DNA from: Chthoniobacterales bacterium
Lineage (GTDB): Bacteria; Verrucomicrobiota; Verrucomicrobiia; Chthoniobacterales; UBA10450
NCBI GenBank assembly: GCA_003244145.1
Contig: QHBM01000013.1
Location: 1-64,000 of the forward strand
Length of the DNA stretch: 64,000 bases
Reading direction: 5' to 3'
Below the pieces are notes generated by a model. It had not been told where the DNA came from, searched no databases, and was given only the letters and a program-made list of their open reading frames with translations. A program made the translations under genes and the position numbers. Every line of letters starts with the position of its first letter. Within the stretch, counting starts at the first letter, position 1. Positions 1 through 64,000 of this stretch are shown here, in pieces.

Positions 1-719
1 GAATTCGGGATCGGACTTTTCTTCGGCCAGCGATAGCTCGTGACCGGTTTGAAGTTCGCGGAAACGCCCGACCCCGCCGGCAGCCGGTCGGAGTCCGAGC
101 CATCGGCGTCCACGTCCATGTCGGATTGCAATAGCACCGCGCGGCGCTTGCTCTCTGGGTGGCGCAATTGCAGCACCGTCTGGCAATCGTAGAAGTTGTG
201 GCGCGACATAAGTTGATCGAGCCGGACCAGGTTCTCCCGGAGATTCCTCAACTTCGTATCGTAAAGCTCCTTGAAAAAAGGCGAGACGGAATCCGGCGTG
301 AGCATGGCGCTAAGACCAGGCAGCAGCCGCGGCAATTCCGGGCTGACCTTGGCCAGCTCTTCGATGCTCGCGTTCGGCGCCGGCACCCGTGCGTGCAATT
401 TCAATTCCAGGACATAGCTCTGGGGATCGACGCGTTCGTCGGAGGCCGCCCCGCCCGGGACCGGATCGACCGCGGCATGGACGGTGATCCCGCTAAAAAG
501 ACGCGAGGTATCGAGCTTTCCGGTGATGACCGGCACCTTCGGCGATGAAGCCGGCGTGGGCGTTTTCTCCGGGATTTCGATCTCGATCGGCGTGGTCGGT
601 TCGAGCTGCGCGCGATGCCATTTCTCGAGGGAAATCCAGCGGAGGACGATGGCCGAGAGCACGGCCAAGAGCAAAAGGATCGCGAAAAAACGCAACGTCC
701 TCAGACGAAATTTTCGCAC
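1..719 (-). CDS. N-terminally membrane-anchored protein, possible glycoside hydrolase family 75-like; truncated by window start
   Basis: Reverse-strand reading from GTG at 719 is open to the window edge: VRKFRLRTLRFFAILLLLAVLSAIVLRW… then …QSDMDVDADGSDSDRLPAGSGVSANFKPVTSYRWPKKSPIPN. Not in the ORF track because no stop lies inside the window. GH75 is suggested only by the MDVDADGSDSDR motif. Confidence 0.5.
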   Translation of the reverse strand, partial: MRKFRLRTLRFFAILLLLAVLSAIVLRWISLEKWHRAQLEPTTPIEIEIPEKTPTPASSPKVPVITGKLDTSRLFSGITVHAAVDPVPGGAASDERVDPQSYVLELKLHARVPAPNASIEELAKVSPELPRLLPGLSAMLTPDSVSPFFKELYDTKLRNLRENLVRLDQLMSRHNFYDCQTVLQLRHPESKRRAVLLQSDMDVDADGSDSDRLPAGSGVSANFKPVTSYRWPKKSPIPN

Positions 720-727
720 GCCAGCGA

Positions 728-1063
728 TTACTTTTTGATCCAGGCGACGATCGCCAGGATAACGCCGATCACGCTCAAGACCGACATCAGCCCAGCCGGC
801 ATGACCTGCCCTGTTTTCATGAAGGCGGGAATGAACCGCCCGGCGAGGAGGATTGAAACGACGGCGGCGATCCCGAGCCCAACGGCGAGGTTCGTGGGCA
901 AGAGGAAGGCGGCGACGATGAGAAGAATTCCCGAAATAGAGCCGGCGATGATCGAGGCTGTGCTGCCGGCTTTGACGAAACCGATTACGCCGCCCACGAT
1001 CGTGAGCAGGCCGAAAATGATGAAATAGATTTTAGCCGGTCCGAGCATAAGAGGCGTCGGCAT
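728..1063 (-). CDS. TMEM14-like small membrane protein
   Basis: MPTPLMLGPAKIYFIIFGLLTIVGGVIGFVKAGSTASIIAGSISGILLIVAAFLLP…, Gly-rich four-helix TMEM14 pattern; start taken at internal ATG 1063 of the 728..1462 ORF. Confidence 0.7.
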   Translation of the reverse strand: MPTPLMLGPAKIYFIIFGLLTIVGGVIGFVKAGSTASIIAGSISGILLIVAAFLLPTNLAVGLGIAAVVSILLAGRFIPAFMKTGQVMPAGLMSVLSVIGVILAIVAWIKK

Positions 1064-1156
1064 TGGTACGCCATCCGGGAGGCGGTGTCCAGTTGAGCCG
1101 CTGGAATGACAGATCGTGCTTGCGATCCTGGGCCGTCGAAACCACACTGGCGCGCA

Positions 1157-1483
1157 ATGAGGCAGCGTTTCAGCGACCGGACCGTGCTCGCGCTTCGAGC
1201 GATTGCCGCCGGCGCCTTTGTCGCAGCGTTTCTGCTTACGCTCGCTCTCTCCGCCTTTCCGCAACTGCACGAACGCCTGCACCAGGCCAGCTCCAGCGCG
1301 AACCACGAATGCGCGGTGACCTTGCTCTCTTCGGGCAATTACCAGCACACTCCCACCGACACGATCGCGATCGTTCCGCCGCCAGCCCGGCTCGCGTCGC
1401 CGTTCGTCAACGGCCATTTTCAACTCGTCAGCCCGCGCCTCGAATTCTCTCTGCTCGAGCACGCGCCGCCGGCGCTTTCCTGA
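1157..1483 (+). CDS. hypothetical small exported/membrane protein with His/Cys motif, upstream of porin and metal transporter genes
   Basis: MRQRFSDRTVLALRAIAAGAFVAAFLLTLALSAFPQLHERLHQASSSANHECAVTLLSSGN…; N-terminal TM plus H…H.C motif; same strand as the metal uptake genes. Confidence 0.55.
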   Translation: MRQRFSDRTVLALRAIAAGAFVAAFLLTLALSAFPQLHERLHQASSSANHECAVTLLSSGNYQHTPTDTIAIVPPPARLASPFVNGHFQLVSPRLEFSLLEHAPPALS

Positions 1484-1618
1484 CCATTGGGTGTTCCGCT
1501 TCGGCGGACAGTGGCCTCCGCGCGTTCCGCCGGCTGCTGATCCAATGCGCGCCGAACGCGAAGAGTCCGTTCAGAAATTTTGTCGGGCGAAAACGACCCG
1601 ATCCAATCAGGAAAGTAC

Positions 1619-3217
1619 ATGAAAAATTTTGTTAAGGTGGCGTTCACCTGTTGCGCGATGACACGCGCGTTCGCCTACGCCGCGGAGCCTCCAGCGCCGC
1701 CGTCCACTACTTCTACGCCCGCCTCAGCCGCTGAATTCGAAGCGTTGCGTCAGCAAGTCCAGTCGCTGACCACGCTGGTGCAAACGCTCCAACAGCAGAT
1801 GAAAGATCAGCAGGCCGCAACGGAAAAAAATAATTCCACCGCGCCTACTCTGCCGCAGAACCCGGAACCCGAAACCGCCGCGACGACTTCCAGTTCGCCC
1901 GCGCCCGCGACCACCACGACGGCCCCGCTCTTTCCGACGACCGATAGCGCAGTCGTCGCTTCCGCGCCGTCCGTGAACGCGAATGGCACCGCGACCGGCG
2001 CCTTCCCCACCACGGATGCGTCCGTCACCACGACTTCAGCGACTTCGGACACCGGCTCTCCCTTGACCCAGCCGATCCCGATCACCGGGGGCGGAAACAA
2101 GAACTACATGAACATCTCCTTCGACGGATTATTCGCGCTGGCCGCTTCCACCGACCGCAATCTTGATCGCATCCAAGTCGGCGACCACGATCCGCAACAG
2201 CGCGGCTTCAATGCGCGCAACGCGGAAATCGCCATCGACGGCGCGGTCGACCCTTACTTCGAGGGTTTCGCGAACATTGTCCTGAAGCTCGACAACAACA
2301 ACCAAACCCAGATCGAGCTCGAAGAGGCGTTCCTGCAAACAACGAGTCTGCCTTATGGTTTGCAGATCAAGGCCGGGCAATTCTTCGACGCCTTCGGCCG
2401 CATCAATCCCACACACCCGCACACCTGGGAGTTTGCGGATTCTCCGCTCGTGAATGGGCGCTTGCTCGGCCCCGATGGATTGCGCGGCGTCGGCGCGCAA
2501 ATCGCGTGGACGGTTCCCGTTCCCTGGTATTCGCAAGTCATCTTCGCCGTGAAAAACGGCCGCGGAGGTACCGCCTATTCCTTTCGTAATCCGGGCGACG
2601 CCGGAGTTTTCTACGGACGGATGACGGACGATCGTGAGATGCGGGGCCTGCGCGATTTTCTCTATGTGCCGCGCTGGGAGAATTCGTTTAATCTCAGCGA
2701 GACGCAGACTGTGCTTATTGGGGCTTCAGGCGCGTTCGGCTCGAATGAAACCGGCGCGCATACGCACACCCAGATCTACGGAGGCGATTTCCTTTACAAA
2801 TGGAAGAGCGCGCGCGCCGAGGGCGGATTCCCGTTTGTGAAATGGCAAACGGAGGCGATGTATCGGCGCTTCGAGGCCGGGCGCGGCCTGGATGACACCT
2901 TCCCGATCAGCGAAACGTTTCACGATTGGGGGGCGTATTCACAAGTGCTCTGGGGTTTCAAGAAAGGCTGGGTCGCGGGCCTTCGCGGCGATTACCTGCA
3001 TATGACTGAGTCGCTTTTCACCGATGACTTCGCTCGCCAATCGCGATCGCGCATTTCGGCGAACCTGACCTGGTACCCGACGGAATTTTCCAAGATCCGC
3101 TTGCAGTACAACCACGATTTTCTGGAGGAGAATGCATTTCTCGCGGGTCGCGACGTCGATTCCCTCTTCGTCCAATTCGAATTCATTCTCGGCGCCCACG
3201 GCGCTCACAAATTTTAA
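1619..3217 (+). CDS. outer-membrane porin (phosphate-selective porin O/P-like)
   Basis: Signal peptide, coiled-coil segment (FEALRQQVQSLTTLVQTLQQQM), low-complexity linker, then beta-barrel-like sequence with 'IKAGQFFDAFGRINPTHPHTWEFADSPLVNGRLLGPDGLRGVGAQIAW'. Confidence 0.75.
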   Translation: MKNFVKVAFTCCAMTRAFAYAAEPPAPPSTTSTPASAAEFEALRQQVQSLTTLVQTLQQQMKDQQAATEKNNSTAPTLPQNPEPETAATTSSSPAPATTTTAPLFPTTDSAVVASAPSVNANGTATGAFPTTDASVTTTSATSDTGSPLTQPIPITGGGNKNYMNISFDGLFALAASTDRNLDRIQVGDHDPQQRGFNARNAEIAIDGAVDPYFEGFANIVLKLDNNNQTQIELEEAFLQTTSLPYGLQIKAGQFFDAFGRINPTHPHTWEFADSPLVNGRLLGPDGLRGVGAQIAWTVPVPWYSQVIFAVKNGRGGTAYSFRNPGDAGVFYGRMTDDREMRGLRDFLYVPRWENSFNLSETQTVLIGASGAFGSNETGAHTHTQIYGGDFLYKWKSARAEGGFPFVKWQTEAMYRRFEAGRGLDDTFPISETFHDWGAYSQVLWGFKKGWVAGLRGDYLHMTESLFTDDFARQSRSRISANLTWYPTEFSKIRLQYNHDFLEENAFLAGRDVDSLFVQFEFILGAHGAHKF

Positions 3218-3221
3218 ACAT

Positions 3222-4127
3222 ATGAAAACCAAACTTCTTCTTGTTCTCGGCGCGATCTTTGCCGCACTAATCCTGCCCGCTCACGCGAAGCTCAAAGTCG
3301 TCGCCACGCTGCCGGATTTTGCTTCGCTCGCCCGTGACATCGGCGGCGACAATGTTGAGGTCAGCGCAATGGCGAAGCCGACGGAGGATCCCCACTTCGT
3401 GGACGCGCGTCCGAGCTTTGTTGTGCAGTTGCGCAGCGCCGATGTCCTGATCGATGGCGGCGCGGAACTCGAGCTCGGCTGGCTGCCGCCGCTTCTGCAA
3501 AATGCGCGTAACCCGAAAATCGAAGTCGGCAAACCGGGGCGCGTCCAAGCGTCCCAAGGCGTCCGCCTGATGAACGTGCCCGCGAACGTGACTCGCGCCG
3601 CTGGAGATGTTCACGCCTTGGGCAATCCGCATTTCATGACCGATCCGATCATCGCCAAGACGGTAGCGCTTCACATTGCCCAATCCTTCTCCGCGTTGGA
3701 CGCGCCGAACGCGGCGACGTACGACGCGAACTACAAGAAGTTCGAGGCCGCCATTAACGCCAAACTCCAGGAATGGGGCACGGCGATGCTGCCGTTTAAA
3801 GGACAAAGCGTCGTCGCCTATCACGACTCCTGGGTTTACTTCGCGCATCGCTTCGGCCTGAACATCGACATCTTCCTCGAACCGAAACCCGGCATTCCGC
3901 CATCGCCTTCGCACCTCGCGGAAGTGATCGAGAAAATGAAAGCGCAGAAGATCAAGGCCATCATCGTCGAGCCGTTTCACGATCGAAAGATTGCCGAGAA
4001 AGTCGCCAGCTCGACCGGCGCGAAAGTGGTCGATTTCGCGCAATACCCGGGTGCGCTTCCGAGCACGGATTCGTATGTAAAACTGATCGACGCCCTGGTT
4101 TCGCGGCTCTCCGCCGCCATGAAATAA
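3222..4127 (+). CDS. metal ABC transporter substrate-binding protein (ZnuA/TroA family)
   Basis: MKTKLLLVLGAIFAALILPAHAKLKVVATLPDFASLARDIGGDNVEVSAMAKPTEDPHFVDARPSF…NPHFMTDP…VAYHDSWVYFAHRFGL; conserved His ligand motifs. Confidence 0.92.
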   Translation: MKTKLLLVLGAIFAALILPAHAKLKVVATLPDFASLARDIGGDNVEVSAMAKPTEDPHFVDARPSFVVQLRSADVLIDGGAELELGWLPPLLQNARNPKIEVGKPGRVQASQGVRLMNVPANVTRAAGDVHALGNPHFMTDPIIAKTVALHIAQSFSALDAPNAATYDANYKKFEAAINAKLQEWGTAMLPFKGQSVVAYHDSWVYFAHRFGLNIDIFLEPKPGIPPSPSHLAEVIEKMKAQKIKAIIVEPFHDRKIAEKVASSTGAKVVDFAQYPGALPSTDSYVKLIDALVSRLSAAMK

Positions 4128-4131
4128 GATC

Positions 4132-4968
4132 ATGTGGGACGTAATGTTTTGGCCCATCGTGGCCTGTGTTCTTCTGCCGTGGCTGCTCGTTTATCTCGGC
4201 CTTCATGTCGTGCAACGCGGCATCATCTTCATTGATATCGCCATGGCGCAAATGGCGTCGCTCGGCATCTGCGTCGCGTTGCTTTTCCGCGTAGATCTTC
4301 AGAGCCCGGCCACGTTTGCGATCGCGCTGAGCTTTACGCTGATAGGCGCGGCGATTTTCTCGGTCACGGGTAAACGAACGAGCCAGGTTCCGCAGGAAGC
4401 CGTGATCGGCATTGCCTACGTGGTGGCGGCGGCGGCGGCGGTTTTGTTGCTGAGCCGCGCGGCCGAAGGCGACGAGCAAATCAAACAGATGCTGGTTGGA
4501 AATATCCTGCTCGTCACACCGCTCGAAGTTTGGAAATGCTTCGGCCTCTTCGCCGCCGTCGGTGTGCTTCACTTCATTTTCCGAAAGAATTTCCTGCTCG
4601 TCTCCTACGATCGGGATGGCGCTTATGCAAAAGGGTTGCGGGTCCGCTGGTGGGACTTTTTCTTTTACGCTGCGTTCGGTCTCGTCGTCACCAGTTTCGT
4701 CCGGATCGCGGGCGTGCTTCTCGTCTTCAGCTATCTGATCGTGCCCGCGGTTTGCGGGATCAATCTGGCGGGTTCGCTCAGTCGGCGGCTCCTGGTCGGC
4801 TGGTTCATTGCCTTGATCGGCGGAGTGGGTGGCCTCTTCTTTTCGTTTTGGTGGGACTTGCCTTCCGGCGCCGCGATCGTTTGCACCTTCGGCGCATTAT
4901 TGATCGTGGTGTCGGCGATCTCGGTGCTCATACCCAAAAGGCCGACTCAGGCTCCGACGGAGTCGTAA
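4132..4968 (+). CDS. metal ABC transporter permease (ZnuB/MntB family)
   Basis: MWDVMFWPIVACVLLPWLLVYLGLHVVQRGIIFIDIAMAQMASLGICVALLF…; multi-TM ABC-3 family pattern, 5 bp after the SBP gene. Confidence 0.9.
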   Translation: MWDVMFWPIVACVLLPWLLVYLGLHVVQRGIIFIDIAMAQMASLGICVALLFRVDLQSPATFAIALSFTLIGAAIFSVTGKRTSQVPQEAVIGIAYVVAAAAAVLLLSRAAEGDEQIKQMLVGNILLVTPLEVWKCFGLFAAVGVLHFIFRKNFLLVSYDRDGAYAKGLRVRWWDFFFYAAFGLVVTSFVRIAGVLLVFSYLIVPAVCGINLAGSLSRRLLVGWFIALIGGVGGLFFSFWWDLPSGAAIVCTFGALLIVVSAISVLIPKRPTQAPTES

Positions 4969-4971
4969 ATC

Positions 4972-6270
4972 GTGCATTCATTCCGGTATCAGGACGGCAA
5001 ACTTTATTGCGAAGGCGTTGATCTCGAACGCGTCGCCGAGAACTATGGAACGCCGCTTTATGTTTACAGCGCGGGCACAGTTCTCGATCACTACCACCGG
5101 CTCGACTCGGCCCTGAGCGATCTCGACCACCTGATCTGCTACGCGGTCAAAGCCAACTCCAACCGCGCGATCCTCAAGCTGCTTTCCGAACAAGGTTCCG
5201 GCTTCGACATCGTCTCCGGTGGCGAACTCTTCCGCGTCCTGGCCGCCGGCGGCGATCCGCAACTCTGCACGTTCGCCGGAGTGGGCAAATCGCAGGAGGA
5301 AATCGAATACGCGCTCGATCAGCGTGTTCTCAGTTTCAACGTCGAGAGCGAAGCGGAGCTTGCCTACATCGACCGTATCGCGCGCGGCAAGAAGACGCGC
5401 GCGCCGATCGCGCTCCGGGTGAATCCCGACGTCGATGCCGGGACGCACAAGTATGTCTCGACCGGACGAAGCGAAAACAAATTCGGCATCGCCCTCGATC
5501 GGGTCGCGTCAGTTTACGAGCAGGCGGCGCGCATGCCGAATATCCTTATTCGCGGCGTGCAGATGCACATCGGCTCGCAGATCACTGACGCCGCGCCTTT
5601 CGCGGAGGCGATCGAGAAAGTCACGCCGCTGATTTTGGAATTGAAGGAGCGCTACGCCCTCGAATTTTTCAGCGTCGGCGGCGGCATCGGGATTGTTTAC
5701 GAATCATCCTTCGCCAGCGGCCGCGGCGATTGGTGGAGCGAAAAGGACCGCGTCGAAGCGACGACCACTCTGCCGCTGACGATTCACGATTATGCTGCGG
5801 CGATCCTGCCGCCGCTCCGCGCCATCGGACTTCGCGTCCTGCTCGAACCTGGGCGTTTGCTCGTCGGCAACGCCGGCGTCCTGCTCACACGCGTTCGATA
5901 CCTCAAACAAACCGAGCACAAGAAATTCGTTATCGTCGATGCGGGCATGAACGACCTCATCCGACCGGCGCTTTATCAAAGCTATCACGAGATCGTGCCC
6001 GTCCGGGAGCCGCGGGGCTCCTCACGCGAGCTGGTGGATGTAGTCGGGCCGGTCTGCGAGAGCGGCGATTTTTTTGCGCAGGATCGCGAGCTGCTGGCGA
6101 TGAAGCAGGGTGATCTCGCCGCGATCATGAGCGCGGGCGCGTATGGTTTTGTCATGGCCTCGAACTACAACTCGCGTCCGCTCCCGGCCGAAGCGCTGGT
6201 GCGCGGCGACCGCTTCTCGCTCATTCGTCAGCGCCAGACGATGGAAGATTTGGTGCGGGGAGAATGCTAA
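4972..6270 (+). CDS. lysA: diaminopimelate decarboxylase
   Basis: GTG start; YGTPLYVYSAGTV…CYAVKANSN…GSGFDIVSGGEL…HIGSQI…LLEPGRLLVGNAGVL; PLP group IV decarboxylase motifs. Confidence 0.93.
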   Translation: MHSFRYQDGKLYCEGVDLERVAENYGTPLYVYSAGTVLDHYHRLDSALSDLDHLICYAVKANSNRAILKLLSEQGSGFDIVSGGELFRVLAAGGDPQLCTFAGVGKSQEEIEYALDQRVLSFNVESEAELAYIDRIARGKKTRAPIALRVNPDVDAGTHKYVSTGRSENKFGIALDRVASVYEQAARMPNILIRGVQMHIGSQITDAAPFAEAIEKVTPLILELKERYALEFFSVGGGIGIVYESSFASGRGDWWSEKDRVEATTTLPLTIHDYAAAILPPLRAIGLRVLLEPGRLLVGNAGVLLTRVRYLKQTEHKKFVIVDAGMNDLIRPALYQSYHEIVPVREPRGSSRELVDVVGPVCESGDFFAQDRELLAMKQGDLAAIMSAGAYGFVMASNYNSRPLPAEALVRGDRFSLIRQRQTMEDLVRGEC

Positions 6271-6431
6271 AATTCCTGCTCTTGCTCCTGATCGTGATCC
6301 CAATCTTTTAGATGGCACCGGCCCAAACCCCAAGGATCAAGAGCACCGATCAAGATCATGAGCAGGAAGGGAATCCCGCGGATAGTTGCAACAAGTCCGA
6401 TTCCAGCATAAATACTGCTCCCACCCTTCTG

Positions 6432-7145
6432 ATGAAACGACTGCTTCCGATCCTGCTTCTTTTTGGCCTGCTTCTCGCGCAGCGCACCCAAGCCGCTCCT
6501 GCTCCCGTCGCGGGCGAATATGTTCTGCTCGTCGGCGGTCCTTCCCTGATGCAGTGGGAAAAATATAAAGGTCCCCAGGCGCACGATCATTGGTGGGCAA
6601 ATTTCGTCCGCGCCGCGCGCGTCCGGACTGAGCAGATCCGCGCCGCCGCCGGCCCCGACGCCAAGATCACCTGGCTGGTTTACAAACAGGGTTACATCGA
6701 TCGCGCCCAACAGGACAAACAGGATTTGATCGCCCTCATCGGCACCATTCGAGACAAGTACAATCTCAACCTGGTTTATTTCCACAACGGCGACGACGTC
6801 ATTAACTACCTCAACAGCGGCCAGCCGCGCGACACGTTCAAGATCGCGGACTTCGAATACTTCGGCCATTCCAACGCGAAGTGCTTCATGTTCGATTACA
6901 GCAGCAATATCGAGAGCGCGTGCAAATCGTGGCTGCACGAGAACGACGCGAAAAAAATCAACGGCCGGGTCTTCGCGCGAAATGCCTTTATCAAGAGCTA
7001 TGGCTGCCACACCGGCGAAAGCATGTCGCAAAAATGGCGCGCGGCTACCGGGACCCAGATGTGGGGCGTGGTCGGCAAGACCCAGTACATGACGAACGAA
7101 TTGCCGATGATCGTCGGCAAGGACGCCAAGTGGGTCAGCCGGTAG
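6432..7145 (+). CDS. exported hypothetical protein, possible caspase-like fold
   Basis: Signal peptide MKRLLPILLLFGLLLAQRTQA; contains FEYFGHSNAKC… and, ~50 aa later, IKSYGCHTGESMS, a His…Cys spacing like clan CD proteases. Start taken at internal ATG. Confidence 0.55.
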   Translation: MKRLLPILLLFGLLLAQRTQAAPAPVAGEYVLLVGGPSLMQWEKYKGPQAHDHWWANFVRAARVRTEQIRAAAGPDAKITWLVYKQGYIDRAQQDKQDLIALIGTIRDKYNLNLVYFHNGDDVINYLNSGQPRDTFKIADFEYFGHSNAKCFMFDYSSNIESACKSWLHENDAKKINGRVFARNAFIKSYGCHTGESMSQKWRAATGTQMWGVVGKTQYMTNELPMIVGKDAKWVSR

Positions 7146-8160
7146 GTGGCAGACTTTCCCCGATCTCACGCACTAACCCCGGGCCTCGATAGACGTAGCC
7201 GGTGTAAACCTGAAGAAGCTGCGCGCCGGCTTCCAGTTTTTCGCGGGCACTCTCGGCGTCGAAAATTCCGCCGCTCGCGATCACGGGTAACCTCGACCTC
7301 GCGGTAATCGCGCGCACGAACTCGGTGGATTTGTTCCGCAACGGCGCGCCACTCAAGCCCCCCTGCTGATCGAGCGAAGATGGAATGCCGGCGTGATCCA
7401 GCGTCGTGTTCGTCGCGACGATGCCGGCGACCTCGTTTTGTTCGCAGGTCGCCAGCACTTGTTCCAGCTCGGACGGCGAAAGGTCGGGGGAAATTTTTAC
7501 CAGAACCGGCGTGCGACTCTGATTCTCTTGGCGAATGACGCGGAGCAATTCGGCGAGCGCATCGTGGCTTTGGAGCGAACGCAGGCCCGGCGTGTTCGGC
7601 GAGCTGACGTTGAGCACGACGTAGTCGGCGAACTCACGGAGGAGGCGAAACGAATAACGATAATCATCGGCCGCTTCCTCGAGCGGCGTGATTTTCGATT
7701 TGCCGATATTGATGCCGACCGGAATTCGCGGCCAGCGACCGTGTTCGCGCAGGTTGCGCAAACGGCCGGCGACGACATCCGCGCCGTCGTTGTTGAAGCC
7801 GAGCCGATTGATCAACGCGGTCTGTTCTGGATAACGAAAAATGCGCGGCCTGGGATTTCCGGGCTGCGCTTTCGCGGTGACGGTGCCGATCTCGACGAAG
7901 CCGAAACCGAGTGCCGCCCACGCGGGAATCGCGACGCCGTTCTTATCGAAGCCCGCGGCGAGCCCGATCGGGTTAGGGAACCAAAGGCCAAAGACGGTCT
8001 TCGGTTTTGCGATTGGTTGGAAAGAGCCGAGAGCGCGGAGTGCGAACGGAAACCGTGAGGCGAGGCGCAAGCTTCCGATCGCCAGATGATGCGCTGTCTC
8101 GGGGTCGAGCGAAAAGAGGACCGGCCTAACGAGGCGTTCGTAGGCATCGGCGGCGTTCAT
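7135..8160 (-). CDS. pyrD: dihydroorotate dehydrogenase (quinone)
   Basis: FGLWFPNPIGLAAGFDKNG…NRLGFNNDGAD…VLNVSSPNTPGLRSLQ…VATNTTLD…GGLSGAPLRNKST…GVIASGGIF-type motif. Confidence 0.95.
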   Translation of the reverse strand: MNAADAYERLVRPVLFSLDPETAHHLAIGSLRLASRFPFALRALGSFQPIAKPKTVFGLWFPNPIGLAAGFDKNGVAIPAWAALGFGFVEIGTVTAKAQPGNPRPRIFRYPEQTALINRLGFNNDGADVVAGRLRNLREHGRWPRIPVGINIGKSKITPLEEAADDYRYSFRLLREFADYVVLNVSSPNTPGLRSLQSHDALAELLRVIRQENQSRTPVLVKISPDLSPSELEQVLATCEQNEVAGIVATNTTLDHAGIPSSLDQQGGLSGAPLRNKSTEFVRAITARSRLPVIASGGIFDAESAREKLEAGAQLLQVYTGYVYRGPGLVREIGESLPPTG

Positions 8161-9518
8161 TTGCCGATGCAAAACTGCGCGAAAACGGAATTGAGAATTT
8201 CCTCAACGTTGTCCGCGCCGGTGATTTCTCCGACGGCGCGCAGGGAAGCCCGGAGATCGACCGCCATATATTCGGGAGCGAGGCCGGCTTCCATCGTGCC
8301 GGCAGCCAGATCGCAGGAAGCGAGCGCCCGCGCGAGACAGTCGCGATGCCGCGCGTTAATGGCGACCGCGCTCTCCGGCCGCAAATGACGCTGCGCAATC
8401 TCCTCAAAAATTGCGCCCTCCAAACCGTGCAGTCCGTTTTCCTCCAGGCAAGAAATGCGCAAGGCATCATGGCCGGTCCAATCGGGATGCTCCGGCAGAT
8501 CGCTCTTGTTCAACAACACGATGCGGATCTGGTCCGTGGCACTCTCGTCGAACGCCGGCGGTTTGGGGGCATTGTGATCGAGCACTTGCAGGAGAAGATC
8601 GGCGCTGGAGAGAGATTTTTCCGTGCGATCCATGCCCGCCCGCTCCAGCTCGTCGTCGGAATCGCGCAAGCCGGCGGTATCGAGCAATCGAATCGGTATC
8701 CCGCGCAGGTTGATCACTTCTTCGATCGTATCACGCGTGGTCCCCGGTTTTTCGCTGACGATGGCGCGGTCGTAACCGAGCAGCCGGTTCAACAAGCTCG
8801 ATTTCCCGGCGTTGGTCGGACCGTAAATGACGGCACGGATTCCCTCGCGCAAGATCCGACCACGGCCAGCGGTCGCAAGCAGGTCGCGCATTCTTTGCCG
8901 CACCGCCTCGAGACGCGCGCTCAGCTTCGCGTCTTGATCGGGCGCGATGTCTTCATCCGGAAAATCGATCGAGGCCTCGACATGCGCGAGCATTTCGATC
9001 AGTTGCGCGCGTAACGCTTCGATCTCGGCGCCGAGCCGGCCTTCCAACTGTTCGGTCGCGGAACGGAGTGCGAGATCACTCTGGGCCCGAATCAGGTCCA
9101 TGACCGCTTCGGCCTGGGTCATGTCCATCTTGCCATTCAGGAAAGCGCGCTCTGTGAATTCGCCGGGACGGGCAGCGCGAGCGCCGGCTTTCAGGCATGT
9201 TTCCAAAACACGCGCGGTGACGAGAACGCCGCCGTGGCAACTGATCTCGACCAGATCTTCTCCCGTGTAACTGGCCGGCGCGCGATGCACCGTGAGCATG
9301 ACCTGATCAATCAGTTGATCGTCTTCAACGATCTCACCCAGGCGCTGAGTCTGCGCTGGAAACGCCGAGGGCTTTTCCGCGCCGCGATAAATTTGATCGG
9401 CCAACGCCACGGCGTTCTCGCCGGAGATGCGGACCACGGCAATCGCACCTTCCCCGACTGGAGTGGAGATGGCGGCGATGGTTTCCCGTGGCGCGACCGG
9501 TGGTGCGAGCGAGGTCAC
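8157..9518 (-). CDS. mnmE: tRNA uridine-5-carboxymethylaminomethyl(34) synthesis GTPase MnmE
   Basis: TIAAISTPVGEGAIAVVRISG…GPTNAGKSSLLNRLLGYDRAIVSEKPGTTRDTIEE…C-terminal FCIGK; probable GTG start at 9518 overlapping hisC stop (GTGA). Confidence 0.95.
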   Translation of the reverse strand: MTSLAPPVAPRETIAAISTPVGEGAIAVVRISGENAVALADQIYRGAEKPSAFPAQTQRLGEIVEDDQLIDQVMLTVHRAPASYTGEDLVEISCHGGVLVTARVLETCLKAGARAARPGEFTERAFLNGKMDMTQAEAVMDLIRAQSDLALRSATEQLEGRLGAEIEALRAQLIEMLAHVEASIDFPDEDIAPDQDAKLSARLEAVRQRMRDLLATAGRGRILREGIRAVIYGPTNAGKSSLLNRLLGYDRAIVSEKPGTTRDTIEEVINLRGIPIRLLDTAGLRDSDDELERAGMDRTEKSLSSADLLLQVLDHNAPKPPAFDESATDQIRIVLLNKSDLPEHPDWTGHDALRISCLEENGLHGLEGAIFEEIAQRHLRPESAVAINARHRDCLARALASCDLAAGTMEAGLAPEYMAVDLRASLRAVGEITGADNVEEILNSVFAQFCIGK

Positions 9519-10621
9519 GCCGGCCGGTTGCGCAATACTTCCCGCAACGCGGCAATGCATCGTCGATTTTGCTCCATCATGCCGACTGAAACTCGAATCC
9601 ACTCCGGTAGATTGTAGCCTTTTAGGGCGCGAACGATAATGTGCCGGTCGAGCAACGCTCGAAAAACTTTGGCGCTATCGCCGACGTTGACGAGAACGAA
9701 GTTCGCCACGCTCGGGACGAAACGAAGCTTCATTTCCCCGAATTCCTTCTCCAGATAAGCGCGGCCTTCGTCCGTGACACGCTTGGTCGCTTGGCGGTGT
9801 TCATCGTCGCTAAGGCTGGCGAGCGCGGCAGCCTGGCCGATGCCGTTGACGTTGAATGGCTGCCGGGTTTTTTGCAGCACGCGGATCAGCTCGGGCCGCG
9901 CCATCCCATAACCAATGCGCAGACTCGCGAGACCCTGAATTTTCGAAAAGGTGCGCAGAACTGCAACGTTGCGGCCGGCGCGGATGAAGCGAAGCGTGTC
10001 CGGCGGATGGTCGAGGTATTCGAAATAGGCCTCGTCGAAAACGACGACGATATCTTCGGGCACGCGCTCAATGAACCGGTCGAGTTCCTCCTGGCCCGCG
10101 AGAGTGCCGGTCGGGTTGTTAGGATTCGCGATGAAGATGAGCCGGGTTTTCGCGGTAATGGCGGCAATCATCCCATCGAGATCGTGGCGCAGGTTGGGAC
10201 TCGGGACTTCGATGGTGCGGGCGCCGAAGATGGCGGCCACGAGTTTGTAGGCGATGAAAGCATGCTCGGAGGTAATGACGTCATCGCCGCGATTTAGAAA
10301 AGCGTGACCGAGAAACTCGATGATCTCGTTCGAACCGCTGCCGAGAATGAGGTGCTCGCGGCTGAGATCGAGTTTCTCCGCGAGCGCTTCGCGCAAATAA
10401 AAGCCGCCTCCATCGGGATAGAGATGCGCGGATTCGAGCGCGGCCCGCATGGCCACCAATGCTTTCGGCGACGGGCCGAGCGGGTTTTCGTTTGAAGCGA
10501 GCTTGATGATCTTCGCCGCATCCGCACCGAGCTCGCGCGCGGTTTCCTCGATCGGTTTGCCGGGCTCATAAACCGCGAGATCGCGCAACTGTGGATTGGC
10601 GGCGTCCCAGATGGATGACAT
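9515..10621 (-). CDS. hisC: histidinol-phosphate aminotransferase
   Basis: IKLASNENPLGPSPKAL…NPNNPTGTL…FDEAYFEY…RTFSKIQGLASLRIGYG; PLP aminotransferase class I/II. Confidence 0.92.
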   Translation of the reverse strand: MSSIWDAANPQLRDLAVYEPGKPIEETARELGADAAKIIKLASNENPLGPSPKALVAMRAALESAHLYPDGGGFYLREALAEKLDLSREHLILGSGSNEIIEFLGHAFLNRGDDVITSEHAFIAYKLVAAIFGARTIEVPSPNLRHDLDGMIAAITAKTRLIFIANPNNPTGTLAGQEELDRFIERVPEDIVVVFDEAYFEYLDHPPDTLRFIRAGRNVAVLRTFSKIQGLASLRIGYGMARPELIRVLQKTRQPFNVNGIGQAAALASLSDDEHRQATKRVTDEGRAYLEKEFGEMKLRFVPSVANFVLVNVGDSAKVFRALLDRHIIVRALKGYNLPEWIRVSVGMMEQNRRCIAALREVLRNRPA

Positions 10622-10658
10622 CGGGGGCAATCTTAGGTCGAACCGCGGGGGCGGCCAA

Positions 10659-11105
10659 TCAAATCAGCTTGAGTTGAAAATGGTGCGAGGTGATGTCCAT
10701 GCCGCGATTCAGATAGAAGCGGTGGGCGGCGAAGCGCTGCACGCCGGAATCCAGGGTGAGGTGCTCGCAACCCTGCTCTTTCGCGTGCTCGATGAGCCAG
10801 TCGAAAAGCGCGGCACCCAATCCGCGGGATCGGTCGGAGTCGTGCGTGACGAGATCGTCGATGTAAAGGGTGCGGCCGGAAAAGAGGAGATTGAAGATGC
10901 GAAAGCCGGCCACGGAACGGACCGCGCCATCCTGTTCGAGAAAGGCAAGCTGGTATCCTTCCTCTTGTTGACGGAGCACGCGCGCAGCGAAATCGATCGC
11001 TTTGATGTGGGGCCGCAGCTCGCGCATGACCGAGCAGCAGCGGCCGATTTGTTCCGGTGTTTGCGCCAGGTTAATTCTCGAGGCGGGCGGCTTCGCGGTG
11101 GACAT
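10659..11105 (-). CDS. GNAT family N-acetyltransferase
   Basis: …LYIDDLVTHDSDRSRGLGAALFDWLIEHAKEQGCEHLTLDSGVQRFAAHRFYLNRGMDITSHHF. Confidence 0.85.
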   Translation of the reverse strand: MSTAKPPASRINLAQTPEQIGRCCSVMRELRPHIKAIDFAARVLRQQEEGYQLAFLEQDGAVRSVAGFRIFNLLFSGRTLYIDDLVTHDSDRSRGLGAALFDWLIEHAKEQGCEHLTLDSGVQRFAAHRFYLNRGMDITSHHFQLKLI

Positions 11106-11199
11106 GGCAATTTCATCGCCCGCGCGGCGCGGAGTTCAAGCGCTCGATTGTGACAAAAAGCTGGTCGCCTTCCTCGATCTGTCGGAACGTCTTTCCCTT

Positions 11200-11541
11200 A
11201 TGAACAGCCTCCATTTTCTGGCCGAGACCCAGGTCTTTGGCATCTTGATTCATCCGTGGAAAATCGTGGGACTGTCCGGCAGCCTCGTTTTCGGCCTCCG
11301 CTTCGTCATTCAATGGATCGCCTCGGAACGAGCGCGCAAAAGCGTGATCCCATTCGGCTTCTGGGAATGCAGCGCAATCGGAAGCCTGCTCATGCTAAGT
11401 TATTTTGCGATCTACCAGCGGGATTCCGTGGGCGTGTTGAGCACCGCGATGCCATTGCCGATTTATCTGCGCAATCTTTACTTTCGGTACACCCATCGCG
11501 CGCCGCAGCATCCCGGTAATGCGCCAAGACCCCCGGAATAG
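11200..11541 (+). CDS. lipid-A-disaccharide synthase N-terminal domain-containing membrane protein
   Basis: KIVGLSGSLVFGLRFVIQWIASERARKSVIPFGFWECSAIGSLLMLSYFAIYQRDSVGVL; LAB_N pattern. Start at internal ATG 11200. Confidence 0.75.
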   Translation: MNSLHFLAETQVFGILIHPWKIVGLSGSLVFGLRFVIQWIASERARKSVIPFGFWECSAIGSLLMLSYFAIYQRDSVGVLSTAMPLPIYLRNLYFRYTHRAPQHPGNAPRPPE

Positions 11542-11598
11542 CGCCGCCAGAGCGCGCTTTACGCCGGCTGCATCGATATTCTAAACTGAACCCGTCCC

Positions 11599-12786
11599 AT
11601 GATCTCAAACGAGCAGATCATTTATCTCGATAACAACGCCACCACTCAGCTCGACCCGGCTGTGCTCGAGGAGATGTTGCCCTTTCTGACGCAGTATTAC
11701 GGGAACCCCTCGAGCGGCTATGGGTTCGGCGCGCAAGTGCGGCAGGCGATCAATCTCGCGCGCGAGCGGCTGGCCGCACTGCTCGGCTGCGAGCCGGGAG
11801 AAATTGTCTTCACCAGTTGCGGAACGGAGTCGAACAACGCCGCGATAAATTCGGCCCTCCAACTCGATCCCGGCCGGCAGCATGTGATCACGACTGCAGT
11901 CGAGCACAGCGCGACCTGGCGGCATTGCGATCTGCTCTCGAAAAAAGGGAACCCGGTCACGGTCGTTGGCGTCGATGGCGAGGGGAATCTGGATTTGGAA
12001 GGACTGGAGAGAGCGATCACGCCGCAAACCGCGATCATCTCGGTGATGTGGGCCAACAACGAAACCGGCGTCTTGTTTCCAGTCGAAAAAATCGCGGAGA
12101 TCGCCCGGCGAAAACGGGTCCTGTTTCACACCGATGCCATCCAGTCCGTGGGAAAGATCCCGATCCGTCTGGCCGATTCGACGATTAATTCCCTTTCGCT
12201 CTCCGCCCACAAACTGCATGGTCCGAAGGGCGTCGGCGCGCTTTACCTGAATAAACGCTCGGCTTTTAAGCCGACGCTGATTGGTGGCAGCCAGGAAAAC
12301 AACCGCCGCGCCGGAACGGAAAATGTCGCCTCGATCGTCGCGCTCGGAAAAGCCGCGGAATGCGCGGCCGCCGCCCTGGCCGAGGAAGCCACGCGCGTCC
12401 GTGCGATGCGCGATCGATTTGAAGCGGCTATGCTGGCAGGCGTGCCGGACACTTTTTTGAATGGCGATCCGGCGGCGCGCCTGCCGAACACTTCGAATCT
12501 CTCCTTTGCCGGGGTCGACTCCGGGGCCGCGCTCCTGATGCTCGATCGCCAGCAACTTTGTTGCTCAGCGGGTTCGGCCTGCCGCACCGGCTCGATCGAA
12601 TCCTCCCACGTCCTGCGCGCCATGAAAGTGAACGATGAGAGGGCGCGCGGCAGCATGCGTTTTTCGTTCGGCCGTTTCAACACCGAACGCGACGTGGACC
12701 TGGCCTTGGAAATTGTGCCCGCCGTGATCGCCCGGTTGCGGGAGCTTTCTCCCGCGAAGACGGTGCGCGAAACCGTTGTCGCCTGA
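11599..12786 (+). CDS. cysteine desulfurase family protein (NifS/IscS-like)
   Basis: IIYLDNNATTQLDPAVLEEMLPFL…GNPSSGYGFG…FTSCGTESNNAAI…HTDAIQSVGKIPI…SLSAHKLHGPKGVGALY…RRAGTENVASIVALGKA…CSAGSAC. Confidence 0.92.
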   Translation: MISNEQIIYLDNNATTQLDPAVLEEMLPFLTQYYGNPSSGYGFGAQVRQAINLARERLAALLGCEPGEIVFTSCGTESNNAAINSALQLDPGRQHVITTAVEHSATWRHCDLLSKKGNPVTVVGVDGEGNLDLEGLERAITPQTAIISVMWANNETGVLFPVEKIAEIARRKRVLFHTDAIQSVGKIPIRLADSTINSLSLSAHKLHGPKGVGALYLNKRSAFKPTLIGGSQENNRRAGTENVASIVALGKAAECAAAALAEEATRVRAMRDRFEAAMLAGVPDTFLNGDPAARLPNTSNLSFAGVDSGAALLMLDRQQLCCSAGSACRTGSIESSHVLRAMKVNDERARGSMRFSFGRFNTERDVDLALEIVPAVIARLRELSPAKTVRETVVA

Positions 12787-12801
12787 CTTCGGCGAAGCGA
12801 T

Positions 12802-13191
12802 CTAAGAAAGCGCAGCGCTCAACTCGGTGACGGCACCGATCAATTCGCCGCTCTTGCCGGGCTTGTCGATCACCCGATCCACCTGCAAGTCGGTATAACG
12901 TTTCCGGTCTTCCGGACTCAGAGAATTCGCGAAGACGATGATTTTCCCGTGAAAGCCGGCTGACCGTGCTTCCCGGACGACGCCAAATCCATCCAGGCGC
13001 GGCATGCGCGTGTCGGTCACGATCAATTGAAAATAATTCGGATCCTCGGCGACTCGGGAAACGGCGGCGCGTCCGTCGGTAGCGACTTCGACATGATGAC
13101 CGGCGGATTGCAGCGTCTTCGAAAGCATGTCCAAAACGAGAGCGTTGTCGTCCGCGCAGAGAACCCGGAGTGGTTGCGCGGGGTTGATCAT
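12802..13191 (-). CDS. single-domain response regulator receiver protein
   Basis: LRVLCADDNALVLDMLSKTL…QLIVTDTRMPRLDGFGVV…VIDKPGKSGELI; REC with no output domain. Confidence 0.85.
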   Translation of the reverse strand: MINPAQPLRVLCADDNALVLDMLSKTLQSAGHHVEVATDGRAAVSRVAEDPNYFQLIVTDTRMPRLDGFGVVREARSAGFHGKIIVFANSLSPEDRKRYTDLQVDRVIDKPGKSGELIGAVTELSAALS

Positions 13192-13374
13192 GTTCCACTC
13201 ACGGTCGCCGCCAGTAATGCCCTCGCCGCCTCAGGAGTGTCAATAAGATTTCCTGCGATTTCCCGTATAAGAGCCTCGCCTGAACTAAGGCACAAGCGTT
13301 CTCATCCTCGGTGACCGGGACCGAAGAGAAACGGTGTGCAAACGGTGTCTGTCTGATAGGCTGTTTCCGGAACC

Positions 13375-13761
13375 ATGGAACGCACCAAAGCTCGCATCCT
13401 TCACGTAGACGACCATCAGGACACCAGACTGATGATGGCCGCGCTCCTGCAAGACTGCGGGTACGGCGTGCTCACCGCCGGGAGCGTGGTCGAGGGTTTG
13501 GAATTGGCGAAAGAAATCGATTTCGATCTCTACATCCTGGACGTGCGTTTGCCGGACGGCACCGGTGTCGAGTTGTGCCAAAAGCTGCGCGAGCTTCATC
13601 CGACCGCGCCCATCCTTTATTATTCCGCCTACGGCAACGAAGCGGACCATCACGACGCGCTGGCCATTTGCGGCGATGCTTACCTCAAGAAGCCGGTTTG
13701 CATTGCGGACATCGAGACCTCCATCGCGCGGTTGCTGGATGACCGCGCGGAAAAGGAGTAG
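13375..13761 (+). CDS. single-domain response regulator receiver protein
   Basis: ARILHVDDHQDTRLMMAALLQDCGYGVLTA…DLYILDVRLPDGTGVELCQKLRELHP…AYLKKPV; REC only. Confidence 0.88.
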   Translation: MERTKARILHVDDHQDTRLMMAALLQDCGYGVLTAGSVVEGLELAKEIDFDLYILDVRLPDGTGVELCQKLRELHPTAPILYYSAYGNEADHHDALAICGDAYLKKPVCIADIETSIARLLDDRAEKE

Positions 13762-13765
13762 CGGC

Positions 13766-14764
13766 TTACCCGAGGGCGCGGCGAAGCGCGCGATACCTTG
13801 CGCCCAGCATGCGCCGCAGATGAAAGGGGCGCAGGCATTGCAAATACACAGGCCAGCGGGCCAGGCTTTCCGGAACGCGCCGGCTTTTCTTAATCTCCAG
13901 ACAAAGCTCGACCAGGCGGTGAAAGAGAACCTCATCGGCAAACCACTCTTCCCATTCCCGGCGGGCTAGTTCTCCCATTTCGACCGCTTCCGCTTCGCGC
14001 TCCTCGAGAATGCGCGGGATCTGAGCAAAATCTTTTTCTCGAATCTGGATGGCGAACTTGTCCCAGCAGGGGCCCGCGGGCGCCACCCAGCCGTCCGATA
14101 AAATCACCGGGACACGTCCCATGCGCATTGTCTCAAAGAGCCGGATGCTGGAAGCGCTCAGTCCTCTTGGACAGAGCACGAACTTGCTGACCTTGGTCAG
14201 CTCGGCGTAACGCCGGTCGTAATCGAGTCGCTCGCGCTGGCTCATCTTGCGGTGCTGAATGCGATCGAATTCCTCGGCGGTATTTTGAAAAAAACTTCGC
14301 GGGTGCTTTAGCATAGCAAGGTCGCGCCGGACCGGAGCATTCCTGATCGAGCCCATGAAGCTGAAGAGGTACGGAAGATCGTGGGCCGATGGCGTGTAGG
14401 TAGTGAATTCGTTTTTCGTTCGGCCGAGATAAGTTCCGGCGCGCGTTCGCGGCGAACTCCAGCGTTTCTCGACGCCCGCGTAGATGCCGGGCAGGAACGG
14501 AATCACGTAAGGATTCGCGCAGAAAACGAAACACTTGTCGCGGAACTTCCTCACCAGCGGATGCTGCCGAACACGTTCCAAGTACCATCCGGAGCCGTAG
14601 AATTCAGCGAAGAGAATGACTTCGGCAACCTCGGGATCGGACGAAACTGAGTGGATCCGGAAACGATCGAGCTCCGCGCATTTTTGCAGATCGAGCAGGG
14701 GCGCGAGATTGAAGTCGGTCTCATCGTCTTCGGGAGTTGCCGAAAGTAGAACTACGCGCGCCAT
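13766..14764 (-). CDS. exostosin-like glycosyltransferase
   Basis: …YPSAHDLPYLFSFMGSIRNAPVRRDL…LCPRGLSASSIRLFETMRMGRVPVILSDGWVAPAGPCWDKFAIQIREKDFAQIPRIL; exostosin C-terminal pattern. Start from internal ATG. Confidence 0.8.
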   Translation of the reverse strand: MARVVLLSATPEDDETDFNLAPLLDLQKCAELDRFRIHSVSSDPEVAEVILFAEFYGSGWYLERVRQHPLVRKFRDKCFVFCANPYVIPFLPGIYAGVEKRWSSPRTRAGTYLGRTKNEFTTYTPSAHDLPYLFSFMGSIRNAPVRRDLAMLKHPRSFFQNTAEEFDRIQHRKMSQRERLDYDRRYAELTKVSKFVLCPRGLSASSIRLFETMRMGRVPVILSDGWVAPAGPCWDKFAIQIREKDFAQIPRILEEREAEAVEMGELARREWEEWFADEVLFHRLVELCLEIKKSRRVPESLARWPVYLQCLRPFHLRRMLGARYRALRRALG

Positions 14765-14925
14765 GATTTTCGACAGCTCAACCAGCAACTGCCAAGCCGA
14801 GAAAGAAAGTAGCGTTCCTTCCCATCACTGTGAAGTCTGCGCCTTTGGGCGAGGCGGCGGGCACGGCCATAACTCTCCACAATTCTTGCGCTTGCGAGGC
14901 CGCGCGATTCGTTCGTTAGTGATTC

Positions 14926-15303
14926 TTGATCCCACGACTGAACCTGCGCATTCTTTGCGTCGATGATAACGACGCCATCCTCAACGCGCTAACGTTGGCC
15001 TTCAAGGCGACCGGCTTCGACGTCCAGACGGCCTACAACGGTTTCACCGCGCTCGCGAAAATCGCCAAGAACCCTCAGGGTTTCCAAGTCGTCATCACCG
15101 ACCTTCGCATGCCCGGAGTCGATGGTTTCGGCTTGATCGAGCAAAGCCGGTCGGCCGGTTACGCCGGACCCATCATCGTCTATGCCGCTGCCATTTCGCC
15201 GGACGCCAGGCAACGGCTGCAAGAACTCCGCGTCACTCTCATCATCGAGAAGCCGGCGCGTAGCGGTGAGTTGATCGCCGCGGTCAGGGAATCGCTGGGC
15301 TGA
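14926..15303 (+). CDS. single-domain response regulator receiver protein
   Basis: LRILCVDDNDAILNALTLAFKATGFDVQTA…QVVITDLRMPGVDGFGLIEQSRSAGY…IIEKPARSGELIAAV; close paralog of 12802..13191. Confidence 0.85.
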   Translation: MIPRLNLRILCVDDNDAILNALTLAFKATGFDVQTAYNGFTALAKIAKNPQGFQVVITDLRMPGVDGFGLIEQSRSAGYAGPIIVYAAAISPDARQRLQELRVTLIIEKPARSGELIAAVRESLG

Positions 15304-15345
15304 AGTTGAGCGAATTTCATCTCTCCTCAGACGTCTCCGCGCCCA

Positions 15346-15642
15346 TCACACGGCGCGATTTTTCGTCCGCCTCGTAAGGGAGGCACGGACGGCTGTCTGC
15401 GCGGATCTGACGGGAGGGACCTTGAGCCGGATCTTGCAAGTTGTTCGGCCCGGACCTTCGTCGAGCCACGCGTAACAGCGTTCGGCTTGCGGATGGCCAG
15501 TCAGATCGAACACATCCACCTGACCGCGCCAAACTCCGCCTTGCGGCAGCTGTTCCACGATGATTCTCGAACCCACGTGCCGGGCGTTGCAATGGTGCCG
15601 GCGCTCGATCGCGCGTCTAAGTCGTGCAATTCGGAAGATCAT
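15346..15642 (-). CDS. hypothetical protein
   Basis: RRAIERRHHCNARHVGSRIIVEQLPQGGVWRGQVDVFDLTGHPQAERCYAWLDEG…LKVPPVRSAQTAVRASL; plausible composition, fills an otherwise empty gap. Confidence 0.55.
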   Translation of the reverse strand: MIFRIARLRRAIERRHHCNARHVGSRIIVEQLPQGGVWRGQVDVFDLTGHPQAERCYAWLDEGPGRTTCKIRLKVPPVRSAQTAVRASLTRRTKNRAV

Positions 15643-15843
15643 TGTCTGTCAGGAGGTGTCGCGGCGGCGAAGCGGCGGAGCCGATCGGAGAAGGCGGCGA
15701 ATTCGCCGCTGAGAACTGGTAAAAGCATGGCAGTCGATAGACGAGATAACGCGCTCCGCATTCATAGTTCCTTAAAGGAGCGGCGGAAAAAGCGACAACC
15801 CTGACGGTTTTGTTGTTCGAGCACGGCGCATGTAGGCTCCGCG

Positions 15844-16743
15844 ATGCGTCGGCTTTTCCTAGCTATCCTGAGTGTGGCTGCGTTCGCCGCGATCTCCGCT
15901 GCGGCCGAAGAGGAAAACGAACACCGGGTCGTAGTGAACGGCCAAGAGGCAGGCGAAGAATTTGAAGAGCCGGGCGGATACGGACAACCACAATGGGCCG
16001 AAAGGAGCCGCGCTTCCGCTACGACCAAGCTTTATGTCCTTTCGCCTTTCGAAGTGTTCATCGGCGCGCTTTCGGAAAGTGACATTCTTCGCCATGGAGG
16101 CAGCGTGCACGATCTCACTCAGGAGATCGAAGTCGGTCTGCCCTACCGATTCGAACTCGATTTCGAAAATCATCTTGGCCTCGCCGGCAGCCGCGTCGCG
16201 GAAACAGAGGCGAGCATCGGCGCTCGTTACGCCTTCGCCGCATGGGGCAAGATTCCCCTCAACCCCACGCTTTCCGCCATGTACCAATTTGGCACGGGTG
16301 ATCGTGTCGTCGATCGTTTCGAACAGACGCGCGATCGGACCCAGTCCGGCGGTTACGAGCTGCGCCTCTTGTTTGGCCAGGAGTTTGTTCCGCGGCTGCA
16401 ATGGGCCGCAAATCTTTTTTTCCAGAACGACCTCGGCTCGGCGCACGATCGGCAAATCGGGTTCACCCAGGACATCGCTTATCTCGTTGTGGCCGACAAA
16501 CTGGAGCTCGGCGCGGAAATGCGTTACACGAACGCGACGCGGCGCGGTGAAAATCGCGACGCCGCCCATGAATTCGTGATCGGTCCGAGCGTGAATTGGA
16601 AGCCAAACCTCCACACCGTGGTCAGCCTCGCGCCGCTCTTTGGCTGCACCGCGGAATCGCCGCGCGTCTCTATTCTGGCCTCCGTCTCGTTGGAGTTTGG
16701 CGGCGGAGAATCAAAGACGAGACCGATGCCAATAAGCCGTTAG
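15844..16743 (+). CDS. exported protein, probable outer-membrane beta-barrel
   Basis: Signal peptide MRRLFLAILSVAAFAAISAAA; alternating hydrophobic strands; C-terminal 'VSILASVSLEFGG'. Confidence 0.65.
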   Translation: MRRLFLAILSVAAFAAISAAAEEENEHRVVVNGQEAGEEFEEPGGYGQPQWAERSRASATTKLYVLSPFEVFIGALSESDILRHGGSVHDLTQEIEVGLPYRFELDFENHLGLAGSRVAETEASIGARYAFAAWGKIPLNPTLSAMYQFGTGDRVVDRFEQTRDRTQSGGYELRLLFGQEFVPRLQWAANLFFQNDLGSAHDRQIGFTQDIAYLVVADKLELGAEMRYTNATRRGENRDAAHEFVIGPSVNWKPNLHTVVSLAPLFGCTAESPRVSILASVSLEFGGGESKTRPMPISR

Positions 16744-16886
16744 TTAAACAACTCTCGTGTCGATGAGGCGGACGGTTTCAGGCAAAACCGATAGCCGGTT
16801 CCCGGTGAGTCGCATTTTCTGGCGCGACGGGCCGGCAGGCGCCGCATTCATAAGGGACCGGCACCCATTCTGCTCAAAGCGGAAGC

Positions 16887-17195
16887 ATGCAAATGCACTC
16901 CCGGCCGAAAGAGCAGCGCGAAGCCGTGCGCCAACTGTTGCATTCCGTGCTCACCCGCGACATGGGCACGTTTAATCCCGAGCGGTTCAAGGATTGGATC
17001 AAAGATGTCGACACGCGATTTCGCAAAGTCGGGTTGACGCTCGTTTTCAACATCCGCACCCGGGCGGTCCACTTCACGATCAAAGAGCTGCGCACGTCCC
17101 GAACCGCCTTCAAGTTTACCGCGTCGACCCACGTTCCTTTCGATGACCGCGATGTCGTCATGAAAGTGGAAGATTTCGGACAAACGAGCCACTAG
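16887..17195 (+). CDS. hypothetical protein
   Basis: 102-aa ORF MQMHSRPKEQREAVRQLLHSVLTRDMGTFNPERFKDWIKDVDTRFRKVGLTLVFNIRTRAVHFTIK…; composition protein-like. Confidence 0.5.
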   Translation: MQMHSRPKEQREAVRQLLHSVLTRDMGTFNPERFKDWIKDVDTRFRKVGLTLVFNIRTRAVHFTIKELRTSRTAFKFTASTHVPFDDRDVVMKVEDFGQTSH

Positions 17196-17282
17196 CCGTT
17201 TAGCAATCCAATCCGCGGAGAAGCGTTGAGTCGAGACGCTCGGTCCGCATTCCCGCCACGATTCAGTTTAGTCTTTCGGATT

Positions 17283-18608
17283 ATGGCAACAAAACGCACG
17301 CGCTCCAAACATTGGCTGAATCAGCAGATGTGGAAGCTCGTCCTCGCGGAGTGGATCGGTCTCTTCCTAGTCGTCATCGCGCTCGTCCTGATTTTTTGTC
17401 TTTTTTTTATCCGGCGAAAAACGCTGGAGTATAAGCTCGATCATACTTTCGCGGTAAGTTCCCCGGAGTTCTTCGGCTCGGCCCTCGCCCTAACGAACCC
17501 AGTGCCGCAGACGGGAAACAAAATCGAGGTCCTGCAGAACGGCGATCAATTCTTTCCCGCCATGCTTACTGCGATTCGATCCGCGAAAAAGACGGTTAAC
17601 TTTGCCGCTTACATTTTTGAATCCGATTCGACGGGCCGGGCGTTCCGCGACGCCCTCTGCGAACGCGCGCGCGCAGGAATCGAAGTGCGCATTTTGCTCG
17701 ATGGCATCGGCTCGGGCTGGGGGCTCGATAATTCCGACGTTCGCATGATGACCGATGCCGGTTGCAAATTCGCCTACTACCATCCGGTGCAATCGTGGCG
17801 GATGGATCGCGCCAATCGCCGATCGCATCGCCGCATGCTCATCATTGATGGCAGGATCGGATTTACCGGCAGCGCGGCGTTTTCAGACAAGTGGAGCGGC
17901 CACGCGCAGGACAAAAATCATTGGCGCGATCTGCACGCGCGTTTAGAAGGCCCGATCGTGGCCGAACTGCAATCCGCTTTCCAGGGGCATTGGGTGAAAA
18001 CATTTGGGGAAGCCTTGACCGGGGCGGGCCAATTTCCGGCCCTTCCCGCCGCTGGCGACCTCAAGGCCCAGATCGTGGAATCGCATTCCTTCTCCGCCGC
18101 GGCGCCGGTGCCGATGGTGCAGGCGGTCGCGTTCGCTGCCGCGGAGAAACGGATCTGGATTACCAATCCTTACTGCACTCCCACCGACGACCAGGTCGAT
18201 CTCCTGGTGAAGGCAGTGCAAAGGAAGGTGGACGTTCGCTTACTCCTCCCTGGTCCGTATAACGATCAACCCATGACTCAATCAGCCGGGCGCACCGCCT
18301 ATGGCAAGCTCCTGGAAGGCGGCGTAAAAATCTTCGAGTACCAACCGACCATGATCCACGCCAAGACCATGGTGATCGATGGGCTCTTCTCTATGCTTGG
18401 ATCATCCAATCTCGACCCGAGGTCCTCGGAGATTAACGAAGAGATCGATGTTGTTATCTACGACGAAGGGTTCAGCCGGATAATGGAGCAAACCTTTGAG
18501 AAGGACCTGGCGCAATCGCATGAGTACACTTTGCAGCAATTCAAGAATCGTTCTGTATGGGAGCGCACGACCGAATGGCTGATGCTGCCGTTTCGCTCGC
18601 AGTTGTAA
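17283..18608 (+). CDS. cls: cardiolipin synthase / phospholipase D family protein
   Basis: Two TM segments region plus HKD-type motifs: 'RSHRRMLIIDGRIGFTGSAAFSDKW' and 'MIHAKTMVIDGLFSMLGSSNLDPRS'. Confidence 0.88.
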   Translation: MATKRTRSKHWLNQQMWKLVLAEWIGLFLVVIALVLIFCLFFIRRKTLEYKLDHTFAVSSPEFFGSALALTNPVPQTGNKIEVLQNGDQFFPAMLTAIRSAKKTVNFAAYIFESDSTGRAFRDALCERARAGIEVRILLDGIGSGWGLDNSDVRMMTDAGCKFAYYHPVQSWRMDRANRRSHRRMLIIDGRIGFTGSAAFSDKWSGHAQDKNHWRDLHARLEGPIVAELQSAFQGHWVKTFGEALTGAGQFPALPAAGDLKAQIVESHSFSAAAPVPMVQAVAFAAAEKRIWITNPYCTPTDDQVDLLVKAVQRKVDVRLLLPGPYNDQPMTQSAGRTAYGKLLEGGVKIFEYQPTMIHAKTMVIDGLFSMLGSSNLDPRSSEINEEIDVVIYDEGFSRIMEQTFEKDLAQSHEYTLQQFKNRSVWERTTEWLMLPFRSQL

Positions 18609-18617
18609 CAGCCGTGG

Positions 18618-19061
18618 TTATCGATGCGGCGGCAGGATAATACGAAGAACGTCGACTGCTTGCGCAACGCTTAGGTCTGCCGCCGCGGTAGCTACCTCTG
18701 CCGGCACCCAGGCCGGAAACTTCGTCAGACTTATCTTGTGGCTGCCTGAAGCAGTGTGAGTCTCACGGATAGCTGCCAGCCTCCTGGTTGGAAAACGATC
18801 GGCTAAGCGCACCAGCGCCGGCCAAAGGCGGCGATGCACGTACGTTACTTTTCCGCCGACGAGACGACAGGTGAGAACATCCGCGGAATCCCGAAGCGCG
18901 CGCGAACATCGAAAGATAATTTTGCTCTTGGGATGCCCCCACCAGCTGCCCCGTAGCGGCGCTCCCGCTATTGTCTCAGCCAGGCTGGGGACCGGTCCCC
19001 GGCCAGACTCAAGCGCAATCCCGCTGCGCTCGACAAAGGCCAGAGCCTGCCTTGCGGTCAT
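18618..19061 (-). CDS. conserved hypothetical protein
   Basis: MTARQALAFVERSGIALESGRGPVPSLAETIAGAPLRGSWWGHPKSKIIFRCSRALRDSADVLTCRLVGGKVTYVHRRLWPALVRLA. Confidence 0.65.
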   Translation of the reverse strand: MTARQALAFVERSGIALESGRGPVPSLAETIAGAPLRGSWWGHPKSKIIFRCSRALRDSADVLTCRLVGGKVTYVHRRLWPALVRLADRFPTRRLAAIRETHTASGSHKISLTKFPAWVPAEVATAAADLSVAQAVDVLRIILPPHR

Positions 19062-19077
19062 ATCCGCCCCTCGAGGA

Positions 19078-19989
19078 TCACGCCTTGACCTTCCCTTCAG
19101 CGCGCTGCTTGATCGCTCGCAGCCACATTCGACGAATGATGTCGCTGCCGGGATGAATAACGCGCCAGTAAATCACGAACCGGCGCAAGGCCGAGCTGTT
19201 GTTCGCGTAAATGCGCGTCTCAGTGGAAATAGTTGATCCACCGTGATCGTCCGGCCTGACGAGAAAATTCATGGCGGCGAGCGCCACGCCGGGCGGGAGC
19301 GTCCTCCGGAATAGCTCGGGCGTCAGGCCTCCTGATAGAGCACGCGTTCCGCGAGGAGCGGCGATAACAGTGCCAATGACTATCTCCCGCGGCGCTTCTT
19401 CGGCCAGAAGCACGAACGTTGTCTGCGTCGCAACGTCGAGCAGCGGTTTTTGCGCTGGTGGGTTCATAATGCTCTCCGGCCCCGTCTGGTAACAACTCCG
19501 GATGGCGATCAAAGTTCGAAAGAGGAAAATCTCGTCAGCGCGCACAGCGTGGATCGCGGCAAAGACAGCTTCAGGCGGGGCCGCGATATGAATGACGTGC
19601 CGCTCTCCGATTTGCCAGCGAGGCATCCAGTCATCAATCCTGGCGACAGGCGCGGACACCTTCTCCGCGCCGGTTGGGAGTAAGAGCGCAAGGATTAAGA
19701 GAAGCAGGCCGGCCGCGATACCTATTGCCGCTACGCGCCGAGTCTCAACGAAGAGAAACCCTATCGGCCGGATAAGCGACAGCAACCCGGCCAGGGTCAG
19801 GACAAGGCCGAAGTAAACCAGAAAAGAGTCCAGCATGTTCCCGGCGGCAAACTCCAGGAACACTCCGACCCCGACAGCTATTACCGCGATTCGTCTCGTC
19901 CTCAGCCCAAGCCATCGCATCGGTTTGATAACCGAAACCAAACCGGCGCTGATAAGAACAAAGCCGAGATAAATCAGAGCCGATTCCAC
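19078..19989 (-). CDS. membrane protein with duplicated N-terminal TM hairpin and C-terminal soluble domain (possibly SRPBCC-like)
   Basis: Two repeats YLGFVLISAGLVSVIKPMRWLGLRTRRIAVIAVGVGV / YFGLVLTLAGLLSLIRPIGFLFVETRRVAAIGIAAGL, then 'HVIHIAAPPEAVFAAIHAV…'. Confidence 0.6.
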   Translation of the reverse strand: MESALIYLGFVLISAGLVSVIKPMRWLGLRTRRIAVIAVGVGVFLEFAAGNMLDSFLVYFGLVLTLAGLLSLIRPIGFLFVETRRVAAIGIAAGLLLLILALLLPTGAEKVSAPVARIDDWMPRWQIGERHVIHIAAPPEAVFAAIHAVRADEIFLFRTLIAIRSCYQTGPESIMNPPAQKPLLDVATQTTFVLLAEEAPREIVIGTVIAAPRGTRALSGGLTPELFRRTLPPGVALAAMNFLVRPDDHGGSTISTETRIYANNSSALRRFVIYWRVIHPGSDIIRRMWLRAIKQRAEGKVKA

Positions 19990-20090
19990 CGGAACTATTC
20001 AGCGCTCTGTGAAAGCGGCAGGCAACCTAATTCCGTAGCCGTTCGTCGATCACCAGAACCGCGTCGTCAAAGCAGGCGACGCGTCCGGAG

Positions 20091-23000
20091 TTACTTCAAG
20101 TTATAGATCTCGACCAAGGCGACACCGCTGGCGCCGTTCTTGTCGACCAGGATCGCGGTGAATTGTCCCGGCGGCGCGAGCGCCGTGAAGATGCCCGATT
20201 CTTTCGGATTCGATAGCGCCAAGCCAGCGGCCGTCAGGTTCGCTGCCGCCACCGGATCGTCGGTCCAATTGTCGTTCGAGATCATGATCGTTCCGTTGGC
20301 GTTGTGCAGTTCCAGGGTAGGATCGGGCATGACGTTGTTTATCCCGAATTGAGTTAGCGAAGGTCCGAGGCCGCGCACTGCGATCCGGGTGGGGTTGGGA
20401 TTTCCACCCAGGGTAAAGCCGCCGATCATGACGTTGAGGCCGGTCTGGACAAAGCCGCGGGTGCTGATGTTAGCCAACTGCGAGTCGCTCGCCTGATTGT
20501 TGTCGTAGACTTCCACCAGGCCGATACCGGTGTCCGCGACTCCACCAGTCACTGCGCCGGTCAGGATCGCGGTGTAATTTCCGGGCGAGAGCGTGGCTAG
20601 GATGACTGATTCGCGATTGTCGGTCGGCTGGAAGATGGTGCCTTGGATCTGCGGTGCTTGCGGGCTGTTGATCCAGTCGTCGTTCGAGGTGATCAAAGCG
20701 CCATTAGGCCCGTGCAACTCCAGGAACGGATTGTGGAGGACGGCGGCATCTGGCACCCCGTTGTTGACCAGCGATGGTCCCATCCCGCGCAGGACGACTG
20801 CCTTGGGGCTGTTCCCGGTGATGATGAAGCCGCCGATCATGACTTTCTCCCCGGTATCCACCCGCAGCCGGGTGGAGATGTTCAAGGCCTGGGCCGGAGT
20901 CGGCGTAGGTGTGGCCGTTGGGCTAGGTGTAGGGCTCGGACTTGGGCTAGGTGTCGGCGTAGGCGTGGGAGTAGGTGTCGGCGTAGGTGTCGGGGTAGGG
21001 GTCGGCGTAGGCGCGTTGACTATTTGACCACCCGCGAGTGAGCCACTGCTGCCATTGAAGTTAGTGTCCGCCGTGTAGGTCGCGGTAACGGAGTGCGGAC
21101 TGCCGGCTACCGTAAGGCTAGAAGTGCTGGTCTGGGCCTGGCCGCCACTTAAAGTTACAGGAATCGCGGCCCCGCCATCGATGGCGAAGTTAACGGTGCC
21201 GGTGGGAGTTCCCGCACCCGGCGATACTGCGGCGACCGTGGCCGTGAAGGTCACGTTCTGCCCGCTCGCCGATGGGTTAGCTGATGAGGTGACGCTCGTA
21301 GTGGTATTGGCTTTGTTGACCGTCTGAGAGACGCTCGCATTGCTCGTAGTGTAGTTGCTGTCTCCCGAGTAGGTGGCTTTGATCGTATGCGCTGCGCTGA
21401 CACTTAGCGTTGAAATGCTGAACTGAGCCTGGTTGCTACTCAAGGTAACAGGGCTACCGGCGTTGACGCCGTCCACCTGGAACTGGACCATTCCAGTCCG
21501 CGTCGTCGTAGCGGGTGCATTGGCCGCCACGGTGGCCGTGAAGGTGACGCTCTCGCCAAAGACGGTTGGACTCTTCGACGTGGTGAGAGTCGTGGTCGTG
21601 GTGCCTTGCGCTATTGTGACCGATTCCTGGGCCACGCCGCAGGCGCCGGTTACACTGTTGTTATTGGCATCGCCGCTGTAAGTAGCAATCCAGTTGTAGG
21701 TCCCGGCTGCGGTCGGCGAAAAGCTGCCCGAGCCGTAGTTGTTGGCGTTGCCGTTGACCGGGATGGCCGCCGAGGTAAAGACCGCTGTGCCGGCGCAGGT
21801 GGCGTCGTTCGGTCCATAGAGCTTGAAGGTGATCGAGCCTGTCGGGCTAGCCCCGTTGGCGATGCTCGCCACATCGAAGACAGAGCTTCCAAGAGGTCCG
21901 TTCCCGGAAGCTGCCGTGGCTAGGTTGGGAGTTACCTTGGCTACTATCACCGATTCGTTCGCGTCGTTGCACGCTCCGGCTACGCCGTTGTTGTTCGCGT
22001 CCCCGACGTAGGTGGCAATCCAGTGATAAGTCCCGGCTGCTGCCGGCGTGAAATTGCCCGAACCATAAATGTTCGTGCCCGCCGTGACCGCGAAGGGCCC
22101 TGCCGTAAAGATCGCCGCGTTGCCGCAACTATTATCGTTTGGCCCATAAAGCTTGAACGTAATCGTCCCAGTATGGTTGAACCCGCCGCTCAGGGTCGCG
22201 CTGTCGGAGACCGTGCCGCCCACGGGAACCGTGCCCGAAGCGGTGGTCGCCAGACCCGGTGTAGCTTTACTCACGATGACCGACTCGTTGGGTGCGTTGC
22301 AGGCCGTCGTCACGGAAACATTATTAGCGTCGCCGCTATAGCTCGCTTTCCAGTAATAGGTCCCCGGCGCGGTTGCCTGGTAATTACCGGAAGAATAAGG
22401 CCCGGGTCCATTGACCGCGAAGGGCCCCGCAGTAAAGACCAGGTTGCCAGCGCCGCAGGCATTGTCGTTTTTGTAAAGCGTAAACGTGATCGTCCCCGTC
22501 ACGTTGTATCCGCCAGAGATGGTGGCGCTGTCGGAAACGTTGTTCCCCACGGTCGTGGCCGCGGAAGCCGTGGTGGTAACCGTCGGTGTAGCCTGGCTGA
22601 CTACGGTGTTTTCGTTCGCATCATTACAAACTGTCGCTATCGCCGCGTTATTGGGGTCACCGCTGTAGCTCGCGGTCCAGCGGTAGGTGCCAGGCGCGGT
22701 CGGAGTGAAGTTACCTGAGGTGGCGGTGTTACCGCCCGTGAGCGGAACCGTCGAAGTAAAGATCGCCGCGGCGACGCAGGTGTTATCCGCCGGTGCGTAA
22801 ACATTAAACGTCACAGTGCCGGTGGCATTGACTCCGCCACTAAGCGTCGCGGTATCGGTGACAACTGTTCCCACCGTCGTGGCGGCTGTGGAAACCTGGG
22901 TCACCATCCCGGTCGTCGCCGTATTATTCGTGAGCGTGAAGTCGGCGGAACTGTAGCCGGTCGCGCTGGCAAAGACGTGGTAGGTGCCGGCGGTGTTGTT

Positions 23001-26000
23001 GGCGGTGTTGTTGGCGGTAAAGGCCGGCGCCGTGACAATTCCGGACGCATCGCTTAATTGCGCATTGCTTACATTCGTGCCCGTATCGGCAAAGGTGCCG
23101 CTCGCTCCGCTGGCGGGTGCGGTGAAGGTAACCGAAACGCCGCTGATCACGTTTCCAGACTCCGACACGGTGGCTTTCAGTGCCGTCGTAAAATTGGTGC
23201 CGACCGCCGCGCTCTGCGGCGTCCCAGCGGTAGTGGTAATGATGTAGTTCGCCTCGATCGCGCCGATGTCGACTGTCGTGTTAACCACGCGCGCGAAGCC
23301 GACACCGCGTTGATCGACCGGCAGCGGCTCCGCTACGTCCGCATCGTTATCCAGGTCAAAGGTGTCGGCAGGTAACAGAGCATTGCTGCCGTTGTTAATG
23401 GCCGCGCTGCCAAGGGCAGGAAGGTGCGTTTGCGTAGGTCCGCCGTTGTTACCCAAAGCTCCGAGCTGCGGATTCACGTTCAATTGATTGTTGCCGCCGG
23501 TAACGTTCGCACCGGTGATATCGCCGATCAGGCTGAAGTCGGCGTTGACCGAGCCGGCGATGTCATGCGGCGTGGTGGTCGGGCTCCCACCTTTAAAGTT
23601 ACCAGAGACGATCGTGTTCTTCAGGGTAACCGTTCCGCTAAAGGCTCGGATACCTCCCCCGTCCCCAGTAGCATCGTTGTTATTGTCCGAGCGATTGTCG
23701 GATACGGTCACATTCGTCAGCGTCACTGTCGCGTTCGCAGCGGAAGCACTGTTCGTGTTGTAGAGACCGCCGCCATCCCCATTGCTGGTGTTCCCGCTGA
23801 TCGTGGTATCGACGATGTTCGCCGTCGCGACCCCAGAGTTAGCCGAGCCAACGTTGAGAATCCCGCCACCGGCTCCGGCAGAAATGTTCCCGCTAATGGT
23901 GCTAGTCAGGACGTTCAACGTGGCGGTCCCGTAATCGCCATAGTTGTAAATCCCGCCACCGTTTCCGTTCGCGCGGTTACCGCTGAAGGTGCAGTATTTG
24001 ACCGTCGCCGTCGCCGTGCCGCTCAGGTAGCCGCTGTTGAAGATGCCGCCTCCGCCGTCACCAGCAGCGTTACCGCTGAAGACGCAACTGGTGACGGTCA
24101 AGATGCCATGGTCATTAAAGATGCCGCCACCTTCATTGGCTGGGAACACGCCGCTGGCGCTGCCGTTGGCGATGGTGAGGCCAGAAATGTTTGCCGTCGT
24201 TCCGGGCGTGATCTCAAATACGCGGCTGGCATTGTTGCCACTAACCGTAACGACTGAGCCGCCCGGCCCTGTGATCGTCACGTTCTTGTTAATCAATAGC
24301 TCCGCCGACGTGAGCGTGATCGTACCGGTAAGCCCGGCTTGGAAATTAATCGTACCACCTGCGCAAACATCGAGCAGTGCCTGACGCAACGATCCCGCGT
24401 TCGCGTCATTCAGGTTCGTGACCGTGGCTGGATTGGCACAGAGCAGGGTGATGGTCGGGTCGGCCTTGCCACCCACGTTCGGATCATCGGTAAGAACGTC
24501 GGCGGCGAGATTGGTCCCTTTGACCGTTCCCTGGTTGGAGATCTGGGTTGTGTTTGCCGGCACCAGCGGATTCTCGACCTGGACCGAGAAGGTAACGACA
24601 ACCGTCTTCCCGGGTGGAATGTCGCCGATGTTCACGGCCGAACCTGAGTTGAGGTATTGAATCTTCGGATGATCGCTTGCCATGGCCCCTAAGGCATCGC
24701 CCGCCGCAGGAACGCGACGCTCACCCGTCGTCAGGTATCCATACATGACCTTGTCGCGGTCCTTGGCGTCATAAGCATCAGGCAGACCAAGGGCGTGACC
24801 CATCTCGTGCATGATCGCCGTGAGCAGGTCGACGCGACCGGCCGGCGCGCCGGCTGGATTGGTATAGCTGCGAGTAGCTGAGACAGACTTACCAAATCGC
24901 GAGTTATCGGCAGCGGTAGAACTAATGAACCAGCCATTGCCGCCGGCATTCCGGCTGACGCGAATGTGGTTGCCGGCAGTTTCGCCAAGTTTGAGACTTG
25001 GCAGATCGGCTACTTCAAAGCTTAGCCCGCGCAAGGTGGCGATCTGTGCGTTTGTTAATCCTGTAGCTGACCAACGTTCAACTGCAGCAGCGACCGTTGA
25101 GTCGAGTTGCTGTTGGTCGAGCGCGCTGGTGATACCCGAAAACTGACCAGATACGCCGCCAGGAGCGAGCAGTAGTGGGCAGCCCCCGCTGTTGCTGAAT
25201 GCCGGCGAGGTGTTACCGGCGATGACGAGCTGCTTTGCGGATGCTGCATTCTGAGGGGGTGGACCAACGTGATTTGAAACGCCAGGGTTCTGCCCCCGGA
25301 TGTAGTCGGCAACATTGCCGACGGTGTTGGCCGGTCCGGTGGTACTGTCCACAACGCCTGACGGGTCGTCGGCATAATCCGTTGCCGGAGTGAACCCAAC
25401 TATGGCGAACGAGCCGGAGGCCGTGGTTTGCGAGAACACGCGAATGGAACTTTGATGGCTCGTGCCGAGACTCCATGTTCCGGTGATGGTGTTGCCAGAA
25501 ATTTCCAGGCATGTATCCGTCGAGTCGGCCTGAGTACTAGTTCCTGACTCAATTGCGATAGCCGGATTAGCCGCGCCGGCGTTCTGATCCGGGTTGGTGA
25601 TCGTGTTGCCTTTAACAATCCAGGACACAATACTGCTATCGGGCGCGCCCCCGGAAATGATCACTATGCCCGAACCCTCGGGGTCGTGAATCGTGTTGCC
25701 CTGAATCGTCAGCTTGTGCGTGCCGGCGGAGTTATTGGTGATATCAATGCCGTCGCAGCCGGCGATCTGACAAGTCGAATTCGCATTGCCGGCCGTTCCG
25801 GTCGTGTTGTTTTCAATCAGGCCGGTCCATGTCCCCGAGGCGGTAGACCTGTTAACACCGATCTGGTTCGTGGCGCCGGCGTCCGGGTTTACGCCTACCG
25901 TGATGTTCGTGGTGTTATTGCGGACCTTGTAGGTCATGCCACCGGTGTTCGCCCCGGTGATGGAGATGGCTTGGTTACTGTTGGTGATGGTGTTGCCGTT

Positions 26001-29000
26001 GCCCGCGCCGGTGGCCGGTCCAATGTTGGCGATCATGCTGCTCGAGTTGGCCATATCAAGGCGGATGCCCTGAGCGTAGATCCGGTCGACCGTGCAGTTC
26101 GTGATCGTCGGACTCATCGTGGCGGCGTTGTGCGTCGCCAGGAAGAGACCGGAGTTGGCGGTGGTGTTGGAGGGTGTGCTGGCAGTGACGGGGAAGGTCG
26201 TGTTACTGAACGTCGCCGAGTCAACGTTCACCGTCAAAGCGCCGCTGCCGTTCTGCACCTCGAACTGGTCAGAGGCGTTGTCCTTGTAGAGGCCGCCGGA
26301 CACGGTCAGCGTGCCGGTGAGATTCGCGATCTGGACGCCGTCTTCGCCGACCTCGTTGCCGTTGCCGGTAGCGGTCACGTTCGTGAGCGTCAGGTTCGAG
26401 CCGCCGTTTACATCGATGCCGATCTGTTTGCTCCCCGTGGCGGTAACGTTATTGAGCGTTGCAGTTGTGACGGTCAGAAGGCTGATATTGGAGTTGCAGT
26501 TCGTCGGACCGTTCGTGCCGTTGAGCGCGTCACCGCACGTCGTCGCAGCGCCTAGATTGGCCGTTGCGTTGTTCGTGAAGTTCATGTTCTTGAGCGTAAC
26601 GTTGCTCGCACTACGGAAGTCCGCGCCCTTCGCCGAACAATTTTGAATCGTGCCGCCGCTACCAGCAGTCGTCCCCGTGCCGGTAACGCTGAAGGCACCA
26701 GAACCGGTGACGTTGAGCAACATACCGTTAGTCGTGCCGTTGACGTTGATTTTTTGGAAGGTCACGCCGCTGCCGCCTATTGTGGTGTTATCAATGTTCA
26801 CCGCGGCGGCCGACAAAGCAGTCGTTCCGCCGATGGTGTTACCACTGTTTGTAACGTTGACGGTGCCTCCACCGGTGGCAGTGAAGGCTGTGGTGCCGCC
26901 GGTATTCAGGGTCAAAGCTCCGGTCAAGTTGATCGTGCCGCCGCTGTTAGTGGTAAGTGATATCCCACCGTTAGAATTGGTAACCGATCCGGCATAGGTA
27001 ATTGTCGCCGTTGAGCCGCTCACATTGACGGCTGCCGCTGTCGCCCCCGAGGAAGCTCCCGCATTCATCGCCAGGGAGCCGCTCACGTTAGTAAGGAGAA
27101 TGTTATTGACCCCGCCGGTAGAGGAAACGCTATCGAACACCATCGCGACTGGTTGGCGGTTAGTGGTGTTGTTGAACCCGGTAATCTCCACGGCGCTGGC
27201 GGCAAGGGCACTGATGGTGCCGCTGGTCGACGTAACCGTTCCCGGAACCCCGGCAACAGTATTGGAAATTACAAGGGCTTTTTGCCCGCTGTCGGGCGAG
27301 ATATCGAGGTCGGCGAAGGTCACAGCCCCTGCGTTATTAATCAGAGAGACACCTACCCCGCCACTGCCGGTGACGTTTACATTGGCAAAGCTGATGCCGT
27401 TGCTCGCCGCGGCGACGTTAACGAGGATACCGGTCGAACCGCTGTTGTTAATAGTCGTCTGTCCAGTCACCACGGTCCTGCCGCCGCCCCCGACGCCGCC
27501 ATGGGTTAAGCCCTGGCCCCCGCTCTCGCTGATCGTCAACGTCCCGAAAGTAAAGGTATGCGCGCCAGCTGTAACATTCGCCTCCAGCCGCAGGCCCTCC
27601 TGGCCGCCGCCGCCGCCGCTGTTTGCGACGCCCACAGTTCCGATGGTGGTATTGCCGAAGCTCACGTCCACGTCTGAAGCGGTGACGAAGATGCCTTGGA
27701 TGGCAGAGTTGTTGATCGTGGTGCTGCCAAAGGAAACCGTCCCGTGAATGGTATCCAGCTTGAGGCCATGCTGGCCGGCGGCAGTGCTGGTAGATGCCAC
27801 CGAAACAAAGCCGCTGGCGGCCGCGAAGGTTCCATTCACTAGATCCAGCGCCTTGCCCGAGCCGCTCACCTGCACGTCAGGCGACGTGCTGTCGCCGATT
27901 AGAACCGTGCCGAAGGCGGTTCCAATAATCTTGGCCGCAGTCGTGTTGGCCACGTTAAGTCCGCGGATGGTGTTGCCAGTGCCCAAAGTGATGCCGCCGG
28001 TGACGATCGTTGGCCGTGCGGCGGTGTTCATCGCCGGTGGCGCGCCGCTGTCCGCTGGGAAGGTCAGTCCGGTGATATTCGTTGGATTGCTGTTGGCACT
28101 ATCATTAGCCAATGCGCTGGACGCGCCCTGCCCGATCAGTTTCTCGCTCGTCTTCAAAGTAACCGGGCCGGTGTAGTTGGTGGCGGAGCTGTAGAGGAAA
28201 ATATTGTCGCTCGCCGCATCCACACTGGTGACGGCGGCCAGGGTCTTGAACGGGCTGCCGAATCGCCCGTCGCCATTCGACGCTACGCTTGTATCGATAA
28301 ACCAGATACGGCCGGCGCCGATTGGGATCGTGACTGTGGCTTGCGCCGAGCCGAAGCCATTGCTGACACTGTAAACGATGGTGCCGTTGCTGTTGGCCGC
28401 GGCCGCAGTGGCTGGGTTGAAGGTGAACTTGCCGTTGCTCGAAATGGCGCCGTTCCCATTGGTGGCGCTGACAAATGCCGCCGTAATCTGGTCGCCCGTG
28501 TCATTACTCAACACGCTGAACTGCGAGGAGACTGAGGTATCGATGCCTACGTTGCGAATGAGCGTCGTCGGATAAGTCTCGTTATTCGCCCCTGGACGCA
28601 CACCGACTGCGAGAGAGACTGTCGCGGTGCTGCTGGCAGTCGTATTCGTGATCGTGTATTTAAATGAGTCGAGTCCGGTAAACGTGGCGGACGGCGGCGT
28701 GTAGTTGAAAGAGCCGTTGGCCAATACCTTCACGGTCCCACCGGCTGCGCTCGCTCCGTTAGTGTTACTCGCAACCGTTGTCTCAAGTCCCGTAGAAGGT
28801 CCGAAGCTCGATACCGTCGCAGCCGGTTGACCCGGCGTATCGTTGGCCAGGAGGTTCGGGCTGCTACCGCTTGCAATGGAAGTATTGATGGCGATGTGAT
28901 ACGGAATCGAGCCCGGCGAACTGTTGGATGGGATGCCGCCGGTCGGATCGTTCGCCGCGGTCGGACCTTCGTTGACGGTGAGAGTGAAGGACTGTTGCGC

Positions 29001-29783
29001 ATTCGGCGCGACCCCGTTGCTGGCGGTAAACGTGAGAGGATAGACGCCGCCCTGTCCGACTGCCGGAGTGCCAGAAAGCGTCGCGGTCCCGTCGTTGTTA
29101 TAGACGAAGTTCACGCCGGTAGGCAGGGTTCCCGTCTTGGTAATCGACGTCACGGTCGGGGTGCCGGAGGTGGTGATGTTGAAGGGTGTCGCGAGGACGT
29201 TCGCGGTGAACGTGACGTTGTCCGCGCTCGTGAAGGCCGGCGGCGCCTGCACGTCTAGGGTCACGATCGCGGTGTCGTTAGGCAGTTGGGTGTTGGTTAC
29301 CGTGTAAGTGAACGTGTCCGTGCCGGTAAAGTTGTTGGGCGGATTGTAATCGAAACTGCCGTTTGCGTTCAGCGTGACCGTGCCGCCCTGACTGGTCGCC
29401 CCACCTGCAATCGGAACGGCGGTTGGCGTAGGAACTCCCTTGTCATTAGCCAAAACGCCCGTCGCGCTGATCTGTAGCAAAGTATTCTTGACCGCGTTGT
29501 AGGCGTCGGGAAAGGCGAGAGGCGAGACCTTGTATGACCCCACGTCGGCTGTGTGCGCTGGCGCGGCATCGGTGAGTGAGACGGCCGTGGCGGTCTCCAC
29601 TCCACTGGTGTTCGTGATCGTGACTTTGTAATCGATCTGTCCGCCCGGCTGGGTGGACCCGCCGGGACCGCTCGCCGTCGTCGCTTCCTTCGTCGCCGTG
29701 ACCGTTGGCGCGGCGATCGCGAAAGACGGCATCACCATTACGCCGAGCAACGCAAGGGCGGTCAGTTGAGCTTTGATTTTCAA
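20091..29783 (-). CDS. giant secreted Ig-like repeat/adhesin-type protein (3230 aa) with right-handed beta-helix-like region and embedded zincin motif
   Basis: Signal peptide [24 protein letters not shown]; many Ig-like, cadherin-like and N/G/T-rich repeat segments; '[15 protein letters not shown]'; PT/PS linker; two C-terminal NISTR…GGF repeats. Single uninterrupted ORF of 9.7 kb. Confidence 0.9.
20893..21018 (-). repeat. (Pro-Thr)n/(Pro-Ser)n linker-encoding low-complexity tract within the giant ORF
   Basis: Encodes [37 protein letters not shown]; hexamer-like gtaggc/gtcggc repeats on + strand. Confidence 0.9.
21600..22900 (-). repeat. tandem ~110-aa Ig-like repeats (four copies) in the giant ORF
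   Basis: Copies carry 'D(S/T)A(T)…SGG…TGT(I/V)TF…Y…DN.C…TAPGTY.W.A.YSGD.NN…C' at ~330-nt spacing; boundaries approximate. Confidence 0.8.
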
Positions 29784-29884
29784 AGGGGCGTTAGATCAGT
29801 AATTTAGGGACCGGTCGGCGTAGTTTTTAAGGAAAAGGCGGAATCCTGTCGAGGATTTATTTTCGAGTCCGTTGAAGAGTTTTG

Positions 29885-30871
29885 TCATGCCTGCGACTTG
29901 AGTTCCGGCGTTTGAAAGGCCTGCTCGATCCGGCTCGCGTTGTCGAACGCTTCCCGCCAATAGACATCTTCCAAAAGAGCGGCATCGATCCAGCCGCGCG
30001 TGTCTTTTTCACCTGCTTCTCGGGCACCACGTAAAACCAGACCGCTCCGTCGGAGTACGACTGACCAAAAATTTCTCGCACCCGGTCGAATTCCCCGAGC
30101 GCGGTTTTGACTGCACTGGAAATCAGCGGCGTGGCGATTGCACTCTTCACATCATCCGTCCCGGCCAGGGCTGCGAAGGCCGGCAGGCCGCGCACAAAGG
30201 CGGCGGCAATTGGATACGCTGCTTTTGGATGCGCGCTGGACTTCACTAATTGCGCTTTCCATTTCGCGAAAGTTTCGCCTTCCGGCACCGCGGCCGCGCG
30301 CGCGTCACCAGTCCCGCGCATCGCCACTTCCAACGCAGCCGGCGTTTTGGTCGGGCGATTAATCAGCTTCAGCTCGCCCGCGTTTAAACTTCCCAGCGGA
30401 TCGTCCAATTGCTTCGCGATCGGATCGTAGCTGAGCGCATCGTGAGCAAATGCGATCTTCTCTTTGCTGCTCAGCTCGGCGAGACGCGCCGCGAAATCTC
30501 GCGGCGAAAGGGTTCTCGATCACATGGCCGCTCCCCTGCGCAACAAACGAAAGCGAATTCGCTTTCGCATAAAAGTTCGGGAAAGGCGCGCGCAGCAGCG
30601 CCTCCGAGAGCTTGGCAAAATCGGTCACCTGGACCAGCACGCGCATACCGCAGCCACTCTCCGGGTGGAAATGGCCGAGGACGGAAGCGCCCGTCAGCCT
30701 AACGACCGAGCTGTAGCTCGAGACGAAATCGAGGAGGTGCATCTCCGTCGCGTCGAACGAAAGAACGCCGGGCGTTTTCTCGCCGAAGGCGAAAAGCAAT
30801 TGGGGACGCAGAACGCTGCCGCAAACCAGCAATGACCCGACGCGGAGAAAAGAGCGGCGATCGGATATCAT
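29885..30871 (-). pseudogene. TAT-signal-like exported protein gene interrupted by two compensating frameshifts
   Basis: ORFs 30359..30871 and 29857..30408 plus a third segment join into one protein: MISDRRSFLRVGSLLVCGSVLRPQLLFAF…GHVIEN | LSPRDFAARLAELSSKEKIAFAHDALSYDPIAKQLDDPLG…VVPEKQVKK | DTRGWIDAALLEDVYWREAFDNASRIEQAFQTPELKSQA*. Confidence 0.75.
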
Positions 30872-30960
30872 TTAATAATTTTCGAGGAAAAGAAACGCGG
30901 AGAAGTTTGGTCATAGTTTTGCGGTCCAAGTCAAGCCTGTTTGAGACAGAAAAGCAGGGC

Positions 30961-31043
30961 CACGGATGAACACGGATGGGAAAACAACGGAACGGATGAC
31001 TGTCATCAGATTCCATCCGTGCAAATCCGTGTTACCCGCGGTT
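30961..31043. repeat. REP-like inverted-repeat (hairpin) element
   Basis: cacggatgaacacggatgg (30961-30979) is a near reverse complement of ccatccgtgcaaatccgtg (31013-31031), followed by ccgcggtt. Confidence 0.75.
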
Positions 31044-31109
31044 AAAATTCCTATCCATATCGCAAAATTGGAATTGCCAGAGAACACAAAACGAGCATCC
31101 TCGCGCCTA

Positions 31110-31688
31110 ATGAATTGGGCAGCATTAAAAGCGAAGCTGACGCGAAAACATAATCTTCCGCCGCGCCCTATCCGGCATCTGGCCCGGCTCGCCTTTGTCG
31201 CTTTTCTTCTCACCTTCGTCATCTCGCGCGTCTGCGTGATCCTCATCATGACGCGCCGGATGCCGAACCTTTTCTTCCACGCGGGCGGGACCCACGTGCA
31301 TCATCTCAATTACGGGATCTTTCTCCTTTCGATCACGGGGGCGGTGCTGCTCTTCGCGCCGTTCCCACGTGAGAAACGCGGCTTGTGGGCGCTCCTCTAT
31401 GGACTCGCCATGGGCCTGACCTTCGACGAATTCGGCATGTGGCTGAACCTCGGCGGGAGCTATTGGCAGCGCGCCAGTTTCGACGGTGTGATCGTGGTGC
31501 TGACCGCCTTCGGCCTGATCGCTTTCGCGCCCCGCTGGGAACGCGTCCGCTCGCATCACTTCATCAGCGGCTTGCTGCTGCTAGTTGTGGTCGGGTCGTT
31601 CTACCTGGTGCTCTTCAAATCGCTCCGGCACGCGAATGAGATGCTCATGCCGCGCCTGATCGAGATCGAGGAAGCCGGGCCGCGCTAG
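31110..31688 (+). CDS. polytopic membrane protein, hypothetical
   Basis: LARLAFVAFLLTFVISRVCVILIMTRRMPNLFFHAGGTHVHHLNYGIFLLSITGAVLLF…; start at internal ATG 31110. Confidence 0.65.
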   Translation: MNWAALKAKLTRKHNLPPRPIRHLARLAFVAFLLTFVISRVCVILIMTRRMPNLFFHAGGTHVHHLNYGIFLLSITGAVLLFAPFPREKRGLWALLYGLAMGLTFDEFGMWLNLGGSYWQRASFDGVIVVLTAFGLIAFAPRWERVRSHHFISGLLLLVVVGSFYLVLFKSLRHANEMLMPRLIEIEEAGPR

Positions 31689-31700
31689 CCCGAGAAACTT

Positions 31701-31732
31701 AACCGCGGATTACGCGGATGACTCGGATGGGA
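31701..31732 (+). repeat. REP-like repeat, left flank of GxxExxY gene
   Basis: AACCGCGGATTACGCGGATGACTCGGATGGGAAAGG-type sequence; inverted relative to 32244-32276. Confidence 0.75.
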
Positions 31733-31788
31733 AAGGACTGAGGAAGGAATCGACGCTGGGACCGGGCTACTGATAATTTGCCTTGTCA

Positions 31789-31813
31789 GTGCAATCCGCG
31801 TAATTCGCGGTCA
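31789..31813 (-). repeat. REP-like repeat (inner copy)
   Basis: gtgcaatccgcgtaattcgcggtc, reverse complement GACCGCGAATTACGCGGATTGCAC. Confidence 0.65.
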
Positions 31814-31826
31814 ACAATCGCCTCGG

Positions 31827-32267
31827 ATGGGGAACATAATTCACGAGCAACTTAGCAGGGCGATCATCGGGATCGCGATGGAGGTGCTTAATGAGTTGAA
31901 GCCTGGACTTGATAAGGCGCTTTACGAGCGTGCGATGGCGATAGAGTTGCGCCGACAAGGTCATGTCGTGGCCGTGCAGCAATCCTTTCCGGTGTTTTAT
32001 CGCGCCGAGTTGATCGGAAGTCTCGTTCCTGATTTGATCGTCGATATCTCTATCATCGTGGATACGAAAGTTGTCTCTGCGTTTTCCGACACGCACATCG
32101 CCCAAATGATTGGCTACTTGAACATCACCGGGTTGGAACTTGCGCTGCTTCTAAACTTCAAAAACGCCCGGCTCGATTGGAAACGAGTGGTGCGCCAACA
32201 GAAGATCAGCGACGCGCATCCCCCCGATCTTAAATCCTTATTCTCCCTATCCGTGCCATCCGCATAA
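31827..32267 (+). CDS. GxxExxY family protein
   Basis: IIGIAMEVLNELKPGLDKALYERAMAIELRRQGH…FYRAELIGSLVPDLIVD…QMIGYLNITGLELALLLNF; canonical family pattern. Confidence 0.88.
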   Translation: MGNIIHEQLSRAIIGIAMEVLNELKPGLDKALYERAMAIELRRQGHVVAVQQSFPVFYRAELIGSLVPDLIVDISIIVDTKVVSAFSDTHIAQMIGYLNITGLELALLLNFKNARLDWKRVVRQQKISDAHPPDLKSLFSLSVPSA

Positions 32268-32276
32268 TCCGCGGTT
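32244..32276 (-). repeat. REP-like repeat, right flank of GxxExxY gene (overlaps its 3' end)
   Basis: Reverse complement AACCGCGGATTATGCGGATGGCACGGATAGGGA; about four mismatches to the 31701 copy. Confidence 0.75.
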
Positions 32277-32282
32277 GCTCCC

Positions 32283-32798
32283 CTACTTGATCACCTTAAT
32301 GGAATCGACGATGGCGCCGATATCATCGCCATGCTTTTGCATGGCGACGGCGAGCCCGCTGAACATCAGGAAATAGGCGTCGCCTCCCTCTTTCGGTTCG
32401 ATCGCGAGCAACTCCGCCGTGATCCCCTGACCCGACGACTTCCCTTTCACGACATAAATCGTCCCCTTCACGCCGTTCTTGTTCGTGTCGTCACCCAGGT
32501 CCTTGGATTCGACCTCCTTCATGCTGGCCGCTTTCGTGAAAGTCTTTGCCAGGTCGGGCAACTGTTCTTTCACCTGGGGAAAGGTCTGGCCCATTTTGTT
32601 CACGTTGAGCGTGAGCCCTTGCGCATCGCCCGACTTGCAGACCAGATCGCCGTCCTTGTCCGCCTCCACGGTCCAGCCTTCGGGCAACTTGAAACTAAAG
32701 TCCGGATCCTTTTCCGGGAACTTGATGCTCTTGGCCTGGAGCGCGGTTACGGCGGAAAGAAAGAGGCAGGCAGCGATCGTGGTGTAGTTGATTTTCAT
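32283..32798 (-). CDS. exported hypothetical protein (paralog of next gene)
   Basis: Signal peptide; KSIKFPEKDPDFSFKLPEGWTVEADKDGDLVCKSGD…. Confidence 0.7.
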   Translation of the reverse strand: MKINYTTIAACLFLSAVTALQAKSIKFPEKDPDFSFKLPEGWTVEADKDGDLVCKSGDAQGLTLNVNKMGQTFPQVKEQLPDLAKTFTKAASMKEVESKDLGDDTNKNGVKGTIYVVKGKSSGQGITAELLAIEPKEGGDAYFLMFSGLAVAMQKHGDDIGAIVDSIKVIK

Positions 32799-32824
32799 AA
32801 GGTTGGATTTGAAGTCAGGGCGTA

Positions 32825-33325
32825 CTAGTTATCGACGGCTTTGATCGAGCGAATCAACTCGTTCATATCTTTATCGTGCGCTTTGTCGAGGGTCTTGGGC
32901 GCCGCGCCGACAATTGAAAAAAAATTGTCGGGACTCGGGGCGAAAACGATGGCGTTCAGCGACATCTCGGTGCCATCGACCGTGCCGTGGCCTTGCATCA
33001 CCACCATTAACATGTTCTTCAGCTCCCGGACGTGAGGCCCTTCCGTCTTGTAGTTCTCGCACTTCATCGCGTCCGCCATGCCCTTGAGAATCTTGGGAAG
33101 AAGTTCCTTCGCATCATCGGTGTTCTTGACGGCGGGGGACGAGACGATGCCGATCTTGAAGCCATCTTCCGAGGTGCAATAGATCCGGCCATCCTTTGCT
33201 GTCTCAACGGTCCAGCTATCCGGCATGGTGAAAGTGAAGGCGGGGGATTTCTCCGGAAATTCAACCGTCTTCGCGAAAGCGGGTGTGAGGAGAGCGAAGA
33301 CGATCGCGAGAGAAAGTTTTTTCAT
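32825..33325 (-). CDS. exported hypothetical protein (paralog of previous gene)
   Basis: Signal peptide; KTVEFPEKSPAFTFTMPDSWTVETAKDGRIYCTSEDG…. Confidence 0.7.
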   Translation of the reverse strand: MKKLSLAIVFALLTPAFAKTVEFPEKSPAFTFTMPDSWTVETAKDGRIYCTSEDGFKIGIVSSPAVKNTDDAKELLPKILKGMADAMKCENYKTEGPHVRELKNMLMVVMQGHGTVDGTEMSLNAIVFAPSPDNFFSIVGAAPKTLDKAHDKDMNELIRSIKAVDN

Positions 33326-33375
33326 GGCGCCGTTCTACAGGCGGAGGAGAAGATTGTAAACACACATCGGGTTTT

Positions 33376-33410
33376 CATCCTCCATCCTCTATCCTCTATC
33401 CTCCATCCTC
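33376..33410. repeat. five-copy 7-bp tandem array (YATCCTC)
   Basis: catcctc catcctc tatcctc tatcctc catcctc; overlaps the 3' end of yidD. Confidence 0.85.
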
Positions 33411-33793
33411 GCTTTCGGAACGGGATCTTCCGTTCCGAACGGCACCCACGGCATGCAACGAAACAACCTCGATGTCGTCATCCAGAGTCCTTTGGGAAAA
33501 CCGTGCGCGTGCATCGCTTGTTCCGAATAGACGGAGCAAGTCGGCCGGAAACGGCACCGGATAAAATAACGGCCGGGCGGTTGCAGAATCAGCCGGTAGC
33601 CGTCGATGACAATAACCTGGTAGAGAAGCACGGAAACCTGCTTATCGGGCGGCCGCGTCCAATCGCACAGCGCGGCTATGGCCAGAACCACCGCCGCGAT
33701 GCAAAAAATCCGACGTCGCCGCTTCCTTACGGGCGACCGCAATGAGGACAGACCGCGCTGCCTTCCAGGCGCTTCTTCTGGCAGTTCGGACAT
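33389..33793 (-). CDS. yidD: membrane protein insertion efficiency factor YidD
   Basis: LLYQVIVIDGYRLILQPPGRYFIRCRFRPTCSVYSEQAMHAHGFPKGLWMTTSRLFRCMPW; start uncertain (ATG 33793 or TTG 33742). Confidence 0.88.
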   Translation of the reverse strand: MSELPEEAPGRQRGLSSLRSPVRKRRRRIFCIAAVVLAIAALCDWTRPPDKQVSVLLYQVIVIDGYRLILQPPGRYFIRCRFRPTCSVYSEQAMHAHGFPKGLWMTTSRLFRCMPWVPFGTEDPVPKARMEDRG

Positions 33794-34149
33794 GCGACGA
33801 GGTTGCCTTTCGGGCGGGTGACGAGATGAACGATCAACGCGATGACCCAGGTAAATGGAATCCATCCCAGGACCGTGACGAGCTGGGCGTTTTCGGATTG
33901 GCGGCTCTTGGCGTCGCGCATGATCCAGATGGCCGTGAAAATCCAGGCCCCGATCGCCGCCGCGATCAATAGAAAATAAACGATACAGCAGGCGACGCCG
34001 ACTCCGGCCAGCCCGGTCGCGGCGGCCGCAGCTGCGGCCGCATCCTCGGTGCTGGGCGAACTATTGGGACTAACGCTCGGGGTGGCGCGTTGCGCGAACA
34101 GTGTCGCCGCAGTGAAAAAGAGTGGCAGTGCGGAAACGAGTCGCTTCAT
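33727..34149 (-). CDS. membrane protein with C-terminal zinc-ribbon (CPNC…CPHC)
   Basis: MKRLVSALPLFFTAATLFA…WIFTAIWIMRDAKSRQSENAQLVTVLGWIPFTWVIALIVHLVTRPKGNLVACPNCQKKRLEGSAVCPHCGRP. Confidence 0.7.
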   Translation of the reverse strand: MKRLVSALPLFFTAATLFAQRATPSVSPNSSPSTEDAAAAAAAATGLAGVGVACCIVYFLLIAAAIGAWIFTAIWIMRDAKSRQSENAQLVTVLGWIPFTWVIALIVHLVTRPKGNLVACPNCQKKRLEGSAVCPHCGRP

Positions 34150-34175
34150 GAGCACATCCTTAGAATTTTTCGGGG

Positions 34176-34194
34176 GTGCGTGTCAACGCAATTA
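34176..34194 (-). promoter_or_regulatory. candidate promoter element (TTGACA-containing 19-bp duplicate)
   Basis: Reverse complement TAATTGCGTTGACACGCAC; identical 19 bp upstream of the paralogous gene at 34680-34698. Confidence 0.5.
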
Positions 34195-34341
34195 GCAGAA
34201 CATCCCGCGCGGAGCGCCGTTAGCCTAACGACATCGCCGCGGCTGCAAAGGCAACCGCGGCGATTCAATTCGTTCGAACCGAGACGCGCGTTCCGCCGGA
34301 AAACCGGCTGGCGCGCGCGCTCCCGTCACAATTTTTTTCGG

Positions 34342-34653
34342 TTACGGATTCGGGCCGCCCGGGATCGTTTTCGGACGCGTGATCAGATGCACGATCAGGC
34401 CCACGGGCCAGACGAGCCATCCCAGCACGGTCACCAGGGTCGCGTTCGGCGAATTGCGCTTTTTCGCATCGCGCATGATCCAGATCGCGACGAAAAGCCA
34501 GATCGCGATCATGATGATCTGGAAGATGCAAACGCCGCCAAAAATGCCGGCGGCGGCAGCGCCGCTCAGGTCTGCGGGAGTGGGTGAGTCAGTTTGCGCG
34601 AGCAAACTGGTGACGGTTAAAACCAACGGGAGTCCGAATAGAAGTCGCTTCAT
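34342..34653 (-). CDS. membrane protein, paralog of 33727..34149 without the zinc-ribbon
   Basis: MKRLLFGLPLVLTVTSLLAQ…WLFVAIWIMRDAKKRNSPNATLVTVLGWLVWPVGLIVHLITRPK. Confidence 0.7.
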   Translation of the reverse strand: MKRLLFGLPLVLTVTSLLAQTDSPTPADLSGAAAAGIFGGVCIFQIIMIAIWLFVAIWIMRDAKKRNSPNATLVTVLGWLVWPVGLIVHLITRPKTIPGGPNP

Positions 34654-34679
34654 ATTTTTCTGATTACGAAGTTCTGCCT

Positions 34680-34698
34680 GTGCGTGTCAACGCAATTA
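34680..34698 (-). promoter_or_regulatory. candidate promoter element (TTGACA-containing 19-bp duplicate)
   Basis: Same 19-mer as 34176-34194. Confidence 0.5.
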
Positions 34699-34718
34699 CC
34701 AAATTTTCTTTCCCGCTT

Positions 34719-35258
34719 TTACTTGTGAGACGATTCCAGAATCCCCTGCAAAGCCGCCAGACCGCCAAAAAAGATGAGATAGATTACCCACGAAACGATG
34801 GCGAAATATCCGATGATCAGGCCCGTTAACGCCAAACCCCGGCCCTGCAAGGTGGGATTTGCCGCAATCTTCGATAAACCGAGGTGTCCGCAAATCACCG
34901 CGGCAATCCCAAGGATAGGGCCACCGCAACAAAATCCCAGGAGCCCGACCAAACTCAGCACGAGCGACCAAATCGCCAGCGGCTCAGTCCGAGCTGCGGG
35001 GATCGCCGCGGCTGGAACGACGGGACCGGCGGCTGCGGCCGGAGCAGCGCTCGGAGTAATTGAGGCAGGAAGCGTCGGGCTCGCGCTGGCGGCAGCGGCG
35101 CTCACTCCCGGGATGGTCGAGAGTGCAGCCCAACCCGCGGCGCCTTCGTACCACGCATTGTCGGTGAGGGTCAGCGTTCCAGCCGCCAACTGGCGGTTGA
35201 TTTCCTCCAGCGAAAAAGGCCCAAGCTGTTTTCCATCGCGCGCGATATAAATCTGCAT
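34719..35258 (-). CDS. GYF_2-like domain plus DUF4190-like membrane protein
   Basis: MQIYIARDGKQLGPFSLEEINRQLAAGTLTLTDNAWYEGAAGWAAL… then …LVLSLVGLLGFCCGGPILGIAAVICGHLGLSKI. Confidence 0.8.
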   Translation of the reverse strand: MQIYIARDGKQLGPFSLEEINRQLAAGTLTLTDNAWYEGAAGWAALSTIPGVSAAAASASPTLPASITPSAAPAAAAGPVVPAAAIPAARTEPLAIWSLVLSLVGLLGFCCGGPILGIAAVICGHLGLSKIAANPTLQGRGLALTGLIIGYFAIVSWVIYLIFFGGLAALQGILESSHK

Positions 35259-35393
35259 GCGCCCAGTGTGTTAAGCGCGAGCGAAAAGCGTCAAGCCGAA
35301 ACCCAGGCGCGGCGCGATTCGCGGATCGCGTTTCCATTCAAAAGAAACGCTTGTCAGATTTCTCCTCGCTCGCCAGCATCCGGGGAAACCCAC

Positions 35394-36290
35394 ATGGAAG
35401 AACCGAAAAAATCCAAGCTGCCTTTAATCATCGGGGTTGTGCTTTTGCTCCTCTTTGCCGGCGCCTACATTTTTGTCCTCAACGCCTACAAGAACGAAAC
35501 TGCCAATCGCGCCGCCGAGCTCACGGCTGACACCCAAAAAGCCGGCGAGAACCACATCGATGTAGTTGGCCGAATCGTGACCGTCGACCCGATCAAAGGC
35601 GACGTGGTGGTGCGGCTCGAATTCACTCCAAAGGGTTCGTTGGGATCGGCCGATGGCGCGACTCTCGCGCGCGACCTCGATCTCTACGTCGCGAGCTCCA
35701 CGGGCAAGAACGTACACGAATTCAAAAAGGGAAAGCGGATGAATCCAGTCGAGGCGGTCTTCGAGATCTACGAAGGCGAGGTGATGGATTATCCGTTCGA
35801 TACCCACACGGCGGAAATCGGGTTCTTCTTTGAACCGCCGGTTAAGGGTGGCGAGAGCGGAGGGAGCGAGTCGGTCCCGATGGCGGTGGAACTGCGCGGC
35901 TCAGTGGCCGGCCTGCGCATCGACGCGGAATATGCGAAGGAGAACACACCGGACCACGCGGTTATCGAAGTCAACGTCCAGCGCGCATCCACGGCGGTTT
36001 TCTTCTCCGTGTTCATCATGATCGCGATGTGGGCGCTGACCATCGGTGTGCTCTGCCTGGTGTTCCGCGTCTTCGCCGGGCATCGCAAGATCGAGATCTC
36101 GATGTTTTCGTTTCTAGGCGCTCTTCTGTTCGCTTTTCCGGCTCTGCGCAATAGTCAGCCGGGCACTCCGCCCATCGGGACGATGAGCGACTTTCTCGCT
36201 TTCTTCTGGGCGGAAGTGATCATCGCGCTGTCGTTGCTCTCCGTGGTCCTGCGCTGGATCATCCGGGGAGCCGGGGGCGACGCGAAGTAA
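35394..36290 (+). CDS. DUF4436-like membrane protein
   Basis: N-terminal TM, VRLEFTPKGSL…YPFDTHTAEIGFFF…, C-terminal TMs; start at internal ATG. Confidence 0.6.
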   Translation: MEEPKKSKLPLIIGVVLLLLFAGAYIFVLNAYKNETANRAAELTADTQKAGENHIDVVGRIVTVDPIKGDVVVRLEFTPKGSLGSADGATLARDLDLYVASSTGKNVHEFKKGKRMNPVEAVFEIYEGEVMDYPFDTHTAEIGFFFEPPVKGGESGGSESVPMAVELRGSVAGLRIDAEYAKENTPDHAVIEVNVQRASTAVFFSVFIMIAMWALTIGVLCLVFRVFAGHRKIEISMFSFLGALLFAFPALRNSQPGTPPIGTMSDFLAFFWAEVIIALSLLSVVLRWIIRGAGGDAK

Positions 36291-36363
36291 AGGACTGGTG
36301 TCTATTTCAGATCGCGTTGAGTCATTAGGCTCCGGTTTGACCACGCGCGACGGTTGCACTCGG

Positions 36364-36398
36364 ACGTCCAACGTCCAACGTTCAACATCCAACGTTCA
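36364..36398. repeat. five-copy 7-bp tandem array (ACGTYCA)
   Basis: acgtcca acgtcca acgttca acatcca acgttca immediately upstream of the SIS gene. Confidence 0.85.
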
Positions 36399-36407
36399 AC
36401 GCTTCTG

Positions 36408-37031
36408 ATGAAACCCACTTCGTCACTCTTACAGCGTTATCCGGTTCTCCATGCCTGCGAGCAGGATCTGAGTGCGGCGTTTGATATTCTGACGCGCGCT
36501 TATAAGGCCGGAAACAAACTGCTCGTGTGCGGCAATGGCGGCAGCGCGGCGGACAGCGACCACATCGTCGGAGAGTTGATGAAAGGATTCTTGAAACGCC
36601 GGCCTATTTCCGCTGCGCACGCAGCCCAGCTCAAAGCCGAGGGTGGAAAAAATATCGCCAGCCGGCTCCAGGGAACGCTGCCCGCGATTTCCTTGCCCTC
36701 CCAGGTGGCGCTGGTCACCGCAATTGGCAACGACATTGGCTATGACATGGTTTTTGCCCAACAGGTTTATGGATTGGGGCGAACCGGAGACGCCCTCTTG
36801 GGCATCAGCACTTCGGGACAATCGGAGAACATCTGCAACGCCGTCATCGTCGCGAAAGCGTTTGGCCTGAAATCAATCGCGCTCACTGGCCGATCGGGAG
36901 GCAAGCTCGCGCCTCTGGCCGACGTAGCCATCAAGGTCCCCGCCGACGACGTGGCGGAAATCCAGGAACTCCACCTACCGGTTTACCATTGGTTATCGAC
37001 AGAGCTGGAAGCGGTCTTCTTCGCCGAGTAG
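36408..37031 (+). CDS. SIS domain phosphosugar isomerase (GmhA-like)
   Basis: LLVCGNGGSAADSDHIVGELMKGF…ISTSGQSENICNAV…ALTGRSGGKLAPLADVAIKVPADDVAEIQELHLPVYHWL. Confidence 0.85.
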   Translation: MKPTSSLLQRYPVLHACEQDLSAAFDILTRAYKAGNKLLVCGNGGSAADSDHIVGELMKGFLKRRPISAAHAAQLKAEGGKNIASRLQGTLPAISLPSQVALVTAIGNDIGYDMVFAQQVYGLGRTGDALLGISTSGQSENICNAVIVAKAFGLKSIALTGRSGGKLAPLADVAIKVPADDVAEIQELHLPVYHWLSTELEAVFFAE

Positions 37032-37035
37032 CACC

Positions 37036-39012
37036 CTAGATCACGCGCTCGTTGCCGCCGTCGACCGGAATCTGCGCGCCTGTAGTCTTCGCATAGGTGG
37101 GTCCGCATAACTCAGCCGCTAGCTCCGCTACATCAGTGCTTCGAACTTCGGTCCTGAGAATGTTGTTCTTCTTGTAAGCCTCGACCGACAAGCCATAGCT
37201 TTCAGCCCGCGCTCTTAGCACCTCATCTGTCCAGATAGCCGTGTCGAAGACGGCGTTCGGATGAAGGATGTTTACCCGAATGTTCGCCCTACCCCATTCT
37301 AATGCCGCTACGCGTGCTAGTTGAGTGAGCGCGGCTTTGGAGGCGGAGTAAGCGGCCGCTCCGGGTCCGGGCGCGGCGACGTTTTTGGATCCGATAACCA
37401 CTACCCGGCCACCGCCCGGCGCCAGTTTCAGAAGCGGATAACATTCGCGCATCAGGGTCAGGTTTGCGTCCACGTTGACCGCGAAAACTTTTCTCCATTC
37501 TTCGAGCGAGAGCGCTTCGACAGGCCGGCTCGCGGGAAAGACACCTGCATTCAAAATCAGCATGTCCAATCCGCCGTATGTTCGAACCGCGCTTTCCAAC
37601 GCGCGCGTAATCGCGTCTTCGGAGGTGATGTCGCATTGCAACCCGAGAAAATCCGAACGGGAGCCGGCTGTTGTCGCGACTTGAGGATCTAGATCGAGAC
37701 CTGCCACCGCCGCTCCGCGTTTCAGCAAAGCTTCCACGCAAGCTTTCCCGATTCCGGAGGCGGCGCCGGTCACCAGTGCGATCTCGCCCGCGAAAACCGG
37801 CTGCTTCCCCGCGCGCCGCAACTTTGCCTGTTCCAAATCCCAGTACTCAAATTGAAATAGTTCCTGCTCCGAAAGAACGTGATAACCGCCGAGTGCTTCC
37901 GCCCGCGAAATCACATCGATGGTATGTGAGTAAAGATCGCGCGCGATCCCGGCCTCCTTTGCGGAGCGCCCAACAGTCGCTAGTCCAAATTCCGGATCGA
38001 GAATTATTCGCGGCGCTGGATCGAGCATCGTCTTCGCTTCCTTGATGCGAGAAGCGTTGCGCGAAAAATATTCGCGATAGCCGGCGGCATAGGCCTTCAC
38101 GTCCCGGCCCAACAAAGGCAGACGTTTCGTGCGCAGGATGTGGTCGGGTGTGGCGGGCCCGCGTTGCGATACTTCCCGCACGTTGCCACCCTGGGCGAAC
38201 GCGAGAAACTTTGCCTCCGAATGCGTGGACAACACGACCGGCGAACCGGCGGCACTGGCCACATCATATCTGAGCGCCGCCAGCTCCAGCCGCACCGACT
38301 TCGGCGCGACCGGTTTTTCTGCGACCGGCAAATCCCACGCGCCTTGTTGTTTCAAATAACTCTCGGCCCGCTCGACCAGAGCAATCATGCGGCCGTACGA
38401 TTCTTCCGCCGTCGCACCGAAGGAGAACACGCCGTGCTTGAGCAAGACCATTCCGATCGTTGATGGCTTCGCTTCCGCGCTGAATTTTTTTGCGCAAACT
38501 TTCGCCAGCTCGAATCCCGGCATGACGTACGGGACAATCACGACGTCGTCGCCATAGATTTCGCGGATGCGCGCTTCGCCATCGCCGGTGTTCGTGATCG
38601 CGAGGACCGCGTCGGCATGGGTGTGATCGACGAATTTATGGGGGATGACCGCGTGCAGGATCGTTTCGACCGAAGGCGACGGCGCACCTGTGCGAGTGAC
38701 ATTCGTCGCCAGCTCGTTGACCATCTGCGGATCGGACAACGTCTCGAGCTGCGCCAGTTTCAGCAAAGGCGCCAGGCGCACCGGGGCGAATCCATTCACT
38801 TCGATTGTTTCCAAATCCCAGCCGCTGCCTTTGACGTAAAGAATTTCCTCCTCTTCGCCGGCGACATTGCGCTCCTTCACTTTCATCGACGTGTTGCCGC
38901 CGCCGTGGAGCACGAGGGTATCGTCGCGCCCCAATAACCGTGAGCTATAGACGCGCAGCTCCAGATCGGTGGTGCATTTGCCGGCCTCGGCGGCGTCCCA
39001 AAGATTCTTCAT
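37036..39012 (-). CDS. bifunctional class II aldolase / short-chain dehydrogenase (RhaD-like)
   Basis: N-terminal aldolase (LHGGGNTSMKVKE…HTHADAVLA…LLKHGVFSFG); C-terminal SDR (ALVTGAASGIGKACVEAL…YSASKAALTQLARVAALEWG…TTGAQIPVDGGNERVI). Confidence 0.88.
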   Translation of the reverse strand: MKNLWDAAEAGKCTTDLELRVYSSRLLGRDDTLVLHGGGNTSMKVKERNVAGEEEEILYVKGSGWDLETIEVNGFAPVRLAPLLKLAQLETLSDPQMVNELATNVTRTGAPSPSVETILHAVIPHKFVDHTHADAVLAITNTGDGEARIREIYGDDVVIVPYVMPGFELAKVCAKKFSAEAKPSTIGMVLLKHGVFSFGATAEESYGRMIALVERAESYLKQQGAWDLPVAEKPVAPKSVRLELAALRYDVASAAGSPVVLSTHSEAKFLAFAQGGNVREVSQRGPATPDHILRTKRLPLLGRDVKAYAAGYREYFSRNASRIKEAKTMLDPAPRIILDPEFGLATVGRSAKEAGIARDLYSHTIDVISRAEALGGYHVLSEQELFQFEYWDLEQAKLRRAGKQPVFAGEIALVTGAASGIGKACVEALLKRGAAVAGLDLDPQVATTAGSRSDFLGLQCDITSEDAITRALESAVRTYGGLDMLILNAGVFPASRPVEALSLEEWRKVFAVNVDANLTLMRECYPLLKLAPGGGRVVVIGSKNVAAPGPGAAAYSASKAALTQLARVAALEWGRANIRVNILHPNAVFDTAIWTDEVLRARAESYGLSVEAYKKNNILRTEVRSTDVAELAAELCGPTYAKTTGAQIPVDGGNERVI

Positions 39013-39135
39013 GGCGCTAGGTGCATCTTCATTGGTCGGGCGAGACTCTGTCGAGCGGAACATCGCTTCGTCGATTACGCATTGACACTGCGCCATCCGC
39101 CGCCGGATACATCCCAGCGTGAGTGACGGTCTGCG

Positions 39136-40257
39136 ATGATACTTCAAAACGACTTCAAGCGTCAGTGGGAGTTCGTCGAAGAACGTGCCGTCGGCGCGGT
39201 GCGTCGAGTGGGCGCGAGCGGCTGGTTCATTCTCGGTCTGGAGGTGGAGGCGTTCGAGAAAGCGCTCGCAGAATTTTGGGGCGTCGCGCATGCAGTCGGA
39301 ACGGGGAACGGACTCGACGCGATCGAGATTGGCCTGCGCTGCCTGAAGCTCCAGCCCGGCGACAAGGTCCTGACGACACCGCTCTCCGCCTTCGCCACCA
39401 CGCTCGGTATTCTTCGGGCCGGAGGCGTGCCGGTCTTTGTCGATGTGAATACGACCGGCGGTATCGATTTGCAGCAATGCCGCGACTTATTGAAGCGAGA
39501 TAACTCGATTCGCTTTTTCGTTCCCGTCCACCTTTACGGTTGTGCGCTGGAGATGGAGGAGCTGGCCCGCCTCAAATCCGATTTTGAATTGCGTGTAGTG
39601 GAAGACTGCGCGCAATCGATCGGAGCGTCTCGGGGGGGAATCCGCGCGGGAACCGTAGGTCAGGTCGCGGCCACCAGTTTTTATCCCACGAAAAATCTCG
39701 GCGCGCTCGGGGATGCCGGTGCACTCCTAACTAATGATGCTGCCGTAGCCGAAGCGGCGAGAAGCATGCGGAATTACGGACAGTCCGCGCATTACGTCCA
39801 TTCCGAGTTTGGCCTGAATAGCCGGCTCGACGAACTGCACGCAGCGATCCTGCGCGACGCGTTCCTTCCCAACCTAACGACCTGGACCGACGCGCGCCGC
39901 CGCACCGCCAAAAAATATCTGGACCGGATCGAGAACCCATCGCTGCAATTCGTCGCGCCTTCCTCGGTCATGGATTCCGTCTGGCATCTGTTTCCCACTT
40001 TGGTTGCACGCGGATTGCGCGAACAATTTCAGGGCCACCTTCGCGCGCGAGGAATCGTCACGGGCGTCCACTATCCGCGCCTCATTCCCGAACAAACGGC
40101 GTTGAAGAAAGGTGCGTGGCACAATGCGATGGACCCGGTGAACGCTCGCCGGTTTGCTCAAGGCGAACTATCGTTGCCGATCCATCCGTTTCTGACCGAG
40201 CCGGAAGTTGATGCGGTCATCGCGGCCTGCAACGATTGGAAACCTGATCAGTCATGA
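39136..40257 (+). CDS. DegT/DnrJ/EryC1/StrS-family sugar aminotransferase
   Basis: FILGLEVEAFEKALAEFWGVAHAVGTGNGLDAIEIGLRCL…VEDCAQSIGA…TSFYPTKNLGALGDAGALLTND…NSRLDELHAAIL. Confidence 0.92.
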   Translation: MILQNDFKRQWEFVEERAVGAVRRVGASGWFILGLEVEAFEKALAEFWGVAHAVGTGNGLDAIEIGLRCLKLQPGDKVLTTPLSAFATTLGILRAGGVPVFVDVNTTGGIDLQQCRDLLKRDNSIRFFVPVHLYGCALEMEELARLKSDFELRVVEDCAQSIGASRGGIRAGTVGQVAATSFYPTKNLGALGDAGALLTNDAAVAEAARSMRNYGQSAHYVHSEFGLNSRLDELHAAILRDAFLPNLTTWTDARRRTAKKYLDRIENPSLQFVAPSSVMDSVWHLFPTLVARGLREQFQGHLRARGIVTGVHYPRLIPEQTALKKGAWHNAMDPVNARRFAQGELSLPIHPFLTEPEVDAVIAACNDWKPDQS

Positions 40258-41237
40258 AAAGCGAGTTCGACGGAGCGCGGGTCCTGATTACCGGAGGGAT
40301 GGGCTTTATCGGTTCCAACCTGGCCCGGCGCCTCGACGGTCTCGGAGCGGACATTACCGTGATCGATAGCCTGATCCCGGATTACGGCGGCAATCTTTTC
40401 AACGTGGACGGCCTCGAGCAGCGTCTTCACGTCAACATTTCCGATGTGCGCGATACCTACAGCATGCGCCACCTGGTCCAGGGCAAGGATTACCTGTTTA
40501 ACCTGGCCGGACAAACCAGCCATCTCGATTCCATGCTCAATCCGATGCCCGACCTGGAGATCAATTGCCAGGCGCAGCTCTCGATTCTCGAAGCCTGTCG
40601 CGCGAGCAATCCGGCGATCAAAATTATTTTTGCCAGCACCCGCCAGATTTATGGACGTCCGGAAACTCTGCCGGTGCCGGAGACCCATCCGTTGCGACCG
40701 GTGGACGTGAACGGGATAAACAAGATGGCGGGCGAGAAGTATCACCTTCTTTACAGCGACCTCTATGGCATTCACGCCACTGCCTTGCGCCTGACGAACA
40801 CGATCGGGCCCCGGATGCGCATCAAGGACGCGCGGCAAACTTTTGTAGGTCTATGGGTGCGCCAGTTACTCGAAGGCCGGCCGATCGAAGTGTGGGGCGG
40901 CAAACAATTGCGCGACTTCACCGATGTCGAGGATGCCGTCGACGCTTTCCTGATCGCGGCGACAACGCCTGCGACCAGGGGACAAGTGTATAACCTCGGC
41001 GGAAGCGAAGTGCTCGATCTTGCCAGCCTCGCCAGGTTAATGGCCGAGGTTAATGGCGCGGGCGAATATGCCATTCACGAATTTCCCGCCGAGCGACGCG
41101 CGATCGACATCGGCGATTACTACGCGGACTTTACCAAGATCCGTTCCGAGCTGGGATGGACGCCTAAGAGAACTCTTCGCGAAACGATCGAGTCGACCTT
41201 GCGTTACTTCCGGGAGTTCAAGTCCCACTACTTATAG
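40254..41237 (+). CDS. NAD-dependent epimerase/dehydratase
   Basis: RVLITGGMGFIGSNLARRLDGLGADITVID…LFNLAGQTSHLDSM…YHLLYSDLYGIHATALRLTNTIGPR; 4-nt ATGA overlap with previous gene. Confidence 0.9.
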   Translation: MKSEFDGARVLITGGMGFIGSNLARRLDGLGADITVIDSLIPDYGGNLFNVDGLEQRLHVNISDVRDTYSMRHLVQGKDYLFNLAGQTSHLDSMLNPMPDLEINCQAQLSILEACRASNPAIKIIFASTRQIYGRPETLPVPETHPLRPVDVNGINKMAGEKYHLLYSDLYGIHATALRLTNTIGPRMRIKDARQTFVGLWVRQLLEGRPIEVWGGKQLRDFTDVEDAVDAFLIAATTPATRGQVYNLGGSEVLDLASLARLMAEVNGAGEYAIHEFPAERRAIDIGDYYADFTKIRSELGWTPKRTLRETIESTLRYFREFKSHYL

Positions 41238-41243
41238 CAATCG

Positions 41244-41969
41244 TCAGAGCTTGAACCCCGCTGCGACGGCATCCTTGTGAAACATCCGCACGGTATCGAG
41301 AGATAACTCGGCCAGATCCATTCCTCCCAGTTTGGCGACCTTATTGAGAATGTCGTGCGGCACGGTCACGATTTGGCAGCCGCAGGCGGCGGCCTGGAAG
41401 ATGTTCAGCACTTCGCGCACGCTGGCCCAGAGAAGCTCGGCGTCCGGAAGTCCGCGCAAGATTTCCAGCGACTGCTTCATCAGCGGCATCGGATCCACGC
41501 CGGTGTCCGCGATCCGGCCGGCGAAGACTGAGACCACGCAGGGCACTTCGCCGCTGACCGCTCCGGCCACGCCCTCGACCTGATCGCGGGTCAGAATCGC
41601 GGTGAGGTTCAGTTTCACCCCTTCGGCGCTCAGGTCGCGAATAAGCGGAAGAGCGGATTCTCCGCGAGTGTTGGTGATCGGAATCTTGACGTAAACATTC
41701 TCCTGCCACTTCCCTATCATGAGTGCCTGTCGGCGCATCTCCGGGAATTCGTCGGAAAAAACCTCGAACGAGATCGGCTTCTCTTTCACAACCTCGAGCA
41801 CGCCACGAGCAAACTTCTCGTAGTCGGCAACTCCAACTTTCCGCATCAAGGTCGGATTGGTCGTTAGGCCTTTGATGTACGACTTGGCGTAAAGGGCAGC
41901 GATGCCTTCCTGATCTGCGCCGTCGGCGAAAATCTTGATCGGCAAATCCTCGAGCAGCTGCGTGTTCAT
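41244..41969 (-). CDS. transaldolase family protein
   Basis: IKIFADGADQEGIAALYAKSYIKGLTTNPTLMRK…NVYVKIPITNT…KLNLTAILTRDQV…VSVFAGRIADTG. Confidence 0.88.
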   Translation of the reverse strand: MNTQLLEDLPIKIFADGADQEGIAALYAKSYIKGLTTNPTLMRKVGVADYEKFARGVLEVVKEKPISFEVFSDEFPEMRRQALMIGKWQENVYVKIPITNTRGESALPLIRDLSAEGVKLNLTAILTRDQVEGVAGAVSGEVPCVVSVFAGRIADTGVDPMPLMKQSLEILRGLPDAELLWASVREVLNIFQAAACGCQIVTVPHDILNKVAKLGGMDLAELSLDTVRMFHKDAVAAGFKL

Positions 41970-42001
41970 GAGACTGGACGCTAGAGCCGATTGCGTGCCC
42001 G

Positions 42002-42574
42002 CTACAAGTGGTTTCGCGCGATCGCGCGCAGGATCGCAGCAACCGCTTCCTGGAAATTGGCCACGGTGAACTCGGGGCGTTCGCGTAATGTTTCCCGGTA
42101 ACCGTGATCGATAAAAACGGCGCGACAACCGGCGGCATGCGCGCAATCGATATCGCGCCAGCGATCGCCGATAACGAAACTTTGTTTCAGATCGATCTCG
42201 TGGGCGGCGGCGGCGTGCAGAAGCATTCCCGGTTTTGGTTTGCGGCAATCGCACGGTTCGCCGTGAGCGCTGCCGGCATGAAAACAAACTTCAATCCCGT
42301 CGAGCAAAGGAATCGAAACGCGCAGTTGTGCGTGGATGGCCTCAACTGATTCCCGGCTTTGCGTTCCGCGGCCGACATCCGGTTGGTTCGTGACCACGAT
42401 AAGGAGGAACCCGGCCTCCTTGAGTCGTGCGCAGCTTTCGGGGACATCGGGATAAAGCTCGAACTCGGCCAGCGTGGCGGGCGGAAAGGGGAGGCCATCT
42501 TTGACGACGGGCCGATTGAGCACGCCATCACGATCGAGAAAGACGGCGCGTCTTTTTATTTCGTGCTCTCCCAT
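42002..42574 (-). CDS. gmhB: HAD-IIIA phosphatase, D-glycero-D-manno-heptose 1,7-bisphosphate 7-phosphatase-like
   Basis: RRAVFLDRDGVLNRP…VVTNQPDVGRG…CDCRKPKPGMLL…SFVIGDRWRDIDCAHAAGCRAVFIDHGY. Confidence 0.85.
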   Translation of the reverse strand: MGEHEIKRRAVFLDRDGVLNRPVVKDGLPFPPATLAEFELYPDVPESCARLKEAGFLLIVVTNQPDVGRGTQSRESVEAIHAQLRVSIPLLDGIEVCFHAGSAHGEPCDCRKPKPGMLLHAAAAHEIDLKQSFVIGDRWRDIDCAHAAGCRAVFIDHGYRETLRERPEFTVANFQEAVAAILRAIARNHL

Positions 42575-43152
42575 TTCGTCTGCGCTGCCTTCAGCGCGGG
42601 ATGAGAGACGAACAAATGCCAGACTACCGCTTGAAACGCTTCCGCGTGCGGCGTTGTATTCATCGGGTTCACGGTCGGAATGATGATGCAAACATCAGCG
42701 ACCTGCGCGGTGTAGCCGCCGTCGCGCCCGACAATCCCGAGGACCGCGCTGCCGCGTTCCTTTGCCAGTTGCAACGCCGCCACCAGATTAGGGCTGACAT
42801 TTTTTTCGACATTGCCGCCGCCCACTGAAAGTACGAGGAGCCCGTCCTTCTCGGTCAGCCGGCTGCCCTTCAACCATTCCACGAAGACCGTGGTCCAACC
42901 TTCATCGTTCGTACGCGCAGTCAGCTCCGAAACATTGTCTGTCGGCGCATAACATTCCATGTCGGCGATCTTGCGGAAATCGTTGACGGCGTGAGAAGCG
43001 TTCGCGGCGCTGCCACCGACACCCAGGATAAAAAGACGGCCGCCGCGTGATCGCACGTTTACCAGCAGCTCAACTGCCTTTTCGCAGAGAGCCGGGTCGA
43101 GCTTGGCGACGACTTCAGCAGTCTCACGAAGGTGTTGTTCGGAATAGTTCAT
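42556..43152 (-). CDS. gmhA: SIS domain protein, sedoheptulose 7-phosphate isomerase-like
   Basis: GGRLFILGVGGSAANASHAVNDFRKIADMECYAPTDNVSELTARTNDEGWTTVF…LSVGGGNVEKNVSPNLVAAL. Confidence 0.8.
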   Translation of the reverse strand: MNYSEQHLRETAEVVAKLDPALCEKAVELLVNVRSRGGRLFILGVGGSAANASHAVNDFRKIADMECYAPTDNVSELTARTNDEGWTTVFVEWLKGSRLTEKDGLLVLSVGGGNVEKNVSPNLVAALQLAKERGSAVLGIVGRDGGYTAQVADVCIIIPTVNPMNTTPHAEAFQAVVWHLFVSHPALKAAQTKWESTK

Positions 43153-43862
43153 GGTCTGACCGAGAGTGGCTGTGCGCGCAAGAGAGAGTCAAGTTCGGCG
43201 AGGCCTTGCGGCGAACCGATCTCGTAAAAGCGCTGGCTCACTTCGTAACCGGCCAACTGTTTTTCGCGCACTAAATCCTGATAAACGTCGGCCAGACCGA
43301 AAGCTTTTTCTTCAGGGCGATGAGCCAGAGCCTCCGCACGCAAAAAGCCCACGCCGTAATCGATGTGTTTCATCTCAGGGACGAGATTGCGTTTGTCGTA
43401 TTGTTTGATTTCACCAGCCTCGAACCAAACGTTGCTCGGCTCCCAGCGGCTTTCGTTCTTGAACACTGTCATCAACCCCAGTTTTCCGCTGCGGGCAAAC
43501 GCGCGCGCCGGCTCGGCGTAATCGACCGGCAGGTAGGAGTCGCCGTAGAGCACCATGAATTCTTCGCCCAACAAAGGAAGCGCCTTTTTGATGGCGCCGC
43601 CGGTGCCGAGCAAATTCGGGCCATCGAAAGAATATTTCAGTTCGATTCCAAACGCGGCGCCATCGCCGAATTCCTCTTCGATCATCTCGCCGCGATAACC
43701 GACACAAAGCACGACCTGCCTGACGCCGGCTGCGTGCAGCAACCGGAGCTGGTGCGCCAGAAACGGCTGACCCGCCACCGACACCAGCGCTTTCGGAATT
43801 GTTTCCGTGATCGGCCGCAAACGCGTAGCCAATCCGCCGGCGAGGATTGCCGCCGGGCTCAT
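43149..43862 (-). CDS. hddC: nucleotidyltransferase (HddC-like, heptose-1-phosphate)
   Basis: AAILAGGLATRLRPITETIPKALVSVAGQPFLAHQLRLL…LYGDSYLPVDYAEP; 4-nt overlap with neighbours. Confidence 0.8.
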   Translation of the reverse strand: MSPAAILAGGLATRLRPITETIPKALVSVAGQPFLAHQLRLLHAAGVRQVVLCVGYRGEMIEEEFGDGAAFGIELKYSFDGPNLLGTGGAIKKALPLLGEEFMVLYGDSYLPVDYAEPARAFARSGKLGLMTVFKNESRWEPSNVWFEAGEIKQYDKRNLVPEMKHIDYGVGFLRAEALAHRPEEKAFGLADVYQDLVREKQLAGYEVSQRFYEIGSPQGLAELDSLLRAQPLSVRP

Positions 43863-44839
43863 TGGTTAAGTATCCGGGTCCCCTCGAAATCGAATCGAAA
43901 CCGCACTTCGGCCAGGCCCATCTCGCGCATGACGTGGCGCAGCTTCACTTTGTCGCCCGCATAGAACATGAGGAAGCCGCCGCCGCCGGCGCCGATCAGC
44001 TTGCCGCCGAGCGCGCCGTTCGCCATCGCGGAATTATACCAGTCATTGATATCCGGATTGCTCATCCCGCGGGACCGCTCCTTCTTGCGCTGCCAATGCA
44101 CGTCCATCAGCCGCGCGAACTCGCCTAGGTCGCCGCTCTCGAGCGCCTTCTGGCTTTGTTTTCCGAGGTCCTTGATGAAGTGAAGGTTCTCCGTCATCGC
44201 GGCGTCGGCCTGCTTACTCTTGTCATCTTGTTCCTTCAGAATCGCGGAAGCGGAGCGCGAGTAACCGGTGAAAAAGAGTAACAGGTTATCTTCCAGGTTG
44301 AACAAGGTCTCCTCCGAGATTTTCAACGGCGCGGCTACCACCCGCCCGTCCGGCAGGAATTGGAAGCAAGTAATACCTCCATAGGCCGCGATGTATTGGT
44401 CCTGCTTGCCGATTGGTTCGCCCAGTTTTTCCAGCTCGATGCAGCAAGCCTGCTCGGCCAACTCGGACGGGTGCACGAGGTTCTTCTTCAAAGCATGAAA
44501 AGCTTTTAACAAAGCCGTGGTGAAACTGCCTGATGACCCCAGTCCCGTCCCCGCGGGGATATCGGCCATGCTTGTGATCTCCAGGTTGCGCTCCTGGATG
44601 TCTACCAGCTTCAACGCTTCGCGAATAATAGGATGCTTGATCTCATCGACGGTGGCGGCCTCTTCCAAGTGGGAATATTTGAGAAGGAAACCTTCCACAA
44701 AACGCCGGTGGACATTGATGTAGACATACTTGTCGATCGCGGCCGCAATTAGAAAGCCAGAATGTTCGCGATAGTAAGAGGGTAGGTCGGTCCCTCCGCC
44801 ACCCAGCGAAATCCGAAGCGGTGAGCGTGTGATGATCAT
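43859..44839 (-). CDS. hddA: GHMP kinase (HddA-like heptose 7-phosphate kinase)
   Basis: MIITRSPLRISLGGGGTDLPSYYREHSGFLIAAAIDKYVYI…PAGTGLGSSGSFTTALLKAF…GGKLIGAGGGGFLMFYA. Confidence 0.87.
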   Translation of the reverse strand: MIITRSPLRISLGGGGTDLPSYYREHSGFLIAAAIDKYVYINVHRRFVEGFLLKYSHLEEAATVDEIKHPIIREALKLVDIQERNLEITSMADIPAGTGLGSSGSFTTALLKAFHALKKNLVHPSELAEQACCIELEKLGEPIGKQDQYIAAYGGITCFQFLPDGRVVAAPLKISEETLFNLEDNLLLFFTGYSRSASAILKEQDDKSKQADAAMTENLHFIKDLGKQSQKALESGDLGEFARLMDVHWQRKKERSRGMSNPDINDWYNSAMANGALGGKLIGAGGGGFLMFYAGDKVKLRHVMREMGLAEVRFRFDFEGTRILNQ

Positions 44840-45615
44840 GGTGAGGTCTTGCGAGCTACGGCCACCACCTGCCAGCCGAACGGTGAGTCAAGGAGGTTAG
44901 CATGAAAGAGAGAGCGGAACAGTTTCATTGTATAGTTAGCCAGGGTTGATGACGCACGGCCCGATTGCGTTTCCACGTCCCGCGTCAACCGCTTCCCTCG
45001 CGAGATCACAAGTAAACGGTAAAGATTGAAGAAGGGAAAGCCAGCAAGGTAAATCCGTTCGACCGAGTAACCCGCTTCTTCGAGCATTGCCCGGATTTTC
45101 TGGCGATCAAAGTGCTGTCGATGTCCTATGTGCCGGTCAAACCCTGACATCGGGCCGCCTGGGACCGTGACAATCAATCGAGCATCCGGCGCCAGATACT
45201 TGCGGGCGTGCTCGAGAAAGGAGGCCGGATCATCGACGTGTTCCAGCACCTCGGAACATACCGCATGCGTGGCCCAGCCCACGAAATCATTTAGAGCCGC
45301 CGGGGGTTGAAAAATATCCGCTACCAGAAAGGTCGCTCGCGGAACCTTGCCCTGGGAAATCGCCACGCCGCTTTCGCTCAGCTCCGCTCCGAGAAGTTTC
45401 GCTTTCGGCAGGAGTGGCTGCAGCTTTTCCATTAGATCGCCCTGACCGCTACCTAGATCGAACACCTGCGCCCCGGAATGGTTTGCGGTTTCGCAAAGCA
45501 GTCGGGCAATCAGATCGTGCCGCATGCGTTGCCCTGGGTTGAATCTGGCGGACTCGGCATAATGGTCCCAGTGAGCGTCCCAGTCGTCCTGTGCTGAACG
45601 AAGTTGGCTAGACAT
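44836..45615 (-). CDS. class I SAM-dependent methyltransferase
   Basis: QVFDLGSGQGDLMEKLQPLLPKAKLLGAELSESGV…VCSEVLEHVDDPASFLEHARKYLAPDARLIVTVPGGP. Confidence 0.85.
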   Translation of the reverse strand: MSSQLRSAQDDWDAHWDHYAESARFNPGQRMRHDLIARLLCETANHSGAQVFDLGSGQGDLMEKLQPLLPKAKLLGAELSESGVAISQGKVPRATFLVADIFQPPAALNDFVGWATHAVCSEVLEHVDDPASFLEHARKYLAPDARLIVTVPGGPMSGFDRHIGHRQHFDRQKIRAMLEEAGYSVERIYLAGFPFFNLYRLLVISRGKRLTRDVETQSGRASSTLANYTMKLFRSLFHANLLDSPFGWQVVAVARKTSP

Positions 45616-46225
45616 CTTCGCGACGAGCTACCGCGAAAAGGTTAAGACGAAACTTATGGTAACGAAGCTTGATCAGACTTGGTTTGAAGCCGGCCTGCAC
45701 CAGCAAAGGCCATAGGCCCCGCTTATCGTAATACATCTTATGATCGTCCATTTCGATCTTGGGACTTAGACCCAGGCGGAACGCAGAGAACTCCAGGAAG
45801 CTCTTGCCGAGCCACGTGGGGACGTTAATGAGCAGCACGCCGGAAGGCTTGAGCAGCCGCCGGGCCGTTTCAATCACGACAAGAGGATCGCGCAAATGCT
45901 CGAGCACGGAGATGAGCAGCACAGCATCAAAGCGCTCGGACTCCAGCTGGGGGAGGATTTCCTCAATGGCGCCTTCGTAGAAAGTAAACTTTCCCGGAGT
46001 CTGTAGTTCCGGAGCGATCCGGAAGTCCACGCCAATGCCTCGCTTGAGCCGCGGACCCAGCGCCAGCAGCTGCGTCGCGCCGAAGCCGCAACCCAGTTCC
46101 AACACTTCAAGGTCCGAGCGCTTGGGAAGGTAACGTGATATGGCTCGCTGCGAGAGCCACACTCCGGCCCGATCCACCGGTGTCAGACCCTGCTGGCCGT
46201 AAGCTTCGTCGGGGCGCGTGTTCAC
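45608..46225 (-). CDS. class I SAM-dependent methyltransferase
   Basis: DLEVLELGCGFGATQLLALG…AVLLISVLEHLRDPLVVIETARRLLKPSGVLLINVPTW. Confidence 0.85.
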   Translation of the reverse strand: MNTRPDEAYGQQGLTPVDRAGVWLSQRAISRYLPKRSDLEVLELGCGFGATQLLALGPRLKRGIGVDFRIAPELQTPGKFTFYEGAIEEILPQLESERFDAVLLISVLEHLRDPLVVIETARRLLKPSGVLLINVPTWLGKSFLEFSAFRLGLSPKIEMDDHKMYYDKRGLWPLLVQAGFKPSLIKLRYHKFRLNLFAVARREDV

Positions 46226-47418
46226 ACTTTTTCTTTGGGAGCTACTCGCTGCGCCATCTCCAGTAACAAGGTGAAGCAGAAAGTCTGGAAGCCGACAATG
46301 ATAAGGAGAAGCCCAAAGATCGCCGGATGCGAAATCTCGTATAACCTAAACTCGGAATGCAAATAATGGTAAACCAGCGTGCCCAGGAGAACAATGCCGA
46401 CAAGCACGCAGCCGGCCGAGATAACCATGCCGCGATCGTAGGTGAGAGCTTGTTGCAGCCGCCTTAGAGACTGTGCGCGCAGTCCATGCATGACTCTGGC
46501 CAGGACGCCGATTTGAATCGAGCTATAACCAAGAGTTACGCAGGTCACTCCGAAAAGCATCCAGTAAAGGCTAAAGCCAAAGCCGCCGATCGTGATGGGT
46601 CCCATGGCCAGCGCACTGGCAAGGATAGCGCCGATGCTTGTAAGCACCATTCCTGGCTTCAACAGAAAAGAATCGGGTGTATACACCAGCATAACCTTGA
46701 GATTCAACCATCCAGCTATCCAGGGCGAGAGCCAACCCATCCGCCGATGATGACTGAAACGCCCTGCGCGGTCCTTGTAGAATTTTACGGGCACTTCGGC
46801 AGTGGCCAGGCGCAACCGGGCAGCCTTGAGCACCATCTCGCTGGCATACTCCCACGACTGAGACTTTAAGTCGATCCGCTCCAGCGCCGCCCGCGTCAGG
46901 CCACGCATGCCACAGTGGATATCGGAGTAACGGCTATGATAGATTCGGTTCAAGATCCAGGTAGTCAGCGGGGTGCCGAAGTAACGATGCAATCCCGGCA
47001 TCGCGCCCTTCTCGATGCTGCCGCGAAAGCGGCTGCCCATGATGAACTCGGCGCCTTTCCGAAACTGTTCCACGAAAGGCGCCAGTTCACGAAAGTCGTA
47101 GGTCAAGTCGGCGTCTCCCATAATAACCCATTGGCCCCGGATGTATGGAATAGAATCAATGTAGGCGCGGCCTAAGCCGCGTTTCGGAGTCCGCAGCACC
47201 TCGCCGCCGTGCGCCAAGGCGATGTCGGCAGTTTGATCAGTCGAACTATCGATGATCAGGATTTGCCCGGTCACACAGGCAGCAGCCAGTCCTTCTTTAC
47301 ACCAGTCGACGAATTCTCCGACCGTGATTTCTTCATTCAATGCTGGGACGACGATAGAAACCTCTTCGCCTCCAATGACAGCGTCGCGAGGAGTAAGGTG
47401 AACAGGCTCCTTATCCAT
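46222..47418 (-). CDS. glycosyltransferase family 2 (dolichol-phosphate-sugar synthase-like) with C-terminal TM
   Basis: VSIVVPALNEEITVGEFVDWC…IIDSSTDQTADIA…GLGRAYIDSIPYIRGQWVIMGDADLTYDF…DIHCGMRGLTRAALERI. Confidence 0.88.
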   Translation of the reverse strand: MDKEPVHLTPRDAVIGGEEVSIVVPALNEEITVGEFVDWCKEGLAAACVTGQILIIDSSTDQTADIALAHGGEVLRTPKRGLGRAYIDSIPYIRGQWVIMGDADLTYDFRELAPFVEQFRKGAEFIMGSRFRGSIEKGAMPGLHRYFGTPLTTWILNRIYHSRYSDIHCGMRGLTRAALERIDLKSQSWEYASEMVLKAARLRLATAEVPVKFYKDRAGRFSHHRRMGWLSPWIAGWLNLKVMLVYTPDSFLLKPGMVLTSIGAILASALAMGPITIGGFGFSLYWMLFGVTCVTLGYSSIQIGVLARVMHGLRAQSLRRLQQALTYDRGMVISAGCVLVGIVLLGTLVYHYLHSEFRLYEISHPAIFGLLLIIVGFQTFCFTLLLEMAQRVAPKEKV

Positions 47419-47428
47419 GGTTCTTTGG

Positions 47429-48412
47429 CTATTCGCCCTCGATTTCCTTGATCATCGCCCGGATCGCGTCGCGGATTGCCTCCGCGGAGTTACGCTCGGC
47501 ACGCCAGCCTAAGGATTTGATTTTCGTCACATTAAAGCGAACCACCGGCACGTCACCTTTCCAGCCCCGGTCGCCTCCCGTATAGTCGTAGCGGACGGAG
47601 CCCGCGCTCAACCCGCATTCGGTCACAGCAATATCAGCGATTTGTTTCACCGTGATGTAATCATCCGTCGCCGCGTTAAACACGTCGAAGCGTTCGGGGC
47701 AATGCTCCGCGACGGTGAAGATCGCCCGCAGGACATCGTCGACATGAATGTAGGACTTGCTTTGGGTGCCATCGCCGAGAATCCGCAGGCAGCTCGACTC
47801 CTCCTTTAATCGGCGCACGAAATCGTAGCCCACGCCATGGGTTTGACGCGGACCAACCACGTTGGCAAAGCGAAATGCGCAGCCCGTCAGATCGAACATA
47901 TGGCAGTAAGCGGCGATAAGACCTTCGCAGGCGAGCTTGCTCGCGCCATAGGTGGAGATAGGTATGCAAGGGCCATAGTCTTCCCGGAAAGCTACCCCCG
48001 GGTTTTCCCCATAGATACCGCTGCCAGATGTATACAGAATCTTGCGGACCTTGTTCACCCGCATCGCCTCGAGGACATTCTGAGCCAGGTAGGTTCCCTC
48101 CCAGAAATCGATGTCCGGTTGAGTCACGGCTTTGGCAATGTCGGGGTTGGCCGCGAGGTGAAAGACGGTATCGCAGCCGGCCATGGCGGAAGTAACCGCG
48201 CCAAGCTCCTTTAAGTCGGCCTCCACGATCTGGACCCGGGGATCATTAGACGCTTCGGCGATGTGCGATCGGTGGCCCGACGTAAAGTTATCGAATATAA
48301 CAATCCGCTTTACCCCGGCACTCGCGAGCAGGAAGCGTAGAAGATGGCTGCCAATAAACCCGGCGCCGCCGGAAATGAAAACGTCGTTTCCCACGGAGGT
48401 CTTGGTTACCAT
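47429..48412 (-). CDS. NAD-dependent epimerase/dehydratase
   Basis: NDVFISGGAGFIGSHLLRFLLASAGVKRIVIFDNFTSGHRSHI…YTSGSGIYGENPGV…ISTYGASKLACEGLIAAYC. Confidence 0.9.
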   Translation of the reverse strand: MVTKTSVGNDVFISGGAGFIGSHLLRFLLASAGVKRIVIFDNFTSGHRSHIAEASNDPRVQIVEADLKELGAVTSAMAGCDTVFHLAANPDIAKAVTQPDIDFWEGTYLAQNVLEAMRVNKVRKILYTSGSGIYGENPGVAFREDYGPCIPISTYGASKLACEGLIAAYCHMFDLTGCAFRFANVVGPRQTHGVGYDFVRRLKEESSCLRILGDGTQSKSYIHVDDVLRAIFTVAEHCPERFDVFNAATDDYITVKQIADIAVTECGLSAGSVRYDYTGGDRGWKGDVPVVRFNVTKIKSLGWRAERNSAEAIRDAIRAMIKEIEGE

Positions 48413-48428
48413 GTCGCGACAGCTAGCT

Positions 48429-51400
48429 TCACGGATGCTTTCTCCCTTCGCTCGAAAGCGCCTCCGCGTGAGGACTCCGAAGCGTAACTGTCATCCAAAG
48501 GCCTAGAAGCAGCGCCCCAACTCCCGCCATAACTAACGAAGCGGTGAAATGTTTCGGCCAGTAGGAATAGGAAATCACGTACTTGCCAGCCGCCGGAAGG
48601 TTGACTCCGCGAAAAGCATGGTTAACTCGAAAGTAATTGGCGGGAGCTCCGTTGATCCGCACGATGAAGTCCCCGGGAACGTAGGCTTCAGTGAGAACCG
48701 CCGCACCGGGTGCGGGCGCGTCAATTGTGAAAGTGGTGGTGTTGTTGGTCAAGTGGTAATCGTAAGCAGGTGTGATTGGTGCGGCGGCTATGGTATTTGC
48801 ATTGTCTGAGGCGAAAACGTCGGGCGGCACGCCGATTCCTTCTGCATTCTGAACGGCGGCGAACGGATGTGAATCGGCTTGGCGCAGCATGTCCAGAAAT
48901 TGCTCGACGGGGTCGTAGCGCCGAATCTTTTCGGCAAAGAAGGCCCGGGGCCACATGCCTTCATTCTTGGAAACGTCCAAATCCAGGGGCGGCCCATTGC
49001 CCGAAGCGGCGGGCGACCTAATGTTCTCCGGCATATCCAGAAAAAAACGAAGGTTGAGCATACTATAGAGCGGCAAATTTGCCTTCAGGGTCGAACGTTC
49101 GACGATCCACCGCCAATTCCATTCCTGCTTGACCCCACCTGAAGCCAGCAACTCATGATAGTAGGGATTGGCGAGGGGATCCGGGCCATAAATGGTTTCC
49201 ACTCCCGGAATGCCATTGACCCCGGGAAACAGGACATTGCCGAAGCCGACGGTGCGAAAGACGCCGGGCTGACTCGCAATGGAGTCAAGCGCAGTGGAAT
49301 GCGCGCTGAGGTCGAGCCGCGGCGCGGGATTAACGACGTAATCATCCAGCTGCGTTACCCCCGTATTTAGTTGGAAGCCATGCCTCCAGTGCAAACAAAC
49401 CAGGCACAAGAGGGCGAAGGGAACAGCCAGGAAAATGAAACGGGACCTTCGCATGATCGCTCTCACCAACCAGGGCAATGCCAGCAAGGCCGAGGCCACC
49501 GAAAAACTATAAAGGTAGAAAAAAGCATTACGCGAGTTTGCCTCACCGAGTGGAGCAAACTCGTTCGGAATTCGCTGCAAGGAATGAGTCAAGCCAAGGT
49601 AGGAACCGAACAGAGCAAATAGCGCCAGCGTGATCAAGACGAAATCCATTTTCCATCGTCTGCGGGCCCCGCGTTCGAGGAAACACCTGCAGCCAAATCC
49701 TGCCAGTACGAATAACTCGATCAGCAAAGGACACGAGAAGGTATTATCGATGTGCCAGATGTGGTTGATCATGGGGATTTTCTCGATCAGAGACGGCGGG
49801 ACAGCTCCGAAGATTAGGGCGAAGGACAAGAGCGCGCCCAGACTTATTCCTACAAACACTGGGTCCCGGAGCAGGCGTCTGAAATAGATTAGGGCAAGGA
49901 TAGTCCCGAGGAGAACCAGGAAGTTCACGGAAGGATTGTAAACCAAGCCCGCGGGATTAACCGCGCGATAAAAAATGTCGTCAAAGAAACCGATGAGAAG
50001 CCCCGGTTGAATTTGATAGGCCAGCGCGGCTTCCTTGTAAGGAACGTATGCTTTTTGCAGCGCTTCGAAAAACGTGAGCCACACCGGAGCGGCCAGGAGC
50101 AGAAAGACGGCGCCTACGATGCCGAGGTTGATCAACTTTCTGGTTCGGTGAGCGGTCGGACTAAGAAGAAAGATGAGCAACCCACACCCATGCAGACTTA
50201 GCAGGAGCATGTAAGCCTCCTTGACGGTGCCACTATTCAACTCCGCCCAGGTGGCCAGCAGCAGTCCTGCTATCCAGCGAGCGCCGGCGCGCGCCGTGGG
50301 CGCTCGCGTGATCTCAATCCAACACAGGAGCAACCACGGCGCGTAACAGACGCTGAAGAAGGCCGGATGATTAAATCGATAGGAGAAGAAGCCGATAAAG
50401 GCCGAAGAGAAGGCGAAGAGTAGCGCGGTGGGCAAGTGCCTGGAGGAGGTATGAACGGCAAGACCCAGCCCAAAACAAAAGAGGATCTTGGCCAGCAGAA
50501 ACTTGATGTCCCACGACCAAGCCTCGCCGCCCCCGGCCAGCACCAGCATGTGCAAGGGGTCTCCGAACATGGACTGACCTTGCCCAAGTAGGGTCAGCCC
50601 GCAGGAATTGAACCGGTTCCAAAGCGGCAATTCGCCGTCCCGAGCCAAAGCCCGGCTTTGAATAAACGAATTCGGCACATCATGCCACATCATCGCGCCA
50701 GCATCCGAGCCCTTGAGGTTTTCCGATCGTCGATCGGAATGACCCGGCAGGGTAGGGGCGCCCGGATACAGCATCGGAGCGACGTTGCCCGAGACAAAGC
50801 TCCGGCCAAAGAACACGACGGGGTAACAACTGACCAGCACGCTGATCACCGCGATAACGAAAATCGCCCGGCGCGGATTGCGTTGGCTCCATGCCGTTAT
50901 TCTTTCCCACCGCGGCTGGGCTTTTTGCCAGAGTTGCGGCGCAAACCTCAGCCAGATGATCCCGGCCAAACTGACCGGCACAAAACAAAAGAGGAAAACC
51001 CGCAACCCATAGAGCCAAACGGCTGCAGGCGCGGCGCGGAGGGATAGAATCCTTCGTGGATCCAGGAGCAGGGTCGGGTCTTTTTCTCCAGGTCCCACGC
51101 TCAGCCTCGTTTCACTACCAGCCACTTCCAGCTGTGAAACCCCGGAACCGGCAATTATGTCGGTTGGCGAGAAACCCTTCACCGAGTGTCCGAACAAGTC
51201 GACGATCCGGACGTTTTGGATCGCAATCTCACAATTGCCGCCATCCGCCGGATGGAACTGGAGCGTTCGATATTCACCCTGGGAGAGGGGAAATCGGTAG
51301 ACGGTGCGAGGCGAACTCTGCAAGGCAAGCTGAGCAGAATCCCGCGCATTGATACCCGCGCCGATATCGTAGAAGACGCGAGCACTGCCGCCCCGCGACG

Positions 51401-51527
51401 AGGTCATTGAAATTTCGAGGTAAAACGGCGGCGTCAGGGGGCAGGCGATGAACGCCACGGCAGCCGCGAAAAAAGCCGCCAAAGCTAGCACCAGCCTGAT
51501 CTGCACGTTCGGAACGGAAAACTTCAT
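48429..51527 (-). CDS. YfhO-like large multi-pass membrane protein
   Basis: 1032 aa; N-terminal TM plus soluble region, ~12 hydrophobic segments, C-terminal 'VLTEAYVPGDFIVRINGAPANYFRVNHAFRGVNLPAAGKYVISYSYWPKHF'. Confidence 0.8.
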   Translation of the reverse strand: MKFSVPNVQIRLVLALAAFFAAAVAFIACPLTPPFYLEISMTSSRGGSARVFYDIGAGINARDSAQLALQSSPRTVYRFPLSQGEYRTLQFHPADGGNCEIAIQNVRIVDLFGHSVKGFSPTDIIAGSGVSQLEVAGSETRLSVGPGEKDPTLLLDPRRILSLRAAPAAVWLYGLRVFLFCFVPVSLAGIIWLRFAPQLWQKAQPRWERITAWSQRNPRRAIFVIAVISVLVSCYPVVFFGRSFVSGNVAPMLYPGAPTLPGHSDRRSENLKGSDAGAMMWHDVPNSFIQSRALARDGELPLWNRFNSCGLTLLGQGQSMFGDPLHMLVLAGGGEAWSWDIKFLLAKILFCFGLGLAVHTSSRHLPTALLFAFSSAFIGFFSYRFNHPAFFSVCYAPWLLLCWIEITRAPTARAGARWIAGLLLATWAELNSGTVKEAYMLLLSLHGCGLLIFLLSPTAHRTRKLINLGIVGAVFLLLAAPVWLTFFEALQKAYVPYKEAALAYQIQPGLLIGFFDDIFYRAVNPAGLVYNPSVNFLVLLGTILALIYFRRLLRDPVFVGISLGALLSFALIFGAVPPSLIEKIPMINHIWHIDNTFSCPLLIELFVLAGFGCRCFLERGARRRWKMDFVLITLALFALFGSYLGLTHSLQRIPNEFAPLGEANSRNAFFYLYSFSVASALLALPWLVRAIMRRSRFIFLAVPFALLCLVCLHWRHGFQLNTGVTQLDDYVVNPAPRLDLSAHSTALDSIASQPGVFRTVGFGNVLFPGVNGIPGVETIYGPDPLANPYYHELLASGGVKQEWNWRWIVERSTLKANLPLYSMLNLRFFLDMPENIRSPAASGNGPPLDLDVSKNEGMWPRAFFAEKIRRYDPVEQFLDMLRQADSHPFAAVQNAEGIGVPPDVFASDNANTIAAAPITPAYDYHLTNNTTTFTIDAPAPGAAVLTEAYVPGDFIVRINGAPANYFRVNHAFRGVNLPAAGKYVISYSYWPKHFTASLVMAGVGALLLGLWMTVTLRSPHAEALSSEGRKHP

Positions 51528-51716
51528 TGCTCTGGTCCCGCTTTAATCGTCTGGATTCGCCCGTCGTGTCACGAGAATACTTGTTGGCGAACGATGGAGG
51601 TCGCCGATGGAAACCTGGGTGCAGCACTCCTGCCAGATCAATTGACCATGAAATCTCTGGCTCACTTGCTCCGGTCTGCCGGAAGTGGGCGACGGTGAGT
51701 CGTAGCAGGCAAAAGG

Positions 51717-51872
51717 GTGGCCTTGGCTGCCCACCTTCCCAAGTATGGGCACGCCATGGTCATCGGGCTTGTAGAGACCGACTCGGAAGACAACCAATGG
51801 CGTCATACGGCGTACGACCAATTCATGAGACCCGACAGCGTGGAAGACTCCGTTTACGATGGCGGGCTGTGA
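51717..51872 (+). CDS. candidate antitoxin C-terminal region upstream of MazF-like gene
   Basis: Frame not in the ORF track: GTG 51717 reading MALAAHLPKYGHAMVIGLVETDSEDNQWRHTAYDQFMRPDSVEDSVYDGGL*, stop overlapping the next GTG by 4 nt (GTGA). An in-frame stop lies just upstream near 51696. Confidence 0.35.
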   Translation: MALAAHLPKYGHAMVIGLVETDSEDNQWRHTAYDQFMRPDSVEDSVYDGGL

Positions 51873-52174
51873 GTTTGGAAGACATTTTTCTCTGCCGATT
51901 TCCATTTACATCGGGCGAGTTCAGCAAACCCTGGCCTGTGCTCTTCGATTTAGAGCCAGAGGTCATGATCTGCCGGATCACGTCGATGCTGCGTTCCGAT
52001 CGGTTAGCAATAGCTATTCAGAAGTGGGAATCGGCTGGTTTGGCCAAACCCTCCGTGGTTAGATCGGATCGTCTCGTTACCGCGGAGAAAACTCTGCTCA
52101 CGAGGTATCTCCGTCGCTTGCACGTCACAGACAAAGCAGAAGTAAAGGCTGCGTGGAATCTTATGATTCTTTGA
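51869..52174 (+). CDS. MazF/PemK-like toxin family protein
   Basis: In-frame GTG of the 51527..52174 ORF: MSLEDIFLCRFPFTSGEFSKPWPVLFDLEPEVMICRITSMLRSDRLAIAIQKWESAGLAKPSVVRSDRLVTAEKTLLTRYLRRL; PemK-like 'FPFT…KPxPVL…CRITS…W..AGL..PSVVR…L.T..K' pattern. Confidence 0.6.
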   Translation: MSLEDIFLCRFPFTSGEFSKPWPVLFDLEPEVMICRITSMLRSDRLAIAIQKWESAGLAKPSVVRSDRLVTAEKTLLTRYLRRLHVTDKAEVKAAWNLMIL

Positions 52175-52361
52175 TCCGGACGGTGGCTCTCCCTCCCACA
52201 GCAGGCGGTTCGATTCCAACGCGGTGCAAAATCTCGCGGATCTGATCTGCACCTGTAGAGGAAGCTGTCAGCTTCCCGTCTGCCACGATCCAGCGCGCCA
52301 TAGACCCGGCTGTTAACGAGGCACGATCTTGTCCGCCAAAAGCATTCAAATAAAACGGCAT
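52161..52361 (-). CDS. small hypothetical protein (uncertain)
   Basis: MPFYLNAFGGQDRASLTAGSMARWIVADGKLTASSTGADQIREILHRVGIEPPAVGGRATVRIKES; protein-like composition only. Confidence 0.3.
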   Translation of the reverse strand: MPFYLNAFGGQDRASLTAGSMARWIVADGKLTASSTGADQIREILHRVGIEPPAVGGRATVRIKES

Positions 52362-52410
52362 GAATGCGATATGTTGACCTCGCGCACTCTGTATTGCACT
52401 GTCTTACATC

Positions 52411-52629
52411 ATGAGAGAGACGGTCACGATTAGCCTTCCAAAAGAAATGAGACGGCAATTGACAAAAGCTGCCAAAGCAGACGGAACAACGCAAAGCGAA
52501 TTTGTCCGGAGAGCGGTAAAAACACAGCTTTTCCGAAGCGCCCTCCGTGCGGCTTATGTTGACCTTGTCCCCAAAGCGCGCGCACTCGGCATCTACACCG
52601 ACGAAGACGTTTTCAAAAACGTCTCGTGA
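52411..52629 (+). CDS. ribbon-helix-helix (CopG/Arc-type) antitoxin
   Basis: MRETVTISLPKEMRRQLTKAAKADGTTQSEFVRRAVKTQLFRSAL…. Confidence 0.8.
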   Translation: MRETVTISLPKEMRRQLTKAAKADGTTQSEFVRRAVKTQLFRSALRAAYVDLVPKARALGIYTDEDVFKNVS

Positions 52630-53024
52630 GAGTCCTTTTTGACACGAACGTTCTGTTCGCTGCGTTCACAGTCAGGGGATTTTGCCAGGAGCTCGTCGAA
52701 GAAACGGTTGCCTTGGTGACCATCATTTGGTCGCCTGCATTGCAAAAGGAGCTTGTCGCCGCGCTTCGGAAAAAGGATCTGCTTTCCAAAGCCGCCCTCG
52801 CGGCGGCCGCTTCTTTCGCAGCCCTGTGCGAAATGCACCCTCCGGTTGTATTACCGAAACGAGTCTCACGAGACCGAGACGACGATATTGTCCTCGGTGT
52901 GGCCGTTGCCGGGCGAGCAAATGTTATCATTACCGGCGATAATGATCTGCTCGTTGTAAAAAAATACGAGCGAGTGCGGATTATGTCGCCTCGGCAATTT
53001 TTGGAACTTTTGCATTCGCAATAA
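52626..53024 (+). CDS. PIN-domain toxin (putative TA system toxin component)
   Basis: GTG start overlapping antitoxin stop by 4 nt; MRVLFDTNVLFAAFTVRGFCQELVEE…SRDRDDDIVLGVAVAGRANVIITGDNDLLVVKKYERVRIMSPRQFLELL. Confidence 0.88.
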   Translation: MRVLFDTNVLFAAFTVRGFCQELVEETVALVTIIWSPALQKELVAALRKKDLLSKAALAAAASFAALCEMHPPVVLPKRVSRDRDDDIVLGVAVAGRANVIITGDNDLLVVKKYERVRIMSPRQFLELLHSQ

Positions 53025-53044
53025 CCAGCGCGCGCTTTTTTCTG

Positions 53045-53327
53045 CGTTATCGCGATCGACCGGATGGAACTGAAGGGTGCGGTATTCGGCCTCCGGCAGA
53101 GGAAAGCGATACAGCGTCCTTGGCTCGGCTTGCAACGGGAGCTGGGTTGAATCGCGGCCGTTGATGCCCGCCCCGATATCGTAAAGGACGCCAGCGTTTC
53201 CACCCCGGGACGAGCTCATCGACACCTCGAGGTGAAACAACGGGCTGAGCGCGCAAGCGACAATCGCCACCGCGGCGGCGGAAAGCGCCGCCAGAGCAAG
53301 CGCCAACTGGATAATGTTTTTAGGCAT
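53045..53327 (-). pseudogene. N-terminal remnant of a second YfhO-like gene, truncated at the toxin-antitoxin module
   Basis: MPKNIIQLALALAALSAAAVAIVACALSPLFHLEVSMSSSRGGNAGVLYDIGAGINGRDSTQLPLQAEPRTLYRFPLPEAEYRTLQFHPVDRDN matches the N-terminus of the 51527 gene, then homology stops. Confidence 0.8.
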
Positions 53328-53401
53328 CGTGAGGGGCCCTGCGGGGAACGAGGCTTGCCGATGGAAACAGCCGAATAACGTGCCGGGCGGGAATGGGTGG
53401 C

Positions 53402-54517
53402 TTACTCGTCAAGGATCCTCCGGTAGAAGTCCAGAGTCGCAGCGGCGGTCCGGTCCCAGCTAAATTCCTTTGCGCGGCGTCGGCCGGCCTCGCGACATTG
53501 CTGGCGGCGCACAGGATCCTGTTCCAAAAGGAGCATGGCATCGCAGATTGATTCGGGCTGCGAGGGATCTATGTAGAGGGGGACATCGCCACCTACTTCG
53601 GGCAAGCTTGTTCGATCGCTGCAAATAACCGGGCAACCATTTTGCATCGCCTCGATCACGGGCAATCCGAAGCCTTCGTACCAGCTTGGAAAAACCACGC
53701 CAATTGCCTGGTGATACAACGTGGCCAGTCGTTCTTCATCTACATAACCCAGGATACAGACACGGCCTTTCGCCTCGAGATCGATCGCCCGGTTTCGAAT
53801 TGCCTCATTTTTCCATCCTGCTGCTGCTGCTATCCAGAGCGGAGAAGGATTTTTGCTTTCTAACCAATATCGATCGAGCGCGGAAAAGATTGCTTCGTAA
53901 TTTTTTCTAGGTTCCATCGAACCCACCGCAAGCCAGAAGCGTTCCGTCGTCTCGGGTGGGCGCTGCGTCTCGATGCGCGACGCCAGAGGTATGGCCGCGG
54001 AAGGTTTGCGATTTCGTTCCAGCCAGCCCGGGAAAAGATTCTCAAACTCGGTTCGGCCGGATTCGGAAATAAAGAGAAAGCCGTCCGCTCGTTCTAATGC
54101 TTCCAGGACTCCATACTGGCAGTTGAGGCGGTTTGCCTCCGTGGTGAACTCGGGATAACTCCAAAAGCTTGTATCGTAAATCACAAACACGAGCTTCGCC
54201 CCGGCGGTCGGAATTACCTGAAACGAATTGCTTTGGACAATTTGAGGATCGCCCGGCAGCCTCTCCGCCGTTCCACTGCGGCTCCAGAGGGCTCGCGCCC
54301 TCTCGGGACCGATTCCCCAAAAGGGCATTTGCACCGATGGATGTTCGACAAAAGTGCCGAGCCTTGTGTCATCGTTAATCCAGCGCCCAAACTGGTGATA
54401 GAGAAAATACTCGTTCTCTGGCGCGACCTCGACCAAGGCGTGGGCCAACGAGTCAGCATACCAAGCGCAACCAGCCCGCTCGGCACAGGTCTGAGCAACA
54501 TCAAAACCGATTCTCAT
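53402..54517 (-). CDS. glycosyltransferase family 1/4
   Basis: …LAVGSMEPRKNYEAIFSAL…VCILGYVDEERLATLYHQAIGVVFPSWYEGFGLPVIEAMQNGCPVICSDRTSLPEVGGDVPLYID. Confidence 0.9.
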   Translation of the reverse strand: MRIGFDVAQTCAERAGCAWYADSLAHALVEVAPENEYFLYHQFGRWINDDTRLGTFVEHPSVQMPFWGIGPERARALWSRSGTAERLPGDPQIVQSNSFQVIPTAGAKLVFVIYDTSFWSYPEFTTEANRLNCQYGVLEALERADGFLFISESGRTEFENLFPGWLERNRKPSAAIPLASRIETQRPPETTERFWLAVGSMEPRKNYEAIFSALDRYWLESKNPSPLWIAAAAGWKNEAIRNRAIDLEAKGRVCILGYVDEERLATLYHQAIGVVFPSWYEGFGLPVIEAMQNGCPVICSDRTSLPEVGGDVPLYIDPSQPESICDAMLLLEQDPVRRQQCREAGRRRAKEFSWDRTAAATLDFYRRILDE

Positions 54518-55389
54518 ATTGGTTCCGAGGCCGGCAGCATCTGTTCAAGGCTGGTCAGGAAATCCGCACGTAAGGGAATGTGGTGCAAGTCCGCGTTCTC
54601 GATTGCCGCCTCGATCAGCAGGCCGCGTCGAGTGCCTTCGTCTATCTCGCCGTCCCCGTTCTTTAATCGTGCCGTTTCCACGATGACCGATGAGAGATTC
54701 ATCAGCCAGCGGTAGGGGGGCTCCGCGCCGTGCCGCATCACCACTTCCAGGATTTCGTGGTGGGCCTTGACCCGATGTTTGAGGGTCTTGGTCCCCTGAT
54801 GGAGGCGGGAGCCGGCAAGATAGGCCCCTTCCAGATAGTGAAAATCAAGTCCCACCCCAACCCGCAACCAATAATCGTAATCGAGAGCGTACTGCAGAGT
54901 CACATCGAAGAGACCAAAGTGCTCCATGACCTCTCGCCGCCAGAACACGGCCGGCTGACAAAGATAACATATCTCAAGCAGGCGAAGGTAGGACCATGGC
55001 TCCGTATAGTAACGCTCCATGATCGAACCATCTTCGTGCAAGTGCCAGGCATCCCCGTACAACACCTGACATTCCGGATGCTTCTCAAAGTATTGAACAA
55101 CGCGCCACAAACAACCGGGGTAGTAAATGTCGTCAGAGTTAAGGTAGGCCAGAATCTCTCCGCCGGCCATTTGCAAGCCTTGATTGATCGCATCTGCCTG
55201 ACCATCATCTTTCCGGGAGACGAACTGGACCTCGTTATCGTAACGCTGCAATACCGAAAGGGTCTCGTCGGTGCTTCCGCCATCGAAAACGAGGACTTCC
55301 ACGGGACAATCTTGAATGAGCAGACTATCCAGGGTAGCGTGCAGAAACGGGCCCTGATTGAACGAAGGAACAACTACACTGACCTTCAT
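54514..55389 (-). CDS. glycosyltransferase family 2
   Basis: MKVSVVVPSFNQGPFLHATLDSLLIQDCPVEVLVFDGGSTDETLSVLQRY…GEILAYLNSDDIYYPG. Confidence 0.92.
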   Translation of the reverse strand: MKVSVVVPSFNQGPFLHATLDSLLIQDCPVEVLVFDGGSTDETLSVLQRYDNEVQFVSRKDDGQADAINQGLQMAGGEILAYLNSDDIYYPGCLWRVVQYFEKHPECQVLYGDAWHLHEDGSIMERYYTEPWSYLRLLEICYLCQPAVFWRREVMEHFGLFDVTLQYALDYDYWLRVGVGLDFHYLEGAYLAGSRLHQGTKTLKHRVKAHHEILEVVMRHGAEPPYRWLMNLSSVIVETARLKNGDGEIDEGTRRGLLIEAAIENADLHHIPLRADFLTSLEQMLPASEPI

Positions 55390-56951
55390 GACAACCTGGA
55401 CGAGTGAGATTGTTCGAACAAAAGGATGCGACGTCCTCCAGCGTCACTCGCGACAATTCTGGTTATGGAGATACCACCGGCATCCGGACTGGACCGTCCG
55501 TTCGCATTGCTGCCTCGGGCGACACGCAACGCAAGCGTCCGCCCCGCGGGCCGGCAGACGAAAGAGAACGTGTGTTCCGCCCGAGTGGCGGGGCCGAAAG
55601 AGGCGAACGGCCAATCATCCAGGTAAATTGCACACTTTCCAAAGGAGGACTGAGACTGAAACTGGATATCGATTTTCCAGCGGTCGGCGGAGCCAGGAGT
55701 GGGAACCGCCAGGATGGGCGGGACGCAGGAGTAGCGCGGCTTGCGCGGCAGATCGTCCTCTTTGCGCACCACAGAGCAGAAGGCCTCTAAGAGCGTATGC
55801 GCCGCGGCCTTTACCTGGAACAGTTCGAGGCGTAGCCAACCCGATCTGATCAGCCTGGCTCGGCATTCTTCATCCTGGCTGACCTCGCCGAGAGCCTCCG
55901 AAAGGGAAGCTGGTTTTCTGGGATCGATAAGATAACAGGCGTCGCCCGCGATTTCCTTTAAGGCAAAGCCTTCGCCGGTGATGATCGGAACGCCATAATG
56001 CATCGCTTCAAGCAGAGGAATGCCGAAACCCTCATGCAGGGAAGGAAAGACCAAGGCCCCGGCGCGCAGCCAGAGTCGGTGAAGGTCCGCCTCGTTTTGG
56101 AAACCCATGAAATGCACCCGGCCGGCAACGCCCAGAGTTCTTGCGAGCGACCTTAGATATCCCGCGCGAGCTTCTTCGTGAAAGGTAAGGACAAGATCCC
56201 ACGCCTCTTTCCCTGTCTCATGCCAATAGCGCGCATAACTCACAAGGAGCACTTCGTGATTTTTGTGGAGCCAAAGATTGGCTGGATAAAAGAAGAAGGG
56301 CCTTTCAGTTATCGCGTTCTTAGGCTCGGTGGAGTCGGCACCAGTCTGCTCGAGGCGCGCGTGGATTGGAAGATAGGTATAGAACAATCTATCGCCTTGG
56401 ACCTGGTAGTGCTCGGTCACTCGTTCCATCCCGGAGCGGCTGATGCATTGCAAAAGTGTGGAGTCGTGCACGGTCTTTTGAATGTACGCTTCCCGTTCGT
56501 CGATTTGCTGTTCCGTCAGGGTAAACGGGTAGTCCCTATGCAGGAGGTCGGCGATAAGCGCGATAGTCGGAGTACCGGGAACATGGAAAGTAGTGGCGCC
56601 AAATGGACAGTAGAGAAGATCGGTGCCAATAGCCTGGACCAGCTTGTCCGGAGCAGGCGCGAGTTTGAACTCGTTCGTCCGCGGATCGAGCGCGTCATAG
56701 GGATGCCGTAATTCTTCCCGCGCACAGATCAAGATGTCGTTCGGTCCGGCCATGTCACGGACCTGAGCATGCGAAGCCGAATTCGTCAAAAAAACGAAGA
56801 CCAGCTTGTCGGGCGCTTCGGCGCGCACCGCGGGCAAAAGGGTAAAGATGGCGGGTTTGATCCCTCCATTTTCCCCCCCGGGCCGGAGAGGCAGGAGATC
56901 GACTGCGACGACAAGCCGGCTCAAATTGCCTCTCCCGATATCCATACCCAT
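55386..56951 (-). CDS. glycosyltransferase family 1/4 with C-terminal extension
   Basis: FFFYPANLWLHKNHEVLLVSYARYWHE…VHFMGFQNEADLHRLWLRAGALVFPSLHEGFGIPLLEAMHYGVPIITGEGFALKEIAGDACYLIDP. Confidence 0.88.
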   Translation of the reverse strand: MGMDIGRGNLSRLVVAVDLLPLRPGGENGGIKPAIFTLLPAVRAEAPDKLVFVFLTNSASHAQVRDMAGPNDILICAREELRHPYDALDPRTNEFKLAPAPDKLVQAIGTDLLYCPFGATTFHVPGTPTIALIADLLHRDYPFTLTEQQIDEREAYIQKTVHDSTLLQCISRSGMERVTEHYQVQGDRLFYTYLPIHARLEQTGADSTEPKNAITERPFFFYPANLWLHKNHEVLLVSYARYWHETGKEAWDLVLTFHEEARAGYLRSLARTLGVAGRVHFMGFQNEADLHRLWLRAGALVFPSLHEGFGIPLLEAMHYGVPIITGEGFALKEIAGDACYLIDPRKPASLSEALGEVSQDEECRARLIRSGWLRLELFQVKAAAHTLLEAFCSVVRKEDDLPRKPRYSCVPPILAVPTPGSADRWKIDIQFQSQSSFGKCAIYLDDWPFASFGPATRAEHTFSFVCRPAGRTLALRVARGSNANGRSSPDAGGISITRIVASDAGGRRILLFEQSHSSRLS

Positions 56952-56972
56952 GCGGCGAGAGATGCGAAGTTC

Positions 56973-59123
56973 TTACTTCGTGAAAATCCCCGCGTAATCC
57001 AAATAACCCTTGAAGTCGCCCAGCTCAAAGTACGGCTGGAGCCGCTCGACCCGCGTCGAGCCAAATCCTGTCTGCCGAGCAGCGAAACAGAGTAGCTCCT
57101 GGGGGATTGGATTGCGGTGCGTAGGGTCGAGGTAGAAGCTGTAGGCCGGGACCCGGGCGCATTCCGGATTAGGCGTTTCAAAGATAGCGGTGCCTTGAGG
57201 ACATAAAACCCGAAAACTCTCGCGGAACAGGTCGAAGAGCTGAGCAAAGGGAAGGTGCTCGACGATATGGAACCCGGTCACCAGCGACAATGAAGCGGAA
57301 GGGAGATCCCGCAGGTACGCGATCGCATCCGCGCATTCGACCTTCAAGCCACGAGAACGGCATTCCTCCACCATGCAAACATTCAGGTCCACGCCCACGC
57401 CCTGGTAACTCTGTTCGCGTAGAAGTTCGAGCCATTCGCCCCGCCCACACCCAAGGTCGACCGCCGAAGCGTTTCCAGTAGTGGCTTTGCTCTCTTCAAC
57501 AACCGGCATATAGAAACGCAGGCGCGCGGTGATCAATTCGCGATCGCCCCGAAATTGGTTTTCAAAGGCCAGATAAAAAGCATCCGTCTCATGCTTCTTT
57601 AAATCTTCGCTTAGGGAAGGTGCGATGGCTCTAAAGGTCTCGGTCGACTCCGCGCGCAAGAGATGCGCCTGGATGATGGCAAAGGAAGCTTGCGCGGCAT
57701 TGACCCTATCGCGCAGGCTTCCGACCTCGGTCACCAGGGCAGAGTCAGGAAGAGCTCTCGCCTGCAACGCCTCGAACCCGCCGCGAATCTCGGCCAAGCG
57801 TTCTTGCTGTTCTCTCAGTTGACGTTCCTCTTCGATGGTCTGCTCTTCCTGGGCTCGAATGAAGCCCTGCATCTCCGCCAGTTGTCCCTTGGCCCGCTCT
57901 AATTCCTCGCCGGTCAGGTGATAACGCGCGCAAACATCGTTCTGGTATTCGATGAGTTTAAGATTGAACTCTTCCAGCTGACGCCGCTGCTCCTCGAATC
58001 GCTTTTGTTCTTCGGATCTATGCGCCCGTTGATCGTCGACGAATTGTTGTAGTTCGGACAATTGCCGTTGCTCTTCGGCTGTTTGCTTCTGCTGCGCAGC
58101 CACCGAGGCCTGCATCATTTCACGCGCTTGCGTCAGTTGACCTTGTTGCTCCTCGAGTAGGCGGGAGTCTTCCGCGTTTTGCCGGTGCTGGGCATTAACA
58201 AATTCCTGCAGTTCGGTCAGTCGGCGGCCGTCCTCCTGCCGCTCCTCGGCTAGTTCTCGCGCTAGCTCGGTCAATTGCCGATGTTCTTCCACCCTCTGCC
58301 TCTCCTGCTCCCGAACGAAATTCTGGAGGTCCAATAATTGTCTCTTGTCTAGAAGTTGTTGCGCGGCAGCTTCCTCGAAACGCGCACTGATTTCCCCCTG
58401 AAAGGCTATAAGCTTGTAGCTCAGATCAAGGAGCTGTCTTTGCTGTTCTTCCATGCGTCCGTTCTGCTCTCGGACGCGTCCTTCCTGCCTGGTCGATTCC
58501 GATCGGCGCTCCTCAATCTTACGTTCGAGTTCGGCCAATTGTTGACTTTGTCGCCCCACGAGATGTTCCGCTTCCGTGGCCCGTCTACGATGTCGTTCCG
58601 CCCGCTCTTCCTGTTCCGTAATTTGACGAGCCAGGTCGCCCAACTGTTGATTGTCTTGCTCGGCTCGCTTCTCCTGTTGCTGTCGGAATTCCACCAAATG
58701 GCGTTGTTGCTCGTCACCTCGCCGTCCTTGGTCGGAAGTGCGCGTCTCAAGCAGCGTAAATTTTTGGCGAAGCCATTCAGCGGTCTCGAGAATGGATTCA
58801 ACCGCGCCGATGAGCGATTCATTGACGGCGCCTTGATTGCGGCGAAGGCCCCGTAGAAAGCGCGGCCATCGACGGACATCGTCATTTTTCGACGCGGCGC
58901 GATCGAGTGCGCCGTGCGCTCGCTTCAGGCGGGGTTTTTCCGGGAACTGCTTGCTCGGGAGCGACTCTTGGGGGGGCATCGCTTCCGGGCTAGAACTTGC
59001 CAGGACCAATGCCGGCTGAGGTTCTTGGTCCGGTTGGGCTTTCTCAAGTGCAAGCTTCCTCTTCCGCACTTCGCTGCGGACCTTCTGCAGCAATGCCTCG
59101 GGATCGTTATGACCGTTTTGCAT
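56973..59123 (-). CDS. long coiled-coil protein with C-terminal SAM-dependent methyltransferase domain
   Basis: ~400 aa Q/E/R-rich heptad region followed by SAVDLGCGRGEWLELLREQSYQGVGVDLNVCMVEECRSRGLKVECADAIAYLRDLPSASLSLVTGFHIVEHLPF. Confidence 0.85.
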   Translation of the reverse strand: MQNGHNDPEALLQKVRSEVRKRKLALEKAQPDQEPQPALVLASSSPEAMPPQESLPSKQFPEKPRLKRAHGALDRAASKNDDVRRWPRFLRGLRRNQGAVNESLIGAVESILETAEWLRQKFTLLETRTSDQGRRGDEQQRHLVEFRQQQEKRAEQDNQQLGDLARQITEQEERAERHRRRATEAEHLVGRQSQQLAELERKIEERRSESTRQEGRVREQNGRMEEQQRQLLDLSYKLIAFQGEISARFEEAAAQQLLDKRQLLDLQNFVREQERQRVEEHRQLTELARELAEERQEDGRRLTELQEFVNAQHRQNAEDSRLLEEQQGQLTQAREMMQASVAAQQKQTAEEQRQLSELQQFVDDQRAHRSEEQKRFEEQRRQLEEFNLKLIEYQNDVCARYHLTGEELERAKGQLAEMQGFIRAQEEQTIEEERQLREQQERLAEIRGGFEALQARALPDSALVTEVGSLRDRVNAAQASFAIIQAHLLRAESTETFRAIAPSLSEDLKKHETDAFYLAFENQFRGDRELITARLRFYMPVVEESKATTGNASAVDLGCGRGEWLELLREQSYQGVGVDLNVCMVEECRSRGLKVECADAIAYLRDLPSASLSLVTGFHIVEHLPFAQLFDLFRESFRVLCPQGTAIFETPNPECARVPAYSFYLDPTHRNPIPQELLCFAARQTGFGSTRVERLQPYFELGDFKGYLDYAGIFTK

Positions 59124-59429
59124 GGAATTTAGCTTTACTCACCTTGGGTAAAAGAATTTTGCCGCACGAAAAAAGGATCATCATTGATGGGGCTTTAATG
59201 TGATCTCAAATGGCCCCTGGTTCAAGCTCTCGTTCGGGACGCGACCGATGGAGTCCTTCCATTGACACCCAACCCGAGCGACCTCCCAGGCTGGCCAAGT
59301 GTTTGCGGAATCGTTCTTCAGGCCTCGCTCTGGCGGCGGAGGGGGTTTGATGTTGGCATGGGGGCAATCCTGGCTAACAATCGCATTATGAAGGTATTTC
59401 AGCTGCAACCAGTCCAGCCCCGTCCCGTC

Positions 59430-59612
59430 GTGGCCAAGGCCTTGGAGTGCGAGACGATTGCTCTGAGGGGCACGTCGGGTGAGTACCTTGCTTTGTTATC
59501 CGCCCCCGTTATCCGAGTCCCGGCCGATGGTGTTGCCGAAATCCAGGGGTTTTACCTTCCGTCGTTTTACGCTTTCTGCATCGACTTAGAGGGGGCCTTC
59601 TTTTCGTCCTAA
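59430..59612 (+). pseudogene. C-terminal remnant of a SIS-domain phosphosugar isomerase gene
   Basis: VVAKALECETIALRGTSGEYLALLSAPVIRVPADGVAEIQGFYLPSFYAFCIDLEGAFFSS aligns with the C-terminus of 36408..37031 (VAKAFGLKSIALTGRSGGKLAPLADVAIKVPADDVAEIQELHLPVYHWLSTELEAVFFAE). Confidence 0.75.
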
Positions 59613-60811
59613 TGGCGGCGTCTGATTTCCTAGTGATCGGCGGCGGAATCGTTGGCCTCAGCATTGCGCGAGAACTGAAGAGCCGTTTCTCCGATGCGGC
59701 TGTTACCTTAATCGAAAAAGAGCCTGCCTGCGGCTTGCATGCCAGCGGAAGGAACAGCGGCGTTCTCCACGCCGGCTTCTACTATTCCGCGGATAGCCTG
59801 AAGGCGAAGTTCACCCGAGTTGGCAATGAAGCGATGACTGCTTATTGCGCAGCGCGAAACATTCCGTTGAACAAGTGCGGCAAGCTTGTCGTAGCGAAAA
59901 ACGAAGCTGAGGTGGCCCAGCTCGATGAGCTGCTCCAGCGCGGTGCCCGGAACAAAGTGCCACTGGAAAACCTTACCGAAGAGCAGGCGCGGGAAATCGA
60001 GCCGCGCGTCAAGACTTACCAGCGCGCGATTTTCTCTCCCACGACCTCATCGGGCGACCCGCGCCGGGTTATTCAGGCGATGGAACAGGACGCCAACCGG
60101 GAGGGCATATCGATTATCCGGGGCGAGCGATACCTCAAGCGAGCGCCAGGCGGGATAATCACGCCGAAAGGCCATCTTACCGCGCGACACATTATCAATG
60201 CCGCTGGCCTTTACGCCGACAAGATCGCCTTGGACTTTGGCTTCTCCGAAAAATACCGCATTCTCCCATTCAAAGGTTTGTATTTGCACTCGAACGAACA
60301 GCCTGGAGCGTTGCGGACGAATATTTATCCCGTGCCCGACCTGCGGAATCCCTTTCTTGGTGTGCATTTCACCGTCAAGGACGATGGGCATGTCAAGATT
60401 GGCCCGACCGCGATACCCGCATTCTGGCGCGAACAATACGGCGCCTTTGATAACTTTCGCTTTGGCGAATTCATCGAAATCCTGTTTCGCGAGGCCGGAC
60501 TCATGTTTTCCTCCAGCTTTGATTTCAAACAACTGGCCGTGGAAGAATTAAAGAAGTATTCGCGGCCCCACCTGGTAGCGCTTGCTTCGCAGCTTGCCAC
60601 AGGGGTTGACACCAGGCATTACCGACGCTGGGGTCCACCGGGCATTCGCGCTCAATTGCTCGATATAAAATCACGAAAGCTGGAAATGGATTTTGTGATC
60701 GAAGGCGACGAACGCTCCACTCATCTGTTGAACGCGGTCTCGCCCGGCTGGACCTGCTCGCTCCCCTTTGCGAGTTATGTCGTCGATCGGATCGAGAAAA
60801 TCGCCCGCTAA
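59612..60811 (+). CDS. lhgO: L-2-hydroxyglutarate oxidase-like FAD-dependent oxidoreductase
   Basis: DFLVIGGGIVGLSIARELK…LIEKEPACGLHASGRNSGVLHAGFYYSADSLKAKF…LPFKGLYL…NPFLGVHFT…KIGPTAIPAFWRE. Confidence 0.88.
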   Translation: MAASDFLVIGGGIVGLSIARELKSRFSDAAVTLIEKEPACGLHASGRNSGVLHAGFYYSADSLKAKFTRVGNEAMTAYCAARNIPLNKCGKLVVAKNEAEVAQLDELLQRGARNKVPLENLTEEQAREIEPRVKTYQRAIFSPTTSSGDPRRVIQAMEQDANREGISIIRGERYLKRAPGGIITPKGHLTARHIINAAGLYADKIALDFGFSEKYRILPFKGLYLHSNEQPGALRTNIYPVPDLRNPFLGVHFTVKDDGHVKIGPTAIPAFWREQYGAFDNFRFGEFIEILFREAGLMFSSSFDFKQLAVEELKKYSRPHLVALASQLATGVDTRHYRRWGPPGIRAQLLDIKSRKLEMDFVIEGDERSTHLLNAVSPGWTCSLPFASYVVDRIEKIAR

Positions 60812-60852
60812 TTACGAAACGACGCGCCCTCGCAAACTGCTTCGATAAGACA

Positions 60853-61419
60853 TTAACCTAATCCGCTACGGTCGGCGATCGCCCTTTCAATATGGATGAA
60901 GGCGGCGAGCAGGTTCTCAAAAAGGGGGGCACCGAGTTTTTCTCGGGTGTGTCCGGAATCGGGGGTCGTCAGTCCCGAACGGGCCGCGCACGCGCGTATT
61001 CCGGCCGCCCGGCCGGTTTCCCAATCCGAGGGTGAATCGCCTACCATCCAACAACAATCGCGAGTGAGTCCGTGCTTTTGCATAACCTCAAGAATGAAAC
61101 GCGGCGATGGCTTGCGATACAAGACAGGTTGATCGGGCGCCTCCGGCGCGATGCAGATTCCGGCGAAGAGATCCGCACTTAAACCGAGCAGCTCAAGCAT
61201 TCGAGAATGGACTGATTCCACATCCTCCAGCCGGAAGAGTCCACGGCCTATGCCCGACTGATTCGTGAAGAGAAACAATTTCCAGCCTTGATCCCAGGCC
61301 CTCTTGAGCGCGACGTTTGCCATCGGCACAAGCTGCACTTCGTCCGGCTGATGAAGGTAAGGTTTGTGAGTAATGATCGTTCCATCGCGATCAAGGAAGA
61401 TGGCTACAGGAACAACCAT
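60853..61419 (-). CDS. HAD-IIIA phosphatase (second GmhB-like)
   Basis: VAIFLDRDGTIITHKPYLHQPDEVQLVPMANVAL…LFLFTNQSGIGRGLF…YRKPSPRFILEVMQKHGL…MVGDSPSDWETGRAAGI. Confidence 0.85.
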   Translation of the reverse strand: MVVPVAIFLDRDGTIITHKPYLHQPDEVQLVPMANVALKRAWDQGWKLFLFTNQSGIGRGLFRLEDVESVHSRMLELLGLSADLFAGICIAPEAPDQPVLYRKPSPRFILEVMQKHGLTRDCCWMVGDSPSDWETGRAAGIRACAARSGLTTPDSGHTREKLGAPLFENLLAAFIHIERAIADRSGLG

Positions 61420-61587
61420 TTTACAGTGGGTGCCGAGAATGCATGCTTGGAACTTGCCGGGGATTCGATCACTTGATCGCACGCCCCCAACTCTGACGCA
61501 ACGGGCGCAGCGGACCTTCAGCGCCGCGGCTCGGGTTTTGGTCAAGACGCTTGACGGCCGCGGATACGAACCGTACAGGCTCCTTAG

Positions 61588-62292
61588 GTGTCGTCTCAAG
61601 CATTCTCTCAAAACAAGAAAGCCCGACGGCTGAAAGTTGCCATTCTGGCAATCGTTCTGGTGGCGGGCTTGGTTCTCATGATGCGCGGTGTTAACGTGCT
61701 TGAGCTGGGCGAGCGGAGTATCGTTGCGATTCGCGATGCCGGGCCGGGGATTTTCTTCGTAGCAATGGCGCTCCTCCCCGCCTTAGGCGTGCCGATGCTT
61801 ACCTTTACCCTGACGGCGGGGCCGATGTTCGGGCAACGTCTCGGGATAGGGGTGGTAGTCGTGCTCTCGCTGGCGGCGATCACAGTGAATTTTATCCTGA
61901 GCTACTTCCTGGCGCGCTACACGATGCGGCCCGTTCTGGAGAAATTAATGGCCTGGCTGGGATACAAGCTTCCGAAGATTGGGGAGGGTGACGTCACGGA
62001 TGTGACCATCATCGTTCGCGTAACGCCAGGCATTCCCTTCTTCGCCCAAAACTATCTGCTTGGGTTAGCCGGGGTCCCGTTCCGAAAATACCTCGCGGTT
62101 ACGTGCATTCTTACCTGGACTTTAAGCGCGGCATTTGTGCTCTTCGGCGACGCCCTGATGCGCGGCGAGGGCAAGATCGCATTGATTACGGGCAGCCTGG
62201 TGATAGCGGCGGCGGCGATAACGCACTTGATCCGCAAACATTACTCCAAGAAAAAGCTGCAGTATGCAGCTCACCCGCCGCGAAACGATTGA
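61588..62292 (+). CDS. TVP38/TMEM64 (VTT domain) family membrane protein
   Basis: ALLPALGVPMLTFTLTAGPMFGQRLGIGVVVVLSLAAITVNFILSYFLAR…IIVRVTPGIPFFAQNYLLGLAGVPFRKYLAVT. Confidence 0.82.
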   Translation: MSSQAFSQNKKARRLKVAILAIVLVAGLVLMMRGVNVLELGERSIVAIRDAGPGIFFVAMALLPALGVPMLTFTLTAGPMFGQRLGIGVVVVLSLAAITVNFILSYFLARYTMRPVLEKLMAWLGYKLPKIGEGDVTDVTIIVRVTPGIPFFAQNYLLGLAGVPFRKYLAVTCILTWTLSAAFVLFGDALMRGEGKIALITGSLVIAAAAITHLIRKHYSKKKLQYAAHPPRND

Positions 62293-62322
62293 CGTTTGCG
62301 CGCGAAAAGTTAGCCTTTTGTC

Positions 62323-62853
62323 ATGTCTTCCAATGCGAGAGATGGGTTGCGGGCTGCTATTCGTGATGTAGCTGATTTTCCGAAGGCGGGGATCATCTTT
62401 AAGGACATCACGCCCATCCTCAGCGATGGAAAACTCTTTCGCGCTTCGATCGATCTATTTCTCGAACGGTGTCGCGACAAACAGATCGACAAGATTGTGG
62501 GAATTGACGCGCGCGGCTTCCTTTTTGGCTCGGCCGTAGCCTATGAACTCGCCGTGGGTTTCGTGCCGATTCGTAAGAAGGGCAAGCTGCCTTATAAGAC
62601 GAACCGCGCGGCTTACACGCTGGAATACGGCGAAGCGGAAATGGAGATGCACATTGACGCGATCACGCCGGGTGAACGGATCGTCCTCGTCGATGACCTG
62701 CTGGCTACGGGAGGGACTTCTGCTTCCGCCGCCACCCTTATCCGAAAAATGGGGGGCGATCTCCTGGAAGCACAATTCCTCATCGAACTCGAGTTCCTGC
62801 ACGGTCGCGAAAAACTCGCGCCTACTCCGATTGTCTCCTTCCTAAAGTACTAA
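62323..62853 (+). CDS. apt: adenine phosphoribosyltransferase
   Basis: LRAAIRDVADFPKAGIIFKDITPILSDGKLFRASID…IVGIDARGFLFGSAVAYELAVGFVPIRKKGKLPYKT…YALEYGEAE-type…RIVLVDDLLATGGTSASAATLI. Confidence 0.93.
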   Translation: MSSNARDGLRAAIRDVADFPKAGIIFKDITPILSDGKLFRASIDLFLERCRDKQIDKIVGIDARGFLFGSAVAYELAVGFVPIRKKGKLPYKTNRAAYTLEYGEAEMEMHIDAITPGERIVLVDDLLATGGTSASAATLIRKMGGDLLEAQFLIELEFLHGREKLAPTPIVSFLKY

Positions 62854-62942
62854 GCGAACCTATATCCAATTTCTTCGCGGCGGCCGCGAGCGGAGCCGTT
62901 TGCTCGGCGCGCTCCGGTTGCTCTCTTTTTTTATAATGCACA

Positions 62943-64000
62943 TTATATAACCCGATCATTCCCCCCATCGATGGGGATTTGTGCACCGGTCGTGCGACTA
63001 AAAATTGGGCTGCACAACGTGGCCACCATCTCTCCCACGTCGCGACTCGTTATTTCGGTTCCTAATACGTTATTCTTCCTGTACTCGGCCTCACTTAGCC
63101 CATAATGCGCTGCCCGTTTGGCCACGACATCATTTGTCCAAAGTCCGGTATCGAAAACGGCGTTAGGATGGACCACGTTTATGCGAATACCGTCGCGACC
63201 CCACTCGAGCGCGGCAACGCGCGCGAGTTGAGTTAGCGCGGCCTTCGATGCGCTGTAAGCTGATGCTCCGGGTCCTGGTGCCCGAACATTTTTAGAGCCG
63301 ACGATCACCGCCCTTCCGCTCCGTGGTGCGAGCTTAAGAAATGGATATGCGTCGCGCATGAGAATCAGGTTCGCGTCAAGATTGATCCGCATAACGCGAC
63401 TCCAATCGGTTAATGCAAGTGAACTAATCGGTGTGCTAGGTGGAAAAATTCCTGCGTTTAGAATAAGCATGTCCAATCCTCCAAAGTGTCGGATTGTCAT
63501 CTCGACAATTGATCGCACGTTGCCTTCGTCGCCAAGATCGCGCTGGATTCCGAGCCAGCTGACACTGCTGAACGCTTTTTCCACGGCCGGATTAATATCG
63601 ACCCCGACCACGGCTGCTCCGCGCGTCAATAACGCTTCTGCGCAAGCCCTCCCGATCCCGGAGGCGGCGCCAGTCACAAGGGCAATCTCGCCCGCGAACG
63701 GGGGCGGAGTGCCCTGACCGCGCAACTTCGCCTGCTCCAAGTCCCAATACTCGACCTCGAAAATCGAATTCGCTGGAAGGGCTTTGTAACCGCCGAGAGC
63801 CGTTGCTCGCAAGATGCCTTCGATCGTGTGACGATAGATCTCTTCAACGATAACAACCTCTACCGCCGTCCGCCCCGCTGTGAGCAGGCCCCAGTCCTTA
63901 TCAACTACGACACGCGGCGCCGGATCCAGCATTGTCAATGACTCTGTCCCCGCCATCGTATGGGCCCGAAAGTAAGCGGTATAAGCGAGACGATAAGCGT
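62943..64000 (-). CDS. bifunctional aldolase / short-chain dehydrogenase, paralog of 37036..39012; truncated by window end
   Basis: Frame open to the edge (…AYRLAYTAYFRAHTMAGTESLTMLDPAPRVVVD…); SDR domain ALVTGAASGIGRACAEALLTRGAAVVGVD…TTGAQIPIDGGNDRVI. Confidence 0.88.
   Translation of the reverse strand, partial: AYRLAYTAYFRAHTMAGTESLTMLDPAPRVVVDKDWGLLTAGRTAVEVVIVEEIYRHTIEGILRATALGGYKALPANSIFEVEYWDLEQAKLRGQGTPPPFAGEIALVTGAASGIGRACAEALLTRGAAVVGVDINPAVEKAFSSVSWLGIQRDLGDEGNVRSIVEMTIRHFGGLDMLILNAGIFPPSTPISSLALTDWSRVMRINLDANLILMRDAYPFLKLAPRSGRAVIVGSKNVRAPGPGASAYSASKAALTQLARVAALEWGRDGIRINVVHPNAVFDTGLWTNDVVAKRAAHYGLSEAEYRKNNVLGTEITSRDVGEMVATLCSPIFSRTTGAQIPIDGGNDRVI

Follow-up and report, generated by a model that had tools for sequence, protein, structure and literature searches.

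A truncated gene beside toxin-antitoxin genes and a tRNA-Lys fragment in a polysaccharide locus of a Chthoniobacterales bacterium

Introduction

YfhO proteins (PF09586) are proposed GT-C glycosyltransferases (PMC5836110). Among type II toxin-antitoxin (TA) systems, VapBC-like pairs combine an RHH antitoxin with a PIN toxin (PF01402 plus PF13470/TIGR00305), and MazEF/PemIK pairs (PF02452) form another described kind. Integrative elements with tyrosine integrases give rise to islands at tRNA genes, and the passage of PMC8371274 that cites Williams 2002 describes three tRNA regions, including the T-arm and the 3′ end, that serve as att sites. ICEBs1, an element whose attB lies in a tRNA gene, is in addition able to integrate into protein-coding genes at secondary sites (PMC3715440).

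Here, we analysed a stretch of 64,000 bases (hereafter the window, bases 1-64000 of the 95,709-base contig C112) from a 3.6-Mb metagenome-assembled genome (MAG) of a soil-type Verrucomicrobiota bacterium, and compared it with 213 genomes of the order and with the genus, represented by eight genomes including that of the window. An initial annotation had placed TA genes at the breakpoint of a destroyed YfhO-like paralog. To this picture our analysis adds a tRNA-Lys scar, the decay of a MazEF-like pair and a shared N-terminal module that could have headed more than one kind of lost gene. The parts of the locus are all of known kinds and its history is ordinary genome turnover, while the arrangement is new.

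Results and discussion

The polysaccharide cluster at 42.5-51.5 kb was conserved and syntenic with G006 and G002, whereas the glycosyltransferase block at ~53.3-59.6 kb matched no DNA of the other seven genomes of the genus, so that the gene stump described below lies on the border between the conserved and the accessory part of the locus. Elsewhere in the window, the C-terminal ~265 residues of a 3230-aa ORF (20091-29783, minus strand) matched the C-terminus of ~1000-aa proteins whose genes adjoin YfhO-like genes in G002, G005 and G006.

At the edge of the conserved cluster lies an intact gene (48429..51527, minus strand) for a 1032-aa YfhO-like, GT-C-type membrane protein, whose named matches came from Verrucomicrobiota MAGs, mainly Opitutae. 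In a Foldseek search with its AlphaFold2 model (pLDDT 85.9), the body of the protein (residues 213-1032) had its best PDB matches in ArnT, OST/STT3, AftD and PglB, with a probability of 1.00 for ArnT, OST and AftD and ~0.99 for PglB and with low overall TM-scores of 0.23-0.35 of the query, which places the predicted membrane body in the GT-C fold superfamily and agrees with the proposal that YfhO is a GT-C glycosyltransferase (PMC5836110). The protein resembles YfhO (PF09586) in its predicted GT-C fold, its many transmembrane (TM) helices and its large extracellular part, but differs in having an extra N-terminal module absent from Pfam and no significant Pfam match, as PF09586 was not matched even at E ≤ 5 and the scores of its orthologs, 21.5-22.4 bits, stay below the cut-off of 28.5. 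Judged by sequence, 'YfhO' is thus a weak label for this protein.

On the far side of a gap, the first ~94 codons of a second gene headed by the same unnamed module were present as a stump (53049..53327, minus strand). The DNA at 53051-53305 matched 51239-51493 of the neighbouring gene without gaps and with 181 of 255 positions identical (71%, E=3e-33), bearing out the earlier description of a stub that matches the N-terminus of the 1032-aa protein. The complete stump ORF (52866-53327, minus strand) encodes 153 aa, among which residues ~7-95 matched the N-terminal module of the neighbour and the last ~58 are an antisense read-through of a PIN gene down to 52866. Between the last base of the PIN stop codon (53024) and the stump homology lie 26 bp, which confirms the reported proximity and corrects its distance of ~20 bp; this junction (53025..53050) contained no target-site duplication, and candidate borders showed no flanking direct repeats beyond 4-6 nt.

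Both copies of the module bear the marks of protein-level selection. Differences between stump and neighbour fell on codon positions 1, 2 and 3 in the numbers 19, 11 and 44, and over 84 codons without a frameshift dN/dS was 0.11 at a dS of ~1.7, indicating that for most of their history selection acted on the protein products of both copies. The other copies of the module in the 213 genomes of the order always head long ORFs, one of at least 691 aa that is ended by a contig end and the rest of at least 833 aa, and stand-alone copies numbered zero, which leads us to reject a conserved short gene and shows the stump to be the 5′ end of a formerly longer gene. Searches with the stump protein against the contigs of named genomes gave no match. 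The upstream gene was functional and then lost its body. As blastx and blastn comparisons with YfhO, DUF7657 and other module-bearing proteins found no remnant of that body in 51528-53050, a deletion must have occurred as well, which separates replacement from mere insertion; the earlier proposal that TA cargo had been inserted in, or had replaced, a tandem YfhO gene holds for the presence of TA genes in the gap and for replacement with deletion, and is not supported as to simple insertion or, in the form given, the YfhO identity. That only a 5′ end is present and that no body remains in the gap would also be explained if the stump had never been a full gene but had arisen when the start of the YfhO-like gene (promoter plus half a module) was duplicated in tandem, the TA genes coming to lie against this partial copy later. 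Such an origin is very unlikely, since a non-functional copy would not carry the signs of long protein selection given above, and full-length neighbours exist in relatives.

What the lost gene encoded is less readily said. The N-terminal module spans ~185 residues and is predicted to consist of a TM helix, a beta-sandwich and a second TM helix, only the first half of which is kept in the stump. It lies at window ~50943-51494, corresponding to residues 12-195 of the 1032-aa protein, and occurs in relatives too; none of 16 members gave a credible Pfam match, and the module had no PDB sequence match and no significant fold match. In the order, the proteins it heads have YfhO-like bodies, DUF7657 bodies (G109, G094, G123) or membrane bodies of other kinds that belong to no family (G018, G094). 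Pairs of adjoining genes that both carry the module, as the earlier idea of two tandem genes implies, were found in relatives (G109, L035; G161, L116; EW11, L093). In G161 and EW11 both genes of the pair are YfhO-like. The pair in G109, by contrast, consists of one DUF7657 gene and one YfhO-like gene with unrelated bodies, whose modules are nevertheless mutual nearest relatives (54% identity, support 0.92), suggesting that the module may be swapped between adjacent non-homologous genes.

The stump had its nearest relative in the adjacent YfhO-like gene (69% aa identity), and it is possible, given the tandem pairs of G161 and EW11, that it headed a YfhO paralog. The module is shared by several kinds of body, though, and can be neighbour-like even where the bodies are unrelated, so likeness to the neighbour is insufficient, and 'YfhO paralog', as the destroyed gene had been called, cannot be concluded from the sequence. 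The same evidence bears on a history in which TA cargo interrupted or replaced one member of a tandem pair of YfhO paralogs, with no particular mobile element involved: tandem pairs and the closeness of stump and neighbour speak for it, the sharing of modules and the loss of all body sequence that could decide the matter speak against it, and the tRNA-Lys scar described below would go unexplained. We regard this history as unlikely, if deserving of some weight. Within the genus, an intact second gene beside the YfhO-like gene, which the paralog claim would lead one to look for in a form free of TA genes, was kept in no genome, and a DUF7657 gene was absent from all eight. The syntenic YfhO-like ortholog of G006 (L034, 7582-10170; 70% identical) has no N-terminal module, so species of the genus differ at the 5′ end of this gene. 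Where modules are shared in this way, N-terminal likeness to a neighbour cannot identify the remainder of a lost gene.

Three things now occupy the gap between neighbour and stump: a tRNA-Lys fragment, the decayed remains of a MazEF-like pair and an RHH-PIN cassette whose borders are defined. Directly beside the stump, a 72-aa RHH (CopG-like) antitoxin (52411..52629, plus strand; RHH_1 30.6 bits, cut-off 20.5) is followed, with a 4-bp overlap, by a 132-aa PIN-domain toxin (52626..53024, plus strand; PIN_3 47.6 bits, cut-off 27; TIGR00305 45.6 bits, cut-off 29.15), so that both domains of the previously reported pair scored above their cut-offs. In the toxin, the acidic residues D6, E42, D87, D105 and D107 were conserved. 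DNA homology to cassettes of other genomes of the family in unrelated contexts began at 52388-52400 and ended at the PIN stop codon, which fixes the borders of the cassette (52388..53024, plus strand). No intrinsic terminator match beyond chance followed the PIN gene. Throughout the order the two proteins recur together as a conserved pair. In gene order, in the 4-bp overlap and in its acidic residues, the pair resembles VapBC-like RHH-PIN systems, from which nothing notable in its sequence sets it apart, and it would be expected to work as type II TA systems ordinarily do, with the RHH antitoxin holding the PIN RNase.

A second TA pair lies closer to the intact neighbour. Its MazF/PemK-like toxin gene (51869..52174, plus strand) scored marginally (23.4 bits against a cut-off of 23.1), with closest homologs at 46-59%. 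Like MazEF/PemIK toxins it lies downstream of, and overlaps, its antitoxin. The pair differs from them in that the antitoxin is a remnant of the C-terminal ~50 aa (51717..51872, plus strand) lacking its first ~24 residues and in that the toxin carries a Trp where the 'RPVLV' motif has its Arg, a residue common to nine of nine aligned homologs, and lacks two further residues. In MazF this Arg is catalytic, so that the pair is probably inactive. The initial annotation had recorded the MazF/PemK-like gene and overlooked both its decay and the antitoxin remnant.

A MAG of 173 contigs (88% complete, 3.2% contamination) might join unrelated contigs into a chimera. We consider this highly improbable here, as the stump finds its closest relative 1.8 kb away, in the neighbouring gene, which means that the two sides of the TA block probably belong to one genome, and as the RHH-PIN cassette has relatives in the same family.

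Between the two TA modules, also overlooked before, we found a tRNA-Lys(CTT) 3′-end fragment (52207..52233, plus strand), a candidate att scar. Positions 52207-52228 matched 22 of 22 nt of the 3′ end (part of the T-arm plus the acceptor strand) of the tRNA-Lys(CTT) of the genus, which establishes the tRNA identity of this segment, and a further 5 nt are common to G005. The 22-mer occurred exactly once in each of the eight genus genomes, within a full tRNA in seven and as an isolated fragment in the window genome, whose own tRNA-Lys starts at the extreme end of contig C140 and is assembled by half, with the 3′ end missing. The next-best site for the 22-mer in the window matched 16/22, and the window contained no complete tRNA gene.

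Integrases of the order use tRNA-Lys as an integration site. Fragments of this tRNA lie beside PF00589 tyrosine integrases in G102, G074, G112 and one viral contig, and where both copies were present, the identical blocks of fragment and full tRNA fell into two classes of 26-29 and 42-48 bp, which fit the T-arm/3′-end and anticodon integrase sublocations as the passage cited above gives them (PMC8371274). The viral contig IMGVR_UViG_3300050821_020196 (L283/L284) contained a complete tRNA-Lys with the sequence found in the genus and a 42-nt 3′-end repeat adjoining an integrase. The tRNA-Lys gene adjoins nadE in G001, G002, G004 and G006; in the sister species G007 (contig C12, ~55-74 kb; L232, L256), a ~17-kb glycosyltransferase island fills its 3′ side and separates it from nadE. 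The closest parallel to the arrangement in the window is a locus of G095 (C60, 5450-8203; L236), in which a tRNA-Lys 3′ fragment lies between a UPF0175-PIN pair and an HTH-PIN pair. A second degenerate tRNA-Lys fragment lies 3.3 kb away from it. In G181, a sub-threshold PIN gene was seen beside a tRNA-Lys fragment.

With tRNA-gene islands, as represented in PMC8371274 (citing Williams 2002), the window shares an exact 3′-end fragment of a tRNA that is so used in relatives; its scar, however, stands alone, with no integrase, and lies in a polysaccharide locus instead of at the tRNA gene. Illegitimate recombination, with no integrase taking part, might instead have captured the fragment and the RHH-PIN cassette jointly from sequence lying downstream of tRNA-Lys. 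Their common orientation, the island at tRNA-Lys in G007 and the PIN genes beside tRNA-Lys fragments in G095 and, below threshold, G181 speak for such a capture. Against it, the left break would need to have landed inside the T-arm by coincidence, a few bases from the start of one class of att blocks in relatives; we consider it unlikely.

Taking these observations together, we favour a history, at a probability of roughly one half, in which a mosaic, the residue of a tRNA-Lys-type integrative element, came to stand in for the body of a destroyed GT-C-type gene. A GT-C-type gene headed by the unnamed module would once have lain directly upstream of the YfhO-like gene in the same orientation, like the abutting pairs in relatives. 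No more than its first ~94 codons would have survived, and a ~1.5-kb mosaic would have taken the place of the rest, made up of a MazEF-like pair, now decayed, an att-type scar from the tRNA-Lys(CTT) 3′ end and the RHH-PIN cassette, which is intact. The most likely agent would be an integrative element with the T-arm/acceptor end of tRNA-Lys as its attachment core, which, whole or as a fragment with its attP region, may have entered the variable polysaccharide locus at a secondary site and later eroded to its stabilising TA genes, the RHH-PIN pair alone still being intact. We infer that the three pieces arrived together on a single element, through this secondary site, much as the tRNA-attB element ICEBs1 enters protein-coding genes (PMC3715440), unlike which the present case would be read from a relic only. 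Against an element stand the lack of an integrase on contig C112, the four PF00589 genes of the genome all lying on other contigs, the recovery of a single att-like copy and hence of no attL/attR pair, in an assembly that cuts off the full tRNA-Lys gene, and the absence of an empty site in the genus. Since the scar lies between the modules and not at an edge, the pieces may also have arrived separately.

The locus thus documents a sequence of events, from functional gene through loss of its body to TA replacement, in a variable polysaccharide locus, and would tie the replacement to a specific attachment core, tRNA-Lys(CTT), an integration site across a poorly studied order of Verrucomicrobiota. 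Whether TA pairs on both sides of a tRNA-Lys core, as in the window and G095, are a recurrent minimal relic in the order, and whether, separately, GT-C modules are exchanged between adjacent non-homologous genes, are generalizations that we hold to be doubtful. If the TA-flanked relic is recurrent, such elements would retain a stabilising module on either side of attP, and after landing at a secondary site the modules would outlast the remainder of the element.

The region contained no credible RNA family. A minus-strand ORF at 52161-52361 belonged to no protein family and is read as noncoding spacer, and in the spacer between the two TA modules a short palindrome, AGGAAGCTGTCAGCTTCC, lies at 52257-52277.
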